Made by a program: the position numbers and the translations under genes | The notes under the pieces: model-generated | Databases searched by the model: none | The model's input: the letters and a program-made list of their open reading frames with translations, nothing else | Told to the model about the DNA's origin: nothing | Assembly: GCA_026125665.1 (NCBI GenBank) | Contig: JAHCKS010000055.1 | Location: 1-34,959 of the forward strand | Source of the DNA: Rubrivivax sp. | Lineage (GTDB): Bacteria > Pseudomonadota > Gammaproteobacteria > Burkholderiales > Burkholderiaceae_C | DNA length: 34,959 nucleotides | Direction of reading: 5' to 3' | Part shown: piece after piece, positions 1-34,959 of the stretch | How positions within the stretch are numbered: position 1 is the first letter of the stretch | How the letters are laid out: the number at the start of each line of letters is the position of its first letter

Positions 1-12
1 GGGGGCCGCCGC

Positions 13-1443
13 ATGATGTCCGTGGCCACCCCGACCGCCGCGCCCGGCGCGCCGGCACCCCCGCCGGCGACGATGATGACGCTGGCCGAGGCGCATGCGA
101 TGCTGCCCGGCAGCCGCCTCGTCGGCGACGCCAGCGTGGCCATCACGCGCGTGCACAGCGACACGCGCACCGTGCTGCCGGGCGACCTGTTCGTCGCGCT
201 CGCAGGCGAGCGCTTCGACGGCAATCACTTCCTGCGGCAGGCGCAGGCGGCGGGCGCCGTCGCCGCGCTCGCCCATCCCGGGCGCCTGGGCGCAGCGCCG
301 GGCTGGAGCGGCATGCCGGGGCTCGAGGTCCCCGACACGCTCGCCGCGCTGCAGCACCTCGCCGGCGCCTGGCGCGCGCGCTTCGCGGCGCTGCCGCTGG
401 TCGCCGTCGCCGGCAGCAACGGCAAGACGACGGTGACGCAGATGCTCGCTGCCATCCTGCGCGCCGCGTTCGGCGAGCAGGCGCTGGCCACGCGCGGCAA
501 CCTCAACAACCACATCGGCGTGCCTCTGATGCTGCTGGCGCTGCGGCCCGCGCACCACATGGCCGTGCTCGAGCTGGGCACCAACCACGCCGGCGAGATC
601 GCGCTGCTGGCCGACCTCGTGCGGCCGACGGTGGCACTGATCAACAACGCCCAGCGCGAGCACCAGGAGTTCCTGCTCGGCGTCGAAGCCGTGGCGCGCG
701 AGAACGGCAGCGTCATCGCGCGCCTGCCGGCCGACGGCACGCTCGTGCTGCCGCAAGCCGACGCCTACACCCCGCTGTGGCGCCGGATGGCCGGGCCGCG
801 ACGCGTCGTCAGCTTCGGTTTCGACGATGCCGACGTGCGCTGCGACGCGTCCTGGCAGGCCGCCGAGGCCTGCTGGCGCCTCGAGCTGGCCACGCCCGCG
901 GGCCGCGTCACGACGACGCTGCGCCAGCCCGGGCGGCACAACGCGCTCAACGCCGTGGCCGCCGCGGCGTGCGCCTTCGCCGCCGGCCTGCCGCTGCCCG
1001 CCATCGCGCAGGGCTTGGCGGCGTTCGAGCCGGTGGCCGGCCGCACCCGCGTGCTCGCGCTGCGGCGGCACGGCGCGCCGGTGACGCTGGTGGACGACAG
1101 CTACAACGCCAACCCGGACAGCATGCGTGCCGCCATCGACCTGCTGGCCGAACTGCCCGGGCCGCACTGGCTGGTGCTGGGCGACATGGGCGAAGTCGGC
1201 GAGCAGGGCCCGGCCTTCCACGCCGAGGTGGGCGAATGCGTGCGCGCGCGGGGCCTCGAGGCCTGCTGGTCGGCCGGACCGCTCAGCGTCGGGCTCGGCA
1301 CGGGCCGCCACTTCGCCGACACCGCGTCGCTGATCGCCGCGCTGCCCGAGGCGCCGCCGGCGGCGTCCGTGCTGGTGAAGGGCTCGCGCTTCATGAAGAT
1401 GGAAGAGGTCGTGCGCGCGCTGCGGGCGGCCTGGGGAGCTTGA
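13..1443 (+). CDS. murF: UDP-N-acetylmuramoyl-tripeptide--D-alanyl-D-alanine ligase MurF
   Basis: MurF adds D-Ala-D-Ala to UDP-MurNAc-tripeptide with ATP in the cytoplasm, the last soluble step of the peptidoglycan pentapeptide. The 476-aa product is normal for the family. It shows the Mur ligase ATP loop GSNGKTT near residue 134, the central GTNHAGEI segment near 190 and the C-terminal [11 protein letters not shown] motif near 361. The start is ATGATG at 13/16. The TGA at 14-16 is in frame with GGG-GCC-GCC-GCA just before it and probably ends murE, which lies off the left edge. Downstream, mraY begins 5 bases after the stop, so the two are co-transcribed. GC content matches the neighbouring dcw genes. 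Identification is secure; only the choice between the two adjacent Met codons is open. Confidence 0.96.
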
Positions 1444-1448
1444 GGGCG

Positions 1449-2630
1449 ATGCTGCTCAGCCTGTCGCAACTGCTGCTGTCGCTGTACCCCGAGGAGCTCG
1501 GTTTCCTGCGCGTGTTCCAGTACCTGACGTTCCGCGCCGTGCTGGCGGCGATGACGGCGATGCTGTTCGGCCTGGCGCTCGGGCCGGCGGTCATCCGCCG
1601 CCTCGTGGAGATGAAGATCGGCCAGCCGATCCGCGAGTACGGCGTGCAGAGCCATCTCGGCAAGCGCGGCACGCCGACGATGGGCGGCGTGCTCGTGCTC
1701 ATCGGCATCGGCGTGTCCACCGTGCTGTGGTTCGACTGGACCAACCGCTTCGTCTGGGTGGTGATGCTCGTCACCTTCGGCTTCGGCGCCATCGGCTGGG
1801 CCGACGACTACCGCAAGGTGGTCAAGAAGGACCCCGAGGGCATGCGCTCGCGCGAGAAGTTCTTCTGGCAGAGCCTGATCGGCCTCATCGCCGCGATCTA
1901 CCTCGCCTTCACGGTGGCCGAGACGACCAACGTGCGCGTGTGGGAGCTGTTCATGCGCTGGGTCAGCAGCGGCCTGTCGACCGACCTGCCGCCGCGCGCC
2001 GACCTGATGGTGCCGTTCCTGAAGACCTACAGCTACCCGCTCGGCGTGTGGGGCTTCATCGCGCTGGCCTGGTTCGTCATTGTCGGCGCGAGCAACGCCG
2101 TCAACTTCACCGACGGGCTCGACGGCCTGGCCATCATGCCGGTGGTGATGGTCGGCTCGGCGCTCGGCGTCTTCGCCTACGTCACCGGCAACGTCAACTT
2201 CAGCCGCTACCTGCTGTTCCCGTACATCCCCGGGGCCGGAGAGCTGCTGATCTTCTGCGCCGCGATGGCCGGCGCGGGGCTGGCCTTCCTGTGGTTCAAC
2301 GCCAACCCGGCGCAGGTGTTCATGGGCGACGTCGGTGCGCTGGCGCTCGGCGGCGCGCTCGGCACCATCGCCGTCATCACGCGCCAGGAGATCCTGCTGG
2401 GCATCATGGGCGGCATCTTCGTGGCCGAGATGCTCTCGGTGATGGTGCAGGTGCTGTGGTTCAAGTACACGCGCCGCAGGTACGGCGAGGGCCGGCGCCT
2501 GTTCCTGATGGCGCCGCTGCACCACCACTTCGAGAAGAAGGGCTGGGCCGAGAACCAGGTGGTGGTGCGGTTCTGGATCGTCACGATGCTGCTGTGCCTC
2601 ATCGGCCTGGCCAGCCTGAAGCTGCGGTGA
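1449..2630 (+). CDS. mraY: Phospho-N-acetylmuramoyl-pentapeptide transferase MraY
   Basis: MraY is the integral membrane enzyme that moves phospho-MurNAc-pentapeptide from UDP to undecaprenyl phosphate, making lipid I. The 393-aa protein has about ten hydrophobic segments and the family motifs in order: KRGTPTMGG near residue 72, the Asp pair in WADDYRKV near 118, [10 protein letters not shown] near 219 and [12 protein letters not shown] near 355. The open frame runs far upstream inside murF. I place the start at ATG 1449 because the leader ([19 protein letters not shown]) is the family-typical N-terminus and it lies just after the murF stop. The stop TGA (2628-2630) overlaps a GTG at 2627 that is in frame with murD, so the genes are tightly coupled. 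Confidence 0.96.
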
Positions 2631-2635
2631 ACACG

Positions 2636-4186
2636 ATGCCGGCGATGCGCAACGACACCGTGCTCGTGCTCGGCCTCGGCGAGAGCGGCCTGGCGATGGC
2701 CCGCTGGTGCGCACGCGCCGGCGCAACCGTGCGGGTGTGGGACTCGCGCGAGGAAGCGCCGCACGCCGTGACGCTGGCCCGCGAGTGGCCCGACGTGCAG
2801 TGCCTCGGCGGCGAGGCGGCGCCGCTGGCCGCACTCGAAGGGGCCACGCTCGTGCTGAAGAGCCCGGGGCTCGCGCCGCACGACCCGCGCATCGCACCGC
2901 TGGCGCAGGAGGCGCGTGTGCGCGGCGTGCCGGTGCTCGGCGAGCTCGACCTCTTCGTGCGCGCGCTGGGCGAACTGAAGGAGGCGCAGGGCTACGCGCC
3001 GCAGCTCGTGGCCGTGACGGGCACGAACGGCAAGACGACGACGACGGCGATGACGTCGCTGCTCGTCGAGCGCGCAGGGCGCCGCGTGGCGCAGGCCGGC
3101 AACATCGGCCCGACGATGCTGGACACGCTCGCCGCGGCCGTCGCCGAGGAGAAGCTGCCCGAGGTGTGGGTGCTGGAGCTCTCGAGCTTCCAGCTCGAAG
3201 GGGGCGGCACCGGTGTCGCCGGCTTCGAGCCCGACGCCGCCGCCGTGCTGAACGTGACGCAGGACCACCTCGACTGGCACGGCACGATGCAGGCGTACGC
3301 GGCGGCGAAGGCGCGTGTGTTCGGCCCGCGCGGCGTGATGGTGCTGAACCGCGACGATGCACTCGTCGAAGCGATGGCCCCGGCCGCGCCGGCGCCGGCC
3401 GCGCCGCGCGGGCGCGCGAAGGCGGCGGTGCCGCGCTCCGTGGTGCGCTTCGGCCTCGGCGCACCCGAGCGGCCGGCCGACTTCGGCCTCGTCGTCGAGA
3501 ACGGCATGGCCTGGCTCGTGCGCGCGCTGCCGGCGGACGAGACGCACAAGGCGAAGCCTGGCGAAGCGGCGGAAGTGCACCTGCAGCGCCTGATGCCCGC
3601 CGACGCGCTGCGCGTGCGCGGCCGCCACAACGCGGCCAACGCGCTGGCCGCACTGGCGCTGGCCACGGCCATCGGCTGCCCGCTGGCGCCGATGCTGCAC
3701 GGCCTGCGCGAGTACGCCGGCGAGCCGCACCGCGTGCAGTGGGTGGCCACCGTCGGCGACGTCGAGGCCTACGACGACAGCAAGGGCACGAACGTCGGCG
3801 CCACCGTCGCCGCGCTCGAGGGGCTCGGCGCCGACAAGGCACCGGCCAGGCTCGTCGTCATCCTCGGCGGCGACGGCAAGGGGCAGGACTTCGCGCCGCT
3901 CGCCGGGCCGGTGGCGCGACACGCGCGCGCCGTGGCGACGATCGGCCGGGACGCTGCGGCCATCGAAGAGGCGCTCGCCGACGCGGCGGCAGGCGGCGTG
4001 CTTCTGCAGCGGCACGACACGCTCGAGGCCGCCGTGCGCTGGGGCTTCGAGCAGGCCCATCCGGGCGACGCGGTGCTGCTGTCGCCGGCCTGCGCGAGCC
4101 TGGACATGTTCCGCAACTACGCACACCGGGCGGAGGTGTTCGTGAGTGCGGTGCAGGGGCTGGTGCACGAGCGGGGGGGCGTGTGA
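2636..4186 (+). CDS. murD: UDP-N-acetylmuramoylalanine--D-glutamate ligase MurD
   Basis: MurD adds D-Glu to UDP-MurNAc-L-Ala in the cytoplasm. The N-terminal Rossmann part starts with VLGLGESGLAMARW. It is followed by the ATP loop GTNGKTTTTAM near residue 128, NVTQDHLDWHG near 205, the RGRHNAANALAA segment and DDSKGTN near 380. At 516 aa it is longer than the E. coli enzyme (438 aa). Extra Ala/Pro-rich sequence lies in the middle domain around residues 245-262, as is common in high-GC betaproteobacteria. The start could also be GTG 2627, which overlaps the mraY stop as GTGA and adds three residues. I prefer ATG 2636. It is followed not by the next dcw gene but by a 718-bp repeat-filled gap before ftsW. 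Confidence 0.95.
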   Translation: MPAMRNDTVLVLGLGESGLAMARWCARAGATVRVWDSREEAPHAVTLAREWPDVQCLGGEAAPLAALEGATLVLKSPGLAPHDPRIAPLAQEARVRGVPVLGELDLFVRALGELKEAQGYAPQLVAVTGTNGKTTTTAMTSLLVERAGRRVAQAGNIGPTMLDTLAAAVAEEKLPEVWVLELSSFQLEGGGTGVAGFEPDAAAVLNVTQDHLDWHGTMQAYAAAKARVFGPRGVMVLNRDDALVEAMAPAAPAPAAPRGRAKAAVPRSVVRFGLGAPERPADFGLVVENGMAWLVRALPADETHKAKPGEAAEVHLQRLMPADALRVRGRHNAANALAALALATAIGCPLAPMLHGLREYAGEPHRVQWVATVGDVEAYDDSKGTNVGATVAALEGLGADKAPARLVVILGGDGKGQDFAPLAGPVARHARAVATIGRDAAAIEEALADAAAGGVLLQRHDTLEAAVRWGFEQAHPGDAVLLSPACASLDMFRNYAHRAEVFVSAVQGLVHERGGV

Positions 4187-4256
4187 TGCGGCGCCGTGGC
4201 CTGTTCATCGCGCCCGACAGGGTGGTCTCTACAGATTGGCGCGGGCAAGGCCGTGG

Positions 4257-4839
4257 CGGGCAAGGCCGCGGGCGGGAGAGTGGCGGGGCGCATGTGCGGC
4301 GGTCGCTCGCTGGCGCTCGCAACTGCCCTGCGCTGCTCGAACTCTTGGCCCACGCGCGGAACTCGTTGCACTCGCTGCGCTCGTGCCACTCGAACAGCCG
4401 CGCGAGTCAGAAGTGGATGCGGGCGAGTACGCCCGCGGGCCAAGAGTTCTCCGCTGCTCGGCGCCGCAAGTGCGCCCCGCCACTCTCCCGCCCACGGCCT
4501 TGCCGGCACCGTCAGCTGTTCTCGACGAGAACGCCTGCCGCCCTGCCAACGGCAGTGCCTTCCTCTCGACGAGAACCACCGACTGTGCCGCAAAGGGCTG
4601 TGCGGGCCCGGCGCGGCGCGGCAAATGCGGCGCCGAGCAGCGCAGTGTCTTGTGGCCCGCGGGCGTACTCGCCCGCTTCCACATCTGACTCGCGCGGCTG
4701 TCCGAGTGGCGCGAGCGAAGCGAGTGCAACGAGTTCCGCGCGTGGGCCACAAGACCGAGCAGCGCAGGGCAGTTCCGAGCGTCAGCGAGGAACCGCCGCA
4801 TATGCCGCGCCGCACCGGGCCCGCACAGCCCTTTGCCGC
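4257..4839. repeat. Large foldback (MITE-like) repeat composite
   Basis: Two ~250-bp units lie head to head. Unit one is 4257-4506, with ends A (4257-4300) and A' (4463-4506). Unit two is 4587-4839, with ends B' (4587-4631) and B (4795-4839). A and A' are inverted copies with about 4 mismatches in 44; B' and B are inverted copies with 3 mismatches in 45. The interiors (4297-4467 and 4628-4798, 171 bp each) are imperfect inverted copies of each other, so the whole can fold into one very long hairpin. The loop (4507-4586) carries two copies of the palindrome TCTCGACGAGA. The outer ends A and B recur at 25513-25627, so this is a dispersed family. No protein is encoded, so any transposition would need an enzyme supplied elsewhere. 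Confidence 0.85.
4518..4574. repeat. Paired short palindromes in the loop of the foldback element
   Basis: GTTCTCGACGAGAAC (4518-4532) is a perfect 15-base palindrome about a central A. Its core TCTCGACGAGA recurs at 4564-4574. Between them is a small hairpin CTGCCG...CGGCAG. They sit in the spacer between the two inverted units of the composite. They could be protein-binding half-sites or simply part of the element; no function is assigned. Confidence 0.5.
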
Positions 4840-4904
4840 GCGGCCTGTTGGAGGCCGCTCAAGTCGCCACTCGCCGCGTCGCAGCCGAAGCAAGAGAGGC
4901 CTGC

Positions 4905-6209
4905 ATGAAGCGCCTCCTGGCCTTGCTCGCGAGTGCCCTCGCCAACACCTGGCAAGCGATGCGCCGGCTGCGTCCGGCATTCGCGGCAACCGGCGGCGTC
5001 TTCGGCGGAACCGCGAGCAAGGCGCTGCCCGTTCGCGACCAGGTGCACATCGGCGGCGACCGCCCCGTTCGGCTGTTCGCGTTCGACCAGCCGATGGTGG
5101 CGGTGATCGTGGCGCTCATCGCGCTCGGCATCGTGATGGTCTATTCGGCCACCGTCGCGTGGCCCGACAACCCGAAGCTCGCGGCCCGGTACACCTCCAC
5201 GTCCTTCCTCATGCGGCACCTGCTGTCGCTGGGCATCGGCTTCGTCGCTGCGCTCGTCGTGCTGCAGCTGCCGGTGAAGTTCTGGGAGAAGGCCGCGCCG
5301 TGGGTCTTCGTGGCCGCGCTCGTGCTGCTCGTGCTCGTGCTCGTCCCGGGCATCGGCAAGGTCGTCAACAACGCGCGCCGCTGGATCCCGCTCGGCTTCA
5401 TGAACTTCCAGCCCAGCGAGCTGGCCAAGCTGGCGATGGCGATGTACGCCGCCAGCTACATGGTGCGCAAGATGGAGCAGAAGGAAGACTTCGTGAAGGC
5501 GGTGTGGCCGATGGCGGTGGCGCTGGGCTTCACCGGCGCGCTGCTGCTGCGCCAGCCCGACATGGGCGCCTTCATGGTGCTGGCCGTCATCTCGATGGGC
5601 ATCCTGTTCCTCGGCGGCGTCAACGGGCGCATGTTCCTGCTCGGCTGCCTCGTGCTCGTCACGACCTTTGCCACCGTCATCGCGCTCAGCCCCGAGAAGC
5701 GCGAACGCATCTTCGCCTACCTCGAGCCGTGGGACCCGGCCTACGCGCAGGGCAAGGCCTACCAGCTGACGCATTCGCTGATCGCCTTCGGCCGCGGCGA
5801 GGTGTTCGGCCAGGGCCTGGGCGACAGCGTCGAGAAGCTGTTCTACCTGCCCGAGGCGCACACCGACTTCCTGCTTGCCGTCATCGGCGAGGAGCTCGGC
5901 TTCGCCGGCGTGGCCACGGTCATCGTGCTCTTCTTCTGGCTCACACGCCGCATCTTCGTCATCGGCCGCCAGGCGGTGGCGCTGGACCGCGTGTTCGCCG
6001 GCCTGATGGTGCAGGGCATCGGCGTGTGGTTCGGCTTCCAGGCCTTCATCAACATGGGCGTCAACCTCGGCGTGCTGCCGACCAAGGGCCTGACGCTGCC
6101 GCTGATGAGCTACGGCGGCAGCGCGATCCTGATGAATCTGGTGGCGCTGGCACTGGTGCTGCGCGTTGACATGGAGTCAAGAGCGCTCATGCGGGGAGGG
6201 CGGACGTGA
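4905..6209 (+). CDS. ftsW: SEDS-family peptidoglycan glycosyltransferase FtsW
   Basis: FtsW is the divisome lipid-II polymerase, an inner-membrane SEDS protein. The 434-aa product has about ten hydrophobic segments. Family landmarks include [22 protein letters not shown] in the first membrane helix, [20 protein letters not shown] near residue 157, GEELGFAG near 328 and [16 protein letters not shown] near 393. I chose ATG 4905 over the upstream in-frame ATG at 4833. The upstream one lies inside the B end of the repeat composite, and 4905 has a purine-rich site (agagagg) just before it. The ~60-residue cytoplasmic leader before the first helix is on the long side. The stop TGA overlaps the murG ATG by one base, so these two are coupled. 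Confidence 0.94.
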
Positions 6210-7318
6210 TGCCGCACCTCGTGGTCATGGCCGCGGGCACCGGCGGGCACGTGATGCCCGGGCTCGCCGTCGCGCGCGAGATGCAGCAGCGCGGCTGGAC
6301 GGTGAGCTGGCTCGGCACCACGCACGGCATGGAGAACCGCCTCGTGCCGCCGCCGCAGGCCGAAGGCGGCGTCGCGATGGACCGCCTCGCCTTCAGCGGC
6401 CTGCGCGGCAAGGGCTTCGTGCACACGCTGACCGGCGGCATGCGCCTGCTCAAGGCGATGTGGGACAGCCTGCGCATCCTGCGCCGCCGCGGCGCCGACG
6501 CCGTGCTCGGCATGGGCGGCTACGTCTGCTTTCCCGGCGGGCTGATGGCTTCGCTGCTGAACAAGCCGCTCGTCCTCGTGAACGCCGACGCCGCCCTGCT
6601 TCTGTCCAGCAAGTCGCTGCTGCCGCTGGCCGACGCGGTGGCCTTCGGCTTCGACGGCGAAGCCGCCCGGCAGGCGCGCCGCGGGCTGGTGACCGGCAAC
6701 CCGGTGCGCGCGGAGATCGAGGCGCTGCCGGCGCCGGCGGAGCGCTACGCGGGCCGCAGCGGGCCCCTGGCGCTGCTGGTGGTGGGCGGCAGCCTCGGCG
6801 CGCGGGTGCTCAACGAGACGCTGCCCGCGGCGCTGGCGCTGCTTGCGCCAGGGGAGCGGCCGCGCGTCGTGCACCAGACCGGCGGCATGCACCTGGAGGC
6901 CGTGCGCGCGGACTACGAGCGCGCCGGCGTCGCCGCCGACGTGCTGCCGTTCATCGACGACATGCCCGCGCGCCTGGCGGCGTGCGACGTGATGATCTGC
7001 CGGGCCGGCGCCATCACCGTGAGCGAGCTCACCGCCGCCGGCGTGCCGGCGATCCTCGTGCCGCTGATCGTCAGCACCACCGCGCACCAGCGCGACAACG
7101 CCGAGTGGCTGGCCGCGCAGGGCGCGGCGATCCACCTGCCGCAGGTCGATCTCACCGCCGAACGCCTGGCGCAGCTGCTGCGCACGCTCGAGCGCCCGCG
7201 CCTGCTGGAGATGGCGACGAAGGCCCGTGCGCTCGCCAGGCCGCGGGCGGCGGCGCGCGTGGCCGACGAGATCGAGCGCCTCGTCGCGATGCGCGCCGGA
7301 AAGGCGGCCGGCGCATGA
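6209..7318 (+). CDS. murG: Undecaprenyldiphospho-muramoylpentapeptide beta-N-acetylglucosaminyltransferase MurG
   Basis: MurG transfers GlcNAc from UDP-GlcNAc to lipid I, giving lipid II, at the inner face of the membrane. The N-terminal [13 protein letters not shown] loop near residue 10, [10 protein letters not shown] in the first domain, [11 protein letters not shown] in the second, and [11 protein letters not shown] with HQRDNAEWL in the UDP-GlcNAc site mark it as a GT28 enzyme. Length (369 aa) is normal. The start is ATG 6209, overlapping the ftsW TGA by one base with GGGAGGG about 10 bases upstream; GTG 6206 is an alternative adding one residue. The stop overlaps the ATG of a small 29-codon ORF at 7315 (ATGA). 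Confidence 0.95.
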
Positions 7319-7400
7319 AACACGCCGTCGGGCATACGCACTTCGTTGCGATCGTCGAGTCGCCGGCGAAGCCGCTCGCGCGCGGGCCGGAGGCCGCTGC

Positions 7401-7404
<4 letters not shown>
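7315..7404 (+). pseudogene. Decayed duplicate of the murC 5' end (29-codon ORF)
   Basis: Directly after murG, an ORF starting at ATG 7315 reads [13 protein letters not shown]. The true MurC start at 7401 reads [13 protein letters not shown]. The DNA match covers about 40 bases with scattered changes; the remainder ([16 protein letters not shown]) is unrelated to MurC. The ORF overlaps murG by ATGA at its start and murC by ATGA at its end, so ribosomes could pass from murG through it to murC. I read it as a partial tandem duplication of the murC translation start that has since drifted. It could still act as a translational linker peptide. No known protein family is recognised. Confidence 0.6.
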
Positions 7405-8791
<1,387 letters not shown>

Positions 8792-8795
<4 letters not shown>

Positions 8796-9802
8796 GCACG
8801 CCGTTGACCGCCCCTGTCCGCATCGCGGCCCTCGGCAAGGTGGCCGTGCTGATGGGCGGCACGAGCGCCGAGCGCGAGGTATCGCTGATGAGCGGGCGCG
8901 GCGTTCTCGCGGCGCTGCAGTCGCAAGGCGTCGATGCGCACGCCTTCGACCCGGCCGAGCGCGACCTCGGCGAGCTGAAGCGTGACGGCTTCGCCCGCGC
9001 CTTCATCGCGCTGCACGGCCGCCACGGCGAGGACGGCACGGTGCAAGGCGCGCTGGAGTTGCTCGGCATCCCCTACACCGGCAGCGGCGTGCTGGCCAGT
9101 GCGCTCTCGCTGGACAAGGTGATGACCAAGCGCGTCTGGGCGGCCGTCGGGCTGCCGACGCCGCGCTGGGTGCGGCTGGACGCCGCGTGCCAGCGCCGTG
9201 AGGACCTGCGCGCCGTGCCCGACGAGATCGGCCTGCCGCTCATCGTGAAGCCGCCGCGCGAAGGCAGCTCGATCGGCGTGACGAAGGTGCTCGGCTACTC
9301 GCAGATGGCCGACGCGGTGGCGCTGGCCGCGCGCTACGACGCCGACGTGATGTGCGAGGAGTTCATCGAAGGCATCGAGCTCACCTGCCCGGTGCTCGGC
9401 ACTGGCGACACGGCGCGTGCGCTGCCCGTGGTGCGCATCGACGCGCCCGAGGGCAACTACGACTACGAGCACAAGTACTTCAGCGACGACACCGGCTACC
9501 ACTGCCCGAGCGGCCTGTCGGCCGCCGACGAGGCCGAAGTGCAGCGGCTCACGCTGGCCGCCTACCACACGCTCGGGTGCCGGGGCTGGGGCCGGGCCGA
9601 CCTGATGCAGCGTGCGGCCGACGGTGCCCTGTTCCTGCTGGAGATGAACACGAGCCCGGGCATGACCGGGCATTCGCTGGTGCCGATGTCGGCGCGCGCC
9701 GCCGGCATCGGCTACGAGGCGCTGTGCCTGGCGCTGCTGGAGAGCGCCACGCTCGACAGCGCCCACCCGGGCCTGCACGGCGCAAGCGAGGCCGCACGAT
9801 GA
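8792..9802 (+). CDS. ddl: D-alanine--D-alanine ligase
   Basis: Ddl makes D-Ala-D-Ala, the substrate of MurF. The 336-aa product has the N-terminal [17 protein letters not shown] segment, [16 protein letters not shown] near residue 70 and [17 protein letters not shown] near 91. It also shows the ATP-grasp lysine segment [14 protein letters not shown] near 150 and the Mg-binding end [17 protein letters not shown] near 283. The GTG start at 8792 lies in the murC stop (GTGA) and the stop at 9802 overlaps the ftsQ ATG (ATGA). It is a ddlB-type gene by position in the dcw cluster. Nothing in it looks abnormal. Confidence 0.95.
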
Positions 9803-10656
9803 AGCGCCTCGATCGTCCGCGTCCGGGGGCAGCGCCTGCCGCGGCGGCGGTGGCCGTCGGTCTGCCGGGCGACGTGCGGCTGATGAACGCCGCCGTGGCC
9901 TTCGTCGTCACGGGCTGCGTGCTCGGCCTGCTGGCCGCCGGCGTGCTGTGGCTGACGCGCGCGCCGGCGTTCACGCTGCGCGCCATCGAAGTGCAGGGCA
10001 CGCTGACGCGCGGGCAGCTGCCGACGCTGCGCACGCATGCACTGCCCGAGCTGGCCGGCAACTTCTTCAGCATCGACCTCGCCGAAGCGCAGCGCGCCTT
10101 CGAGAGCGTGCCGTGGGTGCGCCGCGCCATCGTGCGCCGGGTCTGGCCCGACCGCCTCGTCGTCTCGCTCGAGGAGCACGAGGTGGCGGCGTTGTGGGAA
10201 GCCAGCGAAGGCGGGCCGGGCGGCGTGAGCGGCCTCACGCGCCTCGTCAACCGCTTCGGCGAGGTGTTCGAGGCGAACCTGGGCGACGTCGAGGACGAGG
10301 TGCTGCCGCTCTTCACTGGCCCCGAGGGGCGCGCGGCCCAGATGCTGGCGCTGTGGTTGCGGTTGCAGCCCTCCTTTGCCGGGCGGGGCCAGCGCATCGA
10401 GCGGCTGGCGCTTTCCAGCCGCGGCTCGTGGCGCGCCGAGCTCGGCAAGGGCGTGGTGGTCGAGATCGGCCGCGGCACCGACGACGAGGTGGCCGAGCGC
10501 ACCGAACGGTTCCTGCGCACCGTGGGGCAGTTGACGGCGCGCTACCGGCAGCCCTACCTGCACGCCGACCTGCGCCATGCCGACGGCTACGCGCTCAGGC
10601 TGCGCGGCGTGGGCACCGCGGCGCCGGCGAGCGCGGCCGAGCGGGGCAGGAACTGA
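9799..10656 (+). CDS. ftsQ: Cell division protein FtsQ
   Basis: FtsQ is a single-pass inner-membrane divisome protein that links FtsB/FtsL to early division proteins. The 285-aa product has a short Pro/Ala-rich cytoplasmic tail and one membrane segment at about residues 32-54. A POTRA domain follows, starting [18 protein letters not shown] and including [19 protein letters not shown]. The beta domain contains [13 protein letters not shown] and ends [16 protein letters not shown], as in other FtsQ proteins. I start it at ATG 9799, overlapping the ddl stop. The in-frame extension upstream lies inside ddl and is not used. A 57-bp spacer with a 12-bp tandem repeat separates it from ftsA. Confidence 0.93.
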
Positions 10657-10672
10657 GGCGGCGCGGGACCGG

Positions 10673-10696
10673 GCGAAGGAACGAGCGAAGGAACGA
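10673..10696 (+). repeat. 12-bp tandem duplication in the ftsQ-ftsA spacer
   Basis: GCGAAGGAACGA occurs twice in a row (10673-10684 and 10685-10696) just before ftsA. Each copy includes AAGGA, which resembles a ribosome site, although the one used for ftsA is more likely the AGGCAGGGG stretch that follows. Copy-number change here would alter the spacing between ftsQ and ftsA. Confidence 0.7.
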
Positions 10697-10713
10697 GGCA
10701 GGGGCAGCAGCGC

Positions 10714-11961
10714 ATGGCCAAGGAATACAAGGACATGGTCTTCGGGCTGGACATCGGCACCCACAAGGTGATGGTGGTCGCGGCCGAAGTGCTGCCGGGC
10801 AGCGGCGGCGAAGGCGGCGAGCTGCGCCTGGCCGGCATGGGCATCGCGCCGACCTCGGGCCTGAAGCGCGGCGTGGTGGTGAACATCGACGCCACCGTGC
10901 AGAGCATCCAGGCGGCGCTGAAGGAGGCCGAGATGATGGCCGCCTGCAAGATCGGCGCCGTCTTCACCGGCATCACCGGCAGCCACATCCGCGGCATCAA
11001 CAGCACCGGCATGGTCATCGTGCGCGACAACCGCGAGGTCTCGCCGGTGGACGTGGCGCGCGTCGTCGAGACGGCCAAGGCGATCAACATCCCGAACGAC
11101 CAGCGGCTGCTGCTGGTGGAGCCGCAGGAGTTCGTCATCGACGGCCACGAGGTGAAGGAGCCGATCGGCATGAGCGGCAGCCGGCTCGAGGTGCGCGTGC
11201 ACATCGTCACCGGCGCCGGCAGCGCGGCCGAGAACATCGTCAAGTGCGTGCGCCGCTGCGGCCTGGAGGTGGCCGGCCTCGTGCTGAACCCGAGCGCCAG
11301 CGCCGCTGCCGTGCTGACCGAGGACGAGAAGAGCCTCGGCGTGGCGGTGGTGGACATCGGCGCCGGCACCACCGACGTGCAGGTGTACACCGACGGCAGC
11401 GTGCGGCACACGGCGGTGATCCCGATCGCCGGCGACCTGATCACCAGCGACATCGCGATGGCGCTGCGCACGCCGACCAAGGACGCCGAGGAGATCAAGC
11501 TCGAGCACGGCGTGGCCAAGCAGCTGCTGGCCGACCCGGGCGAGCAGGTCGAGGTGCCGGGGCTCGGCGACCGCGCACCGAGGATGCTGAGCCGCCAGGC
11601 GCTGGCCGGCGTCATCGAGCCGCGCATCGAGGAGATCTTCTCGCTCGTGCACCAGGTCATCCGCGACAGCGGCTACGAAGAGCTGCTGTCCAGCGGCATC
11701 GTGCTCACCGGCGGCAGCGCGGTGATGCCCGGCATGGTGGAGCTCGGCGAGGACATCTTCCTCAAGCCGGTGCGCCGCGGCACGCCCACCTACAGCGGGC
11801 CGCTCTACGACATGGTGGCCAACCCGCGCAGCGCCACCGTGATGGGCCTGCTGGAGGAGGCGCGCGCGGCGCGGGCGCGCGGGCACAAGGCGGCGGCTCA
11901 GGCCGGCTCGGTGAAGACCGTGCTGGCGCGCGCCAAGGACTGGTTTCTCGGCAACTTCTAG
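10714..11961 (+). CDS. ftsA: Cell division protein FtsA
   Basis: FtsA is the actin-like ATPase that anchors FtsZ filaments to the inner membrane. The 415-aa protein starts with the phosphate-1 loop VFGLDIGTHKVMVV. Its SHUT/1C region carries GITGSHIRGINSTGM near 88, the phosphate-2 motif VVDIGAGTTDVQVY lies near 213, and the adenosine motif SGIVLTGGSAVMPGM lies near 327. The extreme C-terminus (VLARAKDWFLGNF) is the amphipathic membrane-targeting helix, so the gene is intact. It lies 57 bp after ftsQ and is followed by a simple-sequence spacer before ftsZ. Confidence 0.96.
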   Translation: MAKEYKDMVFGLDIGTHKVMVVAAEVLPGSGGEGGELRLAGMGIAPTSGLKRGVVVNIDATVQSIQAALKEAEMMAACKIGAVFTGITGSHIRGINSTGMVIVRDNREVSPVDVARVVETAKAINIPNDQRLLLVEPQEFVIDGHEVKEPIGMSGSRLEVRVHIVTGAGSAAENIVKCVRRCGLEVAGLVLNPSASAAAVLTEDEKSLGVAVVDIGAGTTDVQVYTDGSVRHTAVIPIAGDLITSDIAMALRTPTKDAEEIKLEHGVAKQLLADPGEQVEVPGLGDRAPRMLSRQALAGVIEPRIEEIFSLVHQVIRDSGYEELLSSGIVLTGGSAVMPGMVELGEDIFLKPVRRGTPTYSGPLYDMVANPRSATVMGLLEEARAARARGHKAAAQAGSVKTVLARAKDWFLGNF

Positions 11962-12083
11962 AACAACGACGACGGCGACGACGACCGCGACAGCGACGAC
12001 GACAACAACGACGGCGACAGCGACGACAACGACGACGACGGAACGGCAACTTCCAACGGCAACGGCAACGGCAACTGCAACAA
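11962..12083 (+). repeat. Simple-sequence tract between ftsA and ftsZ
   Basis: The ftsA-ftsZ spacer is made almost wholly of GACGAC, AACGAC, GGCGAC and, at its 3' end, GGCAAC-type trinucleotide pairs. It has no recognisable promoter elements. Such tracts can change length by replication slippage. Because it sits between two genes whose product ratio matters for division, length changes could affect ftsZ expression. Confidence 0.75.
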
Positions 12084-12086
12084 GGC

Positions 12087-12093
12087 AAGGAGG
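12087..12093 (+). promoter_or_regulatory. Strong ribosome binding site of ftsZ
   Basis: AAGGAGG lies five bases before the ftsZ ATG at 12099. It is a near-perfect Shine-Dalgarno match, stronger than those of the overlapping upstream genes, in keeping with the high FtsZ level cells need. It fixes the ftsZ start. Confidence 0.8.
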
Positions 12094-12098
12094 CTCAC

Positions 12099-13493
12099 AT
12101 GCCCATCGAAATGATCGACGACTTCGGCCAAGGCACGCAGATCAAGGTGATCGGTGTCGGTGGCGGCGGCGGCAATGCCGTCGAGCACATGATCAGCCAC
12201 GGCGTGCAGGGCGTGGAGTTCATCTGCGCCAACACCGACGCGCAGGCGCTCAACCGCAGCAGCGCCAACACGCTGGTGCAGCTGGGCAGCAACGGCCTGG
12301 GCGCCGGCGGCAAGCCGGCGGTGGGGCGCGCGGCGGCCGAGGAGGCGCTCGACCGCATCCGCCTGGCCATCGACGGCGCGCACATGCTCTTCCTCACCGC
12401 GGGCATGGGCGGGGGCACCGGCACCGGCGCGGCGCCCGTCATCGCGCGGGTCGCGCGCGAGATGGGCATCCTCACCGTGGGGGTGGTGACCAAGCCCTTC
12501 GAGTTCGAGGGCGGCAAGCGGGCCAAGCAGGCGGCCGAGGGCGTGGCCGAGCTCGAGGCCAACGTCGACAGCCTCATCGTCATCCTCAACGAGAAGCTGA
12601 TGGAGGTGCTGGGCGACGACGTCACGCAGGAGGACGCGTTCGCGCACGCCAACGACGTGCTGCGCAACGCCGTGGGCGGCATCAGCGACATCATCCACAT
12701 CCCGGGGCTCGTGAACGTCGACTTCGAGGACGTGAAGACGGTGATGAGCGAGCCGGGCAAGGCGATGATGGGCACGGCGCACGCCGGCGGCCCCGACCGC
12801 GCGGCCAAGGCGGCCGAGCTGGCCGTGGCCTGCCCGCTGCTGGAGGGCATCGACCTGAGCGGCGCGCGCGGCGTGCTGGTGCTCATCGCGGCGGCCAAGA
12901 GCAACTTCAAGCTCGCCGAGAGCCGCAACGTGATGAACACGATCCGCCGCTATGCCGCGGAGGACGCGCATGTCATCTACGGCACCGCGTACGACGAGAG
13001 CCTGGGGGACCAGCTGCGCGTGACCGTCATCGCCACGGGGTTGTCCAGCGTGCGCCGGGCGCAGCAGCCACATCACCCGCATCACCCTGCAGGCGGCCCG
13101 CCGGGCGGGCTGACGGTGGTGCACCAGCAGCCGGCGCAGCAGCCGCAGGGGCAGCCGGCGCACGCGCAGGCGCATGCCCACGCGCAGCAGGCGCACGCGC
13201 AGGCGCATGCGCACCTGCGCAGCGGCACCGACGGCCTGCCGGTGCTGACGCAGCCGATGCCGGGCGTGGGCGGCGGCGCGGCGGTGGGTTTTGCGACGGC
13301 GCCGCAGGGTGCGCCGGCCATGCCGCCGCAGCCGCCGCAGCCACCGGCGGCGCAACCCTACGACCACCTGAACACGCCCAGCGTCTGGCGCCGCCCGCGC
13401 GCCGACCAGGCGGCGGCGAAGGTGGAGGCGCTGGGCGCCAGCGGCATGGAGGAGATCGAGATCCCGGCGTTCCTGCGGAAGCAGGCGGACTGA
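12099..13493 (+). CDS. ftsZ: Cell division GTPase FtsZ (intact copy)
   Basis: FtsZ is the tubulin-like GTPase that forms the division ring. The 464-aa product has the nucleotide loop IGVGGGGGNAVEHM (residues 18-31), the tubulin signature GMGGGTGTGAAP near residue 104, and the catalytic T7 loop NVDFEDVKTVM near 205. A long linker rich in His, Gln, Ala and Pro (about residues 325-440) follows. The C-terminal partner-binding peptide is EEIEIPAFLRKQAD. It starts at ATG 12099 behind AAGGAGG. The linker is longer than in E. coli. Codons 163 to the stop are present a second time at 16344-17252, about 98.7% identical, so the 3' two-thirds of this copy may have been contributed by a recombination event. 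No lpxC gene follows. Confidence 0.96.
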   Translation: MPIEMIDDFGQGTQIKVIGVGGGGGNAVEHMISHGVQGVEFICANTDAQALNRSSANTLVQLGSNGLGAGGKPAVGRAAAEEALDRIRLAIDGAHMLFLTAGMGGGTGTGAAPVIARVAREMGILTVGVVTKPFEFEGGKRAKQAAEGVAELEANVDSLIVILNEKLMEVLGDDVTQEDAFAHANDVLRNAVGGISDIIHIPGLVNVDFEDVKTVMSEPGKAMMGTAHAGGPDRAAKAAELAVACPLLEGIDLSGARGVLVLIAAAKSNFKLAESRNVMNTIRRYAAEDAHVIYGTAYDESLGDQLRVTVIATGLSSVRRAQQPHHPHHPAGGPPGGLTVVHQQPAQQPQGQPAHAQAHAHAQQAHAQAHAHLRSGTDGLPVLTQPMPGVGGGAAVGFATAPQGAPAMPPQPPQPPAAQPYDHLNTPSVWRRPRADQAAAKVEALGASGMEEIEIPAFLRKQAD

Positions 13494-13500
13494 AGGGGCG
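12585..13500 (+). repeat. Left copy of a 916-bp direct repeat (3' part of ftsZ)
   Basis: This stretch (ftsZ codon 163 to seven bases after the stop) is repeated in the same orientation at 16344-17259, with a constant offset of 3759 and no indels. By eye I count 12 base differences in 11 codons. Ten codon changes are silent; one changes Pro to Ala at about residue 415, in the linker. The repeats flank the tcmP/DUF5131/DUF3800 cassette. Confidence 0.95.
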
Positions 13501-13585
13501 GCTTGAGATGAGCGGAGTGGGGGCTGGGCAACGCGGTTCGCGCACGTAGTCCAGCCACCGCGGGCAGGTGTGAGCGCCTGAAACC

Positions 13586-14428
13586 ATGGCGGCGGATGAC
13601 CTGATCAAGACAGATCCCTCGGACGGCCTCCCTGCGCCGCCCGTTGGCGAGTGGGCTCGCGACAAACACAGCCTGCTTCGGCTCTACATCGAGATCACAC
13701 GATCTACCAGACGCAAGTACCTCGGCGGACCAGGCAAGGCGGGCGCGACCTTCACCGATCTGTACTGTGGCGCGGGCCGTGCTTACATCAAAGGCACCGA
13801 TGACTTCGTCGATGGAAGCCCCTTGGTGGCCTGGGCCGCCTCACAAGCTGGTGGCCCGTTCAGTGCTATCCACCTTTGTGACGCTGATCCCCGCTTGCTG
13901 GCCGCGGCAACGCAGCGGCTTGAGGCTCGGGGGGCGCCAGTACACCCACATGCAGGGCCATCGCATGGCGCTGCGAAGCGGATCGCCGACGTCCTTGATC
14001 CGTATGCACTGCACTTCGCTCTACTCGATCCCTTTGCGTTGGATCTCCCGTTCGAGGTTATTGAGGCGCTGGCGAAGCTCAAGCGCATGGACATCATGAT
14101 CCACGTGTCTGCCATGGAGCTTCAGCGGAACTGGGCTCGCTATTCGCAGTCCGAGGCATCACCCTTGGATACGTTCGCTCCGGGATGGCGCCAGTCGGTC
14201 AACCTTCAGCAGGGCGACGAGGCGGCCAGGATCTCCTTCATCGACTACTGGGTGCGACGCCTCGGAGCGCTCGGCTTCAACGAGCAACCGCGGTTTCGGC
14301 TCGTTCGTGGTCCGAGGAACATCCCGCTCTACTGGCTGGTGCTCGTTGCCAAACACAGGATCGCGTCGCGCTTCTGGGCCAAGGCCGTCGGTCTGAGCTC
14401 ACCACAGGGATCCTTCTCTGACTTCTGA
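13586..14428 (+). CDS. tcmP: Three-Cys-motif partner protein TcmP-like (methyltransferase-like fold)
   Basis: The 280-aa product fits the TcmP family, which is known for sitting beside a three-cysteine DUF5131 protein, as it does here. Visible features are an N-terminal helix with [14 protein letters not shown], then [12 protein letters not shown] (residues 56-67), which resembles the SAM-binding glycine loop of Rossmann methyltransferases. [12 protein letters not shown] near 95 could be the motif-II acid, [10 protein letters not shown] lies near 147, and the family-like C-terminus reads [19 protein letters not shown]. Function is unproven; nucleotide or protein methylation is inferred from the fold alone. 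The gene begins 92 bp after ftsZ and ends 26 bp before DUF5131. Its GC is clearly lower than that of ftsZ, a sign of transfer. The ATG at 13586 has only a weak ribosome site. Confidence 0.85.
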
Positions 14429-14454
14429 ATGCTGACGGCACCGGGGAGACGCGC

Positions 14455-15189
14455 ATGGCCGCGAACTCGAGCATCGAATGGACCGAACACACTTGGAATC
14501 CGGTGACGGGTTGCGTGAAGATTAGCCAAGGGTGCAAGCACTGCTACGCCGAGCGGATGGCCAAGCGGCTGAATGCGATGGGGTCGGAGCGCTATCGGCA
14601 CGGGTTCGCACCGACCCTTCATCCTGACCTGATCGAGCTACCACGCCGGTGGCGCAGGCCTCGCCTGATCTTCGTGAACTCAATGAGCGACCTCTTCCAG
14701 GAGGACGTACCGGACTGGTTCATTCGGGACGTGTTCGAGACGATGCGAGCCACACCGCAGCACACGTATCAGGTTCTGACCAAGCGGAGCGAGCGCTTGC
14801 GAGCGATGGCCCCCTTCCTGCCGTGGCCGAGCAATGTGTGGATGGGTGTCAGCGTGGAGGATGCCCGCGTCATGCACCGTGTGATCGATCTGGCCACCGT
14901 CCCAGCGAGGGTGCGCTTCTTGTCATGCGAGCCCTTGATCGGCCCGCTCGATGAACTGCCACTGGCGCGAGTGGACTGGGTGATCGTGGGCGGCGAGTCG
15001 GGCCCACGTGCAAGGTCCATGGACCGGCTCTGGGTCGAATCCATCCGACGGCAGTGCCGTGCAGCCAATGTCCTGTTCTTCTTCAAGCAGTGGGGTGGTG
15101 TTCGGAAGGACCTGACAGGGCGCCAGCTGAATGGCCGCACGTACGACGCCATGCCTCGCCGACTGATCCCGATTGGAGTCCAGTCCTGA
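14455..15189 (+). CDS. DUF5131 (phage Gp37/Gp68 family) protein with three-Cys motif
   Basis: This 244-aa protein matches the Gp37/Gp68 family: [15 protein letters not shown] at the start, then Cys20, Cys27 and Cys30 in a CX6CX2C arrangement followed by YAERMAKRL. Later motifs are [14 protein letters not shown] near 74, VLTKRSERL near 107, WMGVSVED near 128, [11 protein letters not shown] near 155, [14 protein letters not shown] near 176 and FFKQWGG near 209. The Cys spacing resembles an iron-sulfur site of radical-SAM type but is not the canonical CX3CX2C. A radical reaction with SAM is inferred, not shown. The start is ATG 14455 behind GGGGAG. It pairs with the TcmP gene upstream; members are common on phages and islands. 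The 3' end overlaps a small ORF that leads into DUF3800. Confidence 0.88.
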
Positions 15190-15343
15190 CGCAACTCTCG
15201 CGCTGAGCGAGGACGACATCGCCCACTACCAGAAGATCGTCGTCGCGCCGTCTGAAACAATCCGCCTGATGGCCGAGATCGACCGCGTGATCGACGCGCA
15301 TGGAGGCTGGCCGGGGGCGTTCCGGACCGCCACCGAGGCATGA
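15173..15343 (+). CDS. Small ORF (~56 aa) coupled to DUF3800, function unknown
   Basis: An open frame from just after a TGA at 15164 to TGA 15341-15343 encodes an acidic, helical peptide containing [29 protein letters not shown] and [11 protein letters not shown]. Its stop overlaps the DUF3800 ATG as ATGA (15340-15343), the classic coupling signature, and its base composition matches DUF3800 rather than DUF5131. The only early start is TTG 15173 inside the end of DUF5131; the first in-frame ATG (15269) is late. It may therefore be a real small partner with a non-ATG start. It may also be the 3' remnant of a gene that lost its start when the DUF3800 module was joined to the TcmP/DUF5131 module. 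I do not recognise a family. Confidence 0.5.
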
Positions 15344-16167
15344 GCAATACGCCGGACCCGCCCAGCACGCTGCACTTCTTCGTCGACGAGGCGGGCGACC
15401 CGACGCTCTTCGACGCCAAGGGCCGCATCCTGGTCGGGCAGGAGGGCTGCTCGAAGACCTTCATCCTCGGCAAGCTCGACGTCGCCGATCCGGTGGCGTT
15501 GCAGGCAGCCCTGGCAAGGTTGCGTGCCGAGCTGCTCGCCGACCCCTACTTCAAGCGTGTTCCATCGATGCAGGCCGAACGCGGCAAGACCGCGCTCGCC
15601 TTCCACGCCAAGGACGACGTGGCCGAGGTCCGGCGCGAGGTGTTCAAGGTCCTGATGGACTTCGACCTGCGCTTCTACGCGGTTGTGCGCAACAAGGCCT
15701 CGCTGCTCGACTATGTGCGCCAGCGCAACGAGCGTGAGCCGGGATACCGATACCGGGGCGACGAGCTTTACGACACGCTGGTCGAAGAGCTGTTCAGGCG
15801 CTACCACCCGCTGGCCGATCGGCTGGAGATCTGCTTCGCCAAGCGTGGCAGCAAGTCGCGCACGCAGGCCTTTCGTTCGGCCATCGAGAAGGCCGAGGCC
15901 CGCTTCGAGAGCCAGTACGGAATCCGCCGCTCGGCCGAGGTGGCGATCGTGGCCAGCACGCCGCCCGAGAGGGCCGGTCTCCAGGCAGTCGACTACTGCC
16001 TGTGGGCCTTGCAGCGCCACTACGAGCGCGACGAGTCCCGCTATGTCGAGCTGATCTGGGACAAGGTCGTCGAGATCGACGACATGGACCGCATCGAAGG
16101 CGGCCGCAAGGGCGTGGTCTACAACAAGAAGCGCCCCCTGATCGTGGACCAGGAGGCGCCGGAATGA
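15340..16167 (+). CDS. DUF3800 domain protein (RNase H-like fold)
   Basis: The 275-aa product starts LHFFVDEAGDPTLF, the Asp-Glu-x-Gly opening typical of DUF3800. Further acids lie in FHAKDDVAEVRREVF near 87 and in the C-terminal QAVDYCLWALQRHYERDESRYVELIWD. The family is thought to adopt an RNase H-like fold with an acidic metal site and is common on mobile elements and defence islands. Nuclease activity here is inference. The start overlaps the small upstream ORF (ATGA). A 176-bp spacer with a hairpin follows, then the truncated ftsZ copy. GC (about 65% in a counted line) is intermediate between TcmP/DUF5131 and the chromosome, suggesting a separate origin from that pair. Confidence 0.85.
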   Translation: MSNTPDPPSTLHFFVDEAGDPTLFDAKGRILVGQEGCSKTFILGKLDVADPVALQAALARLRAELLADPYFKRVPSMQAERGKTALAFHAKDDVAEVRREVFKVLMDFDLRFYAVVRNKASLLDYVRQRNEREPGYRYRGDELYDTLVEELFRRYHPLADRLEICFAKRGSKSRTQAFRSAIEKAEARFESQYGIRRSAEVAIVASTPPERAGLQAVDYCLWALQRHYERDESRYVELIWDKVVEIDDMDRIEGGRKGVVYNKKRPLIVDQEAPE

Positions 16168-16221
16168 GGTGTGGGAGGTATAGGACCCGCTGGCCGAGGC
16201 CGGCGGCTCACACGGCATGAA

Positions 16222-16267
16222 GCCGAATTTCGCCTCCGCACGTTAGGCATTCTAACGGCGGTTCGGC
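16222..16267 (+). repeat. Nested hairpin at the right end of the cassette
   Basis: GCCGAA (16222-16227) pairs with TTCGGC (16262-16267). Inside it CCGC (16236-16239) pairs with GCGG (16258-16261), and CGTTAG (16241-16246) pairs perfectly with CTAACG (16252-16257) around a 5-base loop. GTTAGGC at 16242 matches the integron core-site consensus GTTRRRY, but no partner site of the opposite type is found upstream. There is no T-run, so it is not a standard terminator. It lies between the DUF3800 stop and the truncated ftsZ and may mark an old recombination site. Confidence 0.5.
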
Positions 16268-16343
16268 CGCCTGGTTGCACTCCGGACACGCTCGAGCGGA
16301 CGGCCCACGGCCGCCGCTCAGCTTGCCCGCCTCATGCGTCCCA

Positions 16344-17252
16344 CTCAACGAGAAGCTGATGGAGGTGCTGGGCGACGACGTCACGCAGGAAGACGCGTTC
16401 GCGCACGCCAACGACGTGCTGCGCAACGCCGTGGGCGGCATCAGCGACATCATCCACATCCCGGGGCTCGTCAACGTCGACTTCGAGGACGTGAAGACGG
16501 TGATGAGCGAGCCGGGCAAGGCGATGATGGGCACGGCGCACGCCGGCGGCCCCGACCGCGCGGCCAAGGCGGCCGAGCTGGCGGTGGCCTGCCCGCTGCT
16601 GGAGGGCATCGACCTGAGCGGCGCGCGCGGCGTGCTGGTGCTCATCGCGGCGGCCAAGAGCAATTTCAAGCTCGCCGAGAGCCGCAACGTGATGAACACG
16701 ATCCGCCGCTATGCCGCGGAGGACGCGCACGTCATCTACGGCACCGCGTACGACGAGAGCCTGGGGGACCAGCTGCGCGTGACCGTCATCGCGACGGGCT
16801 TGTCCAGCGTGCGCCGGGCGCAGCAGCCGCATCACCCGCATCACCCTGCAGGCGGCCCGCCGGGCGGGCTGACGGTGGTGCACCAGCAGCCGGCGCAGCA
16901 GCCGCAGGGGCAGCCGGCGCACGCGCAGGCGCATGCCCACGCGCAGCAGGCGCACGCGCAGGCGCATGCGCACCTGCGCAGCGGCACCGACGGCCTGCCG
17001 GTGCTGACGCAGCCGATGCCGGGCGTGGGCGGCGGCGCGGCGGTGGGTTTTGCGACGGCGCCGCAGGGTGCGCCGGCCATGCCGCCGCAGCCGCCGCAGG
17101 CGCCGGCGGCGCAGCCCTACGACCACCTGAACACGCCCAGCGTCTGGCGCCGCCCGCGCGCCGACCAGGCGGCGGCGAAGGTGGAGGCGCTGGGCGCCAG
17201 CGGCATGGAGGAGATCGAGATCCCGGCGTTCCTGAGGAAGCAGGCGGACTGA
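16344..17252 (+). pseudogene. ftsZ: 5'-truncated second copy of ftsZ (codon 163 to stop)
   Basis: This fragment lacks the nucleotide-binding first third of FtsZ but keeps the rest of the fold, the T7 loop, the whole His/Gln/Ala-rich linker and the C-terminal peptide EEIEIPAFLRKQAD. It is in frame throughout and differs from the intact gene by 12 bases, 10 of 11 changed codons being silent. The frame opens upstream into cassette DNA, and a TTG at 16275 could start a ~325-aa fusion, but no good ribosome site is seen. It cannot be a working GTPase. If translated it could compete for FtsZ-tail partners. The near absence of amino-acid changes shows it was a functional ftsZ until recently. Confidence 0.9.
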
Positions 17253-17259
17253 AGCGGCG
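16344..17259 (+). repeat. Right copy of the 916-bp direct repeat
   Basis: This is the partner of 12585-13500. The match starts abruptly at CTCAACGAGAAG; the left copy has ATC before it and the right copy has CCA. It ends about seven bases after the stop codon, where the two downstream flanks diverge. Recombination between the copies would delete 3759 bp and leave a single intact ftsZ directly upstream of the aquaporin gene. Confidence 0.95.
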
Positions 17260-17336
17260 TCCGCCGGTCGTGGCGCGGTGCGACGGGGCATGGCTACCAT
17301 GCAGCCCGCGGGGAGATCCGCGAGGAGGAGTGACGC

Positions 17337-18026
17337 ATGAAAGCCTACGCCGCCGAGTTCTTCGGCACGTTCTGGTTGGTCATCGGCGGTTGCGGGAGCG
17401 CCGTGCTCGCGGCCACGTTCCCGCAGGTGGGCATCGGCCTGCTCGGTGTGTCGCTCGCCTTCGGGCTGACGGTGCTGACGATGGCCTACGCCGTGGGCCA
17501 CATCTCGGGCGGGCACTTCAACCCGGCCGTGTCGGTGGGCCTGTGGGCCGGCGGGCGCTTCCCGGCGTCGCAGCTCGTGCCGTACGTCGCAGCGCAGGTG
17601 CTGGGCGGCATCGCGGCCGGCGCGGTGCTCTACGTCATCGCGTCGGGCGCGGCGGGGTTCGACGCCGGCAAGGGTTTCGCGAGCAACGGCTACGGCGCCC
17701 ACTCGCCGGGGCAGTACACGCTGGTGGCGGCGCTCGTGTGCGAGGTGGTGATGACGGCGTTCTTCCTCATCGTCATCCTCGGCAGCACCGACAAGCGCGC
17801 GCCCGCTGGCTTCGCGCCCATCGCCATCGGCCTGGCGCTGACGCTCATCCACCTCATCAGCATCCCGGTCACCAACACGTCGGTGAACCCGGCGCGCAGC
17901 ACCGGTGTCGCGCTGTTCGCCGGCGGCTGGGCGGTGGAGCAGCTGTGGGCGTTCTGGGTGGCGCCGGTGGTCGGCGGCGTGCTCGGGGCGGGGATCTACA
18001 AGTTCATCGGCAGCGAGGAGCGCTGA
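17337..18026 (+). CDS. aqpZ: Aquaporin Z
   Basis: AqpZ is a tetrameric inner-membrane water channel. The 229-aa product has six hydrophobic helices and the two half-helix NPA signatures, GGHFNPAVS near residue 61 and TSVNPARST near 182. The selectivity-filter arginine follows the second NPA, and His in HLISIP fits the aquaporin rather than glycerol-channel class. GAGGAGG lies 8 bases before ATG 17337. It stands alone, convergent with the acetyltransferase gene on the other strand (22-bp gap). It appears to be the resident gene downstream of ftsZ before the cassette came in. Confidence 0.95.
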
Positions 18027-18048
18027 GCGCCGGCATGGGCCCGCCCAG

Positions 18049-18534
18049 CTAACGCCCCAGCGGCAGGTATAGCGTCATGCGCGCGTCGTGCAGCGAGCGA
18101 AAGCCGAAGTACAGGTAGAAGTCGCGCGCCGCGTCGTCCTTGGCGTCGACGACGAGCGCATAGGCGGCCACCTGTTCGCGCGCTTTCAGGCAGCGGTCCA
18201 CGGCGCAACCGAGCAGCAGCTTGCCGAGGCCTCGGCCGCGCTGAGCGGTGGCGGCGGCCAGCCGGCCCATGCGGAAGCAAGGCACCGGAAACCGCGGCAG
18301 ACGCTTGCGCTCGGCCTCGGGCAGCCGGGCTGCGTCCACCTCGGCGGCGCTGAGCGTGTAGTAGCCGAGGACGCGCGCCGGTTCGGCCGAATCCACCAGC
18401 ACGTAGACGGCGCTCAGGCCGCGCCGGCGGTGCTGCTCGGCGTAGCGGTGAAGGTACTCGTCGAGCGCCGGCACGCCGCAGGTGAAGCCCTGGCGGTCGT
18501 GCAGCGCGGGGTCGAGCGGGTGTTCCTCGAGCAC
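18049..18534 (-). CDS. GNAT-family N-acetyltransferase, TacT-like toxin
   Basis: The 161-aa product is a GNAT acetyltransferase of the kind paired with DUF1778 antitoxins; studied members acetylate charged tRNAs and stop translation. It begins HPLDPALHDRQGFTCGVPALDEYL, a family-typical opening (F.CG...LD.YL). It has LGYYTLSAAEV as the central strands, the acetyl-CoA loop AAATAQRGRGLGKLLL near 95, and the end FYLYFGFRSLHDARMTLYLPL with the usual catalytic Tyr region. The start is GTG 18534. It lies 25 bp downstream of the DUF1778 gene, the normal antitoxin-then-toxin order. The reading frame is intact, so the toxin is probably functional. Confidence 0.88.
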   Translation of the reverse strand: MLEEHPLDPALHDRQGFTCGVPALDEYLHRYAEQHRRRGLSAVYVLVDSAEPARVLGYYTLSAAEVDAARLPEAERKRLPRFPVPCFRMGRLAAATAQRGRGLGKLLLGCAVDRCLKAREQVAAYALVVDAKDDAARDFYLYFGFRSLHDARMTLYLPLGR

Positions 18535-18559
18535 GGCGCGCCCCCGGGCACGGCCCGGT

Positions 18560-18832
18560 TCAGGCGCGGCGAACCCGGCGGCGGGCCTGCGTGAGCGCGG
18601 ACTTCAGCGCCGGGTTGGGGGCGAAGGCCGAGTCGAGCGCCTGGGCGAAGGCGGCAAAGTCGCGCTGGCTGAGCGTGATGCGCGCCTCGCGGTCCAGCAG
18701 CAGCAGCGCCTTCTCCTTGGCTGCGGCACGCACGAAGCCCGCCATCGTGGTGCCCATCAGCGCCGCAGCCTTGGCGACCACGGCCTTGTCGTCGGCATCC
18801 ATCTGCAGGTCGAAGCGGGCGGCGGCGGGCAT
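18560..18832 (-). CDS. DUF1778 ribbon-helix-helix antitoxin (TacA-like)
   Basis: This 90-aa protein is the cognate antitoxin. The N-terminal strand and helices (ARFDLQMDADDKAVVAKAAALMGTT, then FVRAAAKEKA) form the ribbon-helix-helix DNA-binding part. LSQRDFAAFAQALDSAFAPNPAL is the tail that in this family wraps the GNAT toxin. The open frame extends upstream to 19099, but I start at ATG 18832, where similarity to the family begins. A palindrome at 18862-18880 lies 29 bp upstream and is a likely autoregulatory site. It forms an operon with the toxin gene downstream. Confidence 0.87.
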   Translation of the reverse strand: MPAAARFDLQMDADDKAVVAKAAALMGTTMAGFVRAAAKEKALLLLDREARITLSQRDFAAFAQALDSAFAPNPALKSALTQARRRVRRA

Positions 18833-18861
18833 GGCAGGGGTCCTCACGGGCGGGGTCGGTA

Positions 18862-18880
18862 CTACGGGATTTTGCCGTAG
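18862..18880 (-). promoter_or_regulatory. Candidate operator of the DUF1778/GNAT operon
   Basis: CTACGG (18862-18867) and CCGTAG (18875-18880) form a perfect 6-bp inverted repeat around an AT-rich 7-base centre, just upstream of the antitoxin start on the - strand. Ribbon-helix-helix antitoxins commonly repress their own promoter at such sites. Binding is inferred from position and symmetry only. Confidence 0.5.
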
Positions 18881-18914
18881 CAAGGTGATGCTGTCACGCG
18901 GGCCGTGCAGGCCG

Positions 18915-19068
18915 ATCTGCGGCGTTGGCGGGCAGGCTCGCTGGGCCGGACCATCTGCAACGGCATCTCTCGGGATCTGCGATCCGTGCGCAGAAAGCCG
19001 CGCTGTGACAGGCACTTGCCGAGCATGTCCGAGCAACGACATCTGCAATCGCCGCGTGAGCGATCTGC
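18915..19068. repeat. Five spaced ATCTGC motifs upstream of the toxin-antitoxin operon
   Basis: ATCTGC occurs at 18915, 18953, 18975, 19041 and 19063 in otherwise non-coding DNA between the DUF1778 gene and the Uma2 gene. Spacings are 38, 22, 66 and 22 bases, three of them multiples of 22, so some sites would lie on similar helix faces. The flanks are not conserved. It may be a binding-site array or chance; there is no gene here. Confidence 0.35.
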
Positions 19069-19104
19069 AGCGGCGTCGGTGCGGGGCGAGAGGCCGCAAC
19101 AGGA

Positions 19105-19704
19105 TCAGAACGCCACGTCGGTGCCGGCGTAGAGCTCGGCCAGGCGCACGCCCGGCCCTGGCAGGCCGGGCGTGGACGGCAGGTCATCGGCCTCGGTCAG
19201 CACCGCCAGCGCCCAGCGGCCGTCGTCGCCGCGCAGGTGCAGCTCGACGCGATGCTGTTCCTGGCTCACCACGGCGTACGCGCGCAGGCTCGGCAGCCGC
19301 ATGTAGGCGGCGAGCTTCTCGCGGCGGTCGATCTCGACCGTGCTCGGGCTCAGCACTTCGGCGATGAAGGTGGCGTCGTTCGCGGTCAAGGCGGCACCGG
19401 CCGTGGGGCTGCCGCACCAGACGAACACATCCGGGTAGTAGACCGACTCCGCCGCCTCGACATGCAGTTTCATGTCGTTGACGAAGGCCTGGCGTGGCAT
19501 GTGCGTGCCGTAGGAGGAAGAGGCCGCTTCGACAAGGCGATCGGTCTTGACGACCTGAAGGACGAACTGGCTGAGGGTGGTCGCCAGGTTCGGCGCGAGC
19601 GCCCAAGAGTCGGTCGAGCCAAAGGCCCGCAAGCCCGGGGCTCTGCAGCGGGGCACGCGCGCCGCCGAGTCTCCGCACCGGCAGCGGCGCTCTCTCGCCA
19701 CCAT
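19105..19704 (-). CDS. Uma2-family (PD-(D/E)XK-like) protein with atypical N-terminus
   Basis: From about residue 68 the 199-aa product matches Uma2-type nuclease domains. It has RQAFVNDMKLHVEAAESVYYPDVFVWC with the Asp of the active site, then AEVLSPSTVEIDRREKLAAYMRLPSL with the Glu and Lys. The usual family beginning, with its Glu-containing first helix (EYLAWE-type) and RHN-x-NLA stretch, is missing. Instead about 65 residues of Arg/Cys-rich unrelated sequence precede the domain, and the start lies only 18 bp after the aceE stop. I suspect a 5'-truncated or rearranged gene, possibly no longer functional. Uma2 genes often occur in many copies in bacteria; their role is unknown. Confidence 0.65.
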   Translation of the reverse strand: MVARERRCRCGDSAARVPRCRAPGLRAFGSTDSWALAPNLATTLSQFVLQVVKTDRLVEAASSSYGTHMPRQAFVNDMKLHVEAAESVYYPDVFVWCGSPTAGAALTANDATFIAEVLSPSTVEIDRREKLAAYMRLPSLRAYAVVSQEQHRVELHLRGDDGRWALAVLTEADDLPSTPGLPGPGVRLAELYAGTDVAF

Positions 19705-19722
19705 GCGCTCGCCGGCCGGTCC

Positions 19723-22608
19723 TCACGCCATCCAGGGCGGCGTGATCTCCGGCGCGATGCCCAGCCGCTGAACCGCTTCGGCCAGCGCCTCGCGCGGCCA
19801 GGCGCCGATGTCCGCGAGCGCCGTCAGCGCCGCCAGCGCGATGTGCTCGCGGTCGACCTCGAAGAAGCGGCGCAGGTCGCGCCGCGTCGCGCTGCGGCCG
19901 AAGCCGTCGGTGCCGAGCGTGGTGTACGGCGCGCCGACGTATTCGGCCACGAGCTGCGGCGCGGCACGCACGTAGTCGGTGGCGGCCACCACCGGCAGCG
20001 TGCCGCCGAGGCAAGCCTCGACGTGGCTGACCGGCGTCAGGTGCTCCTCGGCGCCGGCGGGCTTCAGCCGCGTGGCGCGCTGCACCTCGCGCGCCTGGCG
20101 TGCCAGCTCGACGAAGCTCGTGGCGCTCCACACCTCGGCTTCGACCTCGAAGCGCTCGCGCAGCAGCGCGGCGGCGGCGATCACCTCGTGCAGGATCATG
20201 CCGCTGCCCACCAGCCGCACTCTCGGTGCAGCGGCCGCTGGGCCAGGCGGCGCGTGCGCCGCGGCCGCTTCCGCACCCGGCTGCGCAGGCGGGGGCGGTG
20301 CCGCCTCGGCTGCGTCCGGCGCCGCCGGCAGCTTGTACAGCCCGCTGGTGATCATCTCGGCCGTCACGCCGGCCGGCATCGGCGGCTGCGGCACGTTCTC
20401 GTTCATCACGGTGATGTAGTGGAACTCGTCGCGGCGCTCTTGCAGCATGCGCCTGACACCGTGCGCGACGATGTGCACGAGCTCGTAGCCGAACGCCGGG
20501 TCCCAGGCGCGGCAGTTGGGCACGGTGCTCGCCGCCAGCAGGCTGGTGCCGTCCTGGTGCTGCAGGCCTTCGCCGCTGAGCGTGGTGCGCCCGGCCGTGG
20601 CGCCGACGAGGAAGCCGCGGGCGCGGCTGTCGGCGGCGCAGTGGATGAGGTCGCCCACGCGCTGGAAGCCGAAGCACGAATAGAAGATGTAGAAGGGCAG
20701 CATCGGCACGCCGTGCGCGCTGTAGGCGGTGGCGGCGGCGATCCAGCTGCTGAGGGCGCCGGCTTCGCTGATGCCCTCCTCGAGGATCTGGCCGGACTGG
20801 CTTTCCTTGTAGTACAGCAGCTCGTCGCGGTCTTCCGGCTCGTACAGCTGGCCCTGCGCGGCGTAGATCGCGAACTCGCGGAACAGGCTCTGCATGCCGA
20901 AGGTGCGGGCCTCGTCGGCGACGATGGGCACGATGTGCCGGCCGATCTGCGCGTCGCGCAGCAGCTGCGTGAGCTGCGCGACGAAGACCATCGTCGTGCT
21001 CTGCTCGCGGCCGGCCTGTCGTTCGACGAGGCGAGCCGTTTCCGCTTCGGCCGGCGCCGGCAGCGCCATGCCCTCGCTGCGCCGGGCCGGCAGGTAACCA
21101 CCGAGCGCCTCGCGCCGCGCGTGCAGGTAGCGCATCTCCGGGCTGTCGTCGGCGGGCTTGCAGAACTTCAGCGCCACCACGTCGGCTTCGCTCATCGGCA
21201 GCGCGAAGCGCTCGCGGAAGGCGAGCAGCGCCTCGTCGTCGAGCTTCTTCTGCTGGTGCGAGCCCATCTTGCCCTGGCCCCAGTGGCCCATGCCGTATCC
21301 CTTCTTGGTCTGCGCCAGGATCACCGTGGGGCGGCCGCGTTGGCCCGCGCCGGGATGGATGGCCGCGTGGTAGGCGGCGTGGATCTTCACCGCGTCGTGG
21401 CCTCCGCGCTTCAGGCGGTCGATGTCGTCGTCGGTGAGGTGCGCAACGAGCGCCTGCAGCTCCGGGTACTTGTTGAAGAAGTGCTCGCGGTTGAAGCGGC
21501 CGTCGGTGGCGGCGTACTTCTGGAACTCGCCGTCCACCGTCTCGTGCAGGCGGCGCACGAGGACGCCGTCGTGGTCGCGCGCGAACAGCGGGTCCCAGTC
21601 GCTGCCCCACAGGAGCTTGATGACGTTCCAGCCGGCGCCGGCGAAGAGGCCTTCGAGCTCCTGCACGATGCTGCCGTTGCCGCGCACGGGGCCGTCCAGC
21701 CGCTGCAGGTTGCAGTTGACGACGAAGACGAGGTTGTCCAGCCCTTCGCGCGCCGCGAGGCTCAGGCCGGCCAGCGACTCGGGCTCGTCCATCTCGCCGT
21801 CGCCGACGAAGGCCCAGACGCGGCGCTCCGGCGGCTCGGCACCGGGCAGTGCGCGGCCGTTCGTGCCCAGGCCGTTGCGCGCACCGGCCTGCGCGAGCCC
21901 GCGGTCGCGCAGGTAGCGCATGAAGCGCGCCTGGTAGATGGCGGTGAGTGGCCCCAGGCCCATCGAGCCCGTGGGGAATTGCCAGAAGTCGGGCATCAGC
22001 CACGGGTGGCAATAGCTCGAAAGGCCGCTGCCGTGCGTCTCCTGGCGATAGAGCTCGAGGTGGCGCTGTGTCAGCCGCCCTTCGAGGAAGGCCCGCGCAT
22101 AGACGCCGGGCGAGGCGTGCGGCTGGAAGAACACGAGGTCGCCGGCTTCGCCGGGGTCGGCCCCGTGTGGCGGGCGGCTGCCGCGGAAGAAGTGGTTGAA
22201 GCCCACCTCGAACAGGTCGGCGATGCTGGCGTAGGTGGCGATGTGCCCGCCGAGCTCGGCCGACTCGCGGTTGGCGCGCACCACCATCGCCAGCGCGTTC
22301 CAGCGCACGATGCCGGCGATGCGCGCCTCGACCTCGAGCTGGCCGGGGTACTGCGCCTGGTCCTCGAGCGCGATGGTGTTGACGTACGGTGTGTTCAGCA
22401 CCGGCGGCAGCGGCACGCGCAGGCGGCGCGCCTCGTCGAGCAGGCGGCGCAGGATGTAGGTGCCGCGCTCGCGCCCCTCCTCGCGCACCAGGGTCTCGAA
22501 GCCCTGCAGCCACTCGGCCGTCTCGGCGGCGTCGGCGTCGGCGGGCATGACGCGCCAGAAGGCTTCGGCAACGGCGCCGGCAGTGTCCTTGGGAGGCGTC
22601 GGACTCAT
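19723..22608 (-). CDS. aceE: Pyruvate dehydrogenase E1 component, homodimeric AceE type
   Basis: E1 decarboxylates pyruvate with thiamine diphosphate and passes the acetyl group to the lipoyl E2. The 961-aa product is the single-chain form: LNTPYVNTIALEDQAQYPG near residue 70, SYCHPWLMPDFWQFPTGSMG near 200, and the thiamine motif FVGDGEMDEPES...NCNLQRLDGPVRGNG near 270-310. The pyrimidine-domain stretch reads VADEARTFGMQSLFREFAIY, and the C-terminus has VSHVEACLGGTLPVVAATDYVR. It is about 75 residues longer than E. coli AceE, mainly because of an Ala/Pro-rich insert at about 745-785. No E2 or E3 gene is adjacent, so it is a stand-alone copy, possibly a second E1. GGAG lies shortly before ATG 22608. 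Confidence 0.93.
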   Translation of the reverse strand: MSPTPPKDTAGAVAEAFWRVMPADADAAETAEWLQGFETLVREEGRERGTYILRRLLDEARRLRVPLPPVLNTPYVNTIALEDQAQYPGQLEVEARIAGIVRWNALAMVVRANRESAELGGHIATYASIADLFEVGFNHFFRGSRPPHGADPGEAGDLVFFQPHASPGVYARAFLEGRLTQRHLELYRQETHGSGLSSYCHPWLMPDFWQFPTGSMGLGPLTAIYQARFMRYLRDRGLAQAGARNGLGTNGRALPGAEPPERRVWAFVGDGEMDEPESLAGLSLAAREGLDNLVFVVNCNLQRLDGPVRGNGSIVQELEGLFAGAGWNVIKLLWGSDWDPLFARDHDGVLVRRLHETVDGEFQKYAATDGRFNREHFFNKYPELQALVAHLTDDDIDRLKRGGHDAVKIHAAYHAAIHPGAGQRGRPTVILAQTKKGYGMGHWGQGKMGSHQQKKLDDEALLAFRERFALPMSEADVVALKFCKPADDSPEMRYLHARREALGGYLPARRSEGMALPAPAEAETARLVERQAGREQSTTMVFVAQLTQLLRDAQIGRHIVPIVADEARTFGMQSLFREFAIYAAQGQLYEPEDRDELLYYKESQSGQILEEGISEAGALSSWIAAATAYSAHGVPMLPFYIFYSCFGFQRVGDLIHCAADSRARGFLVGATAGRTTLSGEGLQHQDGTSLLAASTVPNCRAWDPAFGYELVHIVAHGVRRMLQERRDEFHYITVMNENVPQPPMPAGVTAEMITSGLYKLPAAPDAAEAAPPPPAQPGAEAAAAHAPPGPAAAAPRVRLVGSGMILHEVIAAAALLRERFEVEAEVWSATSFVELARQAREVQRATRLKPAGAEEHLTPVSHVEACLGGTLPVVAATDYVRAAPQLVAEYVGAPYTTLGTDGFGRSATRRDLRRFFEVDREHIALAALTALADIGAWPREALAEAVQRLGIAPEITPPWMA

Positions 22609-22848
22609 CGTTGTTCTCCGCGGGCGGCGCCGGGACGCGGCACCCGCCGCGCCGCGCCCGCGAGTGTGGGCGCCGTGGCGCGGCCCGGGGGCATCACGGG
22701 CGTTTCAGGGTGTGACTGCCGGCGATTGCACCACGAGGTGCACCGCAAGGGGCGCTACGAGGTCACTCACCGGGCGCACGAGGGCACCACGAGGGCGCAG
22801 CCGGTGGGCGCGACGCGGCGCCCACCGACCCTGCCGCCGCGCGCAGCG

Positions 22849-23808
22849 CTACTGCGCGCCCATCACCGCCTCGGCGTAGTACTCGTAGTTGTCGGCGTTC
22901 ATGCCGGCGAGCTCGGGGTGCCGTTCGGCGAGCTTCTCGCAGGGGCCCTGGCCGTACCGGTGATCCTGCGTGTGCACGAAGATGTGCGACAGCTCGTGCA
23001 GCAGCACGCCCAGAGGGTTGTCGTGGCCGTCGCGCCCGTCCTTGCGCAGCATGCTGCGGCCGCGCCACGACAGCCTGCCGGCGCGCCAGAACGCACCGCA
23101 CAGGTAGATGCGCGGCGGGTCGTTCGGGCCGTCGGGGTACACGTAGCCGAACACCTTGTCCTTGCTGGCGTCGTCGTCCTTGATCAGGATGACGCCGGCC
23201 TGGATGCCGCTGTAGATCTTCGCGAAGTTGGCGCGGATCGCCTTCGCGTCGCCGGCGCCGAACCACTTGCGGAAGCGCTCCTGATCGTCGGTGCTGCGGG
23301 TGAGCATGCCGAGCGTCCACTGCACCTTCGTCACGGCCTCGGCGATGCGGTCGAGCGCCCAGATCGCGTTCTCCTTCTCGAGCGACGTATCGAAGCCGAC
23401 GAAGGTGCGCGTGCCGGCCGTCTCGATGCCTTGCTTGACCATGCGCACGAGCAGTGCGTGCAGCTGCTGCTCGGTGAGCTTCTCCGTGGCGCCCTTGCCG
23501 GCCTTCACCTCGGCCACGCTGAGCAGGCGGCCGCCCTGGTCGGGGTCGCCCAGTGCGGCACGGCCGAGCAGCACGGCGCGCACATAGTGGCGCCGCCGCG
23601 TCTCCACCGGCGAGTGCGTGATCTCCCAGCGGTGGCCCAGCGACATGAGCTCCAGCAGCGGCACCATCTGGCCGGCGTCGTCCAGCGCTTCGACCCGCAG
23701 GTCGAGCAGCGCCAGGGCTGCGTCGAGCTCCGGCGCGCTGGCCAGCTGCTGCCGGATGAACGCGTAGGTGTCGCTGAAGCGCTGGTTGACCGTCTTCTTC
23801 TTCCACAT
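22849..23808 (-). CDS. M35-like (Asp-zincin) metallopeptidase domain protein
   Basis: The C-terminal part of this 319-aa protein has LLHELSHIFVHTQDHRYG. The HExxH zinc site at about residue 263 is followed by T-x-D as the likely third ligand, and NADNYEYYAEAV lies near the end, all features of Asp-zincin lysine-type endopeptidases. The first ~150 residues (RFSDTYAFIRQQLASAPELDAALALLDL onward) are helical and not recognised. There is no signal peptide, so it acts in the cytoplasm or leaves by a non-standard route. I start at ATG 23808 (MWKKKTVNQRF); the longer frame upstream is Arg/Pro-rich shadow. It lies alone, 240 bp downstream of the aceE start region on the same strand. Substrate unknown. 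Confidence 0.75.
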   Translation of the reverse strand: MWKKKTVNQRFSDTYAFIRQQLASAPELDAALALLDLRVEALDDAGQMVPLLELMSLGHRWEITHSPVETRRRHYVRAVLLGRAALGDPDQGGRLLSVAEVKAGKGATEKLTEQQLHALLVRMVKQGIETAGTRTFVGFDTSLEKENAIWALDRIAEAVTKVQWTLGMLTRSTDDQERFRKWFGAGDAKAIRANFAKIYSGIQAGVILIKDDDASKDKVFGYVYPDGPNDPPRIYLCGAFWRAGRLSWRGRSMLRKDGRDGHDNPLGVLLHELSHIFVHTQDHRYGQGPCEKLAERHPELAGMNADNYEYYAEAVMGAQ

Positions 23809-23960
23809 GGCGCGTCCTCGCGAGCAGTGAATCGGGGGCACCGATGATGCCCCGCCATGCGACGAAGCCACCGAAGCAGCCGGCGCTCGCGCTCCGTCGG
23901 GCTGGGGAGCGTCGCTCTCCTGGGGGTGCCCGGCGGGCGCGGTTGGTACGCCCTCGCGCC

Positions 23961-24977
23961 TCAGGCGGCGAGCTCGACGACGAGGCGCCCGCCGGCCCGG
24001 GCGCGCGAGCAGCACAGCGCCACCTTGTGGCGCCGCTCCGTGGCGCTGAGGCAATGGTCGCGGTGGTCGGGTTCGCCGGCGGCGCCGGAGGTCGCGTCAG
24101 CGACGAGCGGCACGACGCAGGTGCCGCACATGCCCTGCGAGCACGAGGTGGGCACGTCGATGCCGAGCTCGTGCAGCGCCTCCACGGCGCTCTGGTCGGC
24201 CGCCACCGCGACCTCGATGCCGCGGCCGGCGACGACGAGCGTGAACGGCTCGTCGCCCGCCGCCTGGCCCGCCGGCGCATCGGGCGGCGCGAAGTACTCC
24301 ATGTGCACGCAGTCGTCGGGCCAGTGCGCCGAGGCGGCCCGCACCGCCTGCATGAAGCCGGCCGGGCCGCAGAGGTACAGGTGCGTGCCGGGCGCGGGGT
24401 GGCGCAGCAGCGCGGCGATGTCGAGATGCTGTGCCGGTTCGCCGGCGGCCGGCTCGTCCAGGTGCAGGCGCACGTTTGGCGCGAGCGCCGCCAGCGCGTC
24501 GGCGAACGCGAGGTGGGCGCGGCTGCGCGCGAAGACACACAACGTGAACGGCGCACCTTCGCGCTGCAGCTGCTGCGCCATCGCCAGCAGCGGCGTCAGG
24601 CCGATGCCGCCGGCCAGCATCAGGTGGTGCGCGGCCTCGGCGTGCAGCGGGAAGGTGTTGCGCGGCGTGCTGACGGCCAGCAGGTCACCCTCGTGCACCC
24701 GCTCGTGCAACGAGGCCGAGCCACCGCGGCCGGGTTGCTCGCGCTTGGCCGCGATGAGGTAGTGCGTGCAGCCCGCGCCGGCGACCGGCGCCCGGGGTTC
24801 GGCGGCGGCCAGCGAGTACTGCCGCGTGAAGCCGCCGGGCAGGTGCACGTCGATGTGCGCGCCGGCGCGGTAGCCGGGCAGCGTGCCGCCGCGCGGGTGC
24901 ACGAGCTCGAGCGCCACGACGTCGTCCGTCAGGCGCCGCTTGCGGGCGACCCGGACGGTGAGGGTGCGGTCGAGCAT
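23961..24977 (-). CDS. PDR/VanB-family flavin and 2Fe-2S oxidoreductase
   Basis: The 338-aa product has the order of phthalate dioxygenase reductases. A flavin-binding barrel (HIDVHLPGGFTRQYSLA near 45) comes first, then an NAD-binding domain (LAGGIGLTPLLAMA near 120, LYLCGPAGFMQAV near 200). A C-terminal plant-type ferredoxin domain follows, with CSQGMCGTC near 283 and a further Cys near 320. Such proteins pass electrons from NADH to a Rieske oxygenase. No oxygenase gene is present in the window, so its partner must lie elsewhere or the electrons go to another acceptor. It follows the RidA-like gene by 29 bp on the same strand and is the last gene of the catabolic cluster. Confidence 0.87.
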   Translation of the reverse strand: MLDRTLTVRVARKRRLTDDVVALELVHPRGGTLPGYRAGAHIDVHLPGGFTRQYSLAAAEPRAPVAGAGCTHYLIAAKREQPGRGGSASLHERVHEGDLLAVSTPRNTFPLHAEAAHHLMLAGGIGLTPLLAMAQQLQREGAPFTLCVFARSRAHLAFADALAALAPNVRLHLDEPAAGEPAQHLDIAALLRHPAPGTHLYLCGPAGFMQAVRAASAHWPDDCVHMEYFAPPDAPAGQAAGDEPFTLVVAGRGIEVAVAADQSAVEALHELGIDVPTSCSQGMCGTCVVPLVADATSGAAGEPDHRDHCLSATERRHKVALCCSRARAGGRLVVELAA

Positions 24978-25006
24978 GGGCCGTGAGTCGTCCGGCGGGC
25001 CGCCAG

Positions 25007-25459
25007 TCAGCCGCGCTGCTGCGGGATGAACGCGGTGGCTTCGACCTCGATGCGCACCTCGCGGCTGGGCAGCATGCCGCTCACCTCGACCACCGTGCTC
25101 ACCGGCGGCTCACCGGGGTAGAAGAGCCGCCGCACGCGGTTGTAGAGCGGGTAGTCGCGCAGGTCGGTGAAGTACTGGACGAGCTTGAACACGTCGCCCA
25201 TGCCGCCGCCGGCCTGCCCGGCGAGCTCGCGGATGCGGTTGAGCACGAACCAGCTCTGCACGAGCACCGGGGCCTGGAAGATGTCGACGCTCATCTCGCC
25301 GGTTTCGCCGAGCTGCTGGCGGACGTCGGGGCTGAGCTGGTCGAAGCTCTGCACGACGGTGCGGGTAGCGGGATCGACGGCGATGACGCCGGACATGTAG
25401 ACCATGTCGCCGATGCGCTTCATCGCGGCGTAGCGGGCTAGGGGTTGGCCTGTGGACAT
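25007..25459 (-). CDS. RidA-family (YjgF/YER057c/UK114) protein
   Basis: The 150-aa product is a RidA-family member: IGDMVYMSGVIAVDPATRTVV at the N-terminus, a central FVLNRIRELAGQAGGGMGDVFKLVQYFTDL segment, and PPVSTVVEVSGMLPSREVRIEVEATAF at the end. RidA proteins hydrolyse reactive enamines and imines; relatives work in pyrimidine and aromatic nitrogen breakdown. It is somewhat longer than the ~130-residue stress-type RidA and carries Ser-Arg-Glu-Val-Arg near the usual substrate-binding arginine. Placement between an amidohydrolase/oxidoreductase group and a flavin reductase suggests a pathway role rather than housekeeping. Exact substrate unknown. Confidence 0.85.
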   Translation of the reverse strand: MSTGQPLARYAAMKRIGDMVYMSGVIAVDPATRTVVQSFDQLSPDVRQQLGETGEMSVDIFQAPVLVQSWFVLNRIRELAGQAGGGMGDVFKLVQYFTDLRDYPLYNRVRRLFYPGEPPVSTVVEVSGMLPSREVRIEVEATAFIPQQRG

Positions 25460-25512
25460 GACTCGTGCGCTCCAGGATCAGTCGGCTCGCCTTGAATGGC
25501 TTCGCAGGCAGT

Positions 25513-25627
25513 GGCGGCAAAGGGCTGCGCGGGCCCGGCGTGGCGCGGCATATGCGGCGGTTCCTCGCTGGCGCTCGGAACTGCCGCATATGCGCCCCGC
25601 CGCTCTCCCGCCCGCGGCCTTGCTCGC
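25513..25627 (-). repeat. Short copy of the foldback repeat family
   Basis: This 115-bp element lies between the RidA gene and the flavodoxin-fold gene. Its left 46 bp (25513-25558) match end B of the composite at 4257-4839 and its right 45 bp (25583-25627) match end A, both inverted relative to that copy. Between them are only 24 bp, which match the outermost part of the long arm. It looks like an internal-deletion or minimal form of the same dispersed element. GCATATGC palindromes sit at the inner edge of each end. Confidence 0.85.
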
Positions 25628-25644
25628 CACAACCTCTCCGAGCC

Positions 25645-26241
25645 TCATCGCACCGCCACCAGCTTCCGCTCCACCCGCTCGAGGAACCTCTTCCGATCCT
25701 CGTCCGTCGCGTTGTTCATGCTGAACATCTGCAGCCACGTCACCTTGCACCACTTCGCCGTCAAGGCCCGCACGCCACGCACGAACAACATGCGCCCCGG
25801 GTCGCGGATCAGCTGCAGCCACCACCACGGCGAGCCCGACGTCGTGATGCAGCACAGCCAGCGGATGTGCCTCAGGCCCGCGCCGGCGCGCTCGCCCTTC
25901 TTCTTCGGCACCGTGAACGCGATGTCCGGCAGCCACGTGCGCTCGAGCCAGCCCTTCAGCATCGCCGGCGGTCCGTACCACCAGGTCGGGTAGACGAAGA
26001 CCAGCCCCTCGGTGCGCATCAGCAGGTCCACGTGCCGCTGCACGCGTGCCACGAGCCAGGCCGTGTCGGCGAGATACGCCTCGCGCTCGGCGGTGCTCAA
26101 CACCGGGTCGAAGCCCTCGCGGTAGAGATCCACCAGGTCCACCTCGTGCCCGCCGGCGCGCAGCGCCGCGAGTGCGCGGTCGCGCACCGCGGCGTTGAAG
26201 CTGCCCTCCACCGGGTGGCAGTAGACCATCAGCACCCGCAT
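25645..26241 (-). CDS. NAD(P)H-dependent flavodoxin-fold oxidoreductase
   Basis: The 198-aa product resembles the NQO1/KefF-type quinone reductase family. It opens MRVLMVYCHPVEGSFNAAVRDRAL (flavin phosphate loop), then VDLVDLYREGFDPVLS and LVFVYPTWWYGPPAMLKGWLER near 85-107, the isoalloxazine-binding stretch. These are cytosolic FMN or FAD enzymes that reduce quinones or similar acceptors by two electrons. It lies 34 bp after the binding-protein gene on the same strand and just before the short foldback repeat. The C-terminal third (WWWLQLIRDPGRMLFVRGVRAL) is Trp-rich and less conserved. The physiological acceptor is unknown. Confidence 0.85.
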   Translation of the reverse strand: MRVLMVYCHPVEGSFNAAVRDRALAALRAGGHEVDLVDLYREGFDPVLSTAEREAYLADTAWLVARVQRHVDLLMRTEGLVFVYPTWWYGPPAMLKGWLERTWLPDIAFTVPKKKGERAGAGLRHIRWLCCITTSGSPWWWLQLIRDPGRMLFVRGVRALTAKWCKVTWLQMFSMNNATDEDRKRFLERVERKLVAVR

Positions 26242-26275
26242 GGCACGCGACGGCGCGGTTCGAGGACGCGGCCTG

Positions 26276-27319
26276 CTACTTGCCGCCCGTCAGCTTCTTC
26301 TTCAGGTCCAGCCCGACGCCCTTGTTGACGAACTGCGTCGTCGCCACCTTCGACAGATCCACCTCGCCCGGCTTGTACAGGCCCGCCTTCACCATCTTGT
26401 CGTGGAAGTCCTTGATGCGCGCCGGGTCGATGGCGCCGATGCCCTTGCTCAGCGCATCGCCGCTGTCGACGATGGCCAGCCGCTTCATCAGCTGCACGCT
26501 CCCCTCGATGTACTCGTCGGTCATGTCGGGGTTGTCCTTCTTGATCAGCGCGTCGGCCGCCTTGCGGTCGCCGTAGAGGTAGTTGTACCAGCCGAGGATG
26601 CTGGCCTCGACGAAGCGGCGCACGAGGTCGGGCTTGTCGCGCACGAGCTGCGTGCGCGTCTCGATGGTGGTGCTGTAGGTCGAGAAGCCGTGGTCGGCGA
26701 GCAGGTGCACCACCGGGTCGAAGCCGGCCTGCTTCTTCACGTTGAACGGCTCGGCGATCGAGTAGCCCTGCTGCACCGCCTTCTTGTCGGCGAGGAAGGG
26801 GCCGAGGTTGAAGGTGTAGGGCTTGAGCTGCTCGTCGCGGAAGCCGTGGTCGGCCTTCATCCACTGCCAGAAGCTGAACTGGCCGTCCTTGCTGATCAGC
26901 ACCGTGGGCGCCTTCTTCAGGTCCTCCCACTTGTCGTAGCCCTGGCCCGGGTGCGCGAGCATGGCCTGCGGGTCCTTCTGGAACATCGCCGCCACCACGG
27001 TGACCGGCACGCCGTTCTTCACCTGGTCGAAGGTGAGCAGCAGGTTGCCCGTCATCAGGAAGTCGATCTTGCCGATCGGCAGCTGCGGGCGGTTGTTCAC
27101 CTGCGGGCCGCCCTGCTGGATCTCGACCTCGAGGCCGTAGCGCTTGTAGGTGCCGTCGGCCACCGCCTGGTAGAAGCCACCGTGCGGCGCCTGCGCGCGC
27201 CAGTTCGTCGCGAAGACGACCTTGTCGAGCGCGTGCGCGGGCAGCGTCGTGAGGGCCGCGGCGGCCGCCGCGCCTGCGGCGAGCAGCGTGCGGCGAGTGC
27301 GGGCGTGCGAGGGGTTCAT
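26276..27319 (-). CDS. ABC transporter substrate-binding protein, NMT1/THI5-like
   Basis: This 347-aa periplasmic binding protein has a leader with RRTLLAAGAAAAAALTTLPAHA, which may be Tat-type (twin Arg). The mature part begins LDKVVFATNWRAQAPHGGFYQA, the family's opening strand, followed by KRYGLEVEIQQGGPQVN, a hinge region and a helical C-terminal lobe with RRFVEASILGWYNYLYGD. NMT1/THI5-like proteins bind pyrimidine precursors, sulfonates, nitrate and related small molecules. With the permease and ATPase genes upstream it completes one importer, although two enzyme genes separate it from them. Ligand unknown; the adjacent deaminase-like enzyme suggests a nitrogen heterocycle. Confidence 0.88.
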   Translation of the reverse strand: MNPSHARTRRTLLAAGAAAAAALTTLPAHALDKVVFATNWRAQAPHGGFYQAVADGTYKRYGLEVEIQQGGPQVNNRPQLPIGKIDFLMTGNLLLTFDQVKNGVPVTVVAAMFQKDPQAMLAHPGQGYDKWEDLKKAPTVLISKDGQFSFWQWMKADHGFRDEQLKPYTFNLGPFLADKKAVQQGYSIAEPFNVKKQAGFDPVVHLLADHGFSTYSTTIETRTQLVRDKPDLVRRFVEASILGWYNYLYGDRKAADALIKKDNPDMTDEYIEGSVQLMKRLAIVDSGDALSKGIGAIDPARIKDFHDKMVKAGLYKPGEVDLSKVATTQFVNKGVGLDLKKKLTGGK

Positions 27320-27380
27320 CGTCGGTGCTCCTTCTGGCCGTGCCTTCGTGACACGTTCGTGATTCTGTCGCCGCGCCTGA

Positions 27381-27416
27381 TGCCGCGAGTCGTGCCGCGA
27401 GTCGTGCCGCGAGTCA
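27381..27416 (-). repeat. Tandem 12-bp repeat after the FAD-oxidase stop
   Basis: TGCCGCGAGTCG is repeated three times (27381-27416, the last copy with one change), with a fourth looser copy running into the gene. The FAD-oxidase stop codon lies in the third copy, so repeat slippage could extend or shorten that protein's C-terminus by Leu-Ala-Ala-Arg units. Confidence 0.7.
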
Positions 27417-28868
27417 GGCCGCGAACGAGGCCGCGCGTGCCATCGCCGGCGACCAGCCGCGCGTCTTTCCCGGGTTCATCAGCCCGAGCGGGTCGGCGCG
27501 TTTCTTGAACTCGATCTGCGCCGTGTCGATCGTCTTCATGCCGCCGTCCTCGATCGTCACGACATGCGGGTTGAAGATGGTGCAGCCGTCGGCCTCGATG
27601 CTGCGGATGAGCTCGTACTGGTGTTCGAGGCCTTTCCAGCGCGTCAGCACGATGGCGAAGGTGGCGAAGCTGCCGTGCATCTTCGCGAACTCCTGGTGCT
27701 GCCAGACGTCGTCGCCGAAGCGCTGCATCTGTGCCAGCACCGGCGCCGGGTCGAAGGGCTGCGGGTAGGCCACCTGCAGGTTCGTCCAGCCGCGGTCGGC
27801 CTTCAGCACCTGCAGCGTCGTGTGGTTGTAGGCGCACTCGTAGGCCGGCGGCAGGCCGGCGACCTCGGCCGCCGCCTCGTCCATCGCCATGCTGAGCCGG
27901 CCGCCGTGCGCCTGCACGAGGCGCGTGAACTCCGGCATCGAGCCCGGTGCCACCATCGCGAAGACGGCGTGGTGGTCGCCCGGGAAACGCTCCTTCAGCG
28001 TCGTGTAGTACGGCGCGAAGCGGCGGTCCACGGCCGAGAGCAGGAAGATCTCGAGCGCCGGCGTGCTGGCGGCCATGCAGGCCTCGAGCACCTGCCGGTA
28101 GTCGGCAAAGAGCGCGATGACGTGCTGCCACTCGACGGCCGGCGACAGCGCCACCTCGACCTCGGTGAGGATGCCGTTGGTGCCGAAGGCGTGGTGCACC
28201 TGCTGGATCTCGTCGCCGGCGAGCTCGATGACGCGCGGCTCGCGCTCGACGGTGACGACACGGGCGCGCAGCAGGTTCCCGGGGTCGCGCAGCACGCCGT
28301 TCAGCGTGCTGCCCACGCCGCCGAAGCCGCCCGAGATGAAGCCGGCGATCGTGGCGGCGCGCCACGTGCTCGGCCACATGCGCAGCGCCTGGCCGGTCTC
28401 GCGCACCGCCATCTCGATGTCGAACATCTTTGCGCCGCCTTCGCAGCACACGCGCCCGGGCGCGATGTCGAGCACGCGCTGCATGCCGCTCGCGTCGAGC
28501 ACGATGCCGCCGGCCAGCGGCACGCACTGGCCGTAGTTGCCGGTGCCGCCGCCGCGCACGGTGAGCGCGACGCGATGCCGCGCCGCCGCCGCGGCGACGC
28601 GCACCACGTCGTCTTCGGTGCCGACGCGCACGACGAGGTCGGCGACGCAGTCGCGCAGCTCGTCGGCGAGGATCGGGCTGTACCAGTGGAAGTCCCTGGA
28701 CAGCACCCTGCGCTGGCGCGCCTCGTGCATGACGTTCAGGCCGCGCAGCTCGCTTTCGATGCGCGTCCAGTCGGGTGCGGGGTTCAGGCCGTGGTCGGCG
28801 GGGCGATGCGAAGGCGGCGGCGGGATCGCCGTCGCCGCCACCGTGCTCGCCGAGGCGGCCGCGGTCAC
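27414..28868 (-). CDS. FAD-binding oxidase/dehydrogenase (GlcD-like, PCMH domain)
   Basis: The 484-aa product has the VAO-type FAD domain. It has VVRVGTEDDVVRVAAAAARHRVALTVRGGGTGNYGQ near residue 80-113, LDASGMQRVLDI and GFISGGFGGVGSTLNGVLRDPGNLL near 175-200, the stretch lining the FAD. The C-terminus ends DPLGLMNPGKTRGW, the classic GlcD-family end. Such enzymes oxidise 2-hydroxy acids, alcohols or related donors. There is no signal peptide. GTG 28868 overlaps the amidohydrolase stop (GTGA), so the two are coupled and likely act on the same substrate in sequence. The first ~30 residues are Ala/Pro-rich and could be non-essential. Substrate not identifiable from sequence. Confidence 0.87.
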   Translation of the reverse strand: MTAAASASTVAATAIPPPPSHRPADHGLNPAPDWTRIESELRGLNVMHEARQRRVLSRDFHWYSPILADELRDCVADLVVRVGTEDDVVRVAAAAARHRVALTVRGGGTGNYGQCVPLAGGIVLDASGMQRVLDIAPGRVCCEGGAKMFDIEMAVRETGQALRMWPSTWRAATIAGFISGGFGGVGSTLNGVLRDPGNLLRARVVTVEREPRVIELAGDEIQQVHHAFGTNGILTEVEVALSPAVEWQHVIALFADYRQVLEACMAASTPALEIFLLSAVDRRFAPYYTTLKERFPGDHHAVFAMVAPGSMPEFTRLVQAHGGRLSMAMDEAAAEVAGLPPAYECAYNHTTLQVLKADRGWTNLQVAYPQPFDPAPVLAQMQRFGDDVWQHQEFAKMHGSFATFAIVLTRWKGLEHQYELIRSIEADGCTIFNPHVVTIEDGGMKTIDTAQIEFKKRADPLGLMNPGKTRGWSPAMARAASFAA

Positions 28869-30244
28869 GCAGGCCTCCGCAGGTCGGCGAGGTCGAGCTC
28901 GCGGAAGTCGGGCAGGCCCGCCTCGTGCGGCGCCAGAAGCTGGCCGGCCCGCAGCACCTGGCGGCCGGCGTGCGGGCGGCTCAGCACCTCGGCGCTGCGG
29001 CGCCCGGGGTGCAGCACGAGGTCGGCGGGCGCGCCGACCACGAGGCGACCGGCGTGGCCCAGGAAGGCCGCCGGCGCCGACGTGATGGTGTCGGCCCAGT
29101 GCTCGAGCCCGTCGTCGAGCTGCGCCGCCGTGGCGGCCAGCGCCAGCGCCTGCAGCGGGTCGAGGTCGCCGGCCGGATGGAAGGGGTCGCGGTGGTTGTC
29201 GCTGCCGAACGCCAGCGCGATGCCGCGTGCGCGCGCCTCGTGCACCGGCAGCAGGCCGCGCCGCCGCGGCGTGCGGCGCCGGTCCGCATGCGTCGTCGAA
29301 CTGCCGCTGTCCTGCAGGTAGAGGTTCGTGTAGGGCAGGCTGACGAGCGTCAGGCCGCTGGCAGCGATGTCGTCGAGCAGGCGGTCACGCTCGCCCTCGT
29401 CCAGCGCGCCGAGCACGCAGGCGTGGCCGCACACGGTGCGCGCGCCGTAGCCGCGCTCGCGTGCCAGCCTGGCGACGGCGCCGATGTTGGCCACCGGCGG
29501 GTCGAGGTGCTCGTCGACGTGGAAGTCGAGCGCGAGGCCGAATCGTTCCGCGAGGTCGAAGGCGCGCGGCAGCCACTGCAGCGGCGCGCCGGGGTAGACG
29601 AAGAGGCCGAGCGCGGCCGCCAGGCCGCGCCCGCCGTCGTTCGCCGCCGCGAGCGTGCGCGCCAGCGTCTCGGCCGCCGCGGCGTCGGCCAGCCGGTCGA
29701 TCGACAGCAGCGAGGTCAGCGCCAGCTCCACGCGCCCGGCCCACTGCCGCCGCAACTCGCGCAGCACGCGCCAGGCTGGCGGCCCTTCGGGTGCCGCCGG
29801 GTCGGGCCAGTCGACGTAGGTGTTCAGCGCCCGCGTGCCGTGCGCCTGCGCCGTGCGCAGCGCAAAGCCGATGCGCGCGCGCAGCTCGGCCTCGGTCCAG
29901 CGCGCGTGGTCGTCGCGCACTAGCGCCACCGCGGCGAAGAGGTCGCGCTCGGGCGCGAGGCCGGCCGCGAGCAGGTCGCCCTTGTCCAGGTGCGTGTGGA
30001 TGTCGGTGAAGGCCGGCAGCACCGTGGCGCCGTCGAGGTCGAGCACCGGCGTGCCCGCACTCGTTGCGCCGGCCGGCACCGTCGCCTCGACCGCGGCGAT
30101 GTGGCCCTCCTCGACGAGCAGTGCCACCGGGCCCGGTCCGGCCGGCCCTTCGCGCAGCGGTGTCGGCACCTGCGCCTGCGCGAGCCAGTAGCGTGCCGGC
30201 AGCCGCTCGGGCCAGCGCGAGGGGTGGAAGGGCCCGCAGCTCAT
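28865..30244 (-). CDS. Amidohydrolase, cytosine-deaminase-like
   Basis: The 459-aa product has the metal-site motifs of the CodA-type amidohydrolases: PAFTDIHTHLDKGDLL near residue 84 (HxHxDK), LDFHVDEHLDPP near 237, VCGHACVLGAL near 267 and FGSDNHRDPFHPAGDLDPL near 338. Family members deaminate or hydrolyse nitrogen heterocycles such as cytosine, isoguanine or creatinine. I start at ATG 30244, which overlaps the permease stop (ATGA). The longer frame upstream is permease shadow. The stop overlaps the FAD-oxidase GTG. A stretch of Arg-rich sequence (HADRRRTPRRRG near 315) is unusual. Placement inside an ABC-importer operon suggests it acts on the imported compound. Confidence 0.87.
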   Translation of the reverse strand: MSCGPFHPSRWPERLPARYWLAQAQVPTPLREGPAGPGPVALLVEEGHIAAVEATVPAGATSAGTPVLDLDGATVLPAFTDIHTHLDKGDLLAAGLAPERDLFAAVALVRDDHARWTEAELRARIGFALRTAQAHGTRALNTYVDWPDPAAPEGPPAWRVLRELRRQWAGRVELALTSLLSIDRLADAAAAETLARTLAAANDGGRGLAAALGLFVYPGAPLQWLPRAFDLAERFGLALDFHVDEHLDPPVANIGAVARLARERGYGARTVCGHACVLGALDEGERDRLLDDIAASGLTLVSLPYTNLYLQDSGSSTTHADRRRTPRRRGLLPVHEARARGIALAFGSDNHRDPFHPAGDLDPLQALALAATAAQLDDGLEHWADTITSAPAAFLGHAGRLVVGAPADLVLHPGRRSAEVLSRPHAGRQVLRAGQLLAPHEAGLPDFRELDLADLRRPA

Positions 30245-31188
30245 CGCTCGCGCTGCATCTCGCTCTCGTGCCAGTGGCCGAGCAGCAGCTTCGCCAGCGC
30301 GGCGAAGGCGACGAAGATGACGACGCCCAGCAGCGAGACGAGCAGCAGCGCCGCGAACATCATCGGGATCTCGGTGCGGAACATCGACTCGAGGATGCGC
30401 GAGGCGAGCCCGGTGTTGCGCCCGGCCGAGCCGGCGGTGAACTCGGCCACCACGGCACCGATGAGCGCCAGGCCGCCGGCGATCTTCAGCCCGCCCAGGA
30501 AGTAGGGCAGGGCGCTCGGCACCAGCAGCAGCCGGAAACGCTGCCAGCGCGTCGCGCCGTACATCGTGTACAGGTCGCGCAGGTTGGCGTCGGCGCTCTT
30601 CAGGCCGATGACGGTGTTGGACAGGATCGGGAAGAAGGCGACGATCCAGGCGCAGATGAGCAGCGCCGCCATCGTGCTGTCGACGTAGATGAGGATGAGC
30701 GGCGCGATGGCGACGATGGGCGTGACCTGCAGCACCACGGCGATCGGGAACAGCGCGATCTCGACCCACTTCGACATCGCGAAGGCCATCGCCAGCAGCA
30801 CGCCGCCCACCACCGCCGCGGCGAGCGCCATGGCCGTGAGCTTCACCGTGAACCACAGCGCCGGCGCGAGGTTGCCCCAGTTCTTCACCAGCGTCTGCAG
30901 GACGAGCGAAGGCGCCGGCAGGATGTAGTGCGGCACGTCGTTCAGCTGCACGACGAGCTCCCACAGCCCGAGCAGCGCGGCGACGATGGCCAGCGGCAGC
31001 AGCACGCGCGCCGTGTTCTCGCCGCGCCGCGCGAGATCGGCGCGGTCGGCGGCGCGCTGCTCGCTGCTGCGCCGCCTGCGCGCCGGCGGTGCGGCGGTGC
31101 CCGCGACGTGCGGCGCGAAGCCGGGCAGCGTGCCGGGCACCGAGGCGGGAGACGCCGGTGCCGGCCGGGCGGGGCTGGAGGTCTCCAT
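30241..31188 (-). CDS. ABC transporter permease (SsuC/TauC/ThiX-like)
   Basis: The 315-aa membrane protein has a ~65-residue Pro/Ala/Arg-rich cytoplasmic leader, then six hydrophobic segments. The permease-ATPase coupling loop is VVAEFTAGSAGRNTGLASRI near residue 253 (EAA-type). The sequence LPLAIVAALLGLWELVVQLNDVPHYILPAPS at the first helix is typical of sulfonate, nitrate and pyrimidine-precursor importers. It begins 16 bp after the ATPase gene and its stop overlaps the amidohydrolase start. It would form a homodimeric channel with the ATPase gene product and the binding protein at 26276-27319. Confidence 0.9.
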   Translation of the reverse strand: METSSPARPAPASPASVPGTLPGFAPHVAGTAAPPARRRRSSEQRAADRADLARRGENTARVLLPLAIVAALLGLWELVVQLNDVPHYILPAPSLVLQTLVKNWGNLAPALWFTVKLTAMALAAAVVGGVLLAMAFAMSKWVEIALFPIAVVLQVTPIVAIAPLILIYVDSTMAALLICAWIVAFFPILSNTVIGLKSADANLRDLYTMYGATRWQRFRLLLVPSALPYFLGGLKIAGGLALIGAVVAEFTAGSAGRNTGLASRILESMFRTEIPMMFAALLLVSLLGVVIFVAFAALAKLLLGHWHESEMQRER

Positions 31189-31204
31189 GTGCGCGCCGAG
31201 CCCC

Positions 31205-32053
31205 TCAGTGGTCGACGCCGACGCCGGCCATCGTCGCGTGCAGCACGCGCTGCACCGTCTTGACGTAGTCGTTGTAGCGCGTGCTGACGTGGAAGTCGCC
31301 GGCCGTGCGCGGGTAAGGCTCGTCGATGCGCAGCTCGCGCACGACGCGCCCGGGCCGCGGCGCCATGACGACGATGCGGTTGGAGAGATAGACGCTCTCG
31401 TAGACGCTGTGCGTGACGAAGATGACGGTGAAGCGGTGCTCCTTCCAGATGGCGAGCAGGTCGTTGTTGAGCTTGCTGCGCGTCATCTCGTCCAGCGCCG
31501 CGAAGGGCTCGTCCATCAGCAGCAGGCGCGGGTGCGTGACCAGCGCCCGCGCGATCGACACCCGCATCTTCATGCCGCCGGAGAGCTCGCGCGGGTAGAC
31601 GTGGGTGAACTTCGTCAGGCCGACCATCGCCAGCGCGTCGCGCACCGTGTCGTCGGCCTGTGCGCGCGTCACGCCCGACAGGCGCAGCGGCAGGAAGACG
31701 TTCTCGAACACCGTGCTCCACGGCATCAACGTCGGCTCCTGGAAGACGAAGCCGAGCTCGCGGTCGGTGCGCGAGGCGCCGAGCGTGCGGTGTGCCGCCC
31801 AGGTGAGCTTGCCCGACGTGGCCGGCGACAGCCCGGCCAGCAGGCGCAGCGCCGTGCTCTTGCCGCAGCCCGAGGGCCCCAGGAAGGTGATGAAGTCGTG
31901 CTCGCCGATCTCGAGCGACATGTCCTGCAGCGCCAGCGTGCCGTTCGGGAAGCGCTTGCTGACGCGGTCGAGCCGCACGAGCATGCGCGCGTCGGCCGGG
32001 GCTTCGGCGCGGGCCGTGTTGCGGCTGTCGGTCGGGGCGGCGGTCGTGCGCAT
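31205..32053 (-). CDS. ABC transporter ATP-binding protein (SsuB/TauB-like)
   Basis: This 282-aa ATPase energises the importer. It shows Walker A FLGPSGCGKST near residue 58, the Q-loop FVFQEPTLMPW near 101, the signature LSGGMKMRVSIARAL near 151, Walker B LLLMDEPFAALDE near 171 and the switch His in FVTHSVYESVYLS near 206. The frame is open far upstream, but I start at ATG 32053; an alternative is ATG about 69 bases further in, before LVRLDRVSKRF. It is the first gene of the - strand cluster. The divergent SirB2-like gene starts 139 bp away, so the shared gap should hold the cluster promoter. Confidence 0.92.
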   Translation of the reverse strand: MRTTAAPTDSRNTARAEAPADARMLVRLDRVSKRFPNGTLALQDMSLEIGEHDFITFLGPSGCGKSTALRLLAGLSPATSGKLTWAAHRTLGASRTDRELGFVFQEPTLMPWSTVFENVFLPLRLSGVTRAQADDTVRDALAMVGLTKFTHVYPRELSGGMKMRVSIARALVTHPRLLLMDEPFAALDEMTRSKLNNDLLAIWKEHRFTVIFVTHSVYESVYLSNRIVVMAPRPGRVVRELRIDEPYPRTAGDFHVSTRYNDYVKTVQRVLHATMAGVGVDH

Positions 32054-32192
32054 GGCCGGCGTCGGGGGGCATCGGGGCGGCTGCGAGCAAGCGGCGTGCC
32101 GCGAAGAAGAGCCTCGCCGGCTCGCGGCGGGCTCGGAGCGCTTCGCGGGCGGGCAAGATCGTACCCGCGGCGCGGCGCCTCGGCGTGCTTCG

Positions 32193-32699
32193 ATGCCCGA
32201 GCCGATCCCGGTTGACCACACTGCGGGCGCCGCTCGCCAGCGCCGAGGCATCATCGCGGCCGTGGCGTGGGTGGACTGGTACCTGCCGGTGAAGCAGGCG
32301 CACATCGGGCTCGTCGCGGCGAGCGCGGCGCTGTTCGTGGCGCGCGGCGCCGGCGTGCTGGCGCGCGCTGCCTGGCCGATGGCGCGCTGGACGCGCCGAA
32401 CGAGCGTGGCCATCGACACGCTCCTTCTTGCGGCCGGGGTGGCCCTGTGGGCGATGCTGCAACTGCACCCGCTGCGCGACGCCTGGCTCGGCGCCAAGTT
32501 CGCGTGGCTGGCGCTGTACGTGGTGCTCGGCTCGCTGGCGCTGAAACGGGCGCCCACGCCGGCGTGGCGCGCCGCCTGCTTCGTGCTGGCGCTCGCGGCC
32601 CTGGCCACGCTCGTGACGGTGCCGCTGACCCGGCACCCGCTCGGCTGGCTGGCCGGTGCCGGCCGCCTCCTGGGCCTGGGGCCGCCCGGAGGGGCCTGA
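32193..32699 (+). CDS. SirB2-like integral membrane protein
   Basis: The 168-aa product fits the SirB2 family: WYLPVKQAHIGLVAASAALFVARG as the first helix, SVAIDTLLLAAGVALWAML as the second, then LGAKFAWLALYVVLGSLALKRAPT and a last helix before HPLGW. Members are small four-helix membrane proteins of unclear function. The ATG at 32193 gives a ~25-residue polar leader; GTG 32272 just before DWYLPVK is an alternative start closer to the family length. It is divergent from the ABC cluster and upstream of the small exported protein gene. Confidence 0.75.
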   Translation: MPEPIPVDHTAGAARQRRGIIAAVAWVDWYLPVKQAHIGLVAASAALFVARGAGVLARAAWPMARWTRRTSVAIDTLLLAAGVALWAMLQLHPLRDAWLGAKFAWLALYVVLGSLALKRAPTPAWRAACFVLALAALATLVTVPLTRHPLGWLAGAGRLLGLGPPGGA

Positions 32700-32815
32700 T
32701 TACACTGCCGCGGCCTTGCGGCGCGATCCGCCGGGGGCCGCCGCCGCGTGCGTGGCCGGTACACCGCGCGCCTCCTCTGTCTCCTCGACGCCTCGACGCC
32801 ACCCGTCGCCACGCC

Positions 32816-33262
32816 ATGAAGCACCTGCGCGCCGCCGCCGCCATCGCCGCCACCCTCGCCGCCTTGTCCGGCGTCGCAGTCACCTCGGCCCAGCCGGTTC
32901 GCGAGCCGAAGTCGCTGCTGCTCGACCTCTCGGCCGACGCGCTGATCGACGGCGACACGGCGCGCGCCATGCTGAAGGAAGGCATCCCGGCCAAGGTGTG
33001 GGCCGTCTACCCCGAGGGGAAGTGGACCTTCCTGAGCCAGGTGGAAGGCGGGCTCACGCGCGAGGGCATCTGCGTCGTCACGGCGCGCGTCGTGCTGCTG
33101 CCGCGCACGGGCACGGTGCGCGCCGTGCTCTGGCGGCCGGAGAAGGCTGCCACGACCTTCGACGCCAGGCCAAGTGCGACGGCCGAGCAGTGCAAGGAGC
33201 TCGCACGCGACAAGCTCAGGCAGGCGATCGGCGCGGTCGTCTCGTCGCTGGTCAAGACCTGA
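32816..33262 (+). CDS. Small exported protein of unknown function
   Basis: The 148-aa product has a clean signal peptide (MKHLRAAAAIAATLAALSGVAVTSA, cleavage before QPV), so it should be periplasmic. The mature part contains LLLDLSADALIDGDTARAML, AVYPEGKWTFLSQVEGGL, CVVTARVVLLPRT, and an alpha-helical end with CKELARDKLRQAIGAVVSSLVK. Two Cys could form a disulfide. I do not recognise a family. The ATG at 32816 was chosen because the signal peptide starts there; the frame upstream is unrelated Arg-rich sequence. It lies convergent with soxA (37-bp gap). Confidence 0.7.
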   Translation: MKHLRAAAAIAATLAALSGVAVTSAQPVREPKSLLLDLSADALIDGDTARAMLKEGIPAKVWAVYPEGKWTFLSQVEGGLTREGICVVTARVVLLPRTGTVRAVLWRPEKAATTFDARPSATAEQCKELARDKLRQAIGAVVSSLVKT

Positions 33263-33299
33263 GCGGCGCCCGCCGGCGCGGCCACGCCGCGCGCCGTGT

Positions 33300-34238
33300 T
33301 CAGGGCCGCACGGCCGGCGTCTCCATCGGCAGCCCCGCGGCCCGCGACATCAGGAACAGCTCGAGCGCCGTGGCCTCGTCGCTGTCGCTGCCGAACGGCT
33401 CGGCGCGCACGCCGACGAGGCAGCCGCGCAGCCGCCGCTGCAGCGAGCCCATGCCCTGCCACTCCAGGCGGTAGATCGGGTAGCCGGTGGGATGGCCCTG
33501 CGGGATCACGCTGCCGGCGAGCCGCCGGCCGGCGTGTCGCTCGTGGCAGTCCGCGCAGGCGAGGTCGAGCTGCCCCACACGCTGCTCGAACAGCCGGCGT
33601 CCGCGTTCGCGCCACGGCGCCAGGCGCGGGTCCTGCGGCGGCGCGATCGGCCGGCCGCGCGACTGCAGCGCGACGAAGGTCTCGAGCGCGATGCGCGTCT
33701 CGTCGTCGGGCGCCAGGTCCGCGCTGCCCGGCTGCCCGTGGCGCCGGTGGCAGGCGGCGATGCGCTGGCCGAGGGTGAGCGGCCGGGCGGCCTGCGCGTC
33801 CCAGGCGGGGTGGCGTGCGGCGACGCCGGCCATCGCGCGCACGTCGTGGCAGCGCGCGCACTGCGCGTCGAAGCGCTGCCGGCCGTCCTCCACCCACAAC
33901 CAGGCCGGGTTGGCCGCGTCGTCGCGCTGCATCGCCTGCGTGGGCGGGCTCATGTCGTCGAAGCCCGAGCGTCGCGCCGCCGGCTTCGCGGCAGCGGATG
34001 CCGACGCTGGCGAGGGGGCCGGGAAAGTCGGGGTCGCGGCGGCCGGCGCCTGCACCGCGGGCGCGGACACGGCGCGCCGCGCTCCCGGTTCGGGTGCGGA
34101 GCAGCCGGTGACCAGCGCGACCAGCGCGAACAGCGTGGCCAGCGTGGCGGGCAGGGCGAGCACGGCGAAGCCCGCCGGCCGCGCCGAGGCTGTGGCTGCA
34201 CCGGCCGGTCCTGCGGCGGCGGCGCGTGCGCGCGTCAC
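33300..34238 (-). CDS. soxA: Sulfur oxidation diheme c-type cytochrome SoxA
   Basis: SoxA with SoxX joins thiosulfate to the SoxY carrier in the periplasm. The 312-aa product has the first heme site CARCH near residue 131, followed by MAGVAARHPAWD, and the second site CADCH near 230. Then come GHPTGYPIYRLEWQGMGSLQRR and GCLVGVRAE, whose Cys is the unusual heme ligand in this family. It ends GLPMETPAVRP as SoxA does. The leader ends LVTGC, a lipobox-like site, so it may be membrane-anchored rather than soluble; a ~70-residue Pro/Ala linker follows. GTG 34238 overlaps the soxZ stop (GTGA). No soxX or soxB follows it. Confidence 0.92.
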   Translation of the reverse strand: MTRARAAAAGPAGAATASARPAGFAVLALPATLATLFALVALVTGCSAPEPGARRAVSAPAVQAPAAATPTFPAPSPASASAAAKPAARRSGFDDMSPPTQAMQRDDAANPAWLWVEDGRQRFDAQCARCHDVRAMAGVAARHPAWDAQAARPLTLGQRIAACHRRHGQPGSADLAPDDETRIALETFVALQSRGRPIAPPQDPRLAPWRERGRRLFEQRVGQLDLACADCHERHAGRRLAGSVIPQGHPTGYPIYRLEWQGMGSLQRRLRGCLVGVRAEPFGSDSDEATALELFLMSRAAGLPMETPAVRP

Positions 34239-34606
34239 CGGGGCTTGATCGCCACGCTCACGCTGTGCGCGAAGCCGCGGTCGCCCGCCCAGGCGACGAC
34301 GAGCGTGCCTTCGGCCTGCACGACGAGCGGGAAGGCGATGTACGGGTTGGCGGCGATCGCCGCGTGCAGGTCGGCAGCGAACACCAGCTCGCCGTCGAGC
34401 CGGCCCTCGATGCGCCGCACGATGTCGCGTGGCACGCGCACGCCCTGCGCGTCGGCGCGGTGGCCGGTCTCCATCGGGTGCGCGACGAGCGTGCGCACCT
34501 CGAACGGCTCGCCCGGGCGGACGACGGGCGGCAGCGTCACCAGCGCACGCACGGCGGGGCGCGCGGGGGCGGCGGGGCCGGCGGAGGGGGTCGCGGCGTC
34601 GGCCAT
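34235..34606 (-). CDS. soxZ: Thiosulfate oxidation carrier complex protein SoxZ
   Basis: SoxZ is the structural partner of the SoxY sulfur carrier in the periplasm. The 123-aa product shows the family core: VVRPGEPFEVRTLVAHPMETGHR near residues 28-50, VRVPRDIVRRIEGRLDGELVF, and IAANPYIAFPLV near 84, then the end FAHSVSVAIKP. It has no signal peptide of its own, as usual, since SoxYZ is exported as a complex through the SoxY Tat signal. An extra Ala/Pro-rich leader of ~18 residues is present. It lies 22 bp after soxY and overlaps soxA. Confidence 0.94.
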   Translation of the reverse strand: MADAATPSAGPAAPARPAVRALVTLPPVVRPGEPFEVRTLVAHPMETGHRADAQGVRVPRDIVRRIEGRLDGELVFAADLHAAIAANPYIAFPLVVQAEGTLVVAWAGDRGFAHSVSVAIKPR

Positions 34607-34628
34607 CCTCGCGCTTCCTCGTCGGCGC

Positions 34629-34959
34629 TCAACCTTCGACGCACGCGGCGAGCGTGACGACGACGTCCACCGCCGCCTGCCAGTGGCTGCCGTCGCTCAG
34701 CTGCGCCACCGCCACCACCTGCTGCGACGTGGCCAGGCGCATGCGCGTGGCCACGCGCGCGCGGCCGCTCCTCGGCGAGAAGTGGAAAATGGCGACGCCC
34801 GGGTCGGGGTTGCGCTCGGTGAACAGGGCGATGCGGCGCACGTGTTCGGCCTCCGTCATCGGGCTCGGCACGTTCACCGTCACCGGCACCGTGTTGCCGT
34901 TCTCGACCAGTGCCGCGATCTCGAGCTGCACGCGCCCCGTGCGCGGCGCCACGCCGCCG
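34629..34959 (-). CDS. soxY: Thiosulfate oxidation carrier protein SoxY (C-terminal part, cut by window edge)
   Basis: SoxY carries sulfur intermediates on a C-terminal Cys. The visible ~109 residues match the family: LEIAALVENGNTVPVTVNV, MTEAEHVRRIALFTERNPDPG, FHFSPRSGRARVATRMRLATSQ, and VVAVAQLSDGSHWQA. The frame stays open to the right edge (GTG 34952 is internal), so the N-terminus and Tat signal lie outside. The end reads VTLAACVEG: the carrier Cys is present near the C-terminus but the flexible GGCGG tail usual in SoxY is replaced. This may mark a variant SoxY with altered carrier-arm flexibility. Confidence 0.88.
   Translation of the reverse strand, partial: GGVAPRTGRVQLEIAALVENGNTVPVTVNVPSPMTEAEHVRRIALFTERNPDPGVAIFHFSPRSGRARVATRMRLATSQQVVAVAQLSDGSHWQAAVDVVVTLAACVEG

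Follow-up and report, generated by a model that had tools for sequence, protein, structure and literature searches.

Islands of varied cargo at one fixed point of ftsZ in Rubrivivax suggest an undescribed kind of mobile cassette

Background

In the attC sites of integron cassettes, the stem is flanked by two outer boxes, R″ (RYYYAAC) and R′ (GTTRRRY). Cassettes are also inserted outside integrons, at attG sites (Loot et al. 2024, as cited in PMC12901181 and PMC11023631). For restriction-modification genes, insertion accompanied by a long target duplication has been proposed (Nobusato et al. 2000, in the description available from PMC3031569). Finally, genomic islands can use a conserved protein gene as attachment site, as the dusA islands do according to the available text of PMC4482086.

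The locus analysed here lies in a stretch of 34,959 nucleotides (hereafter the window) from Rubrivivax sp. (assembly GCA_026125665.1, contig JAHCKS010000055.1); its genome is G000 in our comparison set. An initial annotation, made from the DNA alone, had proposed that a foreign cassette integrated here by using ftsZ, an essential cell-division gene, as landing site.

Results and discussion

The features of the island are listed in Table 1. The 916-bp direct repeat with a constant offset of 3759, on which the initial annotation was built, was reproduced: in an ungapped comparison, the copies 12585-13500 and 16344-17259 are identical at 903 of 916 bases, with 12 mismatches before or at the stop codon and one in the 7 bases past it. 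A chance origin of a 98.6% repeat of this length is excluded. The left copy is part of a complete ftsZ, the right copy is 5′-truncated (ftsZ′) and leads into aqpZ, and the spacer between them (13501-16343, 2843 bp) has a lower GC content than the window (0.645 versus 0.720), all as previously described. Two details have to be amended. The repeat itself does start at codon 163, but in the right copy a scrambled stretch of ftsZ similarity precedes it, from about 16329 (GCCTCAT, codon 158/159) to 16343, which places the true breakpoint a few codons further 5′. Of the four genes ascribed to the cassette, three are intact and belong to known families (TcmP, DUF5131 and DUF3800), whereas the fourth is a remnant only.

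Table 1. Features of the ftsZ island and its neighbours in the window
Feature	Position	Strand	Basis
ftsA, upstream neighbour	10714-11961	+	ORF and position; named by eye from sequence and synteny
Intact ftsZ	12099-13493	+	TIGR00065 381.1 bits, PF00091, PF12327
Left 916-bp repeat copy	12585-13500	+	ftsZ codon 163 to 7 bases past stop
TcmP, three-Cys-motif partner protein	13586-14428	+	TIGR04474 134.8 bits (cut-off 53); PADLOC PDC-M41A weak, 34.6 bits
DUF5131 (Gp37/Gp68-type), adjoins TcmP	14455-15189	+	PF07505 333.6 bits; PADLOC PDC-M41B 384 bits
C-terminal remnant of frame 5′ of DUF3800	15201-15343	+	Reading frame; homologous stretch in G026 island
DUF3800 protein	15340-16167	+	PF12686 31.3 bits; PADLOC DUF3800_VII 44.7 bits; 89% aa identity with G026 island gene
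Conserved bulged hairpin, attC-like core, island right end	16294-16320	+	
Spacer, hairpin to ftsZ-like sequence	16321-16328	+	8 bases in window; 12-15 at other junctions
5′-truncated ftsZ′, codon 158/159 to stop	16329-17252	+	First 15 bases scrambled
Right 916-bp repeat copy	16344-17259	+	
aqpZ	17337-18026	+	NF003838 404.6 bits; adjoins ftsZ in empty G063 site

The initial annotation had named an assembly artefact as a danger to its reading. The contig indeed comes from a genome that is 88.6% complete and split into 268 contigs, and contigs of several assemblies of the genus end inside ftsZ. However, the two copies in the window differ at 13 of 916 sites, and the same arrangement is found within a single contig both in Rubrivivax sp. 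A210 (contig NZ_CAJGBN010000005.1, presumably from an isolate) and in other MAGs. We therefore regard an error of assembly or binning as very improbable. Contig ends inside ftsZ codons 159-230 occur in 7 genomes (G009, G023, G026, G033, G068, G072 and G078; the overlap test was made on G026 only), and where assemblies of this genus break within ftsZ, a genuine repeat may lie behind it.

A second, headless ftsZ′ was found in 8 of 81 Rubrivivax genomes, with differing cargo; four genomes with two FtsZ matches are left out of this count, namely G009, G072 and G078 (contig ends) and G104, whose second ftsZ, of 78% identity, is on a 4.1-kb contig. For the named loci, the count of 3 of 80 is a lower bound, as each flank spans at most 10 kb and two of the loci begin inside ftsZ. 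The start of ftsZ′ is preserved at 8 junctions in 7 genomes (G000, G018, G026, G034, G062, G082 and, twice, G102), and at all 8 a conserved bulged hairpin precedes this start, which falls at codon 158/159. The related species G063 has a single ftsZ with aqpZ 250 bp away, and is thereby an empty locus of the kind that the initial annotation had proposed to look for; other species bear different cargo at the same ftsZ site. The window cassette was not found 3′ of ftsZ without the repeat in any relative examined. Together with the lower-GC cargo and the intact left ftsZ, the empty site of G063 and the different cargo at the same site support the idea of ftsZ as landing site.

The presence of the islands is patchy on a rough tree, the near relative G063 being empty. 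The tree (471 bases, 34 sequences) was used for patchiness only, 11 of 45 inputs having been dropped where the extraction pattern failed. Other insertions, without an ftsZ repeat, separate ftsZ from aqpZ in G009 and G012. In G003, an IS66 transposase lies across the ftsZ′ copy. G102 carries a decayed hairpin-ftsZ′ piece away from ftsZ, which counts against the reading preferred below.

The exact hairpin pattern occurs at 7 sites in the 81 genomes of the genus, each of them against the codon-158/159 start of ftsZ, and its reversed control at none; the pattern misses variants, and the G082 hairpin was caught only by a looser scan of the fetched loci. The stem is kept at 8 of 8 junctions; its bulged A never varies, and two of its pairs show compensated changes. 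Statistically, this covariation is modest, the number of compensated pairs being reached by 133 of 500 shuffles and the covariation score by 5 of 500. The differing cargo ends at a nearly identical base just 5′ of the hairpin in 7 of the 8 junctions. As in genomic islands, a fixed attachment point is combined with a restored target gene.

Hairpin matches elsewhere were also considered. In a sample of 399 genomes of the family, which included 6 genomes of the genus and in which single matches can be chance, the pattern has 6 matches in 3 genomes versus 5 control matches; the second of those in G000, on contig C35, looks like chance. The hairpin is not a dispersed repeat of its own genome, where a loose pattern gives 4 matches versus 5 in the control. 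A viral link was rejected as well: the one match among viral contigs is on a phage-like contig without ftsZ (by eye) and was judged unrelated.

Comparison with integrons may provide some clues regarding the recombinase. The ftsZ hairpins share with attC sites the bulged stem, the extrahelical A and L-box-like flanks, and the point of insertion is likewise fixed 3′ of the stem. In G214, a genome of another genus, complete attC sites 2-6 kb from an intI have the same stem as their core. An integron integrase is encoded in 45 of 60 genomes of the genus, including that of the window (G000:C108:28-1038; 435 bits over the joined frame, cut-off 265), and is thus available in the G000 cell. In contrast to integron cassettes, none of the 8 junction hairpins has an R″ or R′ box in the flanks searched, hence they are not attC sites by definition. 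The cargo reaches about 6 kb, the 3′ end of ftsZ is part of the presumed unit, and in the genus the exact hairpin is found solely at ftsZ starts. Neither a strict search for attC sites in the window and 11 ftsZ loci nor an Rfam search of the window and seven further loci at gathering thresholds gave a match. Nor was the exact hairpin found in integrons of the genus itself, although attC sites are visible in just 5 of the 21 integrase regions that were scanned, and one of these 5 is doubtful. In G034, an island-bearing MAG that is 89% complete, no integron integrase was found, which counts against the preferred reading.

The islands, of about 1.9-5.9 kb, carry catabolic genes, transporters, a chemoreceptor, toxin-antitoxin genes and restriction remnants; those of G000 and G026 have only the DUF3800 part in common. 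In the window, the adjacent TcmP-type and DUF5131-type genes (13586-15189) correspond to the PADLOC candidate pair PDC-M41. DUF5131 fits its PADLOC model strongly and TcmP only weakly (34.6 bits), and a defence role is putative. A plasmid-borne cargo was considered and rejected: 81 plasmid records match the window cargo, none over 80% of the query, and the 10 of 81 matches listed cover the DUF5131 part only, at 64-69% identity, with 2 further records at 80-90%.

No recombinase was found in the window cargo or among the cargo genes of other islands searched against Pfam, a search that took in part of the small ORFs; this agrees with the earlier remark that no integrase is visible. The result bears on whether these could be ordinary integrase-dependent islands whose own tyrosine or serine recombinase (not IntI) was lost or lies elsewhere. 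A fixed att-like point in a conserved, restored gene is typical of gene-targeting islands such as those at dusA, as far as described in PMC4482086. Compared with that account, however, the ftsZ islands have no integrase in the cargo tested, restore a very long 3′ part and use an essential division gene; moreover, their hairpin is attC-like. We consider such an origin quite improbable.

The two ftsZ copies offer another kind of evidence. From codon 164, the right copy matches the left copy of its own host at 114-115 of 115 bases and those of the other three hosts at 102-112, in all four testable genomes. In the four islands whose copies are well kept, left and right are 97.5-99.9% alike (in G102, over the last 231 bases only); therefore none of the left copies appears to come from another species, and any circle-based reading must add intraspecies transfer or gene conversion. 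Polarising the differences in search of an imported copy points to no single side, with a suggestion of more changes on the left in G000 and more on the right in G018. In G018 the differences are also uneven, with one in the first 374 bases and the remainder beyond. The 3′ limit of the duplication varies from 7 bases past the stop codon in G000 to 55 in G018.

Theoretically, the duplication of about 0.75-0.9 kb could have been made from the host ftsZ by the insertion itself, in the way proposed for restriction-modification genes. As in the cases described in the available text of PMC3031569, cargo without an integrase lies between long direct copies of the target, and G063 provides a single-copy empty allele, though from a related and not the same species. 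Both copies look host-derived in G000, G018, G026 and G062, the 3′ limit is variable and some cargo, in G026, is restriction-like. In contrast to those cases, the 5′ limit does not vary, lying at codon 158/159 with the conserved hairpin, and the cargo genes of G018, G062, G102 and G034 searched against Pfam are not restriction-modification genes. This explanation is unlikely, though less so than a lost integrase.

The main rival is spread by homology only. The hairpin-ftsZ′ junction would have arisen once, circles or transformed linear DNA would have spread it via the ftsZ arms, and cargo would have been swapped secondarily. The arms measure about 0.75-0.9 kb in the better-kept cases, the cargo tested lacks a recombinase, the exact hairpin is confined to ftsZ starts within the genus, and gene conversion could give the uneven differences of G018. 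However, recombination between arms leaves the near-identical cut-off of the cargo 5′ of the hairpin unexplained, and the right copy from codon 164 is host-like instead of common to the islands. We see this as a real possibility, if a somewhat doubtful one. The initial annotation had likewise inferred homology-driven integration, but that homology is the sole driver is not established: the 8 junctions with a shared breakpoint, the terminal hairpin, whose exact pattern is exclusive to such junctions in 81 genomes, and the host-like right copies suggest a site-specific step.

We therefore tentatively favour, at somewhat less than even chances, the reading that the window island belongs to a family of cassette-like insertions targeting ftsZ codon 158/159, in which circles insert site-specifically with a recombinase acting in trans. 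The unit would be a circle in which an ftsZ 3′ end and cargo are joined to an attC-like bulged hairpin; recombination 8-15 bases 3′ of this hairpin would insert the circle at that codon of the host ftsZ. The 3′ end of the circle would complete the host gene, and the original 3′ end would stay behind as ftsZ′. The best candidate for the recombinase is the resident integron integrase, because integron attC sites have the same stem. The arms, of about 0.75-0.9 kb where well kept, may later recombine and so spread, homogenise or delete islands. A more specific version, in which a dedicated family of integron-like cassettes adopted ftsZ as attachment site throughout the genus and the resident integrase moves minimal-attC circles with their own ftsZ 3′ end in and out, the division gene serving as an anchored cassette port, is rather unlikely. 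The favoured reading is consistent with the fixed breakpoint, the exclusive hairpin and its kept stem, the attC stem of G214, the IntI gene, the differing cargo, the host-like right copies and the patchiness. The missing outer attC boxes, the lack of a match in the genus's integrons and the modest covariation argue against it, as does the fact that no same-species pair of occupied and empty sites, no circle and no transfer was seen among the genomes compared.

Conclusions

Our literature search found nothing combining ftsZ, an attC site and an integron integrase. Searches for ftsZ as hotspot, genomic island or direct repeat, and for truncated or duplicated ftsZ, gave none on point among the matches listed, judged by title. 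The above observations suggest that the differing gene sets at one fixed point of ftsZ are an undescribed kind of mobile cassette. If so, this would be a natural example of an essential gene being restored by the very insertion that enters it, and a stripped attC-like site would widen the range of integron integrase targets. It would also raise the question of how genes get joined to attC-type hairpins. In a sense, the genus would be reusing one essential gene, unbroken, as the place where genes for defence, transport and catabolism dock.

The repeated ftsZ end and its recurrence

The window comprises all 34,959 bases of contig C219, part of a genome (G000) of 6.28 Mb in 268 contigs that is 88.6% complete. 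The direct repeat described in the initial annotation, at an offset of 3759 bases, is real (13 mismatches in 916 bases, 1.4%). As was also described, the left copy completes an intact ftsZ, the right copy (ftsZ′) is headless and followed by aqpZ, and the 2843 bases between them are lower in GC than the window (0.645 vs 0.720).

Features of the window contig and of a second junction site in genome G102
Feature	Sequence	Position	Strand	Remark
Short imperfect direct repeats, ACGACG-rich	window	11963-12043		between ftsA and ftsZ
Intact ftsZ	window	12099-13493		
Left repeat copy	window	12585-13500		
His/Ala/Gln-rich repeats of FtsZ linker	window	13139-13214		present in both copies
C-terminal tail, fourth cargo frame	window	15201-15343		
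Right repeat copy (ftsZ′)	window	16344-17259		
GNAT acetyltransferase beside TacA1-like antitoxin, plus Uma2 protein	window	18049-19704	-	downstream of aqpZ
Decayed hairpin-ftsZ′ junction	G102:C74 (loci L223, L236)	4015-4113		about 100 bases

An FtsZ search of 60, then 81 genomes of the genus found a headless second copy in eight of the 81. It is in a good state in G000, G018, G026, G062 and G102, decayed in G082 and in G034 (36 codons recognisable), and reduced in G003 to codons 261-464, adjoining an IS66-type transposase frame. No intact ftsZ was found in G082, a genome 75% complete. The repeat is patchy in a rough tree of 34 sequences, and 3 of 80 named loci (flanks of at most 10 kb) have a second copy, all three labelled Rubrivivax. 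In seven genomes, including G026, contigs break off within codons 159-230 of ftsZ, and repeats may be hidden there. A 3719-base contig of G026 has a self-overlap of exactly 141 bases, which is what near-identical repeats collapsed in the assembly graph should produce; a circle would give the same picture. That the arrangement itself is an artefact seems to us highly improbable.

A hairpin at codon 158/159

Similarity to ftsZ restarts at codon 158/159 in eight junctions of seven genomes; the eighth ftsZ′ genome, G003, has lost its junction. All eight junctions have, 8-15 bases before the restart, a hairpin whose stem has 6 + 5 pairs and a bulged A, and in seven (the exception is G102b) the common sequence also extends past the stem base, by about ten bases in the upstream direction, before cargo takes over. 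The exact hairpin pattern occurs at seven sites in the 81 genus genomes, against none in the reversed control. Six are at ftsZ′ copies already known, and at the seventh, on G102:C74, a decayed ftsZ start follows the hairpin, remote from ftsZ itself; no exact hairpin was found outside ftsZ junctions in the genus genomes scanned. By eye, the G102:C74 junction is flanked by a berberine-bridge-type oxidase gene and a bactofilin gene. Pairing holds in 98.9% of 88 cells, with compensated changes at 2 of 11 pairs. Covariation support is modest, because the number of compensated pairs is reached in 133 of 500 shuffles and the covariation score in 5 of 500.

The cargo differs between islands. Pfam matches identify LysR, CoA-transferase, HMGL-like, glyoxalase-type, TctC and 2-hydroxyacid dehydrogenase genes in G018, a protein with a marginal fibronectin III match in G062, MarC and BCCT transporters in G102, a chemoreceptor in G034, and RelE, HTH and PIN genes in G003. 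Cargo orientation relative to ftsZ is not constant.

We tentatively favour, at somewhat less than an even chance, a reading in which a circle that carries an ftsZ 3′ end of its own would enter ftsZ site-specifically at codon 158/159, the recombinase being supplied in trans and an integron integrase being the leading candidate. The initial annotation had proposed homology-driven integration with no integrase. This agrees with the finding that no recombinase is present among the island cargo genes run against Pfam (small ORFs covered in part); homology alone, however, poorly explains why differing cargo is cut at nearly one base upstream of the hairpin, and we regard the idea that homologous recombination spread a single ancestral junction as a serious but rather unlikely alternative. 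An unrelated integrase, now lost from the islands, is quite improbable.

Origin of the two copies

Right copies were compared with host copies over 115 bases from codon 164, 15 bases past the start of ftsZ similarity, in G000, G018, G026 and G062 (the readable part of the G102 left copy does not reach this segment). Each matches its own left copy at 114, 115, 115 and 114 positions, respectively, and those of the other three hosts at 102-112. The right copy is thus the host's own, or has undergone conversion nearly as far as the hairpin. Besides the 1.4% in G000, left and right copies differ by 2.5% in G018 (20/801, plus a length difference), 0.1% in G062 (1/755) and 4 of 231 bases in the readable part of G102, which is less than between species. 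Insertion with a long target duplication, a process described in PMC3031569, is a further reading of the paired copies, and an unlikely one.

Likeness to integron attC sites

The consensus outer boxes of attC, the integron cassette recombination site, are RYYYAAC and GTTRRRY. A looser hairpin pattern, scanned in 399 family genomes (six from the genus), gave six matches (two in G000, one in G170, three in G214) vs five in the control. Each G214 match is a complete attC site of 57 bases, and a gene with 57% identity to the integron integrase of the window's genome lies 2-6 kb away; the G170 match is attC-like by its outer boxes (by eye). The core of the G214 and G170 sites is the ftsZ hairpin, but neither box is present in the searched flanks of any of the eight ftsZ hairpins, so that on sequence these are attC-like rather than true attC sites. 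The missing boxes and the near-identity of left and right copies count against circle insertion by an integron integrase, which explains them least well.

An integron integrase is encoded by 45 of 60 genus genomes, among them the window's; none was found in G034, an island-bearing genome. attC sites are visible in 5 of 21 integrase regions scanned in the genus, one doubtful. Loci L207 (G006:C35) and L212 (G064:C30) are integron arrays with 23 and 20 attC candidates, respectively (strict scan, overlaps counted).

The window cargo and the ftsZ-aqpZ interval

The cassette had been described as having four genes. Three are confirmed: TcmP (TIGR04474) and DUF5131 (PF07505; PADLOC PDC-M41B, 384 bits), a candidate defence pair, followed by DUF3800; the fourth frame is a C-terminal tail only. 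The G026 island shares the tail and DUF3800 (84.5% identity, 1422 aligned positions), with the alignment continuing across the junction into ftsZ′, and has upstream of them a protein that has a PLD domain and a weak NgoFVII-type match. With different front genes before a shared end, the window cargo looks composite; we infer that the TcmP/DUF5131 pair took the place of the front part of an older, perhaps restriction-like operon.

The ftsZ-aqpZ interval is itself a busy site in this clade. The two genes are 250 bases apart in G063, and enclose a transport operon (by eye) in G012 and type I restriction, Fic and Uma2 genes in G009; the ftsZ repeat is absent from the ftsZ-aqpZ contigs of both G012 and G009. 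In two contigs of G009, C160 (L058) and C165 (L057), ftsZ is followed by type I restriction genes; C165 begins at ftsZ codon 161, which suggests either a repeat left unresolved or the presence of a second strain. In the window, the GNAT and TacA1-like genes downstream of aqpZ are likely a toxin-antitoxin pair and, with Uma2, perhaps a further sign of insertions around aqpZ.

Among the literature matches listed, no paper is by its title on such an ftsZ arrangement. Previously known arrangements include gene-targeting islands, cassette insertions at attG and long target duplications; an attC-like hairpin tied to a single point of ftsZ, with cargo that varies, is not described among the matches listed.
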